Assembly: GCA_947493945.1 (NCBI GenBank)
Contig: CANLSR010000003.1
Location: forward strand, 186,001 to 250,000
Origin: an uncultured bacterium
Lineage (GTDB): Bacteria > Bacteroidota > Rhodothermia > Rhodothermales > Rubricoccaceae
Direction of reading: 5' to 3'
DNA length: 64,000 nucleotides
Part shown: piece by piece, positions 1 to 64,000 of the stretch
Numbering within the stretch: position 1 is the stretch's first letter
Layout of the letters: every line of letters starts with the position of its first letter
Position numbers and translations under genes: made by a program
Notes under the pieces: generated by a model
What the model was told of the DNA's origin: nothing
Database searches by the model: none
Seen by the model: only the letters and a program-made list of their open reading frames with translations

Positions 1-259
1 CTCGCTCAGCACTGTAAGGTTCGGCCGGGTTGACCCACCCCGTCTACCCGCGAGGTATTGCCTGCCGAGGGCGTCCGCGCGCAGACGACGCAATTCGCAA
101 CCGCAGCGGACCTGTCCTGGACCGCCCGAAGCTGCACCGGAACCAGCGGGCCGACCTTTCCGCCAGTCTGCGGCCAGGACACGTGACCACGCACCGCCCG
201 GACCCGCGACACAGCCCTCCAGAGCTTTCTCCCCGTCGGAGCCTTTTGCGAGGATGCCC
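1..259. other. No gene recognised at the left edge
   Basis: The ORFs here (6..212 and 30..281) have no recognisable family and their composition looks like out-of-frame high-GC sequence. I see no RNA gene or clear promoter. It is probably the intergenic space beyond the end of the leftward AP2-like gene. Confidence 0.4.
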
Positions 260-285
260 CCCGCGTGAGACGCCCGCGTGAGACG
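260..285. repeat. 13-bp perfect tandem duplication
   Basis: The 13-mer CCCGCGTGAGACG occurs twice head to tail, just beyond the stop codon of the leftward AP2-like gene. It looks like a simple slippage duplication. Confidence 0.8.
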
Positions 286-299
286 TGCCGGCGCGTCCG

Positions 300-1004
300 C
301 TACCCGAACAGCGCGTCTTCGAGCTGGCGGACGCGCTCGTCGTCGCGGACGACCTGGGCCTCGGGCGTCTCGGCCGGCTTCCGCGTGGTCTCGGGACGGC
401 TCGTCGCCTCGGCCTCCGCCGCCGCCAGCCGCTCGGCCTCTTGCTCGGCGGCGATCTCAGCCACGATCATGTCCTGGAACGGCTCCTGCGCGCGCGCGAA
501 CATGACGTGCGGCTCCTCGACGGGCGCGCCAGCCTTCTGGCGCTGGCGGTAGAGCTTGAGGCAGCCGTTCCACAGCGCCCGCCGCAGCCCCCACTTGTCG
601 ACGGAGTACGAGCCCGACTTGCGCGTGCCGGCCGCGTTGACCCAGTTGAGCTGGACGTAGAGCTTGGGCGCCGGGCCGCTGGTCTTCTCGCGCAGCGACA
701 GGCCCACGACGCCGGTGTTGCTCCAGGCCTTGCGCGGCTTGGTCGGCGCGTCGGGGATGGACGCCAGGAGCTGGTCGCGGTAGGCGAAGGCCGCCTCCAG
801 CGCCGCGTCGGAGTCGTCGTAGCGGGCGTCGGCGAAAAACTTGGACTGGCGCTCGCCGTCGCGCCGGGCGCGGACCTGCCAGCCGTGCGTCGGGTGCCGG
901 CCGGGGTGCTCGTCGGACGGCTCGATGTCGATCCGCGTGATGTGGTGAAGCCGGCGGAGGCCGCCGGAGGGGCGCCCCGTGGCGCCAGATGTCTCAAGTT
1001 CCAT
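300..1004 (-). CDS. AP2/ERF-like DNA-binding domain protein (tentative)
   Basis: A 234-residue protein. After a short N-terminus it has a stretch around residues 40-85 (GWQVRARRDGERQSKFFADA followed by DAALEAAFAYRDQL) with the pattern of bacterial AP2-type domains, where a beta-sheet carrying Trp/Arg residues precedes an ALxxAxxYRD helix. A second related unit follows around residues 95-160 (GVVGLSLREK, YVQLNWVN, ALWNGCLKLYRQRQ). The last 70 residues are a charged Ala/Glu-rich helix. Bacterial AP2 domains are found in homing-endonuclease relatives and in stand-alone regulators; no nuclease motif is visible here. The next gene, a NifU-like protein, is 48 bp upstream on the same strand. The DNA-binding assignment comes from pattern only. 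Confidence 0.5.
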   Translation of the reverse strand: MELETSGATGRPSGGLRRLHHITRIDIEPSDEHPGRHPTHGWQVRARRDGERQSKFFADARYDDSDAALEAAFAYRDQLLASIPDAPTKPRKAWSNTGVVGLSLREKTSGPAPKLYVQLNWVNAAGTRKSGSYSVDKWGLRRALWNGCLKLYRQRQKAGAPVEEPHVMFARAQEPFQDMIVAEIAAEQEAERLAAAEAEATSRPETTRKPAETPEAQVVRDDERVRQLEDALFG

Positions 1005-1052
1005 CAGGTCGGGGAGGCAGACAGCTCGGCGCGGACGGCCGGTAGCGTCGTG

Positions 1053-1328
1053 CTAGCGGGCGACGCCCGGCGCCACGGCCTCGACGCGCGTGACCTCGGG
1101 GACGGCACGCCGGATGGCCTGCTCGATGCCCGCGCGCAGCGTCATCATGCTCATCGGGCACGTGCCGCACGCGCCCAGGAGCGCTAGCTCGACGACCATG
1201 TCGTCGGTGACGTTCTCGAGTCGCACGCTGCCGCCGTCGGCCATCAGGTACGGCCGGATGGAGTCGAGGGTGTCCTCGATCCGCTGGCGGAGCTCGGGGT
1301 CAGCAGGGTCGAGGGTGGCGTGGGCCAT
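1053..1328 (-). CDS. NifU C-terminal-domain Fe-S scaffold protein
   Basis: A 91-residue protein made of a single NifU C-terminal domain. It has DGGSV at residues 31-35 and the cluster-binding CxxC in LLGACGTCPMSMMTL (Cys54, Cys57). Proteins of this type (Nfu) hold a labile 4Fe-4S cluster and pass it to apo-targets. The ORF track extends to a TTG at 1373, but I prefer the ATG at 1328. That start fits the conserved domain, and a TATCTTCG promoter-like element sits about 18 bp upstream of it, inside the longer ORF. The Mrp ATPase gene lies upstream on the same strand, so the two probably act together in Fe-S cluster maturation. Confidence 0.88.
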   Translation of the reverse strand: MAHATLDPADPELRQRIEDTLDSIRPYLMADGGSVRLENVTDDMVVELALLGACGTCPMSMMTLRAGIEQAIRRAVPEVTRVEAVAPGVAR

Positions 1329-1346
1329 ATCCGCAAAGGGTGAGCC

Positions 1347-1354
1347 CGAAGATA
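1347..1354 (-). promoter_or_regulatory. Putative -7 element for the NifU-like gene
   Basis: TATCTTCG on the minus strand lies 18 bp before the chosen ATG. It resembles the Bacteroidota -7 box TAnnTTTG and the TAnCTTGG elements found before other genes in this window. Confidence 0.4.
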
Positions 1355-1426
1355 CGACGGGCGGGGTCGACAAAGAGAGCGTGGGAAGAGAACGGAGCGG
1401 CCGGTGCGCTCCTGTCCGGGCTTCGT

Positions 1427-2287
1427 CTACTTGTAGAGAATCTCGATGGGCTGGGTGGGCGGCTGCTCCGCCGTGCGCCGCTCGACCTCGGCGGCGGTGC
1501 GCTGGGCCATCTCCACGAAGGCCTGGGCCGACGCGCTCTCGGGCTCGGCCAGCACGATGGGCGTGCCCTGGTCGCCGGCCTCGCGCGTGGCCTGCTCGAT
1601 GGGCACCGCGCCCAGCACCGGCACGTCGAGCTCGGCCGCCAGCCGCTGGGCGCCGCCCTCACCGAACAGGTAGTACTTGCGGTCGGGCAGGTCGGGCGGC
1701 GTAAAGTAAGCCATGTTCTCGACCACGCCCAGGACGGGCACGTGGACGTTCTCGAACATCTTGACCGCCTTGCGCGCGTCCGCCAGCGCCACGTCCTGAG
1801 GCGTCGAGACGACCACGGCGCCCGTCAGCGGGACCGTCTGGACGATGGTGAGCTGGATGTCGCCCGTGCCCGGCGGCAGGTCCAGCACCAACGTGTCGAG
1901 CTCGCCCCAGGCGGCCTGGCCCAAGAACTGGCGGACGGCGCTGGACACCATCGGCCCGCGCCAGATCACCGCTCGCGCGTCGTCCACCAGGAAGCCCATC
2001 GACAGCAGCTTGACGCCGTAGCGCATCAGCGGCACGATCTGGCGGCCCTCGTTGACGCGCGGCTTCTCGTCGGCCGGCACGCCGAACATGAGCGGCACGG
2101 ACGGGCCGTAGACGTCGGCGTCGAGCAGCCCTACCTTCTGGCCGCTCTGGGCGAGCGCGACGGCCAGGTTGGCGGCGACGGTGCTTTTGCCCACGCCGCC
2201 CTTACCGCTGGCGACGGCCACGAAGGTTTTCACGTTTCCTAGTCCGGCGGGGGCCTGGGGACGGGGCGTGTCGGGAGAGTCTGCCAT
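1427..2287 (-). CDS. mrp: Mrp/ApbC-type Fe-S cluster carrier P-loop ATPase
   Basis: A 286-residue ATPase with the deviant Walker A SGKGGVGKST at residues 27-36, LLDADVYGPSVPLMFG, and the DLPPGTGD switch region, all typical of Mrp/NBP35 proteins that load Fe-S clusters onto targets. It is the short form: the N-terminal MIP18/DUF59 domain of longer Mrp proteins is absent. The CxxC of longer family members is not seen; the equivalent region reads VVENMAYFTPPDLPDRKYYLFGEGG, so metal binding by the family dimer motif is doubtful. The ORF track runs to a GTG at 2401, but the ATG at 2287 removes a Pro-rich unconserved leader. It lies upstream of the Nfu gene and is divergent from the BlaI-type gene. 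Confidence 0.85.
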   Translation of the reverse strand: MADSPDTPRPQAPAGLGNVKTFVAVASGKGGVGKSTVAANLAVALAQSGQKVGLLDADVYGPSVPLMFGVPADEKPRVNEGRQIVPLMRYGVKLLSMGFLVDDARAVIWRGPMVSSAVRQFLGQAAWGELDTLVLDLPPGTGDIQLTIVQTVPLTGAVVVSTPQDVALADARKAVKMFENVHVPVLGVVENMAYFTPPDLPDRKYYLFGEGGAQRLAAELDVPVLGAVPIEQATREAGDQGTPIVLAEPESASAQAFVEMAQRTAAEVERRTAEQPPTQPIEILYK

Positions 2288-2387
2288 CGGAGTGGGGGCC
2301 TGGGCGGTGGGGACCCGAGCGTGAGGCGCGGGTTCCGGGTTCGCACGGTCTGAACGGCGGACGGAAACGGGCAGAGGATCGACGTGC

Positions 2388-2400
2388 TGTTTTTTTAACA
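2388..2400. promoter_or_regulatory. Possible third BlaI-type operator half-palindrome
   Basis: TGTT-TTTTT-AACA is an AT-rich inverted repeat in the divergent mrp/repressor gap, about 50 bp from the clear operator-like repeat at 2438. It has weaker symmetry than the sites at 2438 and 4638. Confidence 0.3.
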
Positions 2401-2406
2401 CACCTC

Positions 2407-2435
2407 TTGACAGCCAGCCGGCCGAGCCCTACCAT
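2407..2435 (+). promoter_or_regulatory. Candidate promoter of the blaI-like/M56 operon
   Basis: TTGACA, then 17 bp, then TACCAT. The first hexamer is a perfect sigma-70 -35 match and the spacing is ideal. The predicted start point falls in the inverted repeat at 2438-2451, which suits autorepression. Confidence 0.45.
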
Positions 2436-2437
2436 CC

Positions 2438-2451
2438 GTTAAGTTTTTAAC
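2438..2451. promoter_or_regulatory. Putative operator (GTTAA-N4-TTAAC)
   Basis: A perfect 5-bp inverted repeat, GTTAAGTTTTTAAC, overlaps the predicted transcription start, 8 bp before the ATG of the BlaI-type repressor. A site with the same architecture (GCTAA-N4-TTAGC) precedes the DUF5916 gene at 4638. Both are AT-rich islands in very GC-rich DNA. Confidence 0.55.
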
Positions 2452-2458
2452 ACACCCC

Positions 2459-2836
2459 ATGCCCCTCCGCCTCAGCCGCCGCGAGCGAGAAATCCTCGAC
2501 GTGCTCCACCGCCTGGGCACCGCCTCGGCAGCCGACGTCCGCGCGGCGCTCGACGACCCGCCCAGCGACTCCGCCGTCCGCACCCACCTCCGGATCCTGG
2601 AGGAGAAGGGCCACGCGCGCCACGAGCAGGACGGTCCGCGCTACGTGTACCTGCCGGTCCAGAGCCGCGAGGTCGCCGGCCGCAGCGCCCTGCGCCACCT
2701 GACCCAGACGTTTTTCGGCGGCGCCCCCGAACGCGCCGTCGCGGCCCTATTAGACGAGGCCTCGGCCGACCTGTCGGACGACGACCTCGACCGGTTGGAC
2801 GACCTGATCCGGCGCGCCCGCGCCCAGGGACGATGA
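2459..2836 (+). CDS. BlaI/MecI/CopY-family transcriptional repressor
   Basis: A 125-residue winged-helix repressor. Residues 4-60 (LSRREREILDVLHRLGTASAADVRAALDD, SAVRTHLRILEEKGHARHEQ) form the family's helix-turn-helix and wing, and YVYLPVQSREVAGRSAL leads into the C-terminal dimerisation helices. BlaI-type proteins repress their own operon and target genes until a partner M56 membrane protease inactivates them, or, for CopY, until metal binds. The gene overlaps the M56 gene by ATGA, so the two are translationally coupled. An inverted repeat just upstream fits autoregulation. No beta-lactamase gene is nearby, so the signal is probably not an antibiotic. Confidence 0.92.
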   Translation: MPLRLSRREREILDVLHRLGTASAADVRAALDDPPSDSAVRTHLRILEEKGHARHEQDGPRYVYLPVQSREVAGRSALRHLTQTFFGGAPERAVAALLDEASADLSDDDLDRLDDLIRRARAQGR

Positions 2837-4587
2837 CTGCGCTCCTGACCGTCGCCGTCAAGGGCCTGGTCGTGCTCGGAGCGGCGGCATTGGTCGCGCG
2901 CGTGCTGCGCGGCGCCTCGGCTTCGACGCGGCATGGACTCTGGGCAGTCGCGTTCGCCGCGCTCGCACTGCTGCCCGTGCTGGAGGCAACCGGCCCGCGC
3001 TGGCCCGTCGGCGTGTGGCCCGCGGCAGAGCCCGACGTCGACGTGGTGTACGACTATGCAGAGGGCGGCATCGTCGTCGGCGACGGGCACATCTACGGCA
3101 TGGACGGCATGGAACTCCATCACGAGTTCAGCTTGGAGACCAGCGACCACACGGAGCACGACTCCTACCTGATGTCGGAGGACGGCTACGGCATAGAGAT
3201 AGAGCACAGCTACGACACGGAGACGTCTGTGTCCTCCGCACTCGCCTTTGCAGACGAGTGGCCTACCACTCACTGGTCGCCGTCGGCGCTGATGCGCACC
3301 GCTAGTCGGGCGGGCGGATGGCTGGCGGCCCTGTGGGGCGCCGGCGCGCTGGCGGTCGCGCTGGGGTGGCTGGCGGCGCTGCTCGCGGCGCGGCGCGTCG
3401 TGGTCGGGGCTCGGCCGGAGGCCGACGACGAGTGGGCGGTTCAGGCCGAGCGCGCCCGCCGGCTGGTCGGGTTGCCGGCGCCTGTGCCCCTGCTCCGCTC
3501 CGACGCGCTCGACGTGCCCGTGGCCTGGGGATGGGGCCGGGGCGCCGTCGTGCTCCCCACCAGCGCCGACGCCTGGGACGACGACCAGCGCGAGGCCGTG
3601 CTGCTCCACGAGATGGCGCACCTGGCGCGGCGCGACGCCTGGAGCCAGTCCGTCGCCCAGGTCGCCCTCGCCCTCCACTGGTTCAACCCGCTGGCGTGGT
3701 GGGGCTACCGCCGCTTCCTCGACGCTCGGGAGCACGCCTGCGACGACGCCGTGCTCCGGAACGGCGCCCGCCCTTCGACCTACGCCGAGCACCTGGTGAG
3801 CGTGGCCCGGGCCGTCCGCCGCGACCGGCTGGCCCTGGCCGGCCTGGCGCCGATGGCGCGGACGGCGCCCGTCCAGGCGCGCGTGGTCTCCATCCTCGAC
3901 CCCGCCCGCGTGCGCGGACGGATGGGCCGCGTCTCGGGCGCGGCGCTCGTGCTGCTGGCGGCCGGCGTGCTCGCGCCGCTGGCGGCCCTCCAGCCCGTGG
4001 CCCAGACGCCGCCAGCGCCGGCGGCCCCGCTCCCCGACTGGACGGCCGTCGCCGACACGCTGGACGAGCTCTACCGCGTCGAGCCCGCGCCAGAGCCCCA
4101 CCTGGACGTTTGGGCCGAGGTGGAGGACGCCATCCTAGAGTCTGCCGAGGCCATCGACGAGGTGGCCCAGGAGATGGAGACGACCGAGCACTCGGCCCGT
4201 GCAGCGGAGGTGCACGTGGGAGAAGTCGAACCGCTCCGCCCGGGCGTCGACCCCGACGTCGTGGACGGCGTGAGCGCCGAGATCCGCAGCGCCATCGACG
4301 GCGACATCGAGAACGCGCGTGCCGACATCCGCCGCGCCATCCGCGAGTTGGAGCGGCTGGACGGCCCGGCCGCGCGCCTCCGCATCGACGCGCTCCGCCA
4401 GGCCGAATGGGGGCTGGCCCAGATCGACCGCCAGGCCCTCCGCGAGAACGCCCGCGCCGAGGCCCGACGCGCGCTCGACCGGGTCCGCCAGCGGCCGGCG
4501 CCCAGCGTGGCCGAGCCGCCGGCCCCGCCCGCCCCGCCCCGCCCCCACGCGCCGGCGGCTGCACCGGCCGACGGCGGGCGACGGTGA
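2833..4587 (+). CDS. BlaR1/MecR1-type M56 membrane metallopeptidase with acidic His-rich loop
   Basis: A 584-residue integral membrane protease. Hydrophobic segments lie near residues 5-25, 35-53, 155-180 and 370-388. The zinc motif HEMAH is at residues 259-263 (LLHEMAHLARRDAW), with the downstream EHACDDAVL carrying the third ligand. Between the second and third membrane segments, about residues 65-140, is an unusual loop very rich in His, Asp, Glu and Tyr (HIYGMDGMELHHEF, SDHTEHDSY, IEIEHSYDTE) that could bind metal. The C-terminal 190 residues are a charged helical domain ending in a Pro/Ala tail, not the penicillin-binding sensor domain of BlaR1. It is coupled to the BlaI-type gene by a 4-bp overlap and is presumed to cleave or trigger loss of that repressor. 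Confidence 0.88.
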   Translation: MTALLTVAVKGLVVLGAAALVARVLRGASASTRHGLWAVAFAALALLPVLEATGPRWPVGVWPAAEPDVDVVYDYAEGGIVVGDGHIYGMDGMELHHEFSLETSDHTEHDSYLMSEDGYGIEIEHSYDTETSVSSALAFADEWPTTHWSPSALMRTASRAGGWLAALWGAGALAVALGWLAALLAARRVVVGARPEADDEWAVQAERARRLVGLPAPVPLLRSDALDVPVAWGWGRGAVVLPTSADAWDDDQREAVLLHEMAHLARRDAWSQSVAQVALALHWFNPLAWWGYRRFLDAREHACDDAVLRNGARPSTYAEHLVSVARAVRRDRLALAGLAPMARTAPVQARVVSILDPARVRGRMGRVSGAALVLLAAGVLAPLAALQPVAQTPPAPAAPLPDWTAVADTLDELYRVEPAPEPHLDVWAEVEDAILESAEAIDEVAQEMETTEHSARAAEVHVGEVEPLRPGVDPDVVDGVSAEIRSAIDGDIENARADIRRAIRELERLDGPAARLRIDALRQAEWGLAQIDRQALRENARAEARRALDRVRQRPAPSVAEPPAPPAPPRPHAPAAAPADGGRR

Positions 4588-4637
4588 GGCGTTCGGGCCG
4601 CGCCGGACGGTGAACGGGGGAGTGGCACAGGGAAGAT

Positions 4638-4651
4638 GCTAAATTTTTAGC
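4638..4651. promoter_or_regulatory. Putative operator upstream of the DUF5916 gene (GCTAA-N4-TTAGC)
   Basis: GCTAAATTTTTAGC has perfect 5-bp arms with a 4-nt spacer, the same geometry as the site before the BlaI-type gene. It lies 59 bp before the DUF5916 start and suggests that gene belongs to the same regulon. Confidence 0.5.
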
Positions 4652-4709
4652 ACTCGCTGTAACCATCGGGCCCCGCCATCCGTGAGGAGGGCGTCTTCTC
4701 CGCCCTACC

Positions 4710-7379
4710 ATGCGCTCGCTCTCCCTGCTGGCCTTCGCCCTCGCCGCACTGCTCGCCTCCCAGGCACACGCCCAGCCCACGCTGGCGGCCCACGCCGTCG
4801 AGGCCGGAGCCGTCCAACTGGACGGCGTCCTGGACGAGGCGGCCTGGGGCCAGGCCGGCGCCGCCGGCGACTTCGTCCAGCAGCGGCCCGACGCCGGGGC
4901 CGCCGCCTCGGAGCCGACGACCGCCGAGGTGCTCTACGACGGCTCGGCGATCTACGTCGGGATGCGGATGGCCGACAGCCAGCCGGGCCAGATCGACGCC
5001 CGCCTGGGCCGGCGCGACGCCTACCTGGAGACCGACTGGGCCTCGGTCATGATCGACTCGTACAACGACGACCGGACGGCCTTCATGTTCAGGGTCAACC
5101 CGGCCGGCGTCCGCGTCGACCGGCTGCTGTTCGACGACGTCGACGAGGACCAGTCGTGGGACGCCGTCTGGGAGGTGGCGACCACGCGCGACGACCGGGG
5201 CTGGACGGCCGAGTTCCGGATCCCGCTCAGCCAGCTCCGCTTCTCCAGCGGCGCCGGCGCCCAGACCTGGGGCCTCAACTTCCAGCGGATCCACTTCCGC
5301 ACCGGCGAGACGTCCTACTGGGCGCCCGTCCTGCCCTCCGAGCAAGGCCTGGTGAGCCGGTTCGGCGCGCTGGCGGATCTCCGCGGGCTCCGGCCGCCCC
5401 GCCAGCTCGAGGTCGTGCCCTACCTCGCGGCCTCGGTCGAGCGCGCGCCGGGCGACGCCGCCGACCCGTTCTACCGCGCGACCGAGGCCTCGCCCCGCCT
5501 CGGCGCCGACCTCAAGTACGGCCTGTCGTCGGACCTGACGCTGACGGCGACCGTCAACCCGGACTTTGGCCAGGTCGAGGCCGACCCGGCCCAGGTCAAC
5601 CTGGGCGGCTTCGAGCTGTTCTTCCAAGAGCGCCGGCCGTTCTTCGTCGAGGGGACCGACGTGTTCTCCATGGAGCCCCGCCGCTACTTCTCCAACGGCC
5701 GGCCGGACCTGCTCTACACCCGGCGGATCGGCCGCGCCCCGCAGCGCGGCTCGTTCGTGCCGGACGAGGCGGAGCAGGCCGCCGGCGACAACGGGACGGT
5801 CTACACCGACGCCCCCCAGCAGAGCACCATCCTGGGCGCGGCCAAGCTCTCCGGCCGTGTGGGCCGGGTCTCGTTCGGCGTGCTCAACGCCGTGACCGGC
5901 CCCGAGTACGGCTCGTTCCAGGCCCTCGACCCCGACGAGCGGATGGTGCTGAGCGACCGGGCGCTCATCGAGCCGACCACGAACTACGCCGTCGGCCGCG
6001 CCCGGGCTACGTTCGGCCGGACCTTGGTCGGGGGGCTGGCGACGTCGGTCGTCCGCAGCACGGCCGACGCGGCCATCGGGGACCTGCTGCCCGCCCAGGC
6101 GACGGTCGCCGGGCTCGACGTGGAGCACCCGTTCGGCGACTGGATCGTGAACGGGCAGGTGGCCGGCAGCGTGGTCACCGGCAGCGAGAGGGCCCTCGAA
6201 CGCGTCCAGCGCGCCTTCCCCCGCCTCTACCAACGCCCCGACGCCGGCCACCTGACGCTGGACACCACGCGGACGGCGCTGGCTGGCTTTACCGGGGAGG
6301 CCAACCTGCTCAAGACGGCGGGGGAGCACTGGCTGGTCGGGGTCCACGCCAACGCCACGTCGCCGGGCTTCGACTCGAACGGGCTCGGCTTCCAGTCCCG
6401 CGCCGACCAGGTCGGCGGCGGCACGGTCGTGATCTACAACCAGAACCAGCCGCAGGGGGCGTTCCAGCGGTGGGGGGCCAACGTGTTCGGGGGCCTGGCC
6501 TGGAACTTCGCGGGCGACCGCACCAACACGTTTGTCGGTGGCAACGTGGACGGCACGTTCCGCAACTTCTGGGGCTTCGGCGTCAACGGCAACGCCGGCA
6601 CCCGCACGGTCGACGACCGGGGCACGCGCGGCGGCCCGCTGATGACGGACCCGGCCGGCGGGCGCCTCAACCTCAACGCCTGGACCGACGACCGGAAGGC
6701 GGTCTCGGGCTACGCCTGGACCGGCGCCAGCCGCGACGAGCTGGGCGGCTGGTTCCACGGCGCCGAGCTCGGCGTCGAGGTCCGGCCCTCGTCGTCGCTG
6801 TCGATCGACCTGTCGCCCGAGGTCGGCTTCTCGCACGACGTCCGCCAGTACGTCGGCGCCTTCGACGCGCCGGGCCTGGACGCCACGTTCGGCCGGCGCT
6901 ACGTGTTCGGCACGATCGAGCAGACGACGGTCTCGCTCAACGCCCGGCTCAACTGGACGTTCACGCCCACGCTGTCGCTCCAGACCTACCTCCGCCCGTT
7001 CGTGTCGCGGGGCGACTACACCTCGTTCCGCCAGCTCACCGAGCCCGGCCAGCTCGACCTGCCGGTCTACGGCCAGGGCGCCGGCTCCATCGAGACCCTG
7101 ACGAACGGCGACGGCGCGGTCTCGTACCGCGTGACCGGCGACGACGGCGGCACGGCCGAGTTCGACGACCCCAGCTTTACCGTCCGGGCGCTCCAGGGCA
7201 ACGCGGTGCTGCGCTGGGAGTACCGGCCGGGCTCGGCGTTGTTCGTGGTCTGGCAGCAGCAGCGCAACGGGTTCGAGCCCGACGGCGCGCTGCGGTTCGG
7301 CCGCGACGTGCGCGGGATCTTCCGCGACACGCCGACGAACGTGTTCCTGGTCAAGCTGAGCTACTGGCTGGGCGGGTGA
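4710..7379 (+). CDS. CBM9-domain / DUF5916 outer-membrane beta-barrel protein
   Basis: An 889-residue exported protein with a clear signal peptide (MRSLSLLAFALAALLASQAHA). Residues about 25-215 form a CBM9-like beta-sandwich (VQLDGVLDEAAWGQAG, ending GLNFQRIHFRTGETSYWAP). The rest has the DUF5916 signature NPDFGQVEADPAQVNLGGFE followed by FFQERRPFFVEGTDVF, then alternating beta-strands ending LVKLSYWLGG. DUF5916 proteins are common in Bacteroidota and Rhodothermota and are thought to be outer-membrane proteins; their substrate is unknown to me. It is 122 bp downstream of the M56 gene, with its own operator-like repeat, so it may be the target of the BlaI/M56 pair. Confidence 0.85.
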   Translation: MRSLSLLAFALAALLASQAHAQPTLAAHAVEAGAVQLDGVLDEAAWGQAGAAGDFVQQRPDAGAAASEPTTAEVLYDGSAIYVGMRMADSQPGQIDARLGRRDAYLETDWASVMIDSYNDDRTAFMFRVNPAGVRVDRLLFDDVDEDQSWDAVWEVATTRDDRGWTAEFRIPLSQLRFSSGAGAQTWGLNFQRIHFRTGETSYWAPVLPSEQGLVSRFGALADLRGLRPPRQLEVVPYLAASVERAPGDAADPFYRATEASPRLGADLKYGLSSDLTLTATVNPDFGQVEADPAQVNLGGFELFFQERRPFFVEGTDVFSMEPRRYFSNGRPDLLYTRRIGRAPQRGSFVPDEAEQAAGDNGTVYTDAPQQSTILGAAKLSGRVGRVSFGVLNAVTGPEYGSFQALDPDERMVLSDRALIEPTTNYAVGRARATFGRTLVGGLATSVVRSTADAAIGDLLPAQATVAGLDVEHPFGDWIVNGQVAGSVVTGSERALERVQRAFPRLYQRPDAGHLTLDTTRTALAGFTGEANLLKTAGEHWLVGVHANATSPGFDSNGLGFQSRADQVGGGTVVIYNQNQPQGAFQRWGANVFGGLAWNFAGDRTNTFVGGNVDGTFRNFWGFGVNGNAGTRTVDDRGTRGGPLMTDPAGGRLNLNAWTDDRKAVSGYAWTGASRDELGGWFHGAELGVEVRPSSSLSIDLSPEVGFSHDVRQYVGAFDAPGLDATFGRRYVFGTIEQTTVSLNARLNWTFTPTLSLQTYLRPFVSRGDYTSFRQLTEPGQLDLPVYGQGAGSIETLTNGDGAVSYRVTGDDGGTAEFDDPSFTVRALQGNAVLRWEYRPGSALFVVWQQQRNGFEPDGALRFGRDVRGIFRDTPTNVFLVKLSYWLGG

Positions 7380-7407
7380 CGCGCCTCCGCTGCGCACTGG
7401 CCCGCCG

Positions 7408-7431
7408 CGCTGGCGGTGCGCGCCGCCCGCG
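7408..7431. repeat. Degenerate GCTGGCGG inverted repeat
   Basis: CGCTGGCGG, 6 nt, then CCGCCCGCG: one arm has a single change from the consensus. It lies 29 bp past the DUF5916 stop codon. Confidence 0.5.
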
Positions 7432-7438
7432 GGACCGA

Positions 7439-7446
7439 TAGTTTCC
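7439..7446 (+). promoter_or_regulatory. Putative -7 element for the dipeptidase gene
   Basis: TAGTTTCC, 23 bp before the dipeptidase ATG, resembles the TAnnTTTG box. Confidence 0.3.
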
Positions 7447-7469
7447 CGGCTGGCCCCCTCCCCCCGCCC

Positions 7470-8669
7470 ATGCGCCCGCTCCTCGCCCTCGTCGTCCTGG
7501 CCCTCGTCGGATGCAGCGGACCGTCCGCCGTGCCCGACACCTCCGTCGAGGCCCGGGCCCGCGCTCTGAGCCAGGACGCCCTCGTCGTCGACACCCACAT
7601 CGACGTGCCGTACCGGCTGCGCGAGGCGCCCGACGACGTGTCCAGGGCCACCGCCAGCGGCGACTTCGACCACCCGCGCGCCGTTCGGGGCGGGCTCGAC
7701 GTGGCGTTCATGTCCGTCTACATCCCGGCGCCCTACCAGACCACCGGCGGCGCGCGTGCGCTCGCGGACTCGCTCATCGACAGCGTCGAGGCCATCGCCC
7801 GGGCCCACCCCGACCAGTTCGCGGTCGTGCGCTCGGTCGAGGACGTGGGCCGGCTCCGCGCGCCCGGCCGCGTGCTGCTGGCGCTGGGCATGGAGAACGG
7901 GGCGCCGGTCGAGGGCGACCTCGCGGCGCTGCGCCACTTCCGCGACCGCGGCATCCGCTACGTCACCCTCACGCACAGCCGCGACAACGAGATCTCGGAC
8001 TCGTCCTACGACACGACCGGCACGCACGGCGGGCTGAGCGACTTCGGCCGCGACGTGGTGCGCCAGATGAACCGGCTGGGCATCATGGTCGACGTGTCGC
8101 ACATCTCGGACGCCGCCTTCGACGACGTGATGGAGACCACGGCGGCGCCCGTGATCGCCAGCCACTCGTCGGCGCGGCACTTTACGCCGGGCTTCGAGCG
8201 CAACATGAGCGACGCCATGATCCGGCGGCTGGCCCAGAACGGCGGCGTGGTCCAGATCAACTTTGGCTCGTCGTTCTTGCTCAAGCGTGTCCAGGACGAC
8301 CAGGCCGCGCTGCGCCAGCGGCTGGCGGACGAGTTCGAGACCCGCGGCCTGCGGTTCGGCTCGCCCGAGGCCGACGCCTTCCAACAAGCCTTCGAGGCCG
8401 AGAACCCGCTCCGCCTGGCGGACATGACCGACGTGGCCGACCACATCGACCACGTGGTCGAGTTGGTGGGCATCGACCACGTCGGCCTGGGCTCCGACTA
8501 CGACGGCGTCGGGCCGACGCTGCCGGTCGGGCTGGAAGACGTCTCGACCTATCCCAACCTGGTCGCCGAGCTGCTGCGCCGCGGCTACTCCGAGGACGAC
8601 GTCCGCAAGGTGCTGGGCGGCAACGCGATGCGCGTCTGGCGCGCCGTCGAGGCCGCGGCCACGGAGTAG
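7470..8669 (+). CDS. Membrane-bound dipeptidase, M19 family lipoprotein
   Basis: A 399-residue zinc dipeptidase of the renal dipeptidase family, hydrolysing dipeptides outside the cytoplasm. The start at 7470 gives a lipoprotein signal MRPLLALVVLALVGC with lipobox LVGC; the ORF-track start at 7416 adds 18 residues before it and is unlikely. Family metal ligands are visible: DTHID near residue 35, Glu in LALGMENGAP, His in VIASHSSARHF, and the Asp in HVGLGSDYDG. Length matches the family. It stands alone, flanked on both sides by GCTGGCGG-type inverted repeats. Its likely role is peptide scavenging or cell-wall peptide turnover. Confidence 0.9.
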   Translation: MRPLLALVVLALVGCSGPSAVPDTSVEARARALSQDALVVDTHIDVPYRLREAPDDVSRATASGDFDHPRAVRGGLDVAFMSVYIPAPYQTTGGARALADSLIDSVEAIARAHPDQFAVVRSVEDVGRLRAPGRVLLALGMENGAPVEGDLAALRHFRDRGIRYVTLTHSRDNEISDSSYDTTGTHGGLSDFGRDVVRQMNRLGIMVDVSHISDAAFDDVMETTAAPVIASHSSARHFTPGFERNMSDAMIRRLAQNGGVVQINFGSSFLLKRVQDDQAALRQRLADEFETRGLRFGSPEADAFQQAFEAENPLRLADMTDVADHIDHVVELVGIDHVGLGSDYDGVGPTLPVGLEDVSTYPNLVAELLRRGYSEDDVRKVLGGNAMRVWRAVEAAATE

Positions 8670-8679
8670 TAGCCCGCCT

Positions 8680-8703
8680 CGCTGGCGGTGGGCGCCGCCA
8701 GCG
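8680..8703. repeat. GCTGGCGG inverted repeat (6-nt spacer)
   Basis: CGCTGGCGG, 6 nt, CCGCCAGCG: perfect 9-bp arms between the convergent dipeptidase and DUF559 genes. It may act as a two-way transcription barrier. Confidence 0.75.
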
Positions 8704-8705
8704 GG

Positions 8706-9062
8706 TTAAGTCCGCTGGTGGCACGTGTCGAGGATCAGCGCCAGGGCGGCGGCAGGCGGCTCGAACACCAGCCGGTTCTCGAACCGAAGCACGGCGATCC
8801 CGAGCGTTGCAAGGGCCTGCGACCGCTCGGCGTCCTCCCGCTGGCGGCCGTCGTGCACGGCGCCGTCTACCTCGACCGCCAGCCGGGCGGCGGGGCAGTA
8901 AAAGTCGAGCACGTACGGCCCGACGCCGAACTGGCGCCGCCACTTGAAGCCGCCTAGCTGGCGCCGGTTGAGCCGGGTCCAAATCGCGGCCTCGGCTGAC
9001 GTCCCGTGCGTGCGAAGGTGCTGGCGGAGCGGTTTCTGGGGACGGCGGTTGTAGAGCTGCAT
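8706..9062 (-). CDS. DUF559 (Vsr-like) endonuclease-domain protein
   Basis: A 118-residue protein with the DUF559 fold related to very-short-patch-repair endonucleases. It has the N-terminal MQLYNRRPQKPLRQHLR, then EAAIWTRLNRRQLGGFKWRRQ, and the catalytic-type core YVLDFYCPAARLAVEVDGAVHD, where Asp and Glu/Val/Asp residues form the PD-(D/E)XK-like site, followed by RSQALATLGIAVLRFENRLV. The ORF runs to 9110, but the ATG at 9062 matches the family start. The role of these stand-alone proteins is unknown. A strong 16-bp-stem hairpin and another inverted repeat lie in the 240 bp upstream (see findings). Confidence 0.8.
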   Translation of the reverse strand: MQLYNRRPQKPLRQHLRTHGTSAEAAIWTRLNRRQLGGFKWRRQFGVGPYVLDFYCPAARLAVEVDGAVHDGRQREDAERSQALATLGIAVLRFENRLVFEPPAAALALILDTCHQRT

Positions 9063-9088
9063 GGGTGGGTAGACCAGAGCTGCTCTCC

Positions 9089-9130
9089 GGCCTAACCCTC
9101 TCGCCGGCACAGACGCCCCCCTGTTAGGCC
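9089..9130. repeat. 8-bp perfect inverted repeat GGCCTAAC/GTTAGGCC
   Basis: GGCCTAAC at 9089-9096 and GTTAGGCC at 9123-9130 are perfect complements 26 nt apart, just upstream of the DUF559 start. Confidence 0.6.
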
Positions 9131-9178
9131 GTCCATCGCTTGGCTACGCCGTCACTTCGTGGTCGCTCAGCGGACGGC

Positions 9179-9214
9179 GCGAACTGTCCCCCTCAAATGA
9201 GGGGGAGAGTTCGC
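9179..9214. repeat. Strong hairpin (16-bp stem, AAAT loop)
   Basis: The left arm GCGAACTGTCCCCCTC and its near-complement (15 of 16 positions pair) flank the 4-nt loop AAAT. There is no T-tract on either strand, so it is not a textbook terminator. It sits between the DUF559 gene and the 3' end of polA. Confidence 0.75.
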
Positions 9215-9304
9215 GCGGAGGAGCCACGGGCAGCGCAGAAGTCCCTCACGACCGCACCGACGGCTGTTAGGGACTCCGTGCGAACGGGGGGTTCCGGCGC
9301 CGCG

Positions 9305-12300
9305 TCAGTGCGCGTCGAGCCAGTTGTCGGCCACGCCCACCTCGATCACGACCGGCACCTCGCCCAGCGGCAGCGCCTCCGCCATCCGCTGGCGGACAAA
9401 GTCGCCCACGGCGTCGACGTCGGCCTCGGGCACCTCGAACACCAGTTCGTCGTGGACCTGCAAGATCATCCGGGTGCCGGCGGAGACCTCCGCCAGCCCG
9501 GCCGAGATGTCGATCATGGCGATCTTGATCATGTCGGCCTGCGTCCCCTGGATGGGCATGTTCAGCGCGATCCGCTCGGCGTAGGCCCGGTCGTTGGGGT
9601 TGCGGGACGTGATCTGGGGCACGTAGCGGCGGCGGCCCAACAACGTCTCGACGTAGCCGCGGTCGCGCGCCTCCTCCACGAGCCCGTCCAAAAACTGGAT
9701 CACGCGCGGGTACGAGGCCCGGTACTGGTCGATCAGCTCCTGGGCGTCGGCGTTCGAGATGCGGAGCCGGTTGGCGAGCCCGAAGGCCGAGATGCCGTAC
9801 GGGATGCCGTAGTTGACCTGCTTGACCTTGTCGCGCTGGTCGCGCGTGACGTCGTCGTAGTCGACCGAGTAGACCGTCGCGGCCGTCGCCGTGTGGATGT
9901 CGCGCTGGGCGGCGAACGCCTCCACCAAGCCGGCGTCGCCCGACATGTGGGCGATGATGCGCAGTTCGATCTGGGCGTAGTCGGCCGCCATCAGCACGTG
10001 GCCGGGCTCGGCGACGAACGCGCGGCGGATCTCTTTCCCGAGGTCCGTCCGGATCGGGATGTTCTGCAAGTTGGGGTTGGACGACGACAGCCGGCCGGTC
10101 GCGGTCACGGTCTGGTTGAAGTCGGTGTGGACGCGCCCCGTGTCCGGATGGATCAGCTCGGGCAGCTTGTCGACGTAGGTCGACTTCAGCTTCGACACCT
10201 TCCGCCAGTCGAGCACGAGCGCGGGCAGCGCGTGCTCCTGGGCCAGCTCGGCCAGCACTTTCTCGTCGGTCTTGGGCTTGCCGGTCTTCGTCTTGCCCAA
10301 GGGCTTCAGGCCCAGGCCCCACGTCGGCGCCTCTTCGGCAATCTGCTTTTTGGTCTTGGGCTTGGCGTCGGGGTCGCCCTCGACCTCGCCGGCCTCGTTG
10401 TCGCGCACGTCCTGCGCCCACTGCTCGGCCTGAGCGCGTTCCTCGTCCGTCGGCGGGTCGTTGAACAGGACCTCGCCCAGCTGCTTGGTCGATCCGATGC
10501 CGAACGTCCGCCCGGCCTGCTCGGTGATCTGGGCCTCCAACTCCTCCAGCTGGCGGTCCAGGCCAACGCGGATCTCGGCCAGGACGGACTCCGAGATCTT
10601 GACGCCGGCCATCTCCATCGCCGCCAGGACGGGCACGAGCGGGAACTCGATGTCCTGGGCGATCTGGAGCAGCCGGCCGGCGCCGTCGTCCATCTTCTTG
10701 AGCTCCTCGGTCAAGATCGGCACCAGCCGCAGCGCGACATCGGCGTCCTCGCACGCGTACGGGCCGACGTCCTCGACCGGCACCTGGTCCATCGTCAGCG
10801 CGTTCTTGCCCGTCCCGATCAAGTCGGTGATGGGCTGGGGGCGGTAGTTGAGGTGGAAGCTGGCCACGTCGTCCAGCTTGTGGCTGGCCTCGGGGTTGAG
10901 GAGGTAGTGGGCCACCATCGTGTCGAAGATCGGCCCGCGCACCGTCACGCCGTGCCGCGCCATCACCTCCAGATCGTACTTGACGTTGTGGCCGACTTTG
11001 AGGAGCGACGCGTCTTCCAGCGCGGCGCGGATGGGCGCGAGCGCGTCGGCTTCGGGCGTTCCGTCCGGCAGCGGTGTCGGGACGTAGACGGCGCGCTTCT
11101 CACGCTGCGCCAGCGACACGCCCACTAGCGCCGCGCGCATCGGGTCGGTGGAGGTCGTCTCGGTGTCGAACGACAGGTGCGGCGCGTCCGCGACCACGTC
11201 GGCGGCGGCGTCCAGCTCGTCGCGCTCGTAGACCGTCGTGTAGCTCACGGCGTCCTCGTCCAAGGCCGTGACTGGCTCGTACGGGCCGAAGTCGAACGAC
11301 AGCGACGGGTCGTCCTCCGGGATCGTCGTAAACGCGCGGCGCCCTCCGCCACTGCCCCGCTGGCGGACGCGGCCGGCGGCGTAGTCCTTGACGCGGTTGC
11401 GCAAGCGCGTCCCGAAGCCGACCTCGTTGAACAGGTCCTCCAGTTCGTCCAGGTCCGGGTCCGTCCGGCGCAGCGTGTGCCAGTCGAGCGGCTCGCCGTC
11501 GGCGTCCGCCAGCGGGACGTCGGTCAGGATGGTGACGAGCTGTTTGCTCAGGCGCGCGTCGTCGGCGTGGTCGGTCATGCCCTCGCGCGCGCGCTTGCCC
11601 TTGAGGTCTCCGGCGTGCTCGATCAGGGACTCGACGGTGCCGTACTGGTCGATCAGCTTGACGGCCGTCTTCTCACCGATGCCGGGCACGCCGGGCACGT
11701 TGTCGGCCGAGTCGCCCATCAAGGCCAGGAGGTCCACGAACTGGGCCGGCTCCAGGCCGCCGTACTTGGCGCGGAAGGTCTCGGGCGTCTCCTTGTCGAA
11801 CGTCTCACCCATATAAGGAGGACGGAGCATCGAGACGCGGTCGCTCAGCAGCTGGCGGAAGTCCTTGTCGGCCGAGAAGATGACCGTGTCGACGCCCTCG
11901 TCTTCGGCCCGGCGCGCGAGCGTGCCGATCACGTCGTCGGCCTCGACGCCCTCGACCTCCAGGACGGGGATGTCGAACGCCTCGACGAGCCGCTTGACGA
12001 GCGGGATGTTCTGCTTGATCTCGGACGGCATGGGCGGCCGGTGCGCCTTGTAGTCGTCGTAGAGCTGGTCGCGGAAGGTGGGCTGGCCGCCTAGCTTGTC
12101 GAAGACCACGGCGATGTGCTCGGGCTGCTCGTCCTCCAACAGCTTCAGGAGCGCCGTCGCGAAGCCGTAGAGCGTGCGCGTGTCGGTCCCGTCGGGCGCG
12201 TTCAGCGTCGCGTTCTTCATCGAGAAGAAGGCGCGGTAGGCGAGCGCCATCGCGTCGGCCAGGAACAGCGTCTCGCGGCCGGTGCCGTCTTCGAGATCCG

Positions 12301-12562
12301 CCATCCCGGCGTCGTCGGGCAGGTCGATGGTCAGGGCGACCGTCGGCGCGTCTTGGTCGTCGGTGTCCCACGGCGCGCTGGCTTCGCCGTCCCCTTCGGG
12401 GGTGTCGCGGGCGTCGAGGTCCGTCATCGCGGCGTCGGCGGCGTCCGCCAGCGGCGCGCTAGCTGGCGCTGGCTCCGCCGACCTGTCGGTTGTCCCTGGC
12501 GGGGTGGCGGTCGGCGTCGGGGCGTCGGTGGAGTCGTCGAAAAGCGTGGGCTGGTCGGCCAT
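9305..12562 (-). CDS. polA: DNA polymerase I with 5'-nuclease and proofreading domains
   Basis: A 1085-residue family A polymerase, longer than the usual 900-930. An acidic, Pro/Ala/Asp-rich extension of about 90 residues precedes the 5'-nuclease domain (LFLADAMALAYRAFFSM; later FSADKDFRQLL and LMGDSADNVPGVPGIGEKTA). The 3'-5' exonuclease keeps its motifs: DTET, HNVKYDLE, and YACED. The polymerase has DYAQIELRIIAHMSGD, RDKVKQVNYGIPYGIS and LQVHDELVFEVPE. A charged insertion of about 40 residues rich in Lys/Asp lies before KTKTGKPKTDEKVL. The start at 12562 (MADQPTLFDDST) is chosen over the longer ORF, whose leader is Arg/Pro-rich out-of-frame-like sequence. It functions in replication and repair. 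Confidence 0.97.
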   Translation of the reverse strand: MADQPTLFDDSTDAPTPTATPPGTTDRSAEPAPASAPLADAADAAMTDLDARDTPEGDGEASAPWDTDDQDAPTVALTIDLPDDAGMADLEDGTGRETLFLADAMALAYRAFFSMKNATLNAPDGTDTRTLYGFATALLKLLEDEQPEHIAVVFDKLGGQPTFRDQLYDDYKAHRPPMPSEIKQNIPLVKRLVEAFDIPVLEVEGVEADDVIGTLARRAEDEGVDTVIFSADKDFRQLLSDRVSMLRPPYMGETFDKETPETFRAKYGGLEPAQFVDLLALMGDSADNVPGVPGIGEKTAVKLIDQYGTVESLIEHAGDLKGKRAREGMTDHADDARLSKQLVTILTDVPLADADGEPLDWHTLRRTDPDLDELEDLFNEVGFGTRLRNRVKDYAAGRVRQRGSGGGRRAFTTIPEDDPSLSFDFGPYEPVTALDEDAVSYTTVYERDELDAAADVVADAPHLSFDTETTSTDPMRAALVGVSLAQREKRAVYVPTPLPDGTPEADALAPIRAALEDASLLKVGHNVKYDLEVMARHGVTVRGPIFDTMVAHYLLNPEASHKLDDVASFHLNYRPQPITDLIGTGKNALTMDQVPVEDVGPYACEDADVALRLVPILTEELKKMDDGAGRLLQIAQDIEFPLVPVLAAMEMAGVKISESVLAEIRVGLDRQLEELEAQITEQAGRTFGIGSTKQLGEVLFNDPPTDEERAQAEQWAQDVRDNEAGEVEGDPDAKPKTKKQIAEEAPTWGLGLKPLGKTKTGKPKTDEKVLAELAQEHALPALVLDWRKVSKLKSTYVDKLPELIHPDTGRVHTDFNQTVTATGRLSSSNPNLQNIPIRTDLGKEIRRAFVAEPGHVLMAADYAQIELRIIAHMSGDAGLVEAFAAQRDIHTATAATVYSVDYDDVTRDQRDKVKQVNYGIPYGISAFGLANRLRISNADAQELIDQYRASYPRVIQFLDGLVEEARDRGYVETLLGRRRYVPQITSRNPNDRAYAERIALNMPIQGTQADMIKIAMIDISAGLAEVSAGTRMILQVHDELVFEVPEADVDAVGDFVRQRMAEALPLGEVPVVIEVGVADNWLDAH

Positions 12563-12781
12563 CGTCGGGTCGGGGGTCAGGTCGGGAAGATGTACGCCGG
12601 CCGGTGGCAACGGGTTGTCGCCGGGGTCCAGCTTTGCCGGTCGTCGCTGGGGCCCACGCCGTACGCGTCGGCGTGCGCCGCTAGACGGGCGGCGGCGGGG
12701 CGCCCGGCGTTCCATTCACCCGCTCCTCACCCCCCGGGCTGTGCGCCCGCTCCATCCTGTCGGCTCTCTGCCCCCGCTCCC

Positions 12782-13468
12782 ATGGTCCTCCTGTTCGACA
12801 TCGACGGCACGCTGCTCCAGGGCCACGGCGTCGGCCGCCGCGCCATCGAGGCGACGTTGACGGACACGTTCGGCCGGGCGTTCGACACGTCGAGCATCTC
12901 GTTCTCCGGCAAGACCGACCGCCAGATCTTCCGCCAGATCCTGGCGCTGGCCGTCGAGGCCGGCATCGAGGTGGACGACCCGGACGCCGCGCACGAGCAG
13001 TTCGCGACGACCTACGCCGAGCGGATGCACGGCGCCTTGGTCGACGCCCACGTCGAGGCGTTGCCCGGCGCGCTCGACCTCGTCCGCCAGCTGGCGGGCG
13101 ACGGCGCCGAGCTGGGACTCTTGACGGGCAACCTGGAGCCGCTGGCGTATGCCAAGGTTGGGCGCATCGCGTTGGGCCGCGCCGAGTTCCCGTTCGGCGC
13201 CTTCGGCAGCGACGACGAGGACCGGAACGCGCTGCCGGCCGTCGCCATCGAGCGGGCGACGGCGCATCTGGGCCGGACGGTCGCCCCGGCCGAGGTCGTG
13301 GTCATCGGCGACACGCCGCGCGACATCGCCTGCGCCCGGGCCGGCGGCTGCGTCGCCGTGGCCGTCGCCACCGGACGCTTCGGCGCCTCCGAGCTGGCCG
13401 ACGCCGACGTGGTGCTCGACACGCTGGAGGCGTTCCGGCTGGCGGACGTCGAGGCCGTGGCGGTCTAG
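12782..13468 (+). CDS. HAD-superfamily phosphatase (phosphoglycolate phosphatase-like)
   Basis: A 228-residue HAD hydrolase. Motif I is LLFDIDGTLLQG at the N-terminus, motif II LLTGNLEPLAYAK, motif III a Lys/Arg near the AVAIERA segment, and motif IV VVIGDTPRDIACARAGG. The cap is alpha-helical (subclass I). Relatives include phosphoglycolate phosphatases and other small-metabolite phosphatases; the substrate cannot be read from sequence. The ORF track begins at 12116, but the ATG at 12782 places motif I at residues 2-10, as in the family, behind a C-rich leader. It is divergent from polA. Confidence 0.88.
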   Translation: MVLLFDIDGTLLQGHGVGRRAIEATLTDTFGRAFDTSSISFSGKTDRQIFRQILALAVEAGIEVDDPDAAHEQFATTYAERMHGALVDAHVEALPGALDLVRQLAGDGAELGLLTGNLEPLAYAKVGRIALGRAEFPFGAFGSDDEDRNALPAVAIERATAHLGRTVAPAEVVVIGDTPRDIACARAGGCVAVAVATGRFGASELADADVVLDTLEAFRLADVEAVAV

Positions 13469-13641
13469 CCCGACCGCTCGCGCGTGGGCGCCGCCAGCGG
13501 GCGGCGGGGAACGGCACGTGGCGGCGGGGACGGCGGCGCCGTCTGCGGGATCGCACGGCGCAGACGCACGCGCCGCCCGGCGGGCACTTCGGGGGCCGAC
13601 GCTGGTTGACGGTGTTCACCTCCAAACCGCTCCCGCCCTCC

Positions 13642-16367
<2,726 letters not shown>

Positions 16368-16371
<4 letters not shown>

Positions 16372-16817
16372 CGCGACGCTCGCTCTTGATCGCGTCCGCC
16401 AGCCTGACGGCGTTGGCGCTGATCCCGTTCGCGCTGCCCCAGGCGTCCCTGCCCACCGTTCCGGCGGAGGCCGAGTGGATGGCGCACACCGCCCTGTTCT
16501 TCTTGGGCGCGCTGATGTGGACGCTGGCCCGGCCGCGCGCCTGGCCCCGGGTGCTGCTGGGCGGGCTGGCGGTCGGCGGGGCCGTCGAGGTCGTCCAGAT
16601 GTGCTGCATCCCGGGCCGAGGCGGCGAGTGGTCGGACTGGGGCTTCGACGCCGTCGGGCTGGCGGTCGGCGTGGGCGTGGCCTGGGCCGTGCTCTGGGCT
16701 CGAGGGCGGCGCCCGTCCCAGTCAGGCACGCCGGGCCAGTCAGGCACGCCGGGGCGGGGCGCCAGCGGCCGGCGATCTAACGGAAAGCGCAGAGTCGGCG
16801 TTCAGGATCCGGGGTAG
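16368..16817 (+). CDS. VanZ-like small membrane protein
   Basis: A 149-residue protein with three or four hydrophobic segments. The closing motif is VEVVQMCCIPGRGGEWSDWGFDAVGLAVGVGVAW, matching the VanZ-family pattern E-x2-Q ... R-x-x-x-x-x-D ... N/D-x2-G. VanZ-like proteins are integral membrane proteins of unclear role, one of which gives low-level teicoplanin resistance. The start is a GTG overlapping the ppdK stop by 4 bp. The C-terminal tail carries a perfect 18-bp tandem duplication (SGTPGQSGTPG) and is low complexity, so the functional protein may end before it. Confidence 0.7.
16718..16753. repeat. 18-bp perfect tandem duplication in the VanZ-like tail
   Basis: CCAGTCAGGCACGCCGGG occurs twice in a row, in frame, in the C-terminal tail of the VanZ-like gene. 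It looks like recent slippage. Confidence 0.85.
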
Positions 16818-16842
16818 TCTCCTCGGATCTAGACTCCCCCCG

Positions 16843-18228
16843 ATGCGCTACCTCTCTCTCGGCGACACCGACGACATCTCGGCAAGCTGCCACCACGTCA
16901 CCTTCGGCGGCACCGGCCTGGTCCTCGACGCCGGCATGGACCCCAACCAGGACGGCTACGCGGCGCTCCCGCCGTTCGAGCTCCTCAAGCCGCGGCCCGT
17001 CGACCACATCGTGGTCACGCACGCCCACCACGACCACCTGGGCGCCCTCCCCGTGCTGGCGCGCGAGGTGCCGCACGCGCCCATCCACGTCTCGCGCCCC
17101 ACGGCCATGCTGGCCGAGCAGCTCCTGCCGTCGTCGGCGCGGCTGCAAAAGCGCCGCGTGCGCGAGGGCTCGACCGACGCCGCGCCCGTGTTCGACGTCG
17201 AGACGGCCGAGGCGCTGGGCTACGTCTACGACACGCACCTGCTCGACAGCCCGTTCAGCCTGGCCGGCTCCAAGGCTGAGGGGCCGCTTTCGGGCACCTT
17301 CTACCACGCCAGCCACGTGCTCGGCGCCGTCGGGCTGCTGGTGGACGGGTACGAGAACGGCACGCGGCGGCGGCTGTTCTACACCTCCGACACGTCGGTC
17401 CAGCCCCAGACCATCCTGCCCGAGGCCGACTTCCCCGACGGCCCCGTCGACGTGCTCCTGCTGGAGTCGACGCTGGGCGCCGACCCGGACGCCGAGGCTT
17501 TCACGCGCAAGGCGGAGCAGAAGCGGTTGGGCGCCGCGCTGGCGGACGTGCTGGAGCGTGGCGGGCAGGCGCTCGTCCCCGTCTTCGCCCTGGGCCGGAG
17601 CCAGGACGTGCTGGCCATGATTGACCAGTTTAAGCGGAAAGGCGTCATCCCCCCAGACACCCCGGTCTACACCGCCGGCGCCATGCGCGGCATCGCCGAG
17701 GTCTACGACAAGACCCGCCAGTCGACGCCGCGCCTGGACCCCGACTTCGAGGTCTACAACGTGGACCAGCTGCGGCTGCCGCGCGGCGGCAAAAAGCTCA
17801 ACGAGGCGTTCTCCCGCCCCGGCATCTTCGTCGTCACCTCCGGGATGCTGTTCGAGAAGACGCCGTCGTTCTCGGTCGCCCAGCGGATGGTCTCCGACGA
17901 GCGGAACGGCATCTTCTTCGTCGGCTACTCAAAGGAGGGCTCGCCGGGCGAGCGCCTGCAGGCGGCGGCGGCTGAGGAAGACGGCAAGATGACGTTCGAC
18001 GATGCCGAGGGGCCGCTGTCCGTCCGTGCCCAGGTCGAGCGGTTCCGGTTCTCGGGCCACGCCCACCGTCGCGACCTGGTCGACATCGTCGACCGCATCC
18101 AGCCGCGCGCCGTCGTGCTGGTCCACGGCGAGACCGAGGCCAAGGAGTGGATGAAGCAAGCCATCCAGGAGGCCCACCCCGACGTCACCGTTCACATCCC
18201 CGAGCAGGGGCAAGAGATCGAGCTATGA
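16843..18228 (+). CDS. Metallo-beta-lactamase/beta-CASP RNA-processing-like hydrolase
   Basis: A 461-residue protein related to CPSF73/YSH1. The metal motif THAHHDHLGALPVL is near residues 63-75, a later His is in FYHASHVLGAVGLLV, and the Asp in FYTSDTSV. The beta-CASP domain spans about residues 210-370 (LVPVFALGRSQDVLAMI, VVTSGMLFEKTPSFSVAQ), and the C-terminal RMMBL motif reads FSGHAHRRDLVDIV ... VVLVHGETEAKEWM. Such bacterial proteins are predicted RNases acting on RNA ends; this specific one is uncharacterised to me. The stop overlaps the next start (ATGA), so it is co-translated with the thioesterase. Confidence 0.85.
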   Translation: MRYLSLGDTDDISASCHHVTFGGTGLVLDAGMDPNQDGYAALPPFELLKPRPVDHIVVTHAHHDHLGALPVLAREVPHAPIHVSRPTAMLAEQLLPSSARLQKRRVREGSTDAAPVFDVETAEALGYVYDTHLLDSPFSLAGSKAEGPLSGTFYHASHVLGAVGLLVDGYENGTRRRLFYTSDTSVQPQTILPEADFPDGPVDVLLLESTLGADPDAEAFTRKAEQKRLGAALADVLERGGQALVPVFALGRSQDVLAMIDQFKRKGVIPPDTPVYTAGAMRGIAEVYDKTRQSTPRLDPDFEVYNVDQLRLPRGGKKLNEAFSRPGIFVVTSGMLFEKTPSFSVAQRMVSDERNGIFFVGYSKEGSPGERLQAAAAEEDGKMTFDDAEGPLSVRAQVERFRFSGHAHRRDLVDIVDRIQPRAVVLVHGETEAKEWMKQAIQEAHPDVTVHIPEQGQEIEL

Positions 18229-18707
18229 CCGACGCCAACCTAGACGGAGAGCCCGGCTGGGACTCGCTAGCGCCCTACTGGGAGTCCATCGGCATCCGGT
18301 CGTTCGTGTCCTCCGACACCGACGGCGACCGCCTGCGCGTGCGCTACTTCGACGCCGACGGCCAGACGTGGGCGCGCGCCTGGTTCGGGCCGGGCGCCGA
18401 GGGGCCGCCGGGCCACGTCCACGGCGGCGCGCTGGCGGCGCTGATGGACGAGGCGATGGGCATGGCGGTCCTGGTCACGGGCCGGCTGGCCGTCGCCGCC
18501 CGCATCGAGGTCGACTTCCGGTCGATGGTGTCGCTGGGCGAGACCGTGACCGTGGAGCTGACCTTGGGCGAGGCCGCCGGCGCCAAGGTCCCCGTCCGCG
18601 GCGTGATGCGCCGCAGCGACGGCCGGACGGCGTGTGAGTCGACGGGGCTGTTTGTCGAGATCGGCATCGACGGGATGGGCGAGGCCGCCACGCGCGCCGG
18701 CCTGTAG
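18225..18707 (+). CDS. PaaI-type hotdog thioesterase
   Basis: A 160-residue hotdog-fold protein. The helix motif GHVHGGALAALMDEAMGMAVL is the PaaI/YbgC-type active-site region (HGG followed by an acidic residue), and RIEVDFRSMVSLGETVTVELTLG is the following strand pair. Likely hydrolyses an acyl-CoA or aryl-CoA thioester; substrate unknown. The ATG overlaps the stop of the beta-CASP gene by 4 bp, which fixes the start; the longer ORF-track start lies inside that gene. I see no functional link between the two. Confidence 0.85.
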   Translation: MTDANLDGEPGWDSLAPYWESIGIRSFVSSDTDGDRLRVRYFDADGQTWARAWFGPGAEGPPGHVHGGALAALMDEAMGMAVLVTGRLAVAARIEVDFRSMVSLGETVTVELTLGEAAGAKVPVRGVMRRSDGRTACESTGLFVEIGIDGMGEAATRAGL

Positions 18708-18807
18708 CGCACCCGCGGCCGGCCGCCGCCAGCCGGCAAGCTCGGCGCGCCCCCGCGTAAGAGCGCCCCAGCCTGCGCCGTCCCTTCTCGTCCCCCTCTC
18801 CGACTCC

Positions 18808-19380
18808 ATGACCACCCACCTCGCGCCCGACACCGTCTCCCGCCAGTCCGACTGGGACCAGGCCATCTCGTTCGAGGGCTTCCTCGACGTCGCCGAGCAG
18901 AACTGCGACCTGTGGACCAACGCCTACCGCCGCGCCACGGTGCCGGCGGACCTAGTGGAGCGCGCCGAGGCCTCCCCCGGCACCTGGCAGCTCCTGGTGC
19001 TGAGCGCCGACTGGTGCGGCGACGCGTCCAACTCCATCCCGCCGCTGGCGGCCTTCGCCCGCGAGGCGAGCAACGTGGACCTCCGAGTGCTGGACCGCGA
19101 CGAGCACCTGGAGCTGATGGACGAGCACCTGACGAACGGCCGCGCCCGCTCTATCCCGGTCGTGATCGTGCTCGACGGCCGCGGCGTCGAGCGCGGCTGG
19201 TGGGGGCCGCGCCCGGCCGACCTCCAGGCGTGGTTCGAGGGCGCCGAGGCCCAGGCGATGGAGAAGGACGCCCGCTACCGCGAGCTCCGCAAGTGGTACG
19301 CCCGCGACAAGGGCCGCGCGACCGTCGCCGAGGTGCTCGCGATCATCGAGCAGGCCGGCGGCGCCGACGCCGTCGCCTAG
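18808..19380 (+). CDS. Thioredoxin-fold protein with WCGD motif
   Basis: A 190-residue cytoplasmic protein without a signal peptide. The core QLLVLSADWCGDASNSIPPLAAFA has the thioredoxin-like strand and helix but reads WCGD, with no second Cys, so it cannot do classical CxxC dithiol chemistry. A cis-Pro region follows (RSIPVVIVLDGRG). This matches the thioredoxin_9-type family of Bacteroidota and Bacillota. Possible roles are monothiol redox chemistry or bacillithiol/glutathione-type reactions; function unknown. A second thioredoxin-fold gene lies 38 bp downstream. Confidence 0.78.
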   Translation: MTTHLAPDTVSRQSDWDQAISFEGFLDVAEQNCDLWTNAYRRATVPADLVERAEASPGTWQLLVLSADWCGDASNSIPPLAAFAREASNVDLRVLDRDEHLELMDEHLTNGRARSIPVVIVLDGRGVERGWWGPRPADLQAWFEGAEAQAMEKDARYRELRKWYARDKGRATVAEVLAIIEQAGGADAVA

Positions 19381-19418
19381 CGCCGGCCCCCTCGACGCCC
19401 GCCCCCTGCCCTCCGCCG

Positions 19419-19955
19419 ATGCCGCTCGACCCGCCCCTCACCGCCTCCGACCACCTCGCCGGCCACGACGACGCGACGGTGACCTTGGTCCAGTACGGCG
19501 ACTTCGAGTGCCCCTACTCCAAGGACGTGCACGACCTGGTGCGTGACCTGCGCCAGAACCACCCCGACGGCATCCGGTTCGCCTTCCGCCACTTCCCGTT
19601 GCGGCCCCATCCCAACGCGCTCGCGGCCGCGATGGCCGCCGAGGAAGCGGCCCGCCAGGGCGGGTTCTGGCTGATGCACGACCGGATGTTCGCCCACCAG
19701 CTCCGCCTGCGCCCCGACCAACTGGCGGAGCACGCCGAGGCGGTCGGGCTGGATGGCAAGGCGGTGCGCGCAGCCATCGCCAGCGGCCAGGACGAGGATA
19801 AGGTGCTCGGCCAAAAGCGCGCCGCGATCCGCGCCGGCGTCCGCACGACGCTGGGGCTGTGGATCGACGGCGAGTGGTTCGAGGAGGACGCGCTGGAGCA
19901 GGCGGTCATCGACCGCGTGGTCTACCGCCTGCGCGACGCCGAGGCCGGCGGCTAG
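19419..19955 (+). CDS. DsbA-like thioredoxin-fold protein with CPYS motif
   Basis: A 178-residue DsbA-family protein. The motif is VQYGDFECPYSKDVHDLV: the usual CPYC has become CPYS, keeping the nucleophilic Cys but losing the resolving one. The helical insertion (ALAAAMAAEEAARQGGFWLMHDRMF) and the cis-Pro-like strand with TLGLWIDGEWF follow the DsbA layout. No signal peptide is seen, so it is probably cytoplasmic, like the NhaA-associated and FrnE-like members. It lies just after another single-Cys thioredoxin-like gene. A 28-bp perfect palindrome begins at the last base of its stop codon. Confidence 0.85.
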   Translation: MPLDPPLTASDHLAGHDDATVTLVQYGDFECPYSKDVHDLVRDLRQNHPDGIRFAFRHFPLRPHPNALAAAMAAEEAARQGGFWLMHDRMFAHQLRLRPDQLAEHAEAVGLDGKAVRAAIASGQDEDKVLGQKRAAIRAGVRTTLGLWIDGEWFEEDALEQAVIDRVVYRLRDAEAGG

Positions 19956-19982
19956 CTGGCGGCGCCCGCGGGCGCCGCCAGC
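19955..19982. repeat. 28-bp perfect palindrome containing GCTGGCGG arms
   Basis: Begins GCTGGCGGCGCC and is its own exact reverse complement over 28 bp. It starts at the third base of the DsbA-like stop codon and lies between convergent genes, 10 bp from the end of the transaldolase gene. It is the longest perfect copy of the window-wide repeat. Confidence 0.85.
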
Positions 19983-19992
19983 GGGCCCAGGC

Positions 19993-20676
19993 CTACGCCT
20001 CGCGGTGGACGGCGCCGTTGGGCGACTCCGCGCCCTGGAGCTCCTTCCAGTCCGACAAGAACTTCTCCAGGCCGGCGTCGGTGAGCGGGTGCTTAATCAG
20101 CTTCTTGATCACGTCCAGCGGCATCGTCGCCACGTCGGCGCCCAGCTCGGCCGCCTCCACCACGTGCATCGGGTGGCGGATGGACGCCGCCAGCACCTCG
20201 GTCTCGTAGCCGTAGGTGTCGTAGATCTCGACGATCTGGCGGATCAGCTCCATGCCGTTGGACGAGATGTCGTCCAGGCGGCCGATGAACGGGCTGATGT
20301 AGGTCGCGCCGGCCTTGGCGGCCACCAGCGCCTGGGTCGGGCTAAAGCACAGCGTGCAGTTGGTGTCGATCCCCTCCTCGGCGAACGTCTTGATGGCCTT
20401 GATCCCGTCTAGGATCAGCGGCACCTTGACGACCACGTTGTCGGCGATGTCGGCCACCTCGCGGCCCTCGGACAGGATCCCCTCGTAGTCGGTCGCCGTG
20501 ACCTCGGCCGAGACCGGCCCGGGCGTGATGTCGCAGATCTTGGCGATGTGGCCGTGGAAGTCCTTCACGCCGACCTTCTTCATCAGCGAGGGGTTGGTGG
20601 TCACGCCGTCGAGGACGCCCATGTCGTAGGCCTCTTGGATCTCGTCGAGGACGGCGGTGTCGATAAAGAACTTCAT
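19993..20676 (-). CDS. Transaldolase / fructose-6-phosphate aldolase family
   Basis: A 227-residue small transaldolase (subfamily 3B) or fructose-6-phosphate aldolase-like TIM barrel. Motifs: [13 protein letters not shown] at the N-terminus, [18 protein letters not shown] with the Schiff-base Lys, and [31 protein letters not shown]. The ORF track extends upstream, but the ATG at 20676 matches the invariant family start. It probably acts in the non-oxidative pentose phosphate pathway; assays would be required to separate transaldolase from aldolase. Convergent with the DsbA-like gene and divergent from the GlmU-like gene. Confidence 0.93.
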
Positions 20677-20830
20677 GGCGGGTAGGTTCAGGAGAGGGTC
20701 CAGAGTGAACGAGGCCGGCGTGGGGAGGTTCGGGCGAACGGCAAACGGGCCGTGCGCGTTGGGGACCGGCGCCGCCAGCGGGTCGTGAGGTCCGAGATGG
20801 GCCGGCGTGCCGAACCCCGAACCCCGAACC

Positions 20831-22057
20831 ATGACGCTCTGCCCCTTCGAGGACGCCCACGTCGGGCACCTGGCCCCGCTCGCGCTCACGCGCGCCGCCT
20901 ACGACCTTCGCGTCGGCGCCTGGACGCTGGCCGAGCGCGCCGCCCACACCTTCGCGCCCGACCGGCTGGCGCTCCACACGCGAGCGGCGCTGGCGGGCGT
21001 GGCGGCCCAGGAGCACCCCGAGGCTGGACCGGTCGAGGGCGGGACGCTGTTCGTCAACGGCCGATGGCTCGTGCGGCCGGGCGAGGTCACAGCCGCCGTC
21101 GACGCGGCCCGCCAGCGTGCCGAGGCGCGCGCGTTTGTGCAAGGCGACACGCTGCTCGCGCTCTGGCACCCCAGCCCGCCGCCGGAGTGGATGGCGGCGG
21201 AGGCGTTTGGAGTGGAGCAGGCGGAGGGCGTGCCGACCGAGACCGTCGAGGGCGAGACGCTGATGGCCCACCTCTGGGACCTGGTCGCGGATCTGGGGCC
21301 GCGCATCACCGGCGACCTGGAATCGATGAGCGGGCTGGGGGAACACGCTGGGACGGTCGAGGACGGCGCCGTGCTGGCGGAGCCGGGGCAGATCCACGTC
21401 GCGCCGGGCGCCGTCGTGCGGGCCGGCGCGGTGGTGAGCGCCGCCAGCGGGCCGGTCTGGATCGCGGAGGGCGCCGAGGTGGGCGAGAACGCGGTCGTCA
21501 AGGGGCCGGTGTGGCTGGGACCGGGCGCCGCCGTCAAGCCGGCCGGGCGCGTGGACGAGAGCGCGATCGGCGAGCGGTCCAAGGTGGGCGGCGAGGTGCA
21601 CGGCAGCGTCGTCCACTCGTTCTCGTCCAAGGGCCATGACGGCTACCTCGGCAACAGCTACCTGGGCCGCTGGTGCAACCTGGGCGCCGACACCAACACG
21701 TCGAACCTCAAAAACGACTACGGCGAGGTGACGGTCTGGGACGCCGTCGCCCAGGACTTCCTGCCGTCGGGCCGCCAGTTTGCCGGCCTGTTCATGGGCG
21801 ACCACTCCAAGTGCTCCATCAACACCATGTTCAACACCGGGACCGTGGTGGGCGTGTTCTGCAACCTGTTCGGCTCCGGCTTCCCGCCGCGCCACGTCCC
21901 CAGCTTCGCGTGGGGCGGCGCCGACGGGCTCGCGCCCTACCGCACCGACAAGGCGTTCCGCGTGGCCCAGGCCGTGATGGCGCGGCGCGACCGCGCCCTC
22001 TCCGACGCCGAGCGCCAGCGGCTCGCGGAGATCGCCCGCGAGCACGGGCCGGAGTAG
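20831..22057 (+). CDS. GlmU-like sugar nucleotidyltransferase / left-handed beta-helix protein
   Basis: A 408-residue protein of the putative sugar-nucleotidyltransferase type common in Bacteroidota. The N-terminus ([26 protein letters not shown]) is a divergent nucleotidyltransferase domain without the classical LxxGxGTRM loop. From about residue 180 hexad repeats form a left-handed beta-helix ([54 protein letters not shown]). Probably acts in activated-sugar supply for envelope polysaccharide, consistent with the WcaJ-like transferase 930 bp downstream, but the substrate is unknown. The ATG at 20831 is preferred over an 8-residue-longer ORF. Confidence 0.8.
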
Positions 22058-22103
22058 AGACGCTGGCGGCCTCCGCTTCTTTTCCACCACACCTATTCCG
22101 GCT

Positions 22104-22796
22104 ATGCCCGATCCTACCGACCGCACCGCCCTGCTCCTCGGCGCCTCCGGGCTCGTCGGCGGCCACGTGCTGCGCCAGCTCGCCGACGACCCGCGCTGGG
22201 GCCGCGTCGTCACCCTGGGCCGCCGCCCGCTGCCGACGGCGTCCGAGAAGCACGAGGACCACGTCGTCGACTTTGACCGGCTGGACGACCAGGCGGCGCT
22301 GTTCGCGTGTGACGACCTGTTCTGCTGCCTCGGCACCACCCGCAAGGCGGCCGGCTCGGACGCCGCGTTCCAGCGCGTCGACCTGGAGATCCCCGTCCAG
22401 GCCGCCCGGCTGGCGGAGGCGGCCGGCGCCGGCCAGGCGCTGATCGTGTCGGCGTGGGGCGCCGACCCGGACTCGCGGCTCCTCTACTCGCGCACCAAGG
22501 GCGAGGTCGAGGAGGCGGTCAAAGCCGTCGGGTTCGAGGCCGTCCAGATTTTGCGCCCGTCGCTGCTGGCCGGCGACCGCGACGAGGTCCGGTGGGGCGA
22601 GCGGATCGGGCTGGCGGTCGGGTCGCTGGTGGCGCCGCTGCTCCGGGGACCGCTGTCGCCGCTGCGCCCCGTCGAGGCCGAGCGCGTGGCCCGGGCCATG
22701 GTCGAGGTCGCCGCCGTGCGGCCCGCCGGCCCCCACGTCTACGGCCCCGACGCCCTCCGCCGGTGGTCCGCCCCGGGAGGCCCGCCGGCCGGGTAA
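22104..22796 (+). CDS. NAD(P)-binding oxidoreductase, HTATIP2/TIP30-like
   Basis: A 230-residue atypical short-chain dehydrogenase. The nucleotide-binding loop is LLLGASGLVGGHVLRQL at residues 11-27, followed by LFCCLGTTRKAAGSDAAFQRVD, the strand ALIVSAWGAD, and the YSRTKGEVE active-site-like Tyr-x3-Lys. This sequence of motifs is typical of the bacterial homologues of human TIP30, whose reaction is unknown. It is 47 bp behind the GlmU-like gene and may be co-transcribed. Confidence 0.85.
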   Translation: MPDPTDRTALLLGASGLVGGHVLRQLADDPRWGRVVTLGRRPLPTASEKHEDHVVDFDRLDDQAALFACDDLFCCLGTTRKAAGSDAAFQRVDLEIPVQAARLAEAAGAGQALIVSAWGADPDSRLLYSRTKGEVEEAVKAVGFEAVQILRPSLLAGDRDEVRWGERIGLAVGSLVAPLLRGPLSPLRPVEAERVARAMVEVAAVRPAGPHVYGPDALRRWSAPGGPPAG

Positions 22797-22912
22797 CGAC
22801 GGCCGCCGGCCGGCCTCCGCCAGCGGGGCGAGGGCGCGTGGCCCGGGGTGCCGCCGGGGAGCGGGCGGTCCCGTCCCGGCGTTTCCCCCTCCGGCGAACC
22901 GGGCGGGTCGTG

Positions 22913-22920
22913 TACCTTGC
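22913..22920 (+). promoter_or_regulatory. Putative -7 element for the sugar-transferase gene
   Basis: TACCTTGC, 65 bp upstream of the WcaJ-like ATG. It matches the TAnCTTGG pattern found before several other genes. Confidence 0.45.
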
Positions 22921-22985
22921 GCGTCCACCCGCCCCCCGCCTCTGAGCGCTTGAAACGCTAGTCCGCCCCGGTCCTGGCCGGCCCG

Positions 22986-24410
22986 ATGCTCCGCGAACGC
23001 AGCCTCCTCCTCCAGCGCCTCCTGTTCGGCGTCGACCTCGCGCTGGTGGCGCTGGCGTGGGTGCTCGCGTGGGCCGTCCGGTTCGAGGTGCTGACGCCGC
23101 CCGAGTGGGTCCCGCTGGCGCGCTACCTCGGGTTCTTGCCCTTCGTGCTGGCGGTGTGGGGCGGCGTGCTGCTGGTGTCGGGGCTGTACCAGACCCGCCG
23201 GGCCCAGCGGCTGACGCTGGTGGTGTGGTCCGTGGCCCGGGCGGTGGGCCTGGGGCTGGTGGTGTCGCTGGGCGCGCTGTTCTTCTACCGCGCGTTCTCG
23301 TTCTCGCGCTTGCACGTGGTGCTGTTCGCCGGCATCGCGTCGGCGCTGCTCGTGGGGCTGCGCGTCGGCGTGTTCGCGGTGCTGCGGCGGGGCCGTCAGC
23401 AGGGCCGCAACGTCCGGCGCGTGCTCATCGTGGGCGCCGGCAAGGCGGGGCAGCGGCTGGCGCGGGCGTTCCGGCACTACCCCTGGATGGGGTTCGAGGT
23501 CATAGGCTTCTTGGACGACCGCGCCGAGGTGGCTGCCGAGCCGGACGCGCTCTACCCGGAGCCGCCGGACCCGCCCCGCCTTCTGGGCACCATCGACGAC
23601 GTGGGCGCCGTGCTGGACCGCCACGGCGAGGCCGTGGACATGGTCTACGCCGCGCTGCCGCTCTCGGCGGCCGACAAGATCCAGGCGGTCGCGGAGGCCT
23701 GCACGCGCCACACGGCCCACCTGTGCCTGGTGCCCGACCTGTTCGGGCTCGACCTCCTGCTCAACAGCCGCGTCTCGGACGTCGACGGCCTGCCGGTGAT
23801 CCACCTCATCGACGAGGCGCCGTTCGACGCGCGCCACCTGGTCAAACGGGCGGCCGACGTGGTGTTCTCGGCCGCCGCGCTGGTCGTGCTCGCGCCGCTG
23901 CTGGCGGCCATCGCGGGCGCGGTCAAGCTCTCGTCGCCCGGGCCGGTGCTGTACCGCCAGCGGCGGATGGGGCTCAACGGCCAGACGTTCGACATCCTCA
24001 AGTTCCGGTCGATGCCCACCGACGCCGAGGCCGCCAGCGGGCCGGTGTGGTCGACGCACGGCGAGAGCCGGGCCACGACGGCCGGCGCGTTCCTGCGGCG
24101 GACGAGCCTGGACGAGCTGCCCCAGTTCTGGAACGTGCTCCGCGGCGACATGTCGGTCGTCGGCCCGCGGCCCGAGCGGCCGGCGCTGATCGAGCGGTTC
24201 CGCGACCAGGTCCCGGGCTACATGCTCCGCCACAAGACCAAGGCCGGCATCACCGGCTGGGCGCAGGTCCACGGCTGGCGCGGCGACACGAGCCTGGCCA
24301 AGCGGATCGAGTACGACCTGTGGTACGTCCAGAACTGGTCGCTGGGCCTCGACGCCAAGATCGTTCTCATGACCGTCTGGCGCGGGTTCGTCCACCCCAA
24401 CGCCCACTGA
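22986..24410 (+). CDS. Undecaprenyl-phosphate sugar phosphotransferase (WcaJ-like)
   Basis: A 474-residue polyprenyl glycosylphosphotransferase that starts exopolysaccharide or O-antigen assembly by moving a sugar-1-phosphate onto undecaprenyl phosphate at the inner membrane. Four N-terminal membrane segments (about residues 12-130) precede a CoA-binding-like Rossmann region (VRRVLIVGAGKAGQRLARAF). A further membrane segment near residue 300 precedes the catalytic domain with YRQRRMGLNGQTFDILKFRSM, RTSLDELPQFWNVLRGDMSVVGPRPERP and KAGITGWAQVHGWRG. Length matches family. Stands alone; no glycosyltransferase cluster follows. Confidence 0.93.
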   Translation: MLRERSLLLQRLLFGVDLALVALAWVLAWAVRFEVLTPPEWVPLARYLGFLPFVLAVWGGVLLVSGLYQTRRAQRLTLVVWSVARAVGLGLVVSLGALFFYRAFSFSRLHVVLFAGIASALLVGLRVGVFAVLRRGRQQGRNVRRVLIVGAGKAGQRLARAFRHYPWMGFEVIGFLDDRAEVAAEPDALYPEPPDPPRLLGTIDDVGAVLDRHGEAVDMVYAALPLSAADKIQAVAEACTRHTAHLCLVPDLFGLDLLLNSRVSDVDGLPVIHLIDEAPFDARHLVKRAADVVFSAAALVVLAPLLAAIAGAVKLSSPGPVLYRQRRMGLNGQTFDILKFRSMPTDAEAASGPVWSTHGESRATTAGAFLRRTSLDELPQFWNVLRGDMSVVGPRPERPALIERFRDQVPGYMLRHKTKAGITGWAQVHGWRGDTSLAKRIEYDLWYVQNWSLGLDAKIVLMTVWRGFVHPNAH

Positions 24411-24445
24411 CGTCGGTCCTCACCGCGGGCGCCTCACCGCGACCG

Positions 24446-24464
24446 GCTGGCGGCGTCCGCCAGC
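24446..24464. repeat. GCTGGCGG inverted repeat (3-nt spacer)
   Basis: GCTGGCGG-CGT-CCGCCAGC, perfect 8-bp arms, 36 bp after the sugar-transferase stop. Confidence 0.75.
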
Positions 24465-24519
24465 GGGACGGGGCGGGCCGATCCGCCTGTTTTTCGCCGT
24501 GTCGCGGACGCGGGGCCCC

Positions 24520-24527
24520 TAGCTTGG
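24520..24527 (+). promoter_or_regulatory. Putative -7 element for the ABC-F gene
   Basis: TAGCTTGG, 19 bp before the ABC-F ATG, with a T-run (TTTTTC) about 25 bp further upstream where the -33 region would lie. Confidence 0.5.
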
Positions 24528-24546
24528 GCCGACTTCCCCCCGGCCC

Positions 24547-26597
<2,051 letters not shown>

Positions 26598-26598
<1 letters not shown>

Positions 26599-26954
26599 TG
26601 AGCGACCTCCCGCCCTGCCCCGCGTGCGGCTCGACGCTGGTCTACGAGTACTCGAACACCTACGTCTGCCCCGAGTGCGCCCACGAGTGGTCGGCCGACG
26701 CGCCCGAGCCGCTGGCGGACGCCGGCCGCCAGCCGGAGGCGGCGGCCGTGACCGACGCCAACGGGACGCCGCTCGCCGACGGCGACACGGTGACGGTGGT
26801 CAAGGACCTCAAGGTGCGCGGCACGTCGTCGGTGGTCAAGGTGGGCACCAAGGTCAAGAACATCCGCCTGACCGACGGCGACCACGACATCGACTGCAAG
26901 ATTCCGGGCATCGGGCCGATGGGGCTCAAGTCCGAGTTCGTCCGCAAGGCCTGA
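26598..26954 (+). CDS. yjdM: YjdM/PhnA-like zinc-ribbon protein
   Basis: A 118-residue protein. The N-terminal zinc ribbon [25 protein letters not shown] (two CxxC pairs) is followed by the C-terminal SH3-like domain ([27 protein letters not shown] ... [23 protein letters not shown]). Despite the old name PhnA it is not established as a phosphonoacetate hydrolase. The linker between the domains ([14 protein letters not shown]) is encoded by a copy of the GCTGGCGG-N7-CCGCCAGC inverted repeat. The start overlaps the ABC-F stop. Confidence 0.92.
26711..26733. repeat. GCTGGCGG-N7-CCGCCAGC repeat inside yjdM
   Basis: Perfect 8-bp arms with a 7-nt spacer, in frame in the interdomain linker. A second copy with the same spacing lies 231 bp further on, just after the stop. 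Confidence 0.75.
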
Positions 26955-26963
26955 CGCCGCCGA

Positions 26964-26984
26964 CTGGCGGAGGCCGTCCGCCAG
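26964..26984. repeat. CTGGCGG-N7-CCGCCAG intergenic repeat
   Basis: Perfect 7-bp arms, 7-nt spacer, between convergent yjdM and the alpha/beta hydrolase gene. Confidence 0.75.
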
Positions 26985-26995
26985 CGCGGCGCGGA

Positions 26996-27937
26996 CTAGC
27001 CGAGGTGGGACGTGACGAACTCGGCGGCACGCTGGAGCGAGGCGTCGGCCTGGGGGAGCCAGGGGCTCCACAGCTGCCACATGTGGAACGCATCGGGCTC
27101 AACGTGGAGCGAGACCTCAGCGCCGGCGGCCTGGCCGCGCTTGGCCAAAAGCTGGGCCTCGCCCAAGAGCACCTCCGTCCCGCCGACCTCGACGTGCATG
27201 GGCGGCAGCAGAGACAGGTCGTCCACCAGCGGCGAGATCGTGACGTCGTCGTCGGGCAGATCCGTGGGGCCGGTCGAGATCGAGGCGCAGCGGCGGTCGT
27301 CCTCGGCGTTGTTCATCGCGTCGGTCTCGGAGTTGGGCTCGCGCGTGTCGCTCAGGCCCGTGCGGTCAGCGTTGGGCGAGAACACGGCGGCGACCGTCGC
27401 CGGGCGGTTCTCGCGAGCCAGCTGCAGCACCGTCCCCAGCGTCAGGTGCCCGCCGGAGCTGTCGCCGACGAGCGCCAGCCGAAGCCCGCGGTCCAGCACG
27501 GCCCGGCACACGTCGAGCGCGTCGTCCAGCTGGGCCGGCCACAGCGCCTCGGGCGCCAGCCGGTATCGCGGCATGAACACCGTCTCGCCGACCGCCGCCG
27601 CGAACGTGGCCACCGGCCGCCAGTGCGTCTCGGGCGAGCCGAACACGTAGCCGCCGCCGTGGAGCCAGACCACGCGGATGTCCACGTCCGCTGCCGTCTC
27701 GGCGTTCGGTCCGGGCGGGATGGCCCAACCCTGCACCTGCCCGATGCGGGCCGGCCGGCCAACCGGAATCGGCGTCCCTAGGGCGTCGCCGCGCATCAGC
27801 CAGGCGTAGGCGTGGCGCATGTCGGCGGGCGAGCCGTCGATAGGAACCGACGCGATCCGCTCGGCGACCGTGTCGAACGAGACCAGCCGGTCGAACGGGC
27901 CGCGGGGGTCGTGGGCGGGATGGTCGGACGGGTTCAT
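26996..27937 (-). CDS. Alpha/beta hydrolase, hormone-sensitive-lipase-like esterase
   Basis: A 313-residue esterase. VVWLHGGGYVFGSPETHW carries the HGGG oxyanion motif, LVGDSSGGHLTLGTVLQLA the GDSxGG nucleophile Ser, and DAFHMWQLW the catalytic His; the acid is probably the Asp/Glu in MHVEVGGTEVLL. These features define the HSL/family IV esterases that cut short-chain esters; the natural substrate is unknown. The start at 27937 (MNPSDHPAH) is chosen because the longer ORF's leader is unconserved. Confidence 0.88.
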   Translation of the reverse strand: MNPSDHPAHDPRGPFDRLVSFDTVAERIASVPIDGSPADMRHAYAWLMRGDALGTPIPVGRPARIGQVQGWAIPPGPNAETAADVDIRVVWLHGGGYVFGSPETHWRPVATFAAAVGETVFMPRYRLAPEALWPAQLDDALDVCRAVLDRGLRLALVGDSSGGHLTLGTVLQLARENRPATVAAVFSPNADRTGLSDTREPNSETDAMNNAEDDRRCASISTGPTDLPDDDVTISPLVDDLSLLPPMHVEVGGTEVLLGEAQLLAKRGQAAGAEVSLHVEPDAFHMWQLWSPWLPQADASLQRAAEFVTSHLG

Positions 27938-28065
27938 GGCGGCGAGGGGTGGGCGTGGGTGGACGAGCCCGGCCGGGCCGGAGTTCGTCCGCGTTCCCGA
28001 GGATTCTCCTGAACCCACCGCGCCGACAGAAAGCGCCAGCCGCTGGCGGCGCGTGCGGGCGCGAG

Positions 28066-29667
28066 CTACAAACCGGGCGACGGCTCCTCGTCGGGCGGTA
28101 GCACCGTCCAGGCCACTCCGGCGGCCACGGCCGCCAGCAGGGCCGACAGCCCGGCGGCCCACCGGAAGCCGGTCACGAACGCGGCGCCGGTCACCTCGCG
28201 GACCGTGCCGCGCTCGTCCGCCGGCACGCGGTCCAGGCTCGGCCGCGACCCCGGCTCCGCCCGGACGGCGTCGACGACGGCGAGCCCGGCGTCGGAGAGT
28301 TCAGAATCGGAGCGGCCGAGTGCGGACAGCCTTTGGTCGATCTCGGAGCCGTAGACGCCGAACGCGAGCGCGCCCAACACCGTCACCGCGAGCAGTTGGG
28401 CCACCCGGCTGGCGGCGTTGTTGACGCCCGACGCCGTGCCTGCCTGGTCGTCGTCCACGGCGTCCATCACGACCGTCGTCAGGGGCGCCACGGCGATGGC
28501 CATGCCGAGGCCGAGAGTCAGCATCGGCGCGAAGAACGTGGTCCAGTACGAGCCGCCGGTGCCGGGCAGCGCGAACAGCGCCAGCCCGACGGCCGCCAGC
28601 GCCGGCCCGACGGTCAGCATCCGCCGCGCGCCGAAGCGCTCGATGTGGCCGCCGACCCACCGACTCATCCCGCCCATCAGCAACGTGAACGGCAAGAAGG
28701 CAGCGCCGGCCTGGGTCGCGGTGTAGCCGTGGACGCCGATCAGCAGGTAGGGCAGCAGGAACGACAGCCCGCCCAGGGCGATGTAGAGAAACACCGTCAG
28801 AAGGTTGGCGCCGGAGAACGCGGCCGAGCGGAACAGACCGGGCGGCATCATCGGCTGGGCCGCGCGCCGTTCCCAGGCCACGAAGGCCGCCAGCAGCGCG
28901 GCGCCGAACGCCACACCGCCCCAGACGACCGGCGCCGTCCACCCGGCCTCGCCCTGGCGGATCAGCCCGAACACCAGCGCGCCCAACCCAGCCGCCGCCA
29001 GCGCTGCACCAGTCCAGTCGATGCCGCCCTCGGCGTTCTCGGCGCGGCTCTCGGGCACGCGCCAAACCGCGAGCGCCCAGCCAGCCACCGCCAGCGGCAC
29101 GACGGCCGCGAACACCCACCGCCAGCCGACGGTGTCGACCAGGAACCCGCCGAACAGCGGGCCGGCCGCGCTCGTCAGCGCCGCCGCACCGGCCCAGGTG
29201 CCGATGGCCTCCCCGCGCTCTTGGGGCGGGAAGAACGCCCGCAGCAGCGCCAGGCTGCCCGGCACCAGGAGCGCGGCGCCCAGGCCCTGCGCCACGCGCG
29301 CGGCGATCAGCCAGGCCACCGACGGCGCGAGCGCGCAGCCGACCGTCGCGCCGGCGACGACCGCCAGCCCCCAGGCGAACGTCCGCGTGCGGCCCAGGCG
29401 GTCGCCCAGGGCGCCGCCGACCAGGATGAACGCGGCCAGCGGCAGCAGGTAGGCGTTGAGGACCCACTGCATGGTGGCGGCCGTCGCGCCCAGGTCGGCC
29501 TGGATGGCGGGCAGCGCCACGTTGACGACCGACGAGAGCACGAACGCGGCGCTGGACCCGAGCACGGAGGCGACGAGCACGACGCGGCGCGTGCCGGCGT
29601 CGGCCTCGGTGTCGTGGGGGCCGGGGCGCGCGGCGTCGGCGTTGTAGGCGCGGCAGTCGGCGGGCAT
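28066..29667 (-). CDS. MFS drug exporter, DHA2 (EmrB/QacA) family
   Basis: A 533-residue proton-coupled exporter with 14 predicted membrane segments. The family motifs are present: LPAIQADLGATAATMQWVLNAYLLPLAAFILVGGALGDRLGRTRTF (motif A with GDRLGR) and VAQGLGAALLVPGSLALL (motif C-like). A loop near residues 430-485 (EIDQRLSALGRSDSELSD ... LDRVPADERGTVREV) is extracytoplasmic. Likely exports toxic organic compounds; substrate unknown. No adjacent regulator or membrane-fusion partner, so it probably works alone. Confidence 0.9.
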   Translation of the reverse strand: MPADCRAYNADAARPGPHDTEADAGTRRVVLVASVLGSSAAFVLSSVVNVALPAIQADLGATAATMQWVLNAYLLPLAAFILVGGALGDRLGRTRTFAWGLAVVAGATVGCALAPSVAWLIAARVAQGLGAALLVPGSLALLRAFFPPQERGEAIGTWAGAAALTSAAGPLFGGFLVDTVGWRWVFAAVVPLAVAGWALAVWRVPESRAENAEGGIDWTGAALAAAGLGALVFGLIRQGEAGWTAPVVWGGVAFGAALLAAFVAWERRAAQPMMPPGLFRSAAFSGANLLTVFLYIALGGLSFLLPYLLIGVHGYTATQAGAAFLPFTLLMGGMSRWVGGHIERFGARRMLTVGPALAAVGLALFALPGTGGSYWTTFFAPMLTLGLGMAIAVAPLTTVVMDAVDDDQAGTASGVNNAASRVAQLLAVTVLGALAFGVYGSEIDQRLSALGRSDSELSDAGLAVVDAVRAEPGSRPSLDRVPADERGTVREVTGAAFVTGFRWAAGLSALLAAVAAGVAWTVLPPDEEPSPGL

Positions 29668-29704
29668 GGCGCAGGGTACGGCGCGGCGGCGTGTCTGTGC
29701 CCCG

Positions 29705-29725
29705 CTGGCGGAGCGCCTCCGCCAG
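29705..29725. repeat. CTGGCGG-N7-CCGCCAG intergenic repeat
   Basis: Arms extend to CTGGCGGAG/CTCCGCCAG with a 3-nt loop and nearly to CCCG/CGGG outside. It lies between the DHA2 start and the end of the YCF48-like gene, both leftward. Confidence 0.7.
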
Positions 29726-29770
29726 TCGGGCGGGACCGGACGGGGCAGCCGCCGACGTGGCCCCTGCGGT

Positions 29771-30826
29771 CTACAACCGGAGCCGCGCGATCCGGCCGTC
29801 TGGGCCGGTCAGCCAAATGGCGTCCGGTGCCGAGGCGGCGACGCCCCACCACGCGCGGCCGTCGAGGAGCGTCCACGTGTGGCCGTCGTCGCGGGAGAGC
29901 GCCGCGCCGCCTGGCCCGACGGCGACCAGCGCGCTGCTCTCGGGCACGTAGGCGGCGCCGTAAGCCGCGCCCGGAAAGGGAAGTCTGCCGCTGAGTTGCC
30001 AGGTCCGGCCGCCGTCCGTCGTCCGGGCGACCACGTCCGCCTCCGAGGCGGGGTCGGACACGTCTCCGCCGACGGCGACGCCATGCGTGTCGCTGCGGAA
30101 GGCGACCGACGCCAGGCCCGTGGCCTCACCGCCCGCGACTGGCGTGTCGCTGGCGGACCAGCTCCGGCCACCGTCCGTGGTGCGGAGCACGCGGGCGGGG
30201 TCGGCGTTGCCGGTCGCGATCCAGGCGCGGTCCGCGCCCCGGGTGGTGACGCACGTGCCGCTGGCGGCGAACCCGCCCTCGCCGTCGAGCGCGGCGGGGA
30301 GCACGTCCGCCGGCAGGCGCCGCCAGCTCTCGCCGCCGTCGTCGGTCACGATCACGACGAACGCGCCCTCGACGGAGTCGCTGTAGGCCAGCCCGCGCTG
30401 GGCGTCCCAGAACGACAGACAGTCGAAAAACGCGTCCGGGTCGTCGTTGACGAACGTCGTCCGCCACGACGCGCCGCCGTCGGTCGTCTTGACGACGCGC
30501 GACGAGGCGCCCGGCCCGATGCTCAGCGCCCACGCGGTCTCGGCGCCGAAGGCGACCACGTCGCGGAACTGCAGCGTGTCCGCGCCGGGCACGACCGCCA
30601 GCTGCCAGCGTGCGCCGCCGTCGACGGTCCGCCCGACCGTGCCGCCGGCGCCGGCCACCCAGACCACGCCCTCGCCGACGGCGTGCGCCGCGATCAAGAG
30701 CGCGTCCGAGCCCGAGTCCTGGTCCGCGATCCGGGGCGGGAGGGCCGAGCGCGACGACGAGCAGCCGGCGAGCGCCGCCAGGCTGGCGGCCGCGATCAGC
30801 GAGGAGAAGCGGAGGGCGGGCAGCAT
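29771..30826 (-). CDS. YCF48/sortilin-like beta-propeller lipoprotein
   Basis: A 351-residue lipoprotein (MLPALRFSSLIAAASLAALAGC, lipobox LAGC). It carries repeated BNR-type motifs: TVDGGARWQLAVV, TTDGGASWRTTFV, TDDGGESWRRLP, TTDGGRSWSAS, TTDGGRTWQLSG, RDDGHTWTLL, that is, about six blades of a beta-propeller. YCF48 itself helps photosystem II assembly, but bacterial non-photosynthetic members are of unknown function. Length is typical. A TAGCTTGG element lies 20 bp upstream. Confidence 0.85.
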   Translation of the reverse strand: MLPALRFSSLIAAASLAALAGCSSSRSALPPRIADQDSGSDALLIAAHAVGEGVVWVAGAGGTVGRTVDGGARWQLAVVPGADTLQFRDVVAFGAETAWALSIGPGASSRVVKTTDGGASWRTTFVNDDPDAFFDCLSFWDAQRGLAYSDSVEGAFVVIVTDDGGESWRRLPADVLPAALDGEGGFAASGTCVTTRGADRAWIATGNADPARVLRTTDGGRSWSASDTPVAGGEATGLASVAFRSDTHGVAVGGDVSDPASEADVVARTTDGGRTWQLSGRLPFPGAAYGAAYVPESSALVAVGPGGAALSRDDGHTWTLLDGRAWWGVAASAPDAIWLTGPDGRIARLRL

Positions 30827-30846
30827 GGCGGGGCGGGAGCGGAGCG

Positions 30847-30854
30847 GCCAAGCT
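30847..30854 (-). promoter_or_regulatory. Putative -7 element for the YCF48-like gene
   Basis: TAGCTTGG on the minus strand, 20 bp before the ATG. Confidence 0.45.
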
Positions 30855-30868
30855 AGAGCCCCGCCCGG

Positions 30869-31588
30869 CTACTTGCGCCCGACCATCGGCCGGAGCACGA
30901 CCTCCGAGATCAGCGTGCCGTGCGGCGCCTGGAGCACGTGGAGGATCGTGTCGGCGATGGACTCCGGCGACATGGCCGTCGGCTTGGGGTCCGAGTCGCC
31001 AAACTGAGTCGCGACCGAGCCAGGGTACAGGCACGAGACCTTAATCCCGAACGGCCGGAGCTCCTTCATGGTCGCGTCCGAAAACCCGCGCAGGCCGTGC
31101 TTGGTCGCGTTGTAGCCGCTCAGGTTGGGGTTGCCGATCAGCCCGGCGATGCTGGCGACGTTGACGATGAACCCGGCCGTCTCGTCGTCGCCGCGCGTCT
31201 CGCCCTGGGCCTTCATGTGGGGCACGGCCGCCCGCGTGCCGTGGAACACGCCCGACAGGTTGGTATCGACCATGACGTCCCAGTCGGCCTCCGACATCTC
31301 GTCGACGGGGCCGAAGCGGCCCAGGCCGGCGTTGTTGACGAGCACGTCGAGCCGGCCCAGGTCGGCCGCCACGCCGTCGATGGCTTCTCGGGTGGCGTCG
31401 GCGTCGGTGACGTCGCAGACGACGGGCGTGAAGGCGTCGCCCAGCGCCTCCGCCAGCTGGTCGAGCCGGTCGGCGGAGCGGGCCAGGCCGGCCACGCGCG
31501 CGCCGCTGGCGACGAGCGCGCGCGAGGTGGCCAGGCCGATGCCCTGGCTGGCGCCGGTGACGACGGCGACGGAGTCGTGGAGGTCCAT
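30869..31588 (-). CDS. Short-chain dehydrogenase/reductase (SDR)
   Basis: A 239-residue classical SDR. TGASQGIGLATSRAL is the glycine-rich NAD(P) loop (about residues 10-25), LVNNAGLGRFG the NNAG motif, FIVNVASIAG the catalytic Ser strand, and YNATKHGLRGFSDAT the Tyr-x3-Lys. The substrate is not predictable; the family includes 3-oxoacyl and sugar reductases. The start at 31588 is chosen because the longer ORF runs into the divergent methyltransferase gene. Confidence 0.92.
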   Translation of the reverse strand: MDLHDSVAVVTGASQGIGLATSRALVASGARVAGLARSADRLDQLAEALGDAFTPVVCDVTDADATREAIDGVAADLGRLDVLVNNAGLGRFGPVDEMSEADWDVMVDTNLSGVFHGTRAAVPHMKAQGETRGDDETAGFIVNVASIAGLIGNPNLSGYNATKHGLRGFSDATMKELRPFGIKVSCLYPGSVATQFGDSDPKPTAMSPESIADTILHVLQAPHGTLISEVVLRPMVGRK

Positions 31589-31665
31589 AGTTGGAGAGAG
31601 AATCAGTCGGGAGGAAGGCCGGCTCAACGCCCGCCGCCCGGCCGCCGATCCCCTCCGGCCGTCGC

Positions 31666-31673
31666 TAGCTTCG
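31666..31673 (+). promoter_or_regulatory. Putative -7 element for the rRNA/tRNA methyltransferase gene
   Basis: TAGCTTCG ends 6 bp before the GTG at 31680. If real, the transcript would be leaderless or use the GTG at 31689. Confidence 0.35.
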
Positions 31674-31679
31674 AGCCCT

Positions 31680-32468
31680 GTGCGCCCCGTGCTCCCCCCC
31701 GCCCCGTTTTTCCCGCTCGCCGACGGCGTCCGCGTCGGAGACGCCGTGTACCCGTCGGCCACGGTCACCGAGGTGCTGGCGCCCTACCTCAGCGACGCCC
31801 GCCGCGACCGGATCGGGGCCGTCGTGGCGGCGCGGGCCTTTGGCGTGGTCCCGGTGCTGGAGGGCCTGGTGGATCCGGGCAACGTGAACGCGGTCCTGCG
31901 GAGCGCCGAGGGCCTCGGCTTCGGCGCCGCCCACCTGGTCGCGCTGGAGGGCGACGCCGCCGACCACGCCCGCCAGCTGGCGGCCGACGACGACGAGCCG
32001 GCCGTGGCCCACCGCCGGGCGGCGCTCCGGGCCAGCCAGGGCGCCCACAAGTGGGTCGAGGTCCGGGCCTGGGACGACCCGGCCGAGTACGTCGCCTGGG
32101 TCCACGACCAGGGCGCGCGCGTGGCCGTGACGGCCCTGCGCGACGACGCCTTGCCGGTCGAGGACTGGGACTTTACCGTCCCCACGGCGCTCGTGGTGGG
32201 CAACGAGCACGCGGGCGCCTCGGACGCCATGATCGAGGCCGCCGACGCGGCGCTGCTCCTCCCGCTCGACGGGTTCGTGCAGAGCTACAACGTCTCCGTC
32301 GCGGCGGCCCTCGCCCTCGCCCACGCCCGCACCGACCGCCTCCGCCGCGCCGGCCGCCACGCCGACCTCGACGCCGACCGCCAGCGGCTGCTCCAGGCGC
32401 ACTACACGGCCCGCGCCGTGCCGCTCGCGGAGGCGCTCTTGGCCGAGCACGCGCGCCGGTCCGGGTAG
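31680..32468 (+). CDS. SpoU/TrmH-family RNA 2'-O-methyltransferase
   Basis: A 262-residue SPOUT methyltransferase. Motif 1 is VDPGNVNAVLRSAEGLGFGAAHLV, motif 2 PTALVVGNEHAGASDAMI, and motif 3 LLLPLDGFVQSYNVSVAAALALA, the knot that binds S-adenosylmethionine. It resembles TrmH, which methylates G18 of tRNA, although the SLNVSVA of motif 3 reads SYNVSVA; a rRNA target cannot be excluded. No ATG is available: GTG at 31680 or 31689 fits. The next gene, aat, follows after 4 bp, so the two form an operon. Confidence 0.88.
   Translation: MRPVLPPAPFFPLADGVRVGDAVYPSATVTEVLAPYLSDARRDRIGAVVAARAFGVVPVLEGLVDPGNVNAVLRSAEGLGFGAAHLVALEGDAADHARQLAADDDEPAVAHRRAALRASQGAHKWVEVRAWDDPAEYVAWVHDQGARVAVTALRDDALPVEDWDFTVPTALVVGNEHAGASDAMIEAADAALLLPLDGFVQSYNVSVAAALALAHARTDRLRRAGRHADLDADRQRLLQAHYTARAVPLAEALLAEHARRSG
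31970..31983. repeat. 14-bp perfect palindrome CCGCCAGCTGGCGG in coding DNA
   Basis: The two arms of the window-wide repeat abut with no spacer, encoding part of ARQLAAD in the SpoU methyltransferase. The same 14-mer occurs at 13084-13097 in the HAD gene. Confidence 0.8.
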
Positions 32469-32472
32469 AGCC

Positions 32473-33084
32473 GTGCGCCTCACCCCCGACCTCCTGCTCT
32501 CGGCCTACCAGATCGGCGTGTTCCCGATGGCCGGCGACGACGGCGAGATCGGGTGGTACGCGCCCGACCCTCGGGCCGTGCTGCCGCTGGACGCGTTCCA
32601 CGTCCCGAAGACGTTGGCCAAGACGGTCCGCCAGCGGCACTTCGAGGTGGTCGCCGACCGCGACTTCGAGGGCACCATGCGGGCGTGCGCGGCGCCGGCG
32701 CCGGGGCGCCAGGAGACCTGGATCTCGGACGAGATGGTGGCCGCCTACCTCGCGCTGCACCGGGCCGGCTTCGCGCACTCGGTCGAGTGCTGGCGCGACG
32801 GCGCGTTCGCCGGCGGCCTCTACGGCGTGGCGCTGGGCGGCGCGTTCTTCGGCGAGAGCATGGTCTCGCGCCAGCGCGACGCCTCCAAGGTGGCCCTCGT
32901 AGCCCTGGTGGAGCGGCTGCGGGCCGGCGGGTTCGCCCTGCTCGACACCCAGATGACGACGCCGCACCTGGCTCGCTTCGGCGTCACCGAGATCCCGCGC
33001 GCCGCCTTCGAGCGCCAGCTGTCCCGAGCGCTGGCGCTCGACGCCGACTGGCACGCCGTCGACCACGCCGGGCCCGGCGGTTGA
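32473..33084 (+). CDS. aat: Leucyl/phenylalanyl-tRNA--protein transferase
   Basis: A 203-residue Aat enzyme, which adds Leu or Phe from tRNA to proteins with N-terminal Arg or Lys, marking them for ClpAP. Signatures: LLSAYQIGVFPMAG at the N-terminus, IGWYAPDPRAVLPLD, SDEMVAAYLALHRAGFAHSVECW, GGLYGVALGGAFFGESMVS, and LLDTQMTTPHLARFG. Length is at the short end of the family. It starts with GTG, 4 bp after the methyltransferase stop. Confidence 0.96.
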   Translation: MRLTPDLLLSAYQIGVFPMAGDDGEIGWYAPDPRAVLPLDAFHVPKTLAKTVRQRHFEVVADRDFEGTMRACAAPAPGRQETWISDEMVAAYLALHRAGFAHSVECWRDGAFAGGLYGVALGGAFFGESMVSRQRDASKVALVALVERLRAGGFALLDTQMTTPHLARFGVTEIPRAAFERQLSRALALDADWHAVDHAGPGG

Positions 33085-33147
33085 CCGCCCGGCGGTAACA
33101 CTCGGCTCCGTGGGGCGTTCACCTTTTAGTCCCGCCGTCGCCAGCCC

Positions 33148-34149
33148 ATGACCCGTCTCGCCCTCGTCCTCAGCCTGACCGCCCTCGGCGCCGCCTGCGG
33201 CTCCCGCCAGCCGGCCGCGCCCGCCGCCGACGCGCCCCGGCCAGCGACGGTCGCCCAGGCCGAGGTGGCGCCGGCCGCGCCGCCCGTCTCCAACGCCCAG
33301 CCGCTGGCGGTGCCGCCCGACACCGCCGACGTGGCCGACGAACGCACGCGCCAGGCGTTCCGCGCCATCCTGGACGCGGCGGCGGCCGAGAACGTGGCCG
33401 CCCGCCCCTACGGCGAGATCGTCCAGTGGACGGGCGAGCAGCTGATCGGGCGGCCCTACGTGGCCGGGATGCTCGACGCGCCGCCCAGCGAGGTGCTCGT
33501 GGTGGACCTGACGGCGTTCGACTGCGTGCTCTACATCGAGAACGTGCTCTCGCTCTCGCGCATGATCGCGCTCGGCCAGACGTCCTACGACGACTACGCC
33601 GCCGGCGTCCGGACGCTGCGCTACCGCGCCGGCAGCCTGGACGGCTACTGCTCGCGCCTGCACTACTTCTCGGAGTGGATCCTGGACAACGAGGCGCGTG
33701 GCGGGCTGGACAACGTCACGGCGAGCATCGGCGGCGAGCGGTTCGACAAGCAGCTCACGTTCATGGGCGAGCACCGCGACAGCTACCCGCGCCTGGCCTC
33801 CGACGAGACCTACGCCTGCATCGTCGACATGGAGGCCGGGTTGAGCGACGCCGAGCTGTACTACGTGCCCCAGGACCGCATCGCGGAGGTGTACGGGACG
33901 CTCCAGCCCGGCGACGTCGTCGCGACGGCGACCTCGATCGGCGGCCTCGACGTGACGCACACCGGGTTCGTCCACAAGACCGACGACCACACCGGGTTCA
34001 TGCACGCCTCGCTCTCGTCCAACCGGGTCAAGATCTCGGACGACCTCCAGAGCTACGTCCAGGGCATCAAGAGCCAGATCGGCGTCGTGATCGCGCGCCC
34101 GCTGGACCCCCGGCCGGCGGCGGCACCAGTGCCGACGACCCAGGGGTAG
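33148..34149 (+). CDS. DUF1460 (N-acetylmuramoyl-L-alanine amidase-like) lipoprotein
   Basis: A 333-residue exported protein. The N-terminus MTRLALVLSLTALGAAC fits a lipoprotein signal with a weak lipobox (GAAC), followed by a Pro/Ala-rich linker to about residue 65. The DUF1460 domain follows: VLVVDLTAFDCVLYIENVLSLSRM (probable catalytic Cys), RYRAGSLDGYCSRLHYFSEWILDN, TFMGEHRDSYPRLA, and LDVTHTGFVHKTDDHTGFMHASL (His). DUF1460 has a NlpC/P60-like fold; one structure-known member acts as a peptidoglycan amidase, so a role in wall turnover is likely. A long imperfect hairpin follows the stop. Confidence 0.85.
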   Translation: MTRLALVLSLTALGAACGSRQPAAPAADAPRPATVAQAEVAPAAPPVSNAQPLAVPPDTADVADERTRQAFRAILDAAAAENVAARPYGEIVQWTGEQLIGRPYVAGMLDAPPSEVLVVDLTAFDCVLYIENVLSLSRMIALGQTSYDDYAAGVRTLRYRAGSLDGYCSRLHYFSEWILDNEARGGLDNVTASIGGERFDKQLTFMGEHRDSYPRLASDETYACIVDMEAGLSDAELYYVPQDRIAEVYGTLQPGDVVATATSIGGLDVTHTGFVHKTDDHTGFMHASLSSNRVKISDDLQSYVQGIKSQIGVVIARPLDPRPAAAPVPTTQG

Positions 34150-34153
34150 GCCC

Positions 34154-34197
34154 GGCCCGCTGGCGGTCTCCTCCGGTCTTTCGGAGAGCGGCGGGCC
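34154..34197 (+). terminator. Long imperfect hairpin after the DUF1460 gene
   Basis: GGCCCGC/GCGGGCC arms enclose a CTCCG-GTCTTT-CGGAG stem-loop, starting 5 bp after the stop codon. No T-tract follows, so termination is only a guess. Its left arm includes a GCTGGCGG unit. Confidence 0.4.
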
Positions 34198-34258
34198 GGG
34201 GCGCCGGCGCCGGCCCGTCGTCGCGGCGATCTTGAGCCGGCCCCTCCCTCCCCCCCGC

Positions 34259-35239
34259 ATGGACATCCACCGCATCGGCGTGTTTACCTCTGGCGGCGAC
34301 GCCCCCGGCATGAACGCCTGCATCCGGGCGGCCGTCCGGCGGGCCGTGGCCGAGGGCCTGGAGGTGGTCGGCATCCGCCGCGGCTTCGCCGGCATGATCG
34401 AGGGCGACTTTGTCGAGATGGACCGCCAGTCGGTCTCGAACATCTTGCAGATCGGCGGCACGATCCTGAAGAGCGCCCGCAGCGACGCCTTCCGCACGCC
34501 CGAGGGCCGCGCCGAGGCGGCGACCCAGCTGGGCATGGCCGGCATCGACGCGCTGGTGGCCATCGGCGGCGACGGCTCGCTCCAGGGCTCCACGCACCTG
34601 GCGACCGAGCACGGCGTGGCCGTGGTGGGCTGCCCCGGCACCATCGACAACGACCTGTTCGGGACCGACGAGACCATCGGCTTCGACACGGCCCTGAACA
34701 CGGCGCTCGAGTCCATCGACAAGATCCGCGACACGGCCGACGCCCACGACCGGCTGTTCCTGGTCGAGGTGATGGGCCGCGACACCGGCTTTATCGCGCT
34801 CGCCTGCGGCATCGGCGGCGGCGCCGAACTGGTGCTGATCCCCGAGATGCTGACCGACGTGGGCGCGATCAAGGAGCGGATCCTGTCGCTCATGACGTCC
34901 CAGAGCCGGTCCTCGATCGTGGTCGTGGCCGAGGGCGACGAGCTGGGCGGCGCCCACATGATCCGCCAGGCGCTGGCGGAGGACCCCGCGTTCGACCGGA
35001 TCGACACGCGCGTCTCGGTGCTGGGTCACATCCAGCGCGGCGGCTCCCCCACGGCGCGCGACCGCGTGCTGGCCTCGCGGCTGGGCGCGGCGGCCGTCGA
35101 GGCGCTCATCGAGGGCCACCACGGCGTGATGGTGGGCGTGGTCAACAACGACATCAAGCTCACGCCGATGCGCCACGTCTGGAGCCGCAAAAAGGAGATC
35201 GACTACGACCTGCTCCAGCTCACCGCGCTGCTGAGCTAG
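34259..35239 (+). CDS. pfkA: 6-phosphofructokinase, ATP-type
   Basis: A 326-residue glycolytic enzyme phosphorylating fructose 6-phosphate. GVFTSGGDAPGMNACIRA is the N-terminal nucleotide loop; GGDGSLQG has Gly-Asp-Gly, which in this position marks ATP-dependent enzymes (the PPi type has Asp in place of a Gly). PGTIDNDLFGTDETIGFDTALNT holds the catalytic Asp, and LGHIQRGGSPTARDR binds sugar phosphate. Length is typical. The start at 34259 follows a C-rich leader. It stands alone. Confidence 0.96.
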   Translation: MDIHRIGVFTSGGDAPGMNACIRAAVRRAVAEGLEVVGIRRGFAGMIEGDFVEMDRQSVSNILQIGGTILKSARSDAFRTPEGRAEAATQLGMAGIDALVAIGGDGSLQGSTHLATEHGVAVVGCPGTIDNDLFGTDETIGFDTALNTALESIDKIRDTADAHDRLFLVEVMGRDTGFIALACGIGGGAELVLIPEMLTDVGAIKERILSLMTSQSRSSIVVVAEGDELGGAHMIRQALAEDPAFDRIDTRVSVLGHIQRGGSPTARDRVLASRLGAAAVEALIEGHHGVMVGVVNNDIKLTPMRHVWSRKKEIDYDLLQLTALLS

Positions 35240-35256
35240 CCGAGGCGACCGCCCGG

Positions 35257-35275
35257 CTGGCGCCGGCCGCCAGCG
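35257..35275. repeat. Imperfect GCTGGCG/CGCCAGC repeat
   Basis: A GCTGGCG arm and a CCGCCAGC arm lie close together between convergent pfkA and the amidase gene. The left arm lacks the final G of the consensus. Confidence 0.55.
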
Positions 35276-35281
35276 GGACGT

Positions 35282-36535
35282 TCAGCCCTCGGCGCCGGCC
35301 ACGCGCAGGCCGCGCTCGTAGGTCCGCTTGTAGGCCCGGATGGCGTTGAAGATCGACCGCGCCGTCTGCTCCTGGCCCGCCGCCGACGACAGGAGCCGGG
35401 CCTCGTCGGGGTTGGTCACGAACCCGACCTCGACCAGCACCGCCGGCATCGACGCCGCCCACAGCACGATAAAGTTGTTCTGCTTGACGCCGCGGCTGTG
35501 GCGCCCGGACGCCACGAACTCGCCCTCGATCAACCGCGCCAGGTGCTGGCTCTCCTCCTGGTAGGCGCTCATCGCCAGCGAGGCCAGGATGTCGCCGCCC
35601 TCGTGGAAGTCGTCGTAGACGCTCGGGTCGCTCTCGAGCTCGATCACCGAGTTCTCGCGCTCCATCACCTCGCGCGCGCTCGACGAGCCCCGCGGCGCGA
35701 GGAAGAACGTCTCCGTGCCGTGCGCCGAGGCGGGGCCGGCGTTGCCGTGGACGGAGACGAACAGCTTCCCGCCCGAGCGGTTGGCGATCCGTCCCCGATC
35801 GCGCAGCTCGACGAACGTGTCGCCGGGGCGCGTGTAGACCACGCGGATGCCGAGCTCCCGCTCGATCATCGGCCCCAGCCGGCGCACGACCGCCGTCGCG
35901 ACGTCCCGGTCGGTCGTCCCGATGCCGACGCCGCCCGCGTCGTGGCCGCCGTGGCCGGCGTCCAGCACGATCGTGTCCAGCCGCCAGTGCGCCGCGCTCA
36001 GCGACAGGTCCGACCGCGCCGCGCCGGGCGTGGACGCGGCCGGGAGCGGAGCGTCCGCCGCCGTCGGCGCGGGGAGCGCCGCGGCGGGCGCCGGCTCGAT
36101 GGGCCTCACGGGGCGCCGGGCCGCGCCGCCGCCCCAGGCCGTCGCGCGAGGGCGCGGGGCCGTCGAAAACGAGAGGAGCAGGTCCGCGCTTTCGCGGTCG
36201 GGGTAGGCGCGGACGTTGACCGCCGGGTCGATCTCGAACTGGACGACCACCTGGTCCCCGTCGATGGCCACGCGGTAGGACAGGACGGGCATCCGCGAGT
36301 CGGCGCGCTGAAGCGACGGCGCCAGCCGGGCGCGGTAGAGCACCAGCTCCAGCGTGCCGCCCTCTTGGTCCACGCTGTAGGCGCGGACCCGGCCCGACGT
36401 GTGGAGCCGCGCCACCAGCGTCCCGCCGTCTAGGCTTTGGTCGAACGAGACGCGTTCGAGGTGGACCGTGTCTCCGGCGCGCGCGGGCGCGGCGGCAACG
36501 AGAACGGCGAGCACGAGCAGGACGAGACGGGGCAT
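35282..36535 (-). CDS. N-acetylmuramoyl-L-alanine amidase (Amidase_3 / AmiC type)
   Basis: A 417-residue periplasmic amidase that cuts the bond between muramic acid and the stem peptide. It has a signal peptide (MPRLVLLVLAVLVAAAPARAG), then a beta-rich N-terminal domain resembling AMIN (residues about 22-130), a Pro/Ala linker, and the zinc amidase domain from about residue 185. Its motifs are TIVLDAGHGGHDAGGVG, KLFVSVHGNAGPASAHGTETFF, and AVLVEVGFVTNPDEARLL, where the Glu is catalytic. Length matches AmiC-like enzymes. A TACCTTGG promoter-like element lies about 155 bp upstream. Confidence 0.93.
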   Translation of the reverse strand: MPRLVLLVLAVLVAAAPARAGDTVHLERVSFDQSLDGGTLVARLHTSGRVRAYSVDQEGGTLELVLYRARLAPSLQRADSRMPVLSYRVAIDGDQVVVQFEIDPAVNVRAYPDRESADLLLSFSTAPRPRATAWGGGAARRPVRPIEPAPAAALPAPTAADAPLPAASTPGAARSDLSLSAAHWRLDTIVLDAGHGGHDAGGVGIGTTDRDVATAVVRRLGPMIERELGIRVVYTRPGDTFVELRDRGRIANRSGGKLFVSVHGNAGPASAHGTETFFLAPRGSSSAREVMERENSVIELESDPSVYDDFHEGGDILASLAMSAYQEESQHLARLIEGEFVASGRHSRGVKQNNFIVLWAASMPAVLVEVGFVTNPDEARLLSSAAGQEQTARSIFNAIRAYKRTYERGLRVAGAEG

Positions 36536-36691
36536 TCGAGTCGCAGAGGCAACGCGCCGGATCCTCTAGAAAAGACCGTGCCAGGGAGACCGGCAGGCCG
36601 GATCGTGGTCCGGGAGGCGTCTCGCCTCAGGTGGGGGGACGTGGGGGACGCGGCCGGGCCACCTCGCGCCGGAGATGGAGTACCGCCGGAG

Positions 36692-36699
36692 CCAAGGTA
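36692..36699 (-). promoter_or_regulatory. Putative -7 element for the amidase gene
   Basis: TACCTTGG on the minus strand, an exact match to the element before the deoxynucleoside kinase gene. Confidence 0.4.
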
Positions 36700-36805
36700 C
36701 GTAACTCGCACCGCCCCAACGGCAACCTGTCCACCAGGAGCGCAGAGACCCGCCCGCAGACGTCCGCCAGGAGGCCGCCCCAGCCCCGGCGCCCGGCGCC
36801 GCCCG

Positions 36806-36826
36806 CTGGCGGAGTCCGTCCGCCAG
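36806..36826. repeat. CTGGCGG-N7-CCGCCAG intergenic repeat
   Basis: Perfect 7-bp arms with a 7-nt spacer, 56 bp downstream of the end of the leftward envelope-protein gene. Confidence 0.75.
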
Positions 36827-36881
36827 TCGCAGACCGGCCCGGGCGGGTCCGCCGGCCGGCTCTAGCCACCCGCCCCCGCCC

Positions 36882-37562
36882 CTACTCCGCGCCCACCAGC
36901 TCTCGGAGGCGGGCCTCCACGATGTCGTCGTGGTGGCCCTCGCGGTACGAGAGCGCGCGGCGGGCCGTGTCGATCTGCTGCTCGGCGACGGCGATCTCCT
37001 CGGCGCGGATCTCGTGCTTGAGCACCAGCAGGTCCGAGAGCAGGCCGCGGAGTTGGTCCCGGAGGGCGCGGCGCGGGGCGCCGGGGCCCATGGCCTGGAT
37101 GCGAGTGGCCAGGGCCATGACCTCCTCCTCCATGCCCCGCTCCCGCCGCATCCGGTCGTAGAGCTCGCCGTTCTGCGAGGCCACGCCGCGCATGTAGGCC
37201 TCCTGCACGATGGGCATCACGCGGTCGTCGGGCATCTCGCGCACCACGTCGGGGGCCGGCTCGCTCAGCAGCACGCCCTGGCCCGCCATCGACGACTCCG
37301 AGAGCAGCACCAGCCGCTGGCCCTCGAGCACGTAGGGCCGGCCGTCGATCTCGATCACGGGCGTGACCGGGCCGCTAAACTCTAGGACCGAGGTCCCCTG
37401 CCCTTTCAGGTCGAGGTCGCTCGGCAGGGCGTCGGGCACGTGCCGGCCGTCGAGGAAGACGGCCCCGTCGCGGATCTGGAACGTGTGGACGGTGTCGGTC
37501 TGGGCGGACGGGGCGCAGGCGCAGGCGAGGAGCGCTGCGGCGGCGATCAAGCGGCGGGTCAT
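36882..37562 (-). CDS. Putative envelope lipoprotein of the sigma-factor operon
   Basis: A 226-residue protein I do not recognise. The N-terminus MTRRLIAAAALLACAC fits an export signal, probably a lipoprotein (ACAC or LACA). Residues about 25-80 look like short beta-strands (TFQIRDGAVFLDGRHVPDAL, IDGRPYVLEGQRLVLL). From about residue 110 it is a charged helix likely to form a coiled coil (YDRMRRERGMEEEVMALATR, LRDQLRGLLSDLLVLKHEIRAEEIAVAEQQIDTARRAL). Its start overlaps the stop of the putative anti-sigma gene (ATGA), so it belongs to the ECF operon. It could act as a periplasmic sensor, like heavy-metal or envelope-stress proteins of similar operons, but this is inferred from position only. 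Confidence 0.7.
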   Translation of the reverse strand: MTRRLIAAAALLACACAPSAQTDTVHTFQIRDGAVFLDGRHVPDALPSDLDLKGQGTSVLEFSGPVTPVIEIDGRPYVLEGQRLVLLSESSMAGQGVLLSEPAPDVVREMPDDRVMPIVQEAYMRGVASQNGELYDRMRRERGMEEEVMALATRIQAMGPGAPRRALRDQLRGLLSDLLVLKHEIRAEEIAVAEQQIDTARRALSYREGHHDDIVEARLRELVGAE

Positions 37563-38875
37563 CGCTGGACGGGCGGGGCGAGCACACGGGCACGGGCCGG
37601 CGCTCCGGCGCCGACGGCCTGGACGCCCGGCGTCGCGCCCAGCGCGGACGAGGCCGGAGCCCCGAAGACCTCAGCGGGCGAGTCCCACGACAGGGCCTCG
37701 TCGTCGAGGGCCTGGAGGCGGAGCGAGAGCGCGCGGACGTCGTCGGACGCCTCCCAGGCCGGCGGCGGCGCGCCGTTGGCCGGCGAGCCGGAGCGGGCCG
37801 CTAGCGGCGGCTGGGGCGACGACGGACCGCGGGCCGGCGGGGCCGGCCCCGTGCCGGCGACGGGGCGGCTCACCGAAGCGAGCGCTGGGGCGGCGCCAGC
37901 AGCGAACGCGGGCGCCGACGGCGCCGTCTGCTCTGGCACATCGGACGGCTCGTTTTCCGGGGCCAACGGACTCGGGGCGGGCTCCGGCGCCTCCGCGATC
38001 GGCGCGGACTCCGCGGCTGCGGGCTCGGCCAGGTCGGCGGCCACCGGCTCGGGCGTCGGCCGCAGCGTCACGGCCACGACGGCCGCCAGCAGCAACGCCG
38101 AGGCGCCGGCCCACACCCCGGTGCGCCGGCGCGGCGTCGCAGCGCGGGCGGGGTCGCGGTCGGCCGCCGGAGGGCGGACGGAGGCCGGGGGCTCGGCCGG
38201 CACGGCGGCCGGCTCCGAAGATGCGGCGGCGGCGGCTACGAGCACTGCGTCGAGCGCGGCGCCCGACGGGTGGAGGCGCGGCAGTCGGTCCAGCGCTGCG
38301 AGCGACTGGGCCAGCACGGCCGCCTCGACCGGCGACTCGGCGGGGATCGGGTCCAGGGCCGGCTCCGCGGCCCGCGCCAGCACCGCGTCCACGAGGTCGG
38401 CGGGCGGGCGGGGCTGGGGGCACGTGGCGAGCGCCCGCTCGACGGCCTCGCGCACCGGCCGGACCGCCTCCGCTTCGGCGGCGGCCTGGGAGCCTAAGGC
38501 CGGCGCCGGCCCGTCGGCGTAGACCCAGCGGATCCCGTCCAGGGCCGCCGTGGCCTGGGCCGCGCGCGCCTCGACGGCGGCGACCGCCGCGTCGCTGGGC
38601 CGCTGGCGGGGCAGGCGGTCGAGGGCGTCCAGCGACTGGGCCAGCACGGCCGCCTCGACCGGCGACTCGGCGGGGACCGGCTCCGGGGCGGGCTCGGCGG
38701 CCCGCGCCAGCACGGCGGCGACGGCGTCGGGCGGCGGCGCCAGCGGCGGCGCGGCGTCGAGGACCCCGCGCAGGCCCCGGAGCGCCCGGGCCTCTGCGAG
38801 CCCCGCGTCACCGGGCGCCCGGGGGGCGGGCTCCAGGTCGTAGGCCTGGCGGAGCGGGGAGAGGACGTCGGACAT
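37559..38875 (-). CDS. Putative membrane anti-sigma factor with duplicated N-terminal region
   Basis: A 438-residue protein with one membrane segment near residues 249-267 (VWAGASALLLAAVVAVTL). The cytoplasmic half is two copies of an approximately 80-residue unit: PPDAVAAVLARAAEPAPEPVP... and PPADLVDAVLARAAEPALDPIP..., each followed by ESPVEAAVLAQSL. Forty-six nucleotides are identical between the copies. Short helical motifs of the type [RH]PSxAAxxAVxARAA recur. The outer half is low-complexity Pro/Ala/Ser. It lies just after the ECF sigma gene and overlaps the lipoprotein gene. The single TM, position and size fit an anti-sigma factor, but no zinc-binding HxxxCxxC motif is visible. Confidence 0.6.
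   Translation of the reverse strand: MSDVLSPLRQAYDLEPAPRAPGDAGLAEARALRGLRGVLDAAPPLAPPPDAVAAVLARAAEPAPEPVPAESPVEAAVLAQSLDALDRLPRQRPSDAAVAAVEARAAQATAALDGIRWVYADGPAPALGSQAAAEAEAVRPVREAVERALATCPQPRPPADLVDAVLARAAEPALDPIPAESPVEAAVLAQSLAALDRLPRLHPSGAALDAVLVAAAAASSEPAAVPAEPPASVRPPAADRDPARAATPRRRTGVWAGASALLLAAVVAVTLRPTPEPVAADLAEPAAAESAPIAEAPEPAPSPLAPENEPSDVPEQTAPSAPAFAAGAAPALASVSRPVAGTGPAPPARGPSSPQPPLAARSGSPANGAPPPAWEASDDVRALSLRLQALDDEALSWDSPAEVFGAPASSALGATPGVQAVGAGAPARARVLAPPVQR
38301..38676. repeat. 46-nt identical direct repeat within the anti-sigma gene
   Basis: A 46-nt block beginning AGCGACTGGGCCAGCACGGC occurs at 38301-38346 and at 38631-38676, 330 bp apart and in the same frame. Similarity extends on both sides to a larger coding unit. 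Confidence 0.85.
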
Positions 38876-38956
38876 CGGAGGGAGGGAGTGCGTAGCGAAC
38901 GGAGCGGCTGGCGTTCTCGTGTGTGAAGAGACGGGCGGAGACGGGAAGTCGGCGCC

Positions 38957-39601
38957 CTAGGCCACCGACTCGTCGCGGGGCGCGGGCGCGCCGGGGAGGT
39001 CACCCGAGACGCCGGCGAACCACTCGGGGTCGAGGATCTTGCGCAGGTTGATGAGCGCGTAGCGCATCCGGCCCAGGGCCGTGTTGATGGAGACGTCGGT
39101 CAGCTCCGCGATCTCGCGGAACGTCAGCTCCGACTGGTGACGCATGAGCACCACCTCGCGCTGCTCCGGCGGGAGCTGCTCGATGGCCGCCTCCACCTCC
39201 TGCCACAGGTCGGCGCGGTTGAGGAGCGACGACGCGTCGGGGGCGTCGTCCGGCAGACGCTCCCAGAACGAGGCCCCCTCGTCCTCATTGCTGAACTTGT
39301 CGACGTCGGAGAACTTCTTTTGCGCGCGCAGCCAGTCGAGCGCGGCGTTGCGGGCGATGCGCATGGTCCAGGCCAGCCATCGGCCCTGGCTCTCGTAGGC
39401 CCCGCGGCGGCGGTGCATGGCCTGGATGGCGCGGAAGAGCGTCTCCTGGAACAGGTCGTTGGCCACCTCGCGGTCCTTGACCATCCCGACGAGGTAGCCG
39501 TAGATCCGGTCCTTGTGGCGGGCCAGGAGCTGGGAGAACGCACGCTGGTCGCCGTCGTCGAGGTAGGCGGTGACGAGCTCGGCGTCGGTGGGAGGCGGCA
39601 T
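38957..39601 (-). CDS. ECF-type RNA polymerase sigma factor
   Basis: A 214-residue sigma factor with region 2 (LVTAYLDDGDQRAFSQLLARHKDRIYGYLVGMVKDREVANDLFQETL, then WLAWTMRIARNAALDWLRAQ) and region 4 (IEQLPPEQREVVLMRHQSELTFREIAELTDVSINTALGRMRYAL). The C-terminal 20 residues are Pro/Ala-rich. The anti-sigma-like gene follows 81 bp downstream and the envelope protein after it, so the three form a sigma/anti-sigma/sensor-like unit. Target promoters cannot be read here. Confidence 0.95.
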   Translation of the reverse strand: MPPPTDAELVTAYLDDGDQRAFSQLLARHKDRIYGYLVGMVKDREVANDLFQETLFRAIQAMHRRRGAYESQGRWLAWTMRIARNAALDWLRAQKKFSDVDKFSNEDEGASFWERLPDDAPDASSLLNRADLWQEVEAAIEQLPPEQREVVLMRHQSELTFREIAELTDVSINTALGRMRYALINLRKILDPEWFAGVSGDLPGAPAPRDESVA

Positions 39602-39606
39602 GGCGG

Positions 39607-40482
39607 TCAGGCGGAAGGGCGGCCGGCGCGTGCCGGCGGAGGGGGGGCGGTCTCACGCGCGTCGGCCGTCGCGGCTCCCCGGGCGGGGGCCGGGCGCGGC
39701 ACGAGGAGCCCGTACTTGCCGGCGTAGAACGCGGGCGCCGGGGTCGTGGCCCGCAGCCGGCGCCACGCCTGGCGGACGGGCCGGCCGGGCTCGACGTCGT
39801 CCAGCACCACCACGGCGCCGGGCGCGAAGGCGTCGGCCAGGGTGCCGAGGTAGCCGAGGGCGGCCTGGGGTTCGTGGTGGCCGTCGACGAACACCAGGTC
39901 GAACGGGCCGCGGGTGGCCACGCCGGGGAGCGTCTCGGCAAACGGCCCCACCACGACCTCGGCCCGCTGGCGGTGGCCGAGCGCGGCCAGGTGCTCGCCG
40001 GCCAGGGACGCCAGCGCCGGCGCACCCTCCAGCGTCACCAGCCGGCCTGGCGCTCCGGCGCCGGGGGCTTCCGCGTCGTTGAGGGCGAGGGCCGCGGCCA
40101 GGTGCGCCGAGCCGATGCCCAGGTTGGTGCCCAGCTCCAGCACGCGTGTCGCCCCCAGACCGCGCACCAGCCCGAACAGGAACCGGCCCCACGCCGGCCC
40201 GGTCGCCGCGCGCCGGTAGACCTCGGCCACGGCGCGGACCGGCGGGCGGCCGCCGCCCCGGGTGCCGGCCCCGTAGTCCACCACCTCCACGGTGCCGGCC
40301 GACTGGCGGAGCTGACGGCGGAGCGCGTCGATGGCCGCCTCGGCGCGGCGCTCCGAGGGCGACAGCCGGAGCGCGCACGCACGCCGGAGGGCCCAGCCCG
40401 CCTCGCCGGGCAGGGCGGGCTGGGCCAGGCGGAACGCCGCGAGGGTCGCGCGGAGCGGGAGGACGGTCAGAGCGTGGGACAC
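39607..40482 (-). CDS. Class I SAM-dependent methyltransferase (O-methyltransferase-like)
   Basis: A 291-residue methyltransferase. VLELGTNLGIGSAHLAAAL is motif I, RLVTLEGAPALASLA motif II, and FDLVFVDGHHEPQAALGYLGTLADAFAPGAVVVLDDV the following strands, a layout shared with catechol-type O-methyltransferases (Methyltransf_24). The N-terminal 90 residues are helical and basic. The substrate is unknown. Start GTG at 40482 has a TAGCTTTC element 18 bp upstream. It lies 5 bp upstream of the sigma gene on the same strand and may be co-transcribed with it. Confidence 0.82.
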   Translation of the reverse strand: MSHALTVLPLRATLAAFRLAQPALPGEAGWALRRACALRLSPSERRAEAAIDALRRQLRQSAGTVEVVDYGAGTRGGGRPPVRAVAEVYRRAATGPAWGRFLFGLVRGLGATRVLELGTNLGIGSAHLAAALALNDAEAPGAGAPGRLVTLEGAPALASLAGEHLAALGHRQRAEVVVGPFAETLPGVATRGPFDLVFVDGHHEPQAALGYLGTLADAFAPGAVVVLDDVEPGRPVRQAWRRLRATTPAPAFYAGKYGLLVPRPAPARGAATADARETAPPPPARAGRPSA

Positions 40483-40500
40483 GGCGCGGGGGCGGACGCC

Positions 40501-40508
40501 GAAAGCTA
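40501..40508 (-). promoter_or_regulatory. Putative -7 element for the methyltransferase gene
   Basis: TAGCTTTC on the minus strand, 18 bp before the GTG start. Confidence 0.4.
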
Positions 40509-40717
40509 CGGAGCGCTCCGCATGGGGGAACGGACACCGACGGGCTGGGGGGAAACCTGGTCCCGACGCCGCCCCGAAACAGGCCTCGACCGGCCGGGTA
40601 CGCCGGACCCCTTCCCCTGGCCCCCCTCTCCGCGCGGTACGGGCGGCGGGCGCTCAAAAAGGCGCCTCCCCTCTCGCTCCACGCCGCGCTGCCCATCTGC
40701 GGCACTGGCCACTTTAC

Positions 40718-40756
40718 GAAGGCCCGGCTCCGCCTCGGCGGGGTCGGGCCTTCTTT
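40718..40756. terminator. Strong hairpin downstream of radA
   Basis: Perfect outer arms GAAGGCCCG/CGGGCCTTC and an inner near-complementary CTCCGCC/GGCGGGG with loop TC. The T-run (TTCTTT) is on the plus-strand side, whereas the leftward radA transcript would meet it from the other side, so its direction of action is uncertain. Confidence 0.55.
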
Positions 40757-40847
40757 AGATCCAGGTGCCTCCAGGTCCGGGTGCGACCGCCGCGCGCTGG
40801 CGCCGCACGCCGGCGAGGCGAGCGGTCCCGGGGGCCACTCTGTGCGA

Positions 40848-42272
40848 TCAGCACACCAGGTCCAGCGCCTCCGCCAGCCGGCGGACCGGGGTCACCTTGA
40901 GGCCCTTGGGCGCGCGCAGCCCCTTCATGTTGGCCTTGGGCACCAGGGCGCTCTCGAAGCCGAGCTGCTGGATCTCCGCCAGCCGGGCGTCGATCCGGCT
41001 CACGGCCCGGATCTCGCCGCCCAGCCCCACCTCGCCCACCACCGCCGTCCCGGAGTCGAGCGGGACGTCGCGCAGCGACGACGCGCACGCCAGCGCCACC
41101 GACAGGTCCACGGCCGGCTCGTCCAGGCGCACGCCGCCGGCCACGTTCAAGAACACGTCGTTCTGGCTGAAGCGCAGGCCCTCGCGCTTTTCCAGGACCG
41201 CCAGCAGCACTTGCAGGCGGCGGCCGTCAAAGCCCGTCGCTGTCCGCTGGGGCGTGCCGTAGCTGGAGGTCGTGACCAGCGCCTGCACCTCGACCATCAG
41301 CGGGCGCGTGCCCTCTAAGGCGCACACCACGCACGAGCCTGACGTGCCGAACTGGCGCTCGGACAAGAACAGCGCGCTCGGGTTGCCGACCTCCTCCAGC
41401 CCGCCCTCGCGCATCTCGAACACGCCCAACTCGTTGGCTGCGCCGAACCGGTTTTTGACCGCCCGCAGGATGCGGTAGGCGTGGTGCCGGTCGCCCTCGA
41501 AGTGGAGCACGGTGTCCACCATGTGCTCCAGCACGCGCGGCCCGGCGATCGACCCTTGTTTGGTGACGTGGCCGATCAGGAACGTGGTCGTGGGCAGCGT
41601 CTTGGTCATGTCCAAGAGCGCCGCCGTCGACTCGCGCACCTGGGCGACCGAGCCCGGCGCCGACGTCAGGTCGGGCCGGTAGACGGTCTGGATCGAGTCC
41701 ACCACCATCAGGTCCGGCTGCAAGTCGTAGGCCGCCGCCAGGATCGCCTCGACATTCGTTTCGGGGAAGAGGAACAGCGCGCCCGGGTCGACGCCCATGC
41801 GCTGGGCGCGGAGCTTGACCTGCTGGGCGCTCTCCTCGCCGGTGACGTAGAGGAGCGTGTTGCCGTCGAGCCCGCGCCCCAGCTCCGTCATCAGCGTCGA
41901 CTTGCCGATGCCGGGGTCGCCGGCCACCAGCGTCAGGCTGCCCACCATCGCGCCGCCGCCCAGCACGCGGTCGAATTCGGCCAGCCCCGTCGGGATGCGG
42001 TGGCGCTCCGAGACCGTCACGTCGCCCAGCCGCTGGGGGCGGACCGAGCCCGAGTAGGCGCCGGCCATGCGCGGGGCGCTGCCGCCTCCGCCGTCGCCGC
42101 TGGCGGACGCCGGGCGCGCGGCGCCGGAGCGCATCACGGGCGCCTTGACCGCCGTCGGCACGGCCTCCTCGACCAAGGTGTTCCACTCTCGGCAGCCGCT
42201 GCACTGGCCGGCCCAGCGGGGCGCGGTGTGGCCGCAGTCTTGGCAGACGAACTGGGTTTTGGCTTTGGCCAT
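40848..42272 (-). CDS. radA: DNA repair protein RadA
   Basis: A 474-residue RecA-like branch-migration ATPase. The N-terminal zinc finger is C10-x2-C13 ... C24-x2-C27 in FVCQDCGHTAPRWAGQCSGC. Walker A is GDPGIGKSTLMTELG, the RadA-specific KNRFG motif is in KNRFGAANELGVFEM, and the C-terminal Lon-like domain runs from about residue 290 (SYGTPQRTATGFDGRRLQVLLAVLEKR, DLSVALACASSLRDVPLDSGTAVVGEVGLGGEIR). The start at 42272 puts the zinc finger at the N-terminus; the longer ORF is unlikely. Confidence 0.97.
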   Translation of the reverse strand: MAKAKTQFVCQDCGHTAPRWAGQCSGCREWNTLVEEAVPTAVKAPVMRSGAARPASASGDGGGGSAPRMAGAYSGSVRPQRLGDVTVSERHRIPTGLAEFDRVLGGGAMVGSLTLVAGDPGIGKSTLMTELGRGLDGNTLLYVTGEESAQQVKLRAQRMGVDPGALFLFPETNVEAILAAAYDLQPDLMVVDSIQTVYRPDLTSAPGSVAQVRESTAALLDMTKTLPTTTFLIGHVTKQGSIAGPRVLEHMVDTVLHFEGDRHHAYRILRAVKNRFGAANELGVFEMREGGLEEVGNPSALFLSERQFGTSGSCVVCALEGTRPLMVEVQALVTTSSYGTPQRTATGFDGRRLQVLLAVLEKREGLRFSQNDVFLNVAGGVRLDEPAVDLSVALACASSLRDVPLDSGTAVVGEVGLGGEIRAVSRIDARLAEIQQLGFESALVPKANMKGLRAPKGLKVTPVRRLAEALDLVC

Positions 42273-42289
42273 CAGAGGGCGGGGAGGAA

Positions 42290-42312
42290 CCGCCAGCGCG
42301 GCGCGCTGGCGG
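42290..42312. repeat. Reversed repeat CCGCCAGC-N7-GCTGGCGG
   Basis: Same arms and 7-nt spacer as the other copies but with the arms in the opposite order, between the divergent radA and mlaE-like genes. It is the only such copy I noticed with this spacing. Confidence 0.65.
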
Positions 42313-42362
42313 AAGGGCGTAAGGAGAACCGGACGGCCCGCGACCACGCGCGGCCCCGACGG

Positions 42363-42370
42363 TAGCTTGC
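42363..42370 (+). promoter_or_regulatory. Putative -7 element for the MCE operon
   Basis: TAGCTTGC, 36 bp before the ATG of the MlaE-like gene. Confidence 0.45.
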
Positions 42371-42406
42371 CCAAGGTCGCACCGGCCGCTGCCACTCGTC
42401 CGTCAC

Positions 42407-43228
42407 ATGGAGACCACGCCCGACATCGATCCGAGCCTCGGCGCCCGCGTCCGCGCCGGGTTCGCGCCGCTGTGGCGGGTCCCGGCCGGGCTGCTGGAGG
42501 GGTTCGGGGCGTACTGCCTCCTGCTGGCGGGCGCCTTCAACCTGCCGCGCGACCTCAGCCCCCGGCTCTACGCCCGCAACCTGGCCGAGCAGATGGTCCA
42601 GGTCGGCATCGACTCGATCCCCATCGTGTCGCTGGCGACGGCGTTCAGCGGCGGCGTGGTGGTGGTCCAGGCGATCTACCAGCTCGAGAACCCGCTCCTG
42701 CCCGTCACCATCGTGGGCACCTTCGCCGAGCAGTCGATCCTGCTGGAGCTGGGCACGCTCGTGACGGCGTTCGTGCTGTGCGGCCGCGTCGGCGCCCGGA
42801 TCGCGGCCGAGCTGGGCACGATGCGCGTCAAAGAGCAGATCGACGCGCTGGAGGCGATGGGCCTCAACTCCCGGAGCTACCTCGTGGTGCCGCGCGTGGT
42901 CGCGGGCGTGCTCATGTTCCCCATGCTCTACGTCGTCGCGGCGTCGGTGGGGATGGCCGTCGGCGGGGTCGTGGCCGAGCTGTCGGGGGCCCTGACGGTC
43001 CAGACGTTCTGGGAGGGCGCGCGGCTCTTTTTCCGCCCCTACGACGTGTTTTTCGGGCTGGTCAAGTCGCTGGTGTTCGGCTTCGTCATCACGTCGATCG
43101 CCTGCTACACCGGCTACCGGGCCGAGGGCGGGGCCGAGGGCGTCGGCCAGGCCACCACGCGCGCGGCCGTGCTGGGCTGCGTCTGGGTGTTGTTCGCCGA
43201 CTACCTCTGCGCCGCCATCCTGCTATGA
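42407..43228 (+). CDS. mlaE: MlaE/YrbE-type ABC permease (MCE lipid transport)
   Basis: A 273-residue inner-membrane permease with five or six membrane segments. Family motifs: EQMVQVGIDSIPIVSLATAFSGGVVVVQA, LGTLVTAFVLCGRVGARIAAELGTMRVKEQIDALEAMGLNSRSYLVVPRVVAG, and the late SLVFGFVITSIACYTGYRAEGGAEGVGQATTRAAV. With the ATPase and MCE protein that follow it forms a phospholipid transporter linking the inner and outer membranes. A 175-bp gap with another repeat separates it from the ATPase gene, longer than usual for this operon. Confidence 0.92.
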   Translation: METTPDIDPSLGARVRAGFAPLWRVPAGLLEGFGAYCLLLAGAFNLPRDLSPRLYARNLAEQMVQVGIDSIPIVSLATAFSGGVVVVQAIYQLENPLLPVTIVGTFAEQSILLELGTLVTAFVLCGRVGARIAAELGTMRVKEQIDALEAMGLNSRSYLVVPRVVAGVLMFPMLYVVAASVGMAVGGVVAELSGALTVQTFWEGARLFFRPYDVFFGLVKSLVFGFVITSIACYTGYRAEGGAEGVGQATTRAAVLGCVWVLFADYLCAAILL

Positions 43229-43269
43229 GGTCCGGGGCTCACGGTTCTAGGTTCGGCCTCCGGTGGGCT

Positions 43270-43301
43270 TCCGCCAGCCTCGGACGCCCGCGCCACTGGC
43301 G
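43270..43301. repeat. CCGCCAG ... CTGGCGG pair in the mlaE-mlaF gap
   Basis: CCGCCAG and CTGGCGG lie 18 nt apart, arms in the reversed order. Confidence 0.45.
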
Positions 43302-43403
43302 GCGCGCGCGCGGGGCCACTTCCCACACTGGCCTTGCGGTCGCCTCCTTGCGAACCCTGAGCCGTCAGGCCGGCGCAGCCAACCCTGAACCCGGAACCGT
43401 CCA

Positions 43404-44159
43404 GTGATCCAGATCCGCGGCCTGTCCAAGTCGTTCGACGGCGTGCCGGTGCTCCGGGGCGTCGACCTGGACGTGCCCGAGGGCGAGGTGACGTGCATCA
43501 TCGGCCGCTCGGGCTCGGGCAAGAGCGTGCTCCTGCGCCACGTGATCGGGCTCGTGCGGCCCGACGCCGGCCGCGTGGTCATCGACGGCGCCCCGCTCGA
43601 CGAGCTGACCTACTCCGAGCTCCGCCGGGTCCGCCGCCGGTTCGGCGTTCTGTTCCAGGGCGGCGCCCTGTTCGACTCGATGAGCGCGCGCGAGAACGTC
43701 GAGTTCCCGCTCCGCACCTTCACCGACCTCACGCGCGACCAGGTCCGCCAGCGGGCCGACGAGTGCCTGGCGCTGGTGGAGCTCCCCGACGCCGGCGCCA
43801 AGAAGCCGGCCGAGCTCTCGGGCGGCCAGCAAAAGCGCGTGGCGCTGGCGCGGGCCATCGCCGTCGAGCCCAAGTACATCTTGTACGACGAGCCGACCTC
43901 GGGCCTGGACCCCGAGACGTCCAACACCATCGACGAGCTGATCGAGCGGCTGGGCGCGACCATGGGCACTACGTCGGTCGTGGTCACCCACGACATGCAC
44001 TCCGTCCTCTCCATCGCCGACCGCATCGCGTTCGTCCACGACGGCACGATCCCGTGGACGGGCACCGTTGCCGACCTCCACCAGGCCACCGACCCCACGC
44101 TGCTCGCGTTCGTCCGCGCCAACGAGTACAAGATCGGCACGCCGTCTCAAACGGCCTGA
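43404..44159 (+). CDS. mlaF: MlaF-type ABC ATPase (MCE lipid transport)
   Basis: A 251-residue ATPase. Walker A is IIGRSGSGKSVLLRHVIG, the Q-loop region VLFQGGALFDSMSARENVEFPL is characteristic of MlaF, the signature is LSGGQQKRVALARAI, and Walker B reads YILYDEPTSGLDPETS; the H-loop is VVTHDMHSV. It powers the MlaE-like permease. Start codon is GTG (no in-frame ATG nearby). The MCE-domain gene follows 45 bp later. Confidence 0.95.
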   Translation: MIQIRGLSKSFDGVPVLRGVDLDVPEGEVTCIIGRSGSGKSVLLRHVIGLVRPDAGRVVIDGAPLDELTYSELRRVRRRFGVLFQGGALFDSMSARENVEFPLRTFTDLTRDQVRQRADECLALVELPDAGAKKPAELSGGQQKRVALARAIAVEPKYILYDEPTSGLDPETSNTIDELIERLGATMGTTSVVVTHDMHSVLSIADRIAFVHDGTIPWTGTVADLHQATDPTLLAFVRANEYKIGTPSQTA

Positions 44160-44204
44160 CGCGTGGCTCCCCGCGAGCGCCGTCACGCACCACGACCCAA
44201 CCCC

Positions 44205-45239
44205 ATGACCAACGAGATCAAGGTCGCCTTGTCCGTCCTGCTGGCGGCCGTCGTCCTCTTTGCCGGCGTCCGGTTCCTGTCGGGCCAGCCGCTGTTCGGC
44301 GGCGGCTACGACGTGGTGGCGGTGTTCGACGACGCGCAGGGCCTGACCTCGGGCGCCATCGTGCGGCTCAACGGCGTCCGCGTGGGCGAGGTGCGCGAGG
44401 TGGACCTCAGCCCCGACGCGCGCCGGGTGCTCGTGACGATGGCCATCAACGGCGACGTCGAGATCCCGCGCGGGTCCACGGTCCAGACGTCGGGGATCTC
44501 GGCGCTGGGCGAGGTCAACGTCGAGATCTCGCCGCCCCAGGGCGCCACGGCCGGGCGGCCGCTGGCCGGCGGCGACACGCTCGTCGCGGTCAGCACGCCG
44601 GACCTGTTCGACCTGATCTCGGGCGAGTCCAACTCGCTCACCGCGCGGGCCGACACGGCGCTCATCGGCGCCGTCAACACGTTCACGACGCTGGACCGGA
44701 TCCTGACCAACTCCGGCGGCGACATCGAGGGCGTGCTGGCGCAGCTCCGGTTCCTGAGCCAGGCCGCGACGACGCTGGTGACCCAGGAGCGGGGCCGGAT
44801 CGACCGGACGCTGGCGTCGCTGGAGGCCGCCGCCGCCAACGCGTCGTCGGTGTCGGACCGCGTCGGCCGCGACGTGCTCGACCTGTCGACGGTCGTCGGC
44901 AACGACGTCGTGGCCACGTCGGGCGTGGTGCGCGGGCTCGCCGAGGCCAACGCGGACTCGGTCACGGCGGCCGTCAACAACCTGTCGTCGGCGCTGCGCC
45001 GGGCCGACGAGCAGCTGGCGGCGCTGACGGTCCTGACCGCCGACCTGGGCACGATCACGACCGACCTTGACTCGACGCTCAACTCGCCCGCCGGCACGCT
45101 GGGCCTGCTGCTCAACGACCCGTCGCTGTACTACAACGCCAACGCGGCCGCGGCGACGCTCCAGCAGATCCTCCAGGACCTCCAGGCCGACCCGAGCCGC
45201 TACCTCAAGGAGCTCGACGGCGTGGTGCGGGTGTTTTGA
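44205..45239 (+). CDS. mlaD: MlaD-like MCE-domain substrate-binding protein
   Basis: A 344-residue protein anchored by one N-terminal membrane segment (IKVALSVLLAAVVLFAGVRFL). The MCE domain covers about residues 33-115 (YDVVAVFDDAQGLTSGAIVRLNGVRVGEVREVDL, then STVQTSGISALGEVNVEISPP). The remaining 200 residues are helical, with repeated Ala/Asp/Thr heptad-like segments, as in longer MCE proteins whose helices form a periplasm-spanning channel. It would receive lipid between the membranes. Third gene of the operon. Confidence 0.92.
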   Translation: MTNEIKVALSVLLAAVVLFAGVRFLSGQPLFGGGYDVVAVFDDAQGLTSGAIVRLNGVRVGEVREVDLSPDARRVLVTMAINGDVEIPRGSTVQTSGISALGEVNVEISPPQGATAGRPLAGGDTLVAVSTPDLFDLISGESNSLTARADTALIGAVNTFTTLDRILTNSGGDIEGVLAQLRFLSQAATTLVTQERGRIDRTLASLEAAAANASSVSDRVGRDVLDLSTVVGNDVVATSGVVRGLAEANADSVTAAVNNLSSALRRADEQLAALTVLTADLGTITTDLDSTLNSPAGTLGLLLNDPSLYYNANAAAATLQQILQDLQADPSRYLKELDGVVRVF

Positions 45240-45246
45240 CGCTTGC

Positions 45247-45271
45247 CGCTGGCGGCGCCCGTCCGCCAGCG
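45247..45271. repeat. CGCTGGCGG-N7-CCGCCAGCG intergenic repeat
   Basis: Perfect 9-bp arms with a 7-nt spacer, 8 bp after the MCE-gene stop. Confidence 0.8.
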
Positions 45272-45291
45272 GGGCGGTGGGACATGCGGCG

Positions 45292-45340
45292 CCAAAACGC
45301 AGGCGCCCCGCGGGGCGTCTCTACGGGGCTGCGGTTTTGG
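45292..45340. repeat. Nested structured element upstream of the HD-domain gene
   Basis: Outer arms CCAAAACGCAG and CTGCGGTTTTGG pair with a 1-nt bulge; between them is the perfect palindrome GCCCCGCGGGGC. A related but unstructured sequence lies at 61884-61915. It could be a folded 5' leader, a terminator, or a remnant of a dispersed repeat containing CGTCTCTAC. Confidence 0.5.
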
Positions 45341-45383
45341 GGACCTTTGGCAGCTTAGTCAGCCTCCACCTTTTACGGACACG

Positions 45384-45938
45384 ATGCCTTCCTACGACGA
45401 CGCGCTCGCCCTTTTCTACGAGTGGACCGAGACCGAGAGCCTCCGGCGCCACGGGATCGCCGTCGAGGCGTCGATGGCCGAGCTCGCCCGTCAGCGCGGC
45501 GGCGACGTCGAGGCGTGGCGGATGGCCGGCCTGCTCCACGACCTCGACTACGAGCGGCACCCGACGCCGGACGAGCACCCGGCCGTCGGCGTGGCGGAGC
45601 TGGCGCGGCGGGGCTACCCCGAGGAGATCCGGCAGGCCATCCTGGGCCACGCGCCGTACACCGGCGTCGCGCGCGAGACCGAGATGGCGCGCGCGCTGTT
45701 CGCCGCCGACGAGCTGTCGGGCTTCGTGACCGCCGTCGCGCGGGTCCGCCCCGACGGGCTGGCGGGCCTGACGCCGCGGTCGGTCAAGAAAAAGCTCAAG
45801 GATAAGCGGTTCGCCGCCGCCGTCAGCCGCGACGACATCCGCCAGGGGGCCGACGAGCTGGGCGTGGAGCTGGACGCGCTGGTCCAGACGGTGATCGACG
45901 GGATGGCGCGTGAAGCCTCGCGCCTCGATCTGACGTAG
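45384..45938 (+). CDS. HD-domain (HDIG-type) predicted phosphohydrolase
   Basis: A 184-residue protein with the HD signature: His in LRRHGIAVEASMAELA, the HD pair in LLHDLDYERHPTPDEH, and later ILGHAPYTG and the Asp in FAADELSGFV. Stand-alone proteins of this kind are predicted metal-dependent phosphohydrolases; substrate unknown. The start at 45384 is chosen because the longer ORF runs through the structured element upstream. Confidence 0.85.
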   Translation: MPSYDDALALFYEWTETESLRRHGIAVEASMAELARQRGGDVEAWRMAGLLHDLDYERHPTPDEHPAVGVAELARRGYPEEIRQAILGHAPYTGVARETEMARALFAADELSGFVTAVARVRPDGLAGLTPRSVKKKLKDKRFAAAVSRDDIRQGADELGVELDALVQTVIDGMAREASRLDLT

Positions 45939-45962
45939 GAGCCCCGGCCCTCCCCCCTCCCT

Positions 45963-47447
45963 ATGCCCGACGACCGCCCCCCCGGCCCCCGACGCTACGT
46001 CCCCGTCCCGGGCGTCATCGACCTCGACGCGCTCGACGACCTCGACGGAGAGGCGACCTCTGACGCGGGCGCCCCCGGCCCGGAGGCCCCGGAGCCCGTG
46101 TCGCCGGCTCCCCCAAACCCCGACCCGCTCCCGCCCTCCGACCGCCAGCCGGGCGAGGCGGCGCCGAACGGCCCGCTCCCAGACGAGCCCCCCGAGGCGC
46201 TGGCGGAAGCCGCCGGCGAGACGGCGGGCGAGGAGCGCGCGGCCGGGATTGAGGCCGTGGTCGTGGACGAGACGAGCGGCGACGCGCCGGGGCCGGCGCC
46301 CAAGACGGCGCTGGTGCCGGCGCCCGTCGTGGAGTCGGCGCGAGAAGCGGCGCGGGGGCGCGGGCGGGACCTGGCGCAGCTGGTGCTCCGTTACGGCCGC
46401 CGGCACGTGCCCCAGGCGCCCCGCCGCCCCGCCGAGCCCGACACCGGCCCGCCGCGGATGGTCGGCCGCGTGGGCCAGCTGATCCCCTACCTCCGCGTGA
46501 TCCCGTGGCTGCTGGCGGCCGTGTTCGCGTGGAGCTTCATCTGGGACTTTGACGGCCGGTCGGTCGAGCTGCTCGGCCGGACGCTGGCCCTGGACGGGAT
46601 GCTCAAGCTGCTGTCGGTGAGCGGGCTCATCGGGTTCGGGACCAACTGGCTGGCCATCACGATGCTGTTCCAGCCGCGCGAAAAGCGGGCCATCATCCCC
46701 CAGGGGCTCATCCCGGCCCAGCGCGAGCGCGTGATCTACCGGCTCTCGGAGGCCATCTCCCGCGAGCTCATCAACGCCGACATCATCAAGCAGAGGATCC
46801 AGGAGTCGGGCGTGATCGGGCGCTACCGCGACCTGGCCGTCGGCGTGATCCGGGGCGTGGTCGAGGACCCGGGCTTCCGGGCCGAGCTCAAGGACCTCGC
46901 CGCCGACTACGCCCAAGACGTGCTGGGCTCCGAGGCCGTCCGCCGCGAGGTGGCCCAGCTCGCGGTCCAGAAGGTCGAGGAGCAGGCGGGCCAGGGGCTG
47001 GGCGGCGTCGCGCTCCGGCTCTACCGCACGTTCGCCGAGGACGACTTCCAGCGCCGCGTCGACCGGGCCCTGGACGAGCTGCCCAGCGCCGTGGCGCCGC
47101 TCCTGGACCGGATCGACACGGCGCTCGACGCGGTCCCGGCCAAGGTCGAGGCCCGGGCCGACGAGATCGAGGAGGCGGCCACCAAGGCGGTCCTGTCGTT
47201 CGTGGAGAGCTTCGACATCCGGAGCATGATCCAGGAAAAGGCCCGGGGCTTCGACGAGGCCCAGCTCGAGAACCTCCTCAAGTCCACTTCCAACGAGCAG
47301 CTCAACTACATCAAGTACCTGGGCGCGATCCTGGGCGTGTTCGGCGGGTTCGTGATCTGGCAGCCCGTCGGGGCGCTGGTCGTGTTCGTGTCGGTCGGGC
47401 TGGCGCTGTGGGCGGCCGACGAGGCGCTGGTCCGGGCCCGCCGCTAG
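45963..47447 (+). CDS. DUF445 membrane protein
   Basis: A 494-residue protein. The first 150 residues are Pro/Ala/Asp-rich and probably disordered. From about residue 170 the DUF445 domain begins with a membrane segment (VIPWLLAAVFAWSFIWDF) and the signature LIGFGTNWLAITMLFQPREKRAIIPQGLIPAQRERVIYRLSEAISRELI. A long helical region follows, and the end is membrane-embedded (YLGAILGVFGGFVIWQPVGALVVFVSVGLALW). DUF445 proteins sit in the inner membrane with a large periplasmic helical part; function unknown. Its location after an MCE operon might hint at envelope work, but an HD gene lies between. Confidence 0.88.
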   Translation: MPDDRPPGPRRYVPVPGVIDLDALDDLDGEATSDAGAPGPEAPEPVSPAPPNPDPLPPSDRQPGEAAPNGPLPDEPPEALAEAAGETAGEERAAGIEAVVVDETSGDAPGPAPKTALVPAPVVESAREAARGRGRDLAQLVLRYGRRHVPQAPRRPAEPDTGPPRMVGRVGQLIPYLRVIPWLLAAVFAWSFIWDFDGRSVELLGRTLALDGMLKLLSVSGLIGFGTNWLAITMLFQPREKRAIIPQGLIPAQRERVIYRLSEAISRELINADIIKQRIQESGVIGRYRDLAVGVIRGVVEDPGFRAELKDLAADYAQDVLGSEAVRREVAQLAVQKVEEQAGQGLGGVALRLYRTFAEDDFQRRVDRALDELPSAVAPLLDRIDTALDAVPAKVEARADEIEEAATKAVLSFVESFDIRSMIQEKARGFDEAQLENLLKSTSNEQLNYIKYLGAILGVFGGFVIWQPVGALVVFVSVGLALWAADEALVRARR

Positions 47448-47455
47448 CCCGTGCC

Positions 47456-47482
47456 CCGCTGGCGGAACGCGCCCGCCAGCGG
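47456..47482. repeat. CCGCTGGCGG-N7-CCGCCAGCGG intergenic repeat
   Basis: Perfect 10-bp arms with a 7-nt spacer, between the convergent DUF445 gene and the small membrane protein gene. It has the longest arms among the N7 copies. Confidence 0.8.
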
Positions 47483-47490
47483 CGGGGGCG

Positions 47491-47751
47491 CTACCGGAGC
47501 GCGCCGCCCAGCCCCAACGCCATCATGACGACGAAGATCAGGACGTAGAACGGGACCGCGATGACGAGCGAGGCCACGAAGTAGTGGCCCAGCACCGCGA
47601 ACGCGCGCTTGAGGAAGCTGTCGCTCAGGAGCATCGTCTGGGGCAGCGGGTCTCGGCCGCCGCCCAGCGTCGTCGTCAGGTCGAGGTCGCGTTCGAGCGC
47701 CTCGACGCGCTGGCGGAGGCGGGCAAGCTCTTGGGCGGTCGCGTCGTCCAT
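47491..47751 (-). CDS. Small membrane protein with N-terminal coiled coil
   Basis: An 86-residue protein of no family I recognise. A short coiled coil (ELARLRQRVEALERDLDLTT) is followed by a linker and one long hydrophobic segment (YFVASLVIAVPFYVLIFVVMMALGLGGAL). The codon usage and the conserved-looking architecture suggest a real gene. It lies 27 bp downstream of the amidohydrolase on the same strand, so it may be co-expressed. Confidence 0.65.
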   Translation of the reverse strand: MDDATAQELARLRQRVEALERDLDLTTTLGGGRDPLPQTMLLSDSFLKRAFAVLGHYFVASLVIAVPFYVLIFVVMMALGLGGALR

Positions 47752-47778
47752 CGTCGTGCGGGAGGTGGAGGCAGGAGG

Positions 47779-49116
47779 TTACCGCGCGCGGGCCGGGAGC
47801 GGCACGAACTGGCCGTCCTGTTTGACCACGCGTCCGTCCTTCATCACGAAGGCCACGTCGAGCATGGCCGACGCGTCCGCCAGCGGGTCGGCCGTGACGG
47901 CCACCAGGTCGGCGGTGTAGCCGGGGCGGAGCGCGCCCAGCGTCTCGCCGCGCCCCAGCAGGTCGGCGGCGTTGACGGTCGCGAACCGGAGCGCGTCCAT
48001 GAACGGCACGCCCACCTCCTCCATGTAGACGAACTCGCTGGCGTTGCGCCCGTGGCGGAACACGCCGGCGTCGGTGCCGAACGCGATCGGCACGCCGGCC
48101 TGCCATGCGCGGCGGAAGGTGTCCTGGATGCGCGGGCCGATCTCGAGCGACTTGCTCGTCACGACGGGCGTGTAGTAGCCCGTGATGCGCGCCGAGTCGG
48201 CGACGGACTTGCCGGCCGTGATCGTGGGCACGAGGTAGACGCCGGCCTCGCGCATCATCGCCATCGTGGCGTCGGACATGTAGGTCCCGTGCTCGATGGA
48301 CGAGACGCCCGCCCGGACGGCGCGCTGCATCCCGTCGTCGCCGTGCGCGTGCGCCGCCACCCTGAGGCCGCGCTCGTTGGCCGTCTCGATGATGGCGCGC
48401 ATCTCGGCTTCGGAAAAGTGGGCGCCCGAGCCGTCGCCCTGGAGCGAGAGCACGCCGCCGGTCGCCGTAAACTTGATCAGGTCCGACCCGCGCCGGATCG
48501 CGATGCGGACGCCGCGCACGGCGGCCTCCGGGCTGTCCACCACGCCCTGCGTCTCGTCCGGCACGCCGACGATGTCCTCGCGGTACGAGTTGGTGGGGTC
48601 GGCGTGGCCGCCCGAGATCGACAGGCTCTTGCCGGCCACGAACATGCGCGGCCCCTCGACGTCGCCGCGGTTGATGGCGTCGCGCAGCGCGTAGTCCGCC
48701 CCCTCGTCCCCGCCCACGTCGCGGACGGTCGTGAAGCCGGCCATCAGCGTCGAGCGCGCGAACGGGACGGCCTGGAGCACGCGGTCGGCCGCGGTCAGGC
48801 GGAAGTCGTCGATGTAGCCGTCCTTGCGGCTCTCGCCGGTCAGGTGCGTGTGGCTGTCGATGAGCCCCGGCATGCACGTCGCGCCCTGGAGGTCGACGAC
48901 GGCGTCGCCGGCCGCGGGCTGGGCGAACCCCGCCTCGACGGCCTCCACGCGCCCGTCGCGCACCACCACGGTCCGCTGGCGCATCGGCTCGGCGGAGGCG
49001 GCCGGGTCGAGCAGCGTCCCGCAGTGGACGAGCGTCCGGCCCGGCGTCTGGGCCGCCGCGCTGGCGGCGAGCACCGCCAGCGCGGCGAGGGCGGGGAGCA
49101 GCGGAGCACGGCGCAT
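47779..49116 (-). CDS. Secreted amidohydrolase (imidazolonepropionase-like / Xaa-Pro dipeptidase-like)
   Basis: A 445-residue metal-dependent hydrolase with a signal peptide (MRRAPLLPALAALAVLAASAAAQ). Metal ligands: HxH in MPGLIDSHTHLTGE, the Lys of LIKFTATGGVLS, His in RVAAHAHGDDGMQRA and GVSSIEHGTYM, and the Asp in IAFGTDAGVFRHG. It matches exported amidohydrolases some of which cleave dipeptides or N-acyl amino acids; substrate unknown. Length is typical. Confidence 0.9.
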   Translation of the reverse strand: MRRAPLLPALAALAVLAASAAAQTPGRTLVHCGTLLDPAASAEPMRQRTVVVRDGRVEAVEAGFAQPAAGDAVVDLQGATCMPGLIDSHTHLTGESRKDGYIDDFRLTAADRVLQAVPFARSTLMAGFTTVRDVGGDEGADYALRDAINRGDVEGPRMFVAGKSLSISGGHADPTNSYREDIVGVPDETQGVVDSPEAAVRGVRIAIRRGSDLIKFTATGGVLSLQGDGSGAHFSEAEMRAIIETANERGLRVAAHAHGDDGMQRAVRAGVSSIEHGTYMSDATMAMMREAGVYLVPTITAGKSVADSARITGYYTPVVTSKSLEIGPRIQDTFRRAWQAGVPIAFGTDAGVFRHGRNASEFVYMEEVGVPFMDALRFATVNAADLLGRGETLGALRPGYTADLVAVTADPLADASAMLDVAFVMKDGRVVKQDGQFVPLPARAR

Positions 49117-49328
49117 GGCGGTCGGGAGGTGGCGTGTGCCTGAGGATACTCCGCGCGGCGGGGGCTGGGAGCCTATCGCACCACATCGCCGCGCCGAGGG
49201 TGGGGCCGAGCGTCCGACCGGGAAGGAGTCCGCGGCGGAGCATTGACGGAGGAGCGCAGGGTACGCCGTGCCCCGCTCGAAGCAAGAACGCTACCTCTCG
49301 GTCGGCCTGCAGCGGTGAGTTCTGCGGC

Positions 49329-49964
49329 TTAGCGCCGAAGATCGCGTATGAGATTGTAGGCAGTACGTGCCCAGTAACGAGCGTGTGCTCGGAGGGGGGC
49401 CTTCCGGCGACCGTTTACAACGCTCTGTACGTCTACGATGCGGCGTTCCAGCCCCAAGAAATCGCAGAGAGATGGCACGTCGAACCCCTCATTGATGTCA
49501 ATCACCAGCAGGTCCCCCGTCCTGTTCTCGAAATATTTGAGAACACTCTCGTGGTACGAGTTCCAACTGGCCTCAAGTATAGCTCGATTGAATCTAGACG
49601 TTCCATATAACTCTCGATGATAAGCATTTACCCGAGGTCCGTAGTTCCACAGGACCCTCCCCTGCGTCAACATCCACTCCATAGAGCCTAGCCACCCGTT
49701 CACATCTCTAGTCGTCAGTATGAATCGGGCCCCTACGCACCTCTCGTCCAATTCGCGGAAGACGAGCGGGACCGGAGAGTCTGTAAAGGCATCGAACTCG
49801 TCGAGTACGGACCAATCTCTCCCCGAAGGCTTGCCCGCTTGGTCCCGGTCAAAGAGAGGGCCAACAAAATCGGAGACCTCGAAACCCAACTCCCTTAGTA
49901 CTGCCGCCAGTTTAGTTGTCCCTGTCCGAGACAGTCCTAAACCGAACACTTTGCCAGAGCTCAT
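49329..49964 (-). CDS. Sulfotransferase-family protein in a low-GC segment
   Basis: A 211-residue protein with the Sulfotransfer_4-like pattern: the PAPS 5'-phosphosulfate loop FGLGLSRTGTTKLAAVLRELGF near residues 7-28, and the 3'-phosphate region ARFILTTRDVNGWLGSMEWML near residue 80. It would move sulfate from PAPS to an acceptor that cannot be predicted. Base composition is near 50% G+C, with AT-rich codons (Ile ATA, Leu TTA, Arg AGA) rare in the neighbours, and GC-rich flanks resume within about 100 bp either side. This strongly suggests recent transfer. No transposase or integrase is next to it. Confidence 0.8.
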   Translation of the reverse strand: MSSGKVFGLGLSRTGTTKLAAVLRELGFEVSDFVGPLFDRDQAGKPSGRDWSVLDEFDAFTDSPVPLVFRELDERCVGARFILTTRDVNGWLGSMEWMLTQGRVLWNYGPRVNAYHRELYGTSRFNRAILEASWNSYHESVLKYFENRTGDLLVIDINEGFDVPSLCDFLGLERRIVDVQSVVNGRRKAPLRAHARYWARTAYNLIRDLRR

Positions 49965-50015
49965 TATGAACGGGGGGAGGTTAACGAAGACAAGGATGAA
50001 TCTAGCTCAGAACCA

Positions 50016-52022
50016 TCAGTTCAGGAGTGCCCAGAATACGCCGAAGCGCAGCACGTGGGGCGCCAGCGGCTCGCCCTGGGTCACGATGGCGCCGTCGTAC
50101 CACCGGCCGCCCAGGACGTGGTCGTAGCGGACGAACAGGGACGCGCGCGCGCTGAACGTGGCCGTCGCCTCCAGGCCCAGGGTGCCGCGCGTGGGCAGCC
50201 CAGCGCCCAGCGGCGTGCCCTCTTGGGGCAGCACCAACACGCCCGTGACCGGCTCCACGAGTCGGCTGCGGAAGGCGCTCCACCCGCGCCCGACGGCGGC
50301 CAGGTCCAGGTCCAGAACCCCGTCGCCCACGCCCTCGGCGCGGACCCCGACCCGGGCGCCGGCCCACGCGCGCGGCAGCGCCGCGTCGACGCGCTGGCGG
50401 AGGCCGTCGGCGGCGTCGGCGACGGCGCGCGTGGTGGCGTCGAGGCGGAGGTAGAGGCCGCGGCGGGCCGTCTCGCGCCAGCTCGCCGTGGCGGCCGCGC
50501 CACCCTGCACCAGCGACGGAAGGATCAGGACCGCCGCCGTGGTGTCGGACGTGGCGGCGACCTCGCGGCCGTTGCGCTCGGCGCTGGCGAACAGCCGCAC
50601 GCCCAGCCGCCAGTCGCCGGCGCCCAGGTCGAGCCCAGCGTCGGCGACGGCCGTCTGGGTCGTGGGCGTCTCGGGCGCCCGGGTGATGCGCGCCAGCCCG
50701 ACCTCCTCCAACCGAGACGGCGCCCGGCCGCCCAGCCGGACGCCCGCCGTCACCGGGCCCAGCCCGGCGCGGACCGAGGCCGACGGCCACACCGCGCCGC
50801 CCACCGCGTGGATGCCCGCGCCCAGCACCACCCCGGCCGGTCCCAGGCGCAGCGAGTCCGTCGCCGTCGCGTGCGCGCCCAGGCGAGAGCCGGCCTCCGC
50901 GAACCCGCCGACGCCCGCGTCGGGCGCCAGGTCGTACACGCCGTCCACGCGGAGCGCCAGCCGGTGGCCGCCGGCGACGACCGGCTGCTCGGCAAAGGCC
51001 GCCAGCCGCGTGCCATGTGCCCGCACCGTGTCCGCGACGCCGGACGAGTAGACCAGCCGCTGGACGGCCACCGACACGCCGGCCTCGGCCGGCACGGCCG
51101 CCAGCGGGAGCCGGGCGCGCGCCCAGCCCTCGGTGCGCAGCGTGCGGCGCGTGGCGCCCGGCTCGCGCGGCGTGGCCGTCGCGAAGTCGAAGACCCCGTC
51201 CAGCGACGGCGTGTCGCTCACCAGCCCGGCCCGGGCGCCCTCGGTCTGGTCCGTGTGGATCACGCCCAGCTCGGCCGCCAGCCCGGGGCGAGTGAGCAGC
51301 AGCCGACCAAGGGCGTCGATGTGGCGGAGCTGGCCGCCGGCCTGGGGCGCGTCGGCCGCCCGGCTGGCGGCGTGGAAGGTGGCCGTCAGCCGGCTGGCGT
51401 CGCTGCCTCCGCCCAGGAACGCCGGCGCGCGGCGCGTCTGGGCGTGCGTGCCCGAGGCGTGGCGGACGCCGTTCTGGAGCCCGGTATAGCGGATCTCGGT
51501 GACGGGCACGCTCACGCGGAAGTCGCGGACGCGGGCGGCCAGCGAGGTCGCACGGCCCCGCATCCCGTCCCCGCGCGCCATCGGCCCAATCGCCGCTAGC
51601 GGCAGGAGGTCCAGGCGCGGGACGCCGGTGAACGGGTCATCGAACGGCCGGCCGTCCAGCGTCAGCCCAGGTGCGCCGGGCGCGAGGCCGTCGAGGGAGA
51701 GGCCGCCGCTGCGGCCGGGCGCGCTCAGCGCGTAGACGAAGGCCGCCGGCGCGCGTCCCGCCCTGTTCACCTGGCCCGCCAGCAGCTCGGCCACGCTCAG
51801 GCTGGCGGTCGTCGCCGGCACGGGCGTGACCGGCGCGCCGGGCGCCGGGCCGAACGGGGCCACGGCCGAGAGTTGAGCCGCGACGGGCGGCGGCGGGGCC
51901 AGCGAGTCGACGGGCGTGGCGAGTACGTCCGTCGACTCCCGCGCGTCCGTCGAGTCGGGCACCTGGGCGCGGGCCGCCGAGGCCAGGCCCACGGCCACGA
52001 GCAGCGCCAGCGCCGCGCGCAC
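50016..52022 (-). CDS. Putative outer-membrane beta-barrel protein (TonB-receptor-plug-like)
   Basis: A 668-residue exported protein (signal MRAALALLVAVGLASAARA). A Pro-rich linker leads to a segment around residues 75-150 resembling a receptor plug (LSVAELLAGQVNRAGRAPAAFVYALSAPGRSGGLSLDGLAPGAPGLTLDGRPFDDP). The rest alternates polar and hydrophobic strands typical of a barrel and ends HVLRFGVFWALLN, near an outer-membrane C-terminal signal. No TonB box is obvious and no close family is recognised, so it could be a porin or a divergent receptor. It ends in the edge of the low-GC segment; its last codons there keep normal composition. Confidence 0.6.
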   Translation of the reverse strand: MRAALALLVAVGLASAARAQVPDSTDARESTDVLATPVDSLAPPPPVAAQLSAVAPFGPAPGAPVTPVPATTASLSVAELLAGQVNRAGRAPAAFVYALSAPGRSGGLSLDGLAPGAPGLTLDGRPFDDPFTGVPRLDLLPLAAIGPMARGDGMRGRATSLAARVRDFRVSVPVTEIRYTGLQNGVRHASGTHAQTRRAPAFLGGGSDASRLTATFHAASRAADAPQAGGQLRHIDALGRLLLTRPGLAAELGVIHTDQTEGARAGLVSDTPSLDGVFDFATATPREPGATRRTLRTEGWARARLPLAAVPAEAGVSVAVQRLVYSSGVADTVRAHGTRLAAFAEQPVVAGGHRLALRVDGVYDLAPDAGVGGFAEAGSRLGAHATATDSLRLGPAGVVLGAGIHAVGGAVWPSASVRAGLGPVTAGVRLGGRAPSRLEEVGLARITRAPETPTTQTAVADAGLDLGAGDWRLGVRLFASAERNGREVAATSDTTAAVLILPSLVQGGAAATASWRETARRGLYLRLDATTRAVADAADGLRQRVDAALPRAWAGARVGVRAEGVGDGVLDLDLAAVGRGWSAFRSRLVEPVTGVLVLPQEGTPLGAGLPTRGTLGLEATATFSARASLFVRYDHVLGGRWYDGAIVTQGEPLAPHVLRFGVFWALLN

Positions 52023-52025
52023 GGA

Positions 52026-52700
52026 CTAGCTGTCGACCGGGAACAGCCCGAACAGGCGGCTCTCGATCCGGCTCAGGATTTCGTAGCGGTCCTCGGGCTC
52101 GTTGACGAAGTCCAGCGTGTCGGTCTCGACCACCATCTTGGGGTGCGGGTAGCGCTCGATCCAGTCCTCGTAGAGCACGTTGAGCGCCTCCAGGTAGTCC
52201 AGCCGGATCGACGCCTCGAACTCGCGCCCGCGCGCCTGGATGTGGCGGACCAGCGTCGGCACGTCGGCGCGGAGGTAGACCAGCAGGTCCGGCGGCTTGA
52301 GGTACGACGTCATGATCGAGAACAGCTCGCAGTAGTTCACGTAGTCGCGGCCGTCCATCAGCTCCATGTCGTGGAGGTTGCGGGCGAAGATCTCGACGTC
52401 CTCGTAGATCGAGCGGTCCTGGACCACCGAGCCCGCGCGTGCCTCGATGCCCTGCTGGTGCTTAAAGCGGCTCGACAGGAAGAACACCTGCAAGTTGAAG
52501 CTCCAGCGCCGCATGTCGCCGTAGAAGTCGGCGAGGTACGGGTTGTCGTCGACCGACTCGAAAAACGGGTCCCACCCGAACGTGTCGGCCAGGATCTGGG
52601 TCAGCGTGCTCTTGCCGGCGCCGATGTTGCCGGCCACGGCGACGTAGAGCTTGCGGCGGGGCGCGACGTCGGGGTCGGCGAGGGTGAGGTCGGTTTGCAT
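52026..52700 (-). CDS. Deoxynucleoside kinase (dGK/dCK type)
   Basis: A 224-residue kinase of the deoxyadenosine/deoxyguanosine kinase family. The P-loop is VAVAGNIGAGKSTLTQIL at about residues 21-38; ESVDDNPYLADFYGDMRRWSFNLQVFFLSSRFKHQ is the substrate-binding region, VVQDRSIYEDVEIFA contains the catalytic Asp-Arg, and YLRADVPTLVRHIQARGREFEASI the lid. It salvages deoxynucleosides. Stop and start are 3 bp from the outer-membrane gene, so they are co-transcribed. A TACCTTGG element is 18 bp upstream. Confidence 0.93.
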   Translation of the reverse strand: MQTDLTLADPDVAPRRKLYVAVAGNIGAGKSTLTQILADTFGWDPFFESVDDNPYLADFYGDMRRWSFNLQVFFLSSRFKHQQGIEARAGSVVQDRSIYEDVEIFARNLHDMELMDGRDYVNYCELFSIMTSYLKPPDLLVYLRADVPTLVRHIQARGREFEASIRLDYLEALNVLYEDWIERYPHPKMVVETDTLDFVNEPEDRYEILSRIESRLFGLFPVDS

Positions 52701-52718
52701 CGGCGCGGAGGGGGCGGC

Positions 52719-52726
52719 CCAAGGTA
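52719..52726 (-). promoter_or_regulatory. Putative -7 element for the deoxynucleoside kinase gene
   Basis: TACCTTGG on the minus strand, 18 bp before the ATG. Confidence 0.45.
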
Positions 52727-52809
52727 GCGCCCGGGCCGGGACCCGTCCCCCGCTGGCGCCGGCCGTCGGCGGGCCGTCGGCGCGGACCGCCAGCGCGACG
52801 GGCGCCCCG

Positions 52810-53733
52810 TCAGTACTGGCGGAGGTAGCTCAGATTCTCGCCGTCGAACGGCGGCGTCTCCACGTCGAAGTCGGCGAAAAAGGCGGAGGGGTCGCAGGTG
52901 TTGCCCTCGACCAGCATCTCGAACTGGGCCGGCGAGATGGGCAGCAGCCCGGCCTTGCCCAGCGTGTTCACGCCCAGCCGCGCGACCGGAATCGGCACCG
53001 AGACCGTGGGTTTGGGGCGGACGCCGCCGCCCCGGGCGATCCGGCGGAGCACCTCGCGGTAGGGGACCTCCTCGTGCCCGGCCACGCAATACGCCCGGCC
53101 GTTGGAGGCGTCGCGCGTGACGGCCTGGGCGATGGCGTCGGCGCAGGCCTGGACGTGGACCGGCTGGAGCCGGTACTGGCCGTCGCCGAAGACGGGCAGG
53201 ATGGGGAACGGATCGACCAGCGTCTCCCACAGACGCTTGGCGAACTCGGGGTTGTCCGGCCCCGGATCTCCAAACAGCGTCGACGGCCGGAACACGACGG
53301 CGTGCTCGAAGCCCGCGGCGCGGACGATCTCCTCGGCCCGCCACTTGGTGGTCTGGTAGCCGGTCGCGGCGTCGGCCCGGGCGCCGTTGGCGCTCATCTG
53401 GACGAACCGGGCCACGCCGGCCGCCTGGGCCGCCTCGACCACGTTCCGGGTCCCGTCGACGTGGACGCGCTCGAAGGTGACGCTGGGCGGGCTCTCGTCG
53501 ATGATCCCGACCAGGTGCACGACGGCCCCGACGCCGCGGAAGGCGTGGCCGAACGTGCCCGGATCGGTGACGTCGCCGTGGTGGACCTCGACGCCGGACC
53601 GCACCGCCAGCGCCTCGCCGCCGCCGCGCACCAACGCACGGACCGCGTGGCCGCGCGCCAGCAGCGCGTCCAGAACGTAGCCGCCGACGTAGCCGGTGGC
53701 GCCGGTGAGCAAGACGGTAGGCGAGTCGGCCAT
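52810..53733 (-). CDS. NAD(P)-binding epimerase-like protein (complex I NDUFA9-type)
   Basis: A 307-residue atypical SDR. VLLTGATGYVGGYVLDALLARGHAVRALVR is the GxxGxxG loop and first helix; VVHLVGIIDESPPSVTFERVHVDGTRNVVEAAQAAGVARFVQMSANGA and the YQTTKWRAEEIVRAAGF Tyr-x3-Lys follow. The pattern matches proteins related to the NDUFA9 subunit and quinone-biosynthesis-associated reductases. Reaction unknown. The start at 53733 (MADSPTVLLTG) is chosen over an 8-residue longer ORF. Confidence 0.87.
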   Translation of the reverse strand: MADSPTVLLTGATGYVGGYVLDALLARGHAVRALVRGGGEALAVRSGVEVHHGDVTDPGTFGHAFRGVGAVVHLVGIIDESPPSVTFERVHVDGTRNVVEAAQAAGVARFVQMSANGARADAATGYQTTKWRAEEIVRAAGFEHAVVFRPSTLFGDPGPDNPEFAKRLWETLVDPFPILPVFGDGQYRLQPVHVQACADAIAQAVTRDASNGRAYCVAGHEEVPYREVLRRIARGGGVRPKPTVSVPIPVARLGVNTLGKAGLLPISPAQFEMLVEGNTCDPSAFFADFDVETPPFDGENLSYLRQY

Positions 53734-53810
53734 CGTGGGGTCGGGTGGGGACGGCAAGGACGACGACTGGGCGGCGGGGTTCGCCGGCCCGCGCGGCGTC
53801 GGCCCGACCG

Positions 53811-53833
53811 GCTGGCGGCGCCGCTCCGCCAGC
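53811..53833. repeat. GCTGGCGG-N7-CCGCCAGC intergenic repeat
   Basis: Perfect 8-bp arms with a 7-nt spacer, between the divergent epimerase and queG genes. Confidence 0.75.
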
Positions 53834-53885
53834 GCGCGGCGTCTCTTCGGGACTGCGATCTTAGGGGGCCCCGCCCCCCGACCCC

Positions 53886-54926
53886 ATGCCCGGCTACGAC
53901 CCCTCCAACCTGGCGGCGGCGCTCAAGCGCGAGGCGCGGCGCGTCGGCTTCGACGGCGTCGGGGTGGCGCGGGCCGAGCGGCTCGACGGCCACGCGCGCC
54001 GGCTGGAGGCCTGGCTTCAGGACGGACGCCACGGCGGCGGCGGCGGCGCGATGGCCTGGATGGAGCGCCACTTCGACGAGCGCGTCGACCCGCGCGTGCT
54101 GGTGCCGGGCGCCCGGAGCGTGGTCTCGGTGTTCGCCAGCTACTTCCAGCCCGGCCGGCGCCCCGGCGAGCCGCGCCCGGCCAGCCCCGCCCCGCTGGCG
54201 GAGGCCGACCGCCAGCGCGCCGGGCCGCCCTCGGACGAGCGAGCACGGCCCGGCGCCAAGATCAGCCGCTACGCCTGGGGCGACGACTACCACGACGTGC
54301 TCAAGGACAAGCTCGCCGAGCTGTTCGACTGGCTCGACCGCCAGACCGGCGGCGCCGGCGGCCGCGCCTTCGTGGACTCGGCGCCGGTCATGGACAAGGC
54401 CTGGGCGCAGCGCGCCGGGCTCGGCTGGCAGGGCAAGAACACCAACCTCCTCACCACCACGCACGGCTCGTTCGTGTTCTTGGGCGAGCTGATCACCGAC
54501 GTGGACCTAGCGCCCGACGCGCCGTTCGCCGCCGACCACTGCGGGAGCTGCACGCGCTGCCTCGACGCCTGCCCCACCGGCGCCCTCGACGCGCCCTACC
54601 AGATCGACGCCGAGCGCTGCATCTCCTACTGGACCATCGAGCACCGCGGGCCGGACCTGCCCGAGCCGCTGGCGGCCGAGTTCGGCGCGTGGGCCTTCGG
54701 CTGCGACATCTGCCAGGACGTGTGCCCGTGGACCAAGTTTTCCCAACCCACGCGCGACGCCCGCTTCCTGCCGCGCCCCGGCGTCACCGACACGCCGGCC
54801 GCCGAGTGGGCCGAGATCAGCCTGGAGGCCTGGCGCGAGCGGTTCCGCCGCAGCCCCGTCAAGCGGACGAAGTACGAGGGCTTCCTGCGCAACGTGGAAA
54901 ACGCCGCCCGCAACGCCGGCGCGTAG
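53886..54926 (+). CDS. queG: Epoxyqueuosine reductase QueG
   Basis: A 346-residue iron-sulfur, cobalamin-dependent enzyme for the last step of queuosine in tRNA. LGWQGKNTNLLTTTHGSFVFLGELITDVDL is the cobalamin-contact region; CGSCTRCLDACPTGAL and CDICQDVCPW are the two ferredoxin-like motifs that bind 4Fe-4S clusters. RCISYWTIEHRG is also typical. A segment (PLAEADRQRAGPPSDERARPGAK, residues about 104-125) not seen in standard QueG is encoded by a GCTGGCGG-N7-CCGCCAGC repeat. Length is at the high end of family. Confidence 0.95.
   Translation: MPGYDPSNLAAALKREARRVGFDGVGVARAERLDGHARRLEAWLQDGRHGGGGGAMAWMERHFDERVDPRVLVPGARSVVSVFASYFQPGRRPGEPRPASPAPLAEADRQRAGPPSDERARPGAKISRYAWGDDYHDVLKDKLAELFDWLDRQTGGAGGRAFVDSAPVMDKAWAQRAGLGWQGKNTNLLTTTHGSFVFLGELITDVDLAPDAPFAADHCGSCTRCLDACPTGALDAPYQIDAERCISYWTIEHRGPDLPEPLAAEFGAWAFGCDICQDVCPWTKFSQPTRDARFLPRPGVTDTPAAEWAEISLEAWRERFRRSPVKRTKYEGFLRNVENAARNAGA
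54193..54217. repeat. CGCTGGCGG-N7-CCGCCAGCG repeat inside queG
   Basis: Perfect 9-bp arms with a 7-nt spacer, in frame, in a Pro/Ala-rich stretch of QueG. Confidence 0.75.
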
Positions 54927-54934
54927 GCGGCCGG

Positions 54935-56482
54935 CTAGGGCATCGTCAGCGTGAACGTCGAGCCCCCGCCCTTGACGCTGGCCGCCTCCAGCGTGCCGCC
55001 CATCTGGGCCACCAGGCGGCTGGCGATGGCCAGCCCCAGCCCGGTGCCGCCGTGCTCGCGGTTGACGCGGACGTCCTCCTGCACGAACGCCTCGAACACG
55101 GAGTCCAGCACGTCGTCGGCGATGCCGACGCCGGTGTCGGCCACCTCCAGCCGCGCCGCGCCGCCGACGACCGCCAGCGCCACGGCCACGTGGCCGCGCG
55201 GGGTAAACCGCGCCGCGTTCGACACCAGCTGGTCGACCACCTGCTCCAGGCGCGCCGGGTCGGCCTGGACGACGGTGGGCCCGGCCGGCACGTCGACGCC
55301 CAGGCGCACGCCGCGCTGGCGGAGGTCGTCGGCGTAGCGTTGGGCGACGGCGCGGACGCTCGCGCCGAGGTCGACGGGGACGCGGCTCAGGTCGAGGGCG
55401 CCGGTCTCCAGCCGCGACAGGTCCAGGAGGTCCGTCACCAGGCGGAGCGCGCGCTCCGACGCGTCGCGGATGGTGCCCGAGAACTCGGCCACCTCGGGCG
55501 GCACGCCGTCCAGGCCGGCCGTCTCCTCGACCAGCAGGTCGGCAAAGCCGCGGATGGCGCCCAGGGGCGTGCGGAGCTCGTGGCTCATCAAGCGGAGGAA
55601 GGCCATCCGCGACTGGGCGGAGCGCTCGGCGATGCGGCGGGCGCGGTCGAGCTGGGCCTCGGCCTCCTTCTGGGCCGTCACGTCGGCGAGGAGCCCGCCC
55701 GCGACGGGCCGCCCGGCCGCGTCGGTGCTGGGCGTGGCGCGCTCCGAGAGCCAGACCACCTCGCCGCCGTCGAGCCCGAGCCGCACCTCGACGTGGGACG
55801 GGTGGCCGGCCCGGAGGCGGGCCTCGTGAGCCCGGAACGCGCCGCGGTCCTCGGGAACCACGAGCGCCGTCCAGTCGGCGTCGCCGGCCAGCAGCGCGTC
55901 CGGGTCGAGCCCGGTGAGCGCCTCGGCCTGGGGCGTGATGAAGGCGTAGGCCCGCCGCCCGTCGGCGTCGTAGCCGAACGTGAAGAGCGCGTCGTCGAGG
56001 TCGGCGACGGTGCGCTGGAACCGGGCCTCGGCCTCGGACCAGGCCCACAAGGTGCTGAACAGCGCCGACAGCCGCAGGGCCGCCGTGGCGTCGGGCTCGG
56101 TCCACGGCTCCGCGCGGGCGAGCACGAACGCGCCGGGCACCGAGCCCTCGACCGGCACCACCAACACCGGACGCCCGCCCATCGCGTCCGCCAGCGGCCC
56201 GCCGGCCACCGCCGTCGGCTGGCGGGCCGTGAGCGCCGGCGTCTCGCGGGCGTCGGCCTCGACCCACCGGCTGGGGGCGCCGGGCGGCCAGGCGGCGCAC
56301 TGCACGAACGCGTCCGAGGCGGCCTCGCCGACCAGCGCGGCGGCCCGCTGGGCCCCCAGCGCCTCGCCCACGCGGGCCACGCCGGCCTCCAGCAGCGCCA
56401 GCGCGTTGGGCCGCGACAGGGCCACGTTGCGCAGCGCCGCCTCGGCCTGCTCGGTGCGGACGGCGAGGGGGGCGAGTTCCAT
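54935..56482 (-). CDS. GAF-PAS sensor histidine kinase (orphan)
   Basis: A 515-residue kinase without membrane segments. Residues about 20-155 resemble a GAF domain (ALLEAGVARVGEALGAQRAAAL ... VLVVPVEGSVPGAFVLA), about 160-285 a PAS/PAC unit (FQRTVADLDDALFTFGYDADGRRAYAFITPQAEALTG ... ADVTAQKEAEAQL). The HisKA box is FLRLMSHELRTPLGAIRGFADLL; the ATPase domain has VSNAARFTPRGHVAV (N box), DTGVGIADDV (G1) and GGTGLGLAIASRLVAQMGG (G2). No response regulator or promoter partner is in the window, so the signal and output are unknown. Confidence 0.93.
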   Translation of the reverse strand: MELAPLAVRTEQAEAALRNVALSRPNALALLEAGVARVGEALGAQRAAALVGEAASDAFVQCAAWPPGAPSRWVEADARETPALTARQPTAVAGGPLADAMGGRPVLVVPVEGSVPGAFVLARAEPWTEPDATAALRLSALFSTLWAWSEAEARFQRTVADLDDALFTFGYDADGRRAYAFITPQAEALTGLDPDALLAGDADWTALVVPEDRGAFRAHEARLRAGHPSHVEVRLGLDGGEVVWLSERATPSTDAAGRPVAGGLLADVTAQKEAEAQLDRARRIAERSAQSRMAFLRLMSHELRTPLGAIRGFADLLVEETAGLDGVPPEVAEFSGTIRDASERALRLVTDLLDLSRLETGALDLSRVPVDLGASVRAVAQRYADDLRQRGVRLGVDVPAGPTVVQADPARLEQVVDQLVSNAARFTPRGHVAVALAVVGGAARLEVADTGVGIADDVLDSVFEAFVQEDVRVNREHGGTGLGLAIASRLVAQMGGTLEAASVKGGGSTFTLTMP

Positions 56483-56720
56483 CTGTGGGGTATCGGCCGG
56501 AGCGAGTGCGGACTTAGGGCCGGCGAGTCGGTGAGCCAGGGCGGCGGCGGGCCCCGACCGTCCGGCCCCCGCACGTTACCACCTCGCCCCGCTGGCGCCC
56601 CACGCCGGCGACCGCGCCGGCCCTGGGGCCGCGCGCCACGGGCCGGGCTCGTGTGGCCGCGTGACTCCGACGCGCCGGCGACCGGCTGTCGTACCATCCG
56701 GCCGCCCCCTCTCCCGCTCG

Positions 56721-58823
56721 ATGGACGACGCCCCGCTCCCCGACCCCCAGGCCGCCACCACCGTCACCGACGGGGACGTGCGCGCCGGCGCCACGCCGGG
56801 CGGGCCGGACCGCAAGAGCCCCTGGCGCTGGGTCCCGACGCTCTACTTCGCCGAGGGCCTGCCCTACATGGCCGTCATGGTGCTGGCGGTGATCCTGTAC
56901 AAGCGGTTCGGGATGTCGAACACCGACATCGCCCTCTACACCAGCTGGTTCTACCTCCCCTGGGTGATCAAGCCGTTCTGGAGCCCCGTCGTGGACGTGC
57001 TCAAGACCAAGCGCTGGTGGACCGTGGCGATGCAGGTGCTGATCGGCGGCGGGCTGGCGGGCGTGGCGTTCACCCTGCCCACGCCGGCCTGGGTCCAGGG
57101 GTCGGTGGCCTTTTTCTGGCTCCTGGCCTTCTCGTCGGCCACGCACGACATCGCCGCGGACGGGTTCTACATGCTGGCCCTGGACGAGCACGACCAGGCG
57201 TGGTACGTGGGCATCCGGAGCACGTTCTACCGGGCCGCCGTGATCGCCGTCTCGGGCCTGGTGCCGATGCTGGCGGGCACGCTCGAGAGCTCGACCGGCC
57301 TGGGCGCCGTCGACGTCGAGGTCTCGGCCGTCCCCACCGCCAGCGGGACGACGATGGCGGCCGTCGAGGCGCTGTCGCTGGCGGACACCGACCGCACCTC
57401 GGCCGCCGGCGCCGAGCGCGGCGACCTCCGGCTGACCGCCGCCGTCGCCGCGCTCGACATCCCGCTCGCCCTGCGCCCGACCGCCGAGGTGGACACCCTG
57501 ATCGCCACCGCCCGCCGGGCCAACCAGGCCGCTGGCTTCTACCCGGTCGAGGACGACGGCGGCGCCGACGCCGGCGGCCCGTCGTGGTGGGCGCGGACGG
57601 TCTCCGGCCCGCTGGGCCGCGCCTTGACCGAGCTGTTCGGCGAGCGCGCCGCGGCCGAGAGCGACGTGGCCGGCAACGTGGGCGTGGTCCCGTTCCGGCT
57701 GTCCGGCCCGCCGCCGCCGGGCGAGGCCGTCGCCGTCAACCTGGGGCTCGACAGCGGCGACCAGAGCCTGCACCTGGTCGAGGGCGGCCAGCGGTTCACC
57801 TTTACCGAGGCCAACTGGGACCGCCCGTTCCTGGCCGTCGTCCAGGCCGACGCCAAGCTGCGCCAGCCGACCGCCGCCACCTTCCGCGCGACCTCGGGCA
57901 ACATCCCGCTGGCGTGGTCCATCACGTTCTTCGTGCTGGCCGGCGTGTTCCTGGCGCTCATGGCCTGGCACGCGTTCGCGCTGCCGCGCCCCGCCAGCGA
58001 CGTGCCGGACGTGGCGGGCTCGGGCGGCGCCCGGGGCATCCTGCAGTACCTCGGCTTCCTGGTCGTGTTCACGCCGGTGCTCCTGGTGCTGCTGGTCCCG
58101 ATGATGATCGCCGGGCTGCTGGCGCCGCGCACGACCGGGCCGTGGGGGCGCATGTTCCGCGCGCTGCCGTTCTCGGGGAGCCCGTTTGCCGAGACCATCG
58201 TGTCGTTCTTCGAGAAGCCCGAGATCGGGATCGCGGTCGCGTTCGTGCTGTTCTACCGCTTTGCCGAGGCCCAGCTGGTCAAGCTGGCGGCGCCGTTCCT
58301 GCTGGACTCCGTCGAGGCCGGCGGGCTGGCGCTCACGACCGGCGAGGTCGGGTTCGTGTACGGCACCATCGGGGCGCTGAGCCTGACCGTCGGCGGCGTC
58401 CTGGGCGGCATCGTGGCCGCGCGCGACGGGCTGGGCCGGTGGCTGTGGCCGATGGTGCTGGCCATCAACATCCCCAACGCGGTCTACCTGTTCCTGGCGA
58501 CCGTCCGGCCCGAGAGCTTCGTGGTGATCAACGCGGCCATCGCCGTGGAGCAGTTCGGCTACGGCTTCGGCTTCGCGGCCTTCCTGCTGGTGCTGATCTG
58601 GATCTCGGAGGGCGAGCACAAGACGGCGCACTACGCCATCGGCACCGGCCTGATGGCGCTCGGCATGATGATCCCGGGCATGTTCTCGGGCTGGCTGGAG
58701 GACATCGTAGGCTACCGGACCTTCTTCGTCTGGGTGCTGCTGGCCACCCTCCCCAGCTTCCTGGTCACCGCGCGCATCCAGATCGACCCGACGTTCGGCA
58801 AGAAAAAGGAAGACGAGACCTGA
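56721..58823 (+). CDS. AmpG-like MFS transporter with a large inserted beta domain
   Basis: A 700-residue MFS protein. The N-terminal half starts RWVPTLYFAEGLPYMAVMVLAVILYKRFGMSNTDIALYTSWFYLPWVIKPFWSPVVD, typical of AmpG-type muropeptide permeases. Near residue 186 (LAGTLESSTG) a non-membrane segment of about 205 residues begins, ending near residue 392 (GNIPLAWSITFFVLAGVF). Within it, VGVVPFRLSGPPPPGEAVAVNL followed by RFTFTEANWDRPFLAVVQADAKL looks like a Calx-beta-type strand pattern. Membrane segments then resume. AmpG brings anhydro-muropeptides into the cytosol; substrate here is unproven. Start at 56721 is chosen over a 20-residue longer ORF. Confidence 0.85.
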   Translation: MDDAPLPDPQAATTVTDGDVRAGATPGGPDRKSPWRWVPTLYFAEGLPYMAVMVLAVILYKRFGMSNTDIALYTSWFYLPWVIKPFWSPVVDVLKTKRWWTVAMQVLIGGGLAGVAFTLPTPAWVQGSVAFFWLLAFSSATHDIAADGFYMLALDEHDQAWYVGIRSTFYRAAVIAVSGLVPMLAGTLESSTGLGAVDVEVSAVPTASGTTMAAVEALSLADTDRTSAAGAERGDLRLTAAVAALDIPLALRPTAEVDTLIATARRANQAAGFYPVEDDGGADAGGPSWWARTVSGPLGRALTELFGERAAAESDVAGNVGVVPFRLSGPPPPGEAVAVNLGLDSGDQSLHLVEGGQRFTFTEANWDRPFLAVVQADAKLRQPTAATFRATSGNIPLAWSITFFVLAGVFLALMAWHAFALPRPASDVPDVAGSGGARGILQYLGFLVVFTPVLLVLLVPMMIAGLLAPRTTGPWGRMFRALPFSGSPFAETIVSFFEKPEIGIAVAFVLFYRFAEAQLVKLAAPFLLDSVEAGGLALTTGEVGFVYGTIGALSLTVGGVLGGIVAARDGLGRWLWPMVLAINIPNAVYLFLATVRPESFVVINAAIAVEQFGYGFGFAAFLLVLIWISEGEHKTAHYAIGTGLMALGMMIPGMFSGWLEDIVGYRTFFVWVLLATLPSFLVTARIQIDPTFGKKKEDET

Positions 58824-58870
58824 GCCGGCCGGGCCGCCCCGCCTCGCTGACGGCCGCCGCCAGCGAGCGG

Positions 58871-61759
58871 CTACTGCCCCAGCGCGGACAGCGCGAGCCG
58901 GACCAGCGCCGCCCGCTCGGCCTCGTCGGCGACGGCCGCCAGCGGGAACCCGAACGAGACGGCGCGGCCCGCCGCCACGGCCGCGCCCCGGTCCGTGCCG
59001 GCGTAGCGCGCGACCACGCGCCCGGCGCCCGCCGGCGCCAGCGCGTCCGACTGGCGGACGGCGAGGGCGTCGGGTCCGAGCTCCGTCGTGAAGGTGACGG
59101 AGCCGGCGTCGGTGACGACCTCGCCTGGCGGCCCGTCGACGCGCAGGCCGACGTCCAGGCCGAGCGCGTCGCGCATCCATTCGGCAGAGGAACCGTCCAG
59201 CCCGGCGTCGCTGGCCCAGTGGGCGCCCGACACCACGAGCGCGCCGCCGCCGCCGAGGTAGGCCCCGAGCCGCTCGCGGAGCGCGTCGGGCAGCGCCTGG
59301 AAGGCCGGAGGGCGCGGGTCGGCGGGGTCGGGCCAGGCCGTGCGGCGCTCCAGGCCGAGCGCCAGGTCCACGACCGGGTACGCGGCCAGATCGACGGCGC
59401 CCGCCTCGACGGCCTCGTCCGAGGCCGAGACGAATGACCGGCCGGCGGCGAGCCACGCGCGGCCGTGGGCGGCGGCCCAGTCGCGCGTGTTGCCCAGGAT
59501 CGGCGTCGCCTCCAGGTCCGAGGCGCTGGCGCCCCAGCCCGGCGCGGCGTCGTCGACGTACTCGGCGGCCGGGTCGAACTCGAGCTGGCGGCCGGCCGTG
59601 ACCACGCCCAGCCCCTCGGGCACGCCCACAGGACCCACAAAGCCCGCGCTGCCCGGGGCGTCGACGGCGTCGGGCGCGGCGACCCGGTCGAACCCGTCCA
59701 CCACCAGCACCGGCGCCCCGCCGTCCTCGGCCACCCCGACCGCCAGCGCGGCGCTGGGCCGGCTCTCGCCGCCGGCGTTGGCCGCCGTCACGCGGTAGCT
59801 GCGGACGGTCCCGGCGGGGGGCGCCGGCACCCGCACCGACGTCCCCTCGACCCGCGCCCCGTCGTCCCAGCCCCACCGCCCGTCACGGGTGTGGACGAGG
59901 TAGCCGGTCGGTAGGGCGTCCGGTTCGAGCGGGTCCAGCTGCGGCCGCCAGCTCAGCGCCACCTCGCCCCCGTCGACGACGGCCGCGAGGTGCGTCGGGC
60001 GCAGCGGCTGTACGACGAACGGCGCGCCCCGCTGCTCGGCCAGGAACCGGCCCATGCCCTTGTAGACCGCGCGCGCGGCGTCGAACCGGAACCGCGGGTC
60101 GAGCGCGTAGCGCATGTCGCGGAAGTTCTGGTGCGAGAGCAGCTCCAGCAGCAGCGACGGCACCCGGGGCCGCGCGGCTTCGGAGTACGGGCGGTCCCAC
60201 ATCGGCCGTCTCGGCCAGCCGGCGGCGTAGAGCTGGCGGAGGTCGCCGACGATCTGGGTCTGGACGCCGTCCGCCAGATCGCGGTTGGCCAGCCGGTCCG
60301 TCCCGTTGGGGAACGTCCGCGTCGAGTCCATGCCGGGCGCGTCGTAGATCGCGAGCGTGCCGACGAGCCCGTCGCGGGCGATGCCGGCGTCGGTGTGCCA
60401 CGCCAGCGCCGCGTCGATGGGGACGCCCAGGCCGGGCGCATCCGAGCCGCCCGTCGGGCCGAAGGGCGCGCCGCGGAGCCAGTTGACCCACTCGCCGCGG
60501 CTGCGGTAGTCGTCGACGTAGTCCTCGGCCGGCTCGCCGGTGACGTTGTAGACCGAGGCCGGCACGCCGGCCCACTGCTGGTAGTAGCGCGAGGCCTCGG
60601 TCCAGCGCGGGCGCCCGCTGGTGCCGCCGTCGCGCGCGACGACACCCTCGCCCCCGCCCCACCGCACGGCGTCGGCCGAGACGCTCGGGCCGCTGGCGGG
60701 CGCCGCCAGCGTGACCGAGCCGGCCGTGCCCGCCTCGAACTCCCAGGCGCCGAGGTACACCCACGTGCCGCCGCCGATCTGCTGGTTGACCACCACCTCC
60801 GACGTTCCGCCGGCGTGACGGACGGTGTACCTCGCCGCGTCGCTCCGGTCTGGCCCCGCCGCGTAGCTCACGTGGACGGCGTAGGCCCCGGCCTCGGGGA
60901 GGTCGGGCGCCCAGGTCGCGGAGCCGGTGCTGGCCTCGCGCGTGGTGCCGAGCGCGAACGGGTTCTGGCCGTCGCCGTAGGCCTCGCGGAGCGCGAAGCC
61001 CGCCGGCCCGTCGGCCCAGGCGCCCGACTCGCGGTAGCCCGGCGCGCCGTCGTCCGCGACCACCTCGCGCGTGCGGACGTCGCGCTCCCGGGCCAGCATC
61101 ACCACGGCGCCGGCGCGCTCCAGCATCGGCGCCAGCTCCTCGGTCACGAACCCGACCGTCAGCAGGTCCTCGACGGAGGTGAACAAGCGCGGGCGCTGCC
61201 AGCCCCAGCCGTCGGCGGTCCAGAGCCAGCCGTGGCTGGGCCACAGCGCCAGGTGCCGGCCGGCGAGGCCGGCCGCGGGCTGGCGGCCGGCGGCGGCGGG
61301 GCGGACGAGCGGCGGGCCGGTGACGGGCGGCGCGAAGACGCGGGCCGGGTCGCGCTGGGCCGGCGCCCGCTCGGCGTTGGGCACGAGCGCCGCCAGCCGG
61401 TCGCCGCGCGTCTCGACGCGCACCGCCAGCCCGGCGTAGACCGGGGCCAGCGCCGTCGCCACCTCGCGCTCGAAGGCCGCCGCCGCGCCGGGGCGGACCG
61501 GCGCGTCGCCCAGGTCGCGCGAGAACCGCGCCACCACCACGCCGCCCTCGACCACGACGGTGTCCACCTCCACGCCGGCGCCGACCGCCAGCGCGCAGCC
61601 GGCGCTCCGGCACTGTCCCAGCAAGCCCGCCAGCGACGCCACCGCCCGCGCGCTCTGCGCCTGGGCTCCTAGTTCGGGGACCGGCGGCGCGACGGGCGGC
61701 GCGGTGGTGGCGCAGCCCGCCAGCAGCGCGGTGAGCAGGAGGGCGGCAGAGCGGGTCAT
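58871..61759 (-). CDS. Xanthan-lyase-like lipoprotein with amidase-like, golvesin-type and Fn3-like domains
   Basis: A 962-residue lipoprotein (MTRSAALLLTALLAGC, lipobox LAGC). Around residues 180-260 is the segment HLALWPSHGWLWTADGWGWQRPRLFTSVEDLLTVGFVTEELAPMLERAGAVVMLARERD. A Golvesin/Xly-type beta domain follows (GAYAVHVSYAAGPDRSDAARYTVRHAGG, WVYLGAWEFEAG), interrupting an amidase-like domain with AALAWHTDAG, LLLELLSHQNFRDM. A Fn3-like unit is near residue 585 (PTHLAAVVDGGEVALSWRPQ), and a C-terminal GATase-like domain (ERLGAYLGGGGALVVSGAHWASD) closes it. Bacteroidota relatives are labelled xanthan lyases, but the zinc-amidase-like core suggests cell-wall or glycan work. No PL8 lyase motif seen. 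Confidence 0.8.
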   Translation of the reverse strand: MTRSAALLLTALLAGCATTAPPVAPPVPELGAQAQSARAVASLAGLLGQCRSAGCALAVGAGVEVDTVVVEGGVVVARFSRDLGDAPVRPGAAAAFEREVATALAPVYAGLAVRVETRGDRLAALVPNAERAPAQRDPARVFAPPVTGPPLVRPAAAGRQPAAGLAGRHLALWPSHGWLWTADGWGWQRPRLFTSVEDLLTVGFVTEELAPMLERAGAVVMLARERDVRTREVVADDGAPGYRESGAWADGPAGFALREAYGDGQNPFALGTTREASTGSATWAPDLPEAGAYAVHVSYAAGPDRSDAARYTVRHAGGTSEVVVNQQIGGGTWVYLGAWEFEAGTAGSVTLAAPASGPSVSADAVRWGGGEGVVARDGGTSGRPRWTEASRYYQQWAGVPASVYNVTGEPAEDYVDDYRSRGEWVNWLRGAPFGPTGGSDAPGLGVPIDAALAWHTDAGIARDGLVGTLAIYDAPGMDSTRTFPNGTDRLANRDLADGVQTQIVGDLRQLYAAGWPRRPMWDRPYSEAARPRVPSLLLELLSHQNFRDMRYALDPRFRFDAARAVYKGMGRFLAEQRGAPFVVQPLRPTHLAAVVDGGEVALSWRPQLDPLEPDALPTGYLVHTRDGRWGWDDGARVEGTSVRVPAPPAGTVRSYRVTAANAGGESRPSAALAVGVAEDGGAPVLVVDGFDRVAAPDAVDAPGSAGFVGPVGVPEGLGVVTAGRQLEFDPAAEYVDDAAPGWGASASDLEATPILGNTRDWAAAHGRAWLAAGRSFVSASDEAVEAGAVDLAAYPVVDLALGLERRTAWPDPADPRPPAFQALPDALRERLGAYLGGGGALVVSGAHWASDAGLDGSSAEWMRDALGLDVGLRVDGPPGEVVTDAGSVTFTTELGPDALAVRQSDALAPAGAGRVVARYAGTDRGAAVAAGRAVSFGFPLAAVADEAERAALVRLALSALGQ
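60691..60711. repeat. CGCTGGCGG-GCG-CCGCCAGCG repeat in coding DNA
   Basis: Perfect 9-bp arms with a 3-nt spacer, in frame in the golvesin-type domain of the lipoprotein gene (a TLAAPASGP segment). Confidence 0.7.
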
Positions 61760-61780
61760 GGGCAGAAGGGAAGGCGGTCC

Positions 61781-61788
61781 ACAGGCTA
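61781..61788 (-). promoter_or_regulatory. Putative -7 element for the large lipoprotein gene
   Basis: TAGCCTGT on the minus strand, 21 bp before the ATG. Weak match. Confidence 0.3.
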
Positions 61789-61883
61789 CCACCGACTTCC
61801 GCCCCGCTGGCGGCCACGCGTGCCGAGACGTTCCGCCAGTCGGCGCGCCGAGGCGAACGCGACACCAGAAGGCGACACGCGAG

Positions 61884-61915
61884 ACGTCTATACAGGACTG
61901 CGCTTACGGGGAACC
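61884..61915. repeat. Sequence related to the 45.3-kb structured element
   Basis: Aligns with 45316-45345: 22 of 29 positions match by eye around CGTCTxTACxGGxCTGCG. It lies 9 bp before the end of the leftward ABC exporter gene. Confidence 0.35.
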
Positions 61916-61923
61916 CCGAACCC

Positions 61924-63723
61924 CTACGCCCCCTCCAGTTCGGCTTCGAGCTGCTGCTTGCGCACCAGCGTCGCGTAGGCGCCGCCGGCCGCCACCAGCT
62001 CGTCGTGCGAGCCGCGCTCGGCCACGCGCCCGTCGTCGAGCACCACGATCTGGTCGGCGTCCTGGACCGCCGAGACGCGGTGGCTCACCACCACGACGGT
62101 CCGCTGGCCGAACTGGGCGCGGAGGTTCTCCAGGATCGTCGCCTCGGTGCGCGTGTCGACCGCGCTCAGCGCATCGTCGAACAGCAGGATCGGGGGGCGG
62201 CGGATCAGCGCGCGCGCGATGGCCGAGCGCTGCTTCTGGCCGCCCGACAGCGTGATGCCGCGCTCGCCCACTAGGGTGTCGAACCCGAGCGGGAAGTCCT
62301 CGACGTTGGCCAGCAGGTCGGCCTCCTGGGCGGCCTGGCGGATCTCGGCGCCGTCGGCCTCGGGCACGCCGAAGGCGATGTTGTTGCCGACCGTGTCCGA
62401 GAACAGGAAGACCTCCTGGGGCACGTAGCCGATGGCCCCGCGCAGCGTCTGGAGCGGGACCTCGCGCACGTCCGTCCCGTCGACGCGGACCGTGCCCGAG
62501 GTCGGGTCCATCAGCCGCGGCACCAGCTCCACCAGCGTCGACTTGCCCGAGCCCGTCCGCCCGACGACGCCCAGCGAAGTGCCGGCGGGCACCTCGAACG
62601 ACACGTCGTCGAGCACCGGCGGGCCGTCGGGCGTGTAGCGGAACGTGACGTGGTCGAAGGCGAGGGCGCCCTCGATGGGCTGCGGCTGGCCCGTCTGCGG
62701 CCCGTCCGAGACGGCCGGCTCGGTGTCCAGGATCTCGTTGATCCGCGACATCGACGCCGACGCCTGCTGCACCATCGACACGACGTAGCCGAACGACGCG
62801 ACGGGCCAGGTCAGGTTGGCGACGTAGATCAGGAACTCGGCGATGTTGCCCAGCGACAGCTGCCCCTCGATCACCAGCCGCCCGCCCACGCCCACCACCA
62901 GCACGGTGCTCGTGCCGATGAGCACCATCAGCACGGGCCGGAACGCGGCGTCCACGCGCGCCAGGGCGAGCGCCCGGTCCTGGTAGTCGGTGCTGGCGTC
63001 GTCGATGCGGCGGCCCCAGGCCTCTTCTTGGGCGTAGGCCTTGACCACGCGGATCCCCGAGAGCGCCTCCTGGACGCGGCTCGTCAGGCCGGAGTACGCC
63101 TTCTGCTGGCGGTCGGTGCGGACGTGGACCAGCCGGCTGACGAAGAACGCGGAGACGGCCAGGACGGGCATCGGCAGGATGGCCCAGAACGTCAGCGTCG
63201 GCGAGATGGCGAGCATGAACACCAGCGCCGCGCCGATGGCCGCCACCGACCGGGCGATGTACATCAGCGCCGGGCCGACGTAGCGCCGCACCTTCTCGAC
63301 GTCGCTCGTGGCGCGCGTCATCACGTCGCCGGTCGCGAACCGGTGGTAGAAGGCGCCGGAGAGCCGCTGGAGGTGGGCGTAGAGCCGGTCGCGCAGGTCG
63401 TACTCGATGTAGCGGCTCGTGACCACCACCAGCCGCCGCATGAGGAACATGAACAGGCCCGAGAGGGCCGCCAGCCCCAGGATCATCAGCCCCAAGAGCA
63501 CCAGCGACCGCCGGAACTGGCCGTAGAGCAGGTCGCCGGCCGCCGTGCCCGCCGCGTAGCCCTGGACGGCCACCATGCGCGGGATCGCGTCGATGGCCTC
63601 GCGCACCAGGCCGGGGATGAACAGCGCGAACAGCGCCGACGCGAGGGCGCAGAGCAGGCCCGGGCCCAGCGTCCAACGGTAGCGCCAGAGGTCGGCGTCG
63701 AGACGACGGAGCGGGGAGGCCAT
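61924..63723 (-). CDS. ABC exporter half-transporter, degenerate Walker B (YheI/BmrC-like)
   Basis: A 599-residue half-transporter with a six-helix membrane domain (residues about 15-320) and an ATPase domain. Walker A is GVVGRTGSGKSTLVELVPRL, the signature LSGGQKQRSAIARAL, and Walker B reads PPILLFDDALSAVDTRTEATI, where the catalytic Glu of most ABC exporters is Asp. This DD-x-LSAVDxxTE pattern is typical of one partner of heterodimeric exporters (such as BmrC/BmrD, TM287/288), so an intact-site partner would be expected; none is in the window. The gene is transcribed leftward from the tRNA side, so a partner could lie downstream only if separated. Confidence 0.9.
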   Translation of the reverse strand: MASPLRRLDADLWRYRWTLGPGLLCALASALFALFIPGLVREAIDAIPRMVAVQGYAAGTAAGDLLYGQFRRSLVLLGLMILGLAALSGLFMFLMRRLVVVTSRYIEYDLRDRLYAHLQRLSGAFYHRFATGDVMTRATSDVEKVRRYVGPALMYIARSVAAIGAALVFMLAISPTLTFWAILPMPVLAVSAFFVSRLVHVRTDRQQKAYSGLTSRVQEALSGIRVVKAYAQEEAWGRRIDDASTDYQDRALALARVDAAFRPVLMVLIGTSTVLVVGVGGRLVIEGQLSLGNIAEFLIYVANLTWPVASFGYVVSMVQQASASMSRINEILDTEPAVSDGPQTGQPQPIEGALAFDHVTFRYTPDGPPVLDDVSFEVPAGTSLGVVGRTGSGKSTLVELVPRLMDPTSGTVRVDGTDVREVPLQTLRGAIGYVPQEVFLFSDTVGNNIAFGVPEADGAEIRQAAQEADLLANVEDFPLGFDTLVGERGITLSGGQKQRSAIARALIRRPPILLFDDALSAVDTRTEATILENLRAQFGQRTVVVVSHRVSAVQDADQIVVLDDGRVAERGSHDELVAAGGAYATLVRKQQLEAELEGA

Positions 63724-63829
63724 GCGCGAGACGGGGCGGGGGGACGGCGCGCCGGTACGCGGCGCCCTCGGCCGGGGTCCCCCGCCAGAGGCCGGCGCCG
63801 CCTGCGCGGAGGCGTGCAGGCCGCCGGAG

Positions 63830-63902
63830 TACCGCGTACGGGATTTGAACCCGTGTGACCACCGTGAAAGGGTGGCATCCTAGACCCCTAGATGAACGCG
63901 GC
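63830..63902 (-). tRNA. tRNA-Glu (anticodon TTC)
   Basis: Read on the minus strand the gene begins GCCGCGTTCATCTAGGGG. The anticodon stem CCACC/GGTGG encloses the loop CTTTCAC with anticodon TTC. The T arm is ACGGGTTCAAATCCCGT, and the acceptor stem closes with ACGCGGT, seven pairs with a G-U at the first. The 3' CCA is not encoded. Confidence 0.93.
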
Positions 63903-63936
63903 GGGGTGCCCGGAGGCGGCCCCCCGAGGGGGGCGG

Positions 63937-64000
63937 GGTGGCTGACGGGGGTTGAACCCGCGACCTTCCGGACCACAACCGGACGCTCTAACCAACTGAG
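63937..64000 (-). tRNA. tRNA-His (anticodon GTG), truncated at the window edge
   Basis: On the minus strand the visible part starts CTCAGTTGGTTAGAGCG (D arm), then the anticodon stem-loop TCCGG-TTGTGGT-CCGGA with anticodon GTG, the T arm CGGGGGTTGAACCCG read in the reverse sense, and the acceptor 3' strand CAGCCAC with discriminator C. The 5' acceptor strand is outside the window. It is 34 bp upstream of tRNA-Glu, so the two are probably co-transcribed. Confidence 0.9.

Follow-up and report, generated by a model that had tools for sequence, protein, structure and literature searches.

Repressor–protease pairs of the BlaI/BlaR1 type are known mainly from beta-lactam resistance. The locus described here, in a 64,000-nucleotide stretch of DNA (the window), raises the question of what such a pair controls when the gene next to it encodes a predicted outer-membrane protein of the DUF5916 family. 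An earlier reading of the sequence alone (the sequence-only reading) had interpreted two dyads at the locus as belonging to a BlaI/M56 regulon that includes DUF5916, and this interpretation is supported by the analysis below. An mrp-like gene on the minus strand is followed by blaI, M56 and DUF5916, all on the plus strand, with these features:

1427–2401, minus strand: mrp/apbC-like ORF, the divergent neighbour of blaI (ORF listing)
2385–2400, plus strand: predicted operator O1, TGCTGTTTTTTTAACA, a pattern match with 6 bp between it and the −35 hexamer
2407–2435, plus strand: sigma-70-like promoter of blaI–M56, TTGACA-17-TACCAT (from the sequence)
2437–2452, plus strand: predicted operator O2, CGTTAAGTTTTTAACA, beginning 2 bp past the −10 hexamer
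2459–2836, plus strand: blaI-type repressor gene, 125 aa (Pfam Penicillinase_R, 1.5e-24)
2833–4587, plus strand: M56 membrane metalloprotease gene, 584 aa, with a HEMAH motif (Pfam Peptidase_M56, 8.3e-30)
4637–4652, plus strand: predicted DUF5916 operator, TGCTAAATTTTTAGCA, an exact TGCTA-N6-TAGCA found nowhere else in the genome
4659–4683, plus strand: GTAAC-N17-CGT element, 6 bp after the DUF5916 operator
4710–7379, plus strand: DUF5916 gene, 889 aa (Pfam DUF5916, 1.3e-61, plus CBM9_1, 2e-8)

These Pfam matches bear out the three gene calls of the sequence-only reading. The blaI and M56 genes overlap by 4 bp. The promoter reported beside blaI is present, its hexamers TTGACA (2407–2412) and TACCAT (2430–2435) separated by a 17-bp spacer, and a TTGAC-17-TA..T counterpart is found in same-genus and same-family relatives. 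It is flanked by O1 and O2, which lie 52 bp apart, and we infer that O2 spans the transcription start of blaI–M56. The mrp/apbC-like ORF as listed, from 2401, adjoins O1; its family alignment begins much later, and a true start near 2286 appears likelier than 2401. O1 could affect this divergent gene.

The two dyads first noted, GTTAAGTTTTTAAC at 2438–2451 and GCTAAATTTTTAGC at 4638–4651, lie where they were reported, the latter in front of the DUF5916 gene as claimed, and are the only GYTAA-N4-TTARC dyads in the whole 3,771,385-base genome. The dyads are confirmed as described; their number is not, because a third, weaker one exists at 2385–2400 (O1). With up to three mismatches allowed, TGYTAAANNTTTARCA is found three times in the window against 0.08 expected, and none of the shuffles reached three. 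As a first pattern, TGYTAAANNTTTARCA proved too strict in its centre: TGCTA and TAGCA arms around a free AT-rich N6 fit better, and the generalised operator is TGCTA-N6-TAGCA. A genome-wide search with the degenerate pattern YGYKRNNWWTTTARCA returned exactly three places, all at the blaI–M56–DUF5916 locus, and the reversed pattern, scanned genome-wide as a control, gave no match. Since YGYKRNNWWTTTARCA was devised after the three sites had been seen, the evidence lies in its exclusiveness to the locus and not in the matches themselves; the YGYK and composite patterns were likewise devised after viewing sites of the same family. At up to two mismatches TGCTA-N6-TAGCA is uninformative in this GC-rich genome, with 207 matches, mostly GC-centred, against a larger number (1292) for the reversed control.

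The test set beforehand for the claim was whether relatives that share the operon also keep the dyads, and they do. Among 114 genomes of the order, 45 contain a BlaI orthologue scoring at least 100 bits, cleanly separated from the next matches at 65 bits or less. TGCTA-N6-TAGCA, with up to two mismatches over its ten fixed positions, is present at 38 of 46 blaI orthologue promoters of the order. Paired operators are common at these orthologues, spaced 52–62 bp in 24 of 27 pairs and 19 bp in the other three, and the upstream copy, corresponding to O1, often ends 6–8 bp before a TTGAC-like hexamer. The 19-bp pairs come from one family (L137, L140, L150). Across the 114 genomes, motif counts follow the presence of the orthologue (mean 2.9 with, 0.64 without; Mann–Whitney 4e-7), whereas counts of the reversed pattern show no difference (0.18). 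The synteny of blaI, M56 and DUF5916 extends over three families of the order. At five loci (L134, L135, L138, L148, L155), O2 is followed upstream of blaI by TGTAAC-N16..17-CGTA, a sequence that suggests a second, ECF-like promoter of blaI.

The same arrangement is found in other phyla. In 76 blaI relatives from Acidobacteriota, Gemmatimonadota, Planctomycetota, Verrucomicrobiota, Armatimonadota and others, the dyad occurs within 180 bp upstream in exact form in 48 and with at most one mismatch in 66. An M56 neighbour was detected at all 80 of 80 cross-phylum loci, and at four Gemmatimonadota loci (L303, L333, L340, L349) DUF5916 lies downstream too.

The repressor itself is a clear member of its family, matching Penicillinase_R (PF03965) over residues 5–118 with 87 bits against a cut-off of 22.6. 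Its sequence has no CXC metal-binding motif and no cysteine at all, it scores 36.7 against the CopY model TIGR02698 (cut-off 122), and phmmer found no match at 0.001 among PDB sequences. A PPSxSAVR..LRILEEKGH stretch is conserved in its orthologues, as are the predicted palindromic operators O1 and O2 at its own promoter. Two further BlaI-family genes are present in the genome, with dyads of their own (TACTATATGATTAGTA and TTCGAACCGAATCGAA), and where the helix region of the locus BlaI has PSDSAVRTHLRILEEKGH, theirs has AYTTVMTVLKNLADKGYL or AYTTVTTVIKNLADKGYL. Given these separate dyads and the different helix region, the motif is most likely that of the locus BlaI. The TACTATATGATTAGTA dyad, found at a paralogue in G000 (C3:115745, L003) and in G006 (L016), has canonical staphylococcal-type arms; paralogues of one genome therefore appear to use operators that differ by one base per arm.

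Residues H259, E260 and H263 of the M56 protease are invariant among 23 aligned proteins. Its predicted model (pLDDT 76, of moderate confidence) matches the BlaR1 cryo-EM structure 8exp (E 5.2e-5, probability 1.00) with a poor overall superposition (TM 0.28); it is the M56 core that resembles BlaR1. A Pfam scan of the 584 residues found the M56 domain and no penicillin-binding domain, which is likewise absent from all nine M56 proteins scanned, and the match to the blaR1_generic model reaches 63.9 bits (cut-off 400). The C-terminal part is helical here; among relatives (L148, L139, L137, L134) it is exchanged for HEAT repeats, DUF4097 or a coiled coil. The DUF5916 protein (PF19313) has a signal-like N-terminus and a CBM9-like domain. 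Its AlphaFold model (mean pLDDT 81.5) combines this domain with a beta-barrel. Foldseek returned low-identity matches of the model to CBM9 structures as well as to TonB receptors, SusC and the barrel of the Mtr complex, and the protein is predicted to be an outer-membrane beta-barrel. The proposal that the target is an outer-membrane gene rather than a beta-lactamase agrees with the missing penicillin-binding domain and with the location of all three sites at the locus: every AT-rich dyad of the YGYKRNNWWTTTARCA type is found here, and thus no beta-lactamase gene elsewhere in the genome carries one.

Is DUF5916 itself linked to the operator? Within the family, a site (up to two mismatches, within 250 bp) precedes 15 of 31 DUF5916 genes but only 3 of 97 control promoters (Fisher 1.2e-8). 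The site-bearing promoters include those of unlinked paralogues, so synteny alone is insufficient as an explanation. Counting against the link, roughly every second DUF5916 gene of the family, including one in this genome, has no site; in G002 and G003 the gene order is kept and no site precedes DUF5916, which is possibly co-transcribed with the operon there; and in G001 and G008, whose assemblies are 88% and 81% complete, sites precede DUF5916 and no BlaI orthologue was detected. At the 15 promoters the operator lies 5–7 bp before GTAAC, mostly exactly 6 (5–6 bp in 13 of 15), with CGT about 15–17 bp further on. Over the 34.7 Mb of nine genomes, the composite TTTARCA-N5..7-GTAAC-N15..17-CGT is matched 15 times and its reversed control never; by coordinates, 13 of the 15 matches precede a DUF5916 gene. 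In G006 (C1:3898859, L404) the gene behind the composite element encodes a secreted protein with GSGSV repeats which, by eye, looks like DUF4097. Judged by its bases, GTAAC-N17-CGT resembles what we take to be the general form of ECF-sigma promoters.

The regulon had been proposed to be small. This holds for the present genome, where it is tiny, and not for its relatives, in which the motif precedes a wider set of envelope genes. Of 56 motif sites, 44 are intergenic with an ORF beginning at most 200 bp downstream, and 3 fall within an ORF; among 20 reversed-pattern sites the corresponding figures are 2 and 18 (ORFs called crudely). The neighbouring genes encode DUF5916 proteins, MacB/FtsX permeases, M23, M28 and DPP IV-type peptidases, OMP_b-brl_3 receptors, DsbD-like, DUF4440 and DUF305 proteins, an amidohydrolase and an M56 protein. 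Regulon membership is a prediction for each gene, and the predicted targets beyond DUF5916 are envelope proteins.

Taken together, we consider it highly probable that BlaI and M56 at this locus form a one-component switch with an outer-membrane protein as its target, the M56 protease cleaving BlaI and thereby derepressing DUF5916. BlaI dimers would bind dyads of the TGCTA-N6-TAGCA type; the two that flank the blaI–M56 promoter would mediate autoregulation, and the one just upstream of the DUF5916 promoter would place that gene under the same control. The protease would sense an envelope signal through extracytoplasmic parts that do not bind penicillin, and its cleavage of BlaI would relieve repression of both blaI–M56 and DUF5916. 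Comparative sequence analysis supports the sites, their conservation, the M56 pairing and the DUF5916 link, while dimer binding, repression and cleavage are inferred from the family, in which BlaI represses and its M56 partner cleaves it (PMC7593790, PMC7253601), with cleavage on induction known from Staphylococcus aureus (PMC7593790).

The position of O2 over the start of blaI fits repression and speaks against activation there. The single DUF5916 operator, at a fixed distance from a −35-like element, fits either. Activators typically work from one site immediately before the −35 while the start is left free, and at DUF5916 the operator keeps a fixed spacing to GTAAC and CGT; where a DUF5916 gene of the family has no operator, GTAAC-N15..18-CGT[CA] is missing too. 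On these grounds BlaI, either intact or after processing, might activate DUF5916 or act with an ECF-type sigma factor. We regard this as unlikely: the ECF promoter reading is one of resemblance and, to our knowledge, characterised BlaI, MecI and CopY proteins are all repressors, with no activator in the family.

With three BlaI-family genes in the genome and a paralogue dyad, TACTATATGATTAGTA, one base per arm from the consensus, one of the paralogues might bind here and the adjacent blaI be incidental; this was considered and rejected as very improbable, since the motif tracks the orthologue of the locus BlaI, with its conserved PPSxSAVR..LRILEEKGH stretch, across the order and other phyla, and the paralogues have their own dyads. 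The base composition of the dyads is AT-rich, and O1 consists largely of a T-tract, which would also fit palindromes or T-tracts that arose by chance and regulate nothing. We rate such an origin as negligible, and conservation contradicts it: in the order and in other phyla the site recurs at blaI, and within the family it recurs at DUF5916, unlinked paralogues included. Genome uniqueness, fixed spacings and the empty reversed controls also stand against it.

The BlaI/M56 switch proposed here resembles staphylococcal BlaI/BlaR1 and MecI/MecR1 in the adjoining repressor and M56 protease genes, the 16-bp dyad and the membrane protein with its HEXXH-bearing M56 core. It differs in the protease, which has no penicillin-binding sensor domain, in the Gram-negative-type envelope and in the predicted target, an outer-membrane protein instead of blaZ or mecA (a beta-lactamase or PBP2a). 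The operator arms differ as well: those of staphylococcal BlaI/MecI are of the TACTA...TAGTA kind, those here TGCTA...TAGCA. A TACA/TGTA core is described for the staphylococcal-type operator (PMC7253601). The CopY/CopR copper repressors, of the same protein family, also have a 16-base operator, RNYKACANNTGTMRNY, and commonly two operators per promoter (67 of 88 promoters; PMC7253601); unlike them, the BlaI here lacks CXC and is paired with a protease instead of serving metal control. BlaI_0696 and BlaI_1845 of Clostridium thermocellum, studied by DAP-seq, are described, in the parts of the report consulted, as having a BlaR1-type partner, autoregulation and two dyads per promoter, with no beta-lactamase named among the targets (PMC8457756). 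The partner and the paired dyads are as at our blaI promoter; by the same parts, the repeats there are GTCTAT inverted repeats, the phylum differs and DUF5916 does not figure. Literature searches on DUF5916, or on BlaI/M56 regulons outside known systems, returned nothing directly relevant, although subscription papers may exist. The system belongs to the BlaI and M56 families and would work like BlaI/BlaR1, with neither a BlaR1-type sensor nor a beta-lactamase target.

A switch of a family known from antibiotic-resistance genes appears here to control outer-membrane proteins. A large BlaI subfamily, present in many genomes with no sign of a beta-lactam role, gains a specific predicted operator, predicted targets and a promoter architecture, and the locus gives a starting point for working out what DUF5916 does. 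More speculatively, and with considerable doubt on our part, this subfamily may be an envelope-homeostasis system across many Gram-negative-type phyla. Its M56 proteases, whose sensors (coiled coil, HEAT, DUF4097) would be interchangeable, would then govern a TGCTA-N6-TAGCA envelope regulon, and BlaI would act at DUF5916 from a fixed place directly before an ECF-type promoter, where it might serve as an activator or a sigma-dependent co-regulator. The locus suggests that the envelope signals sensed by M56 proteases include others besides beta-lactams.
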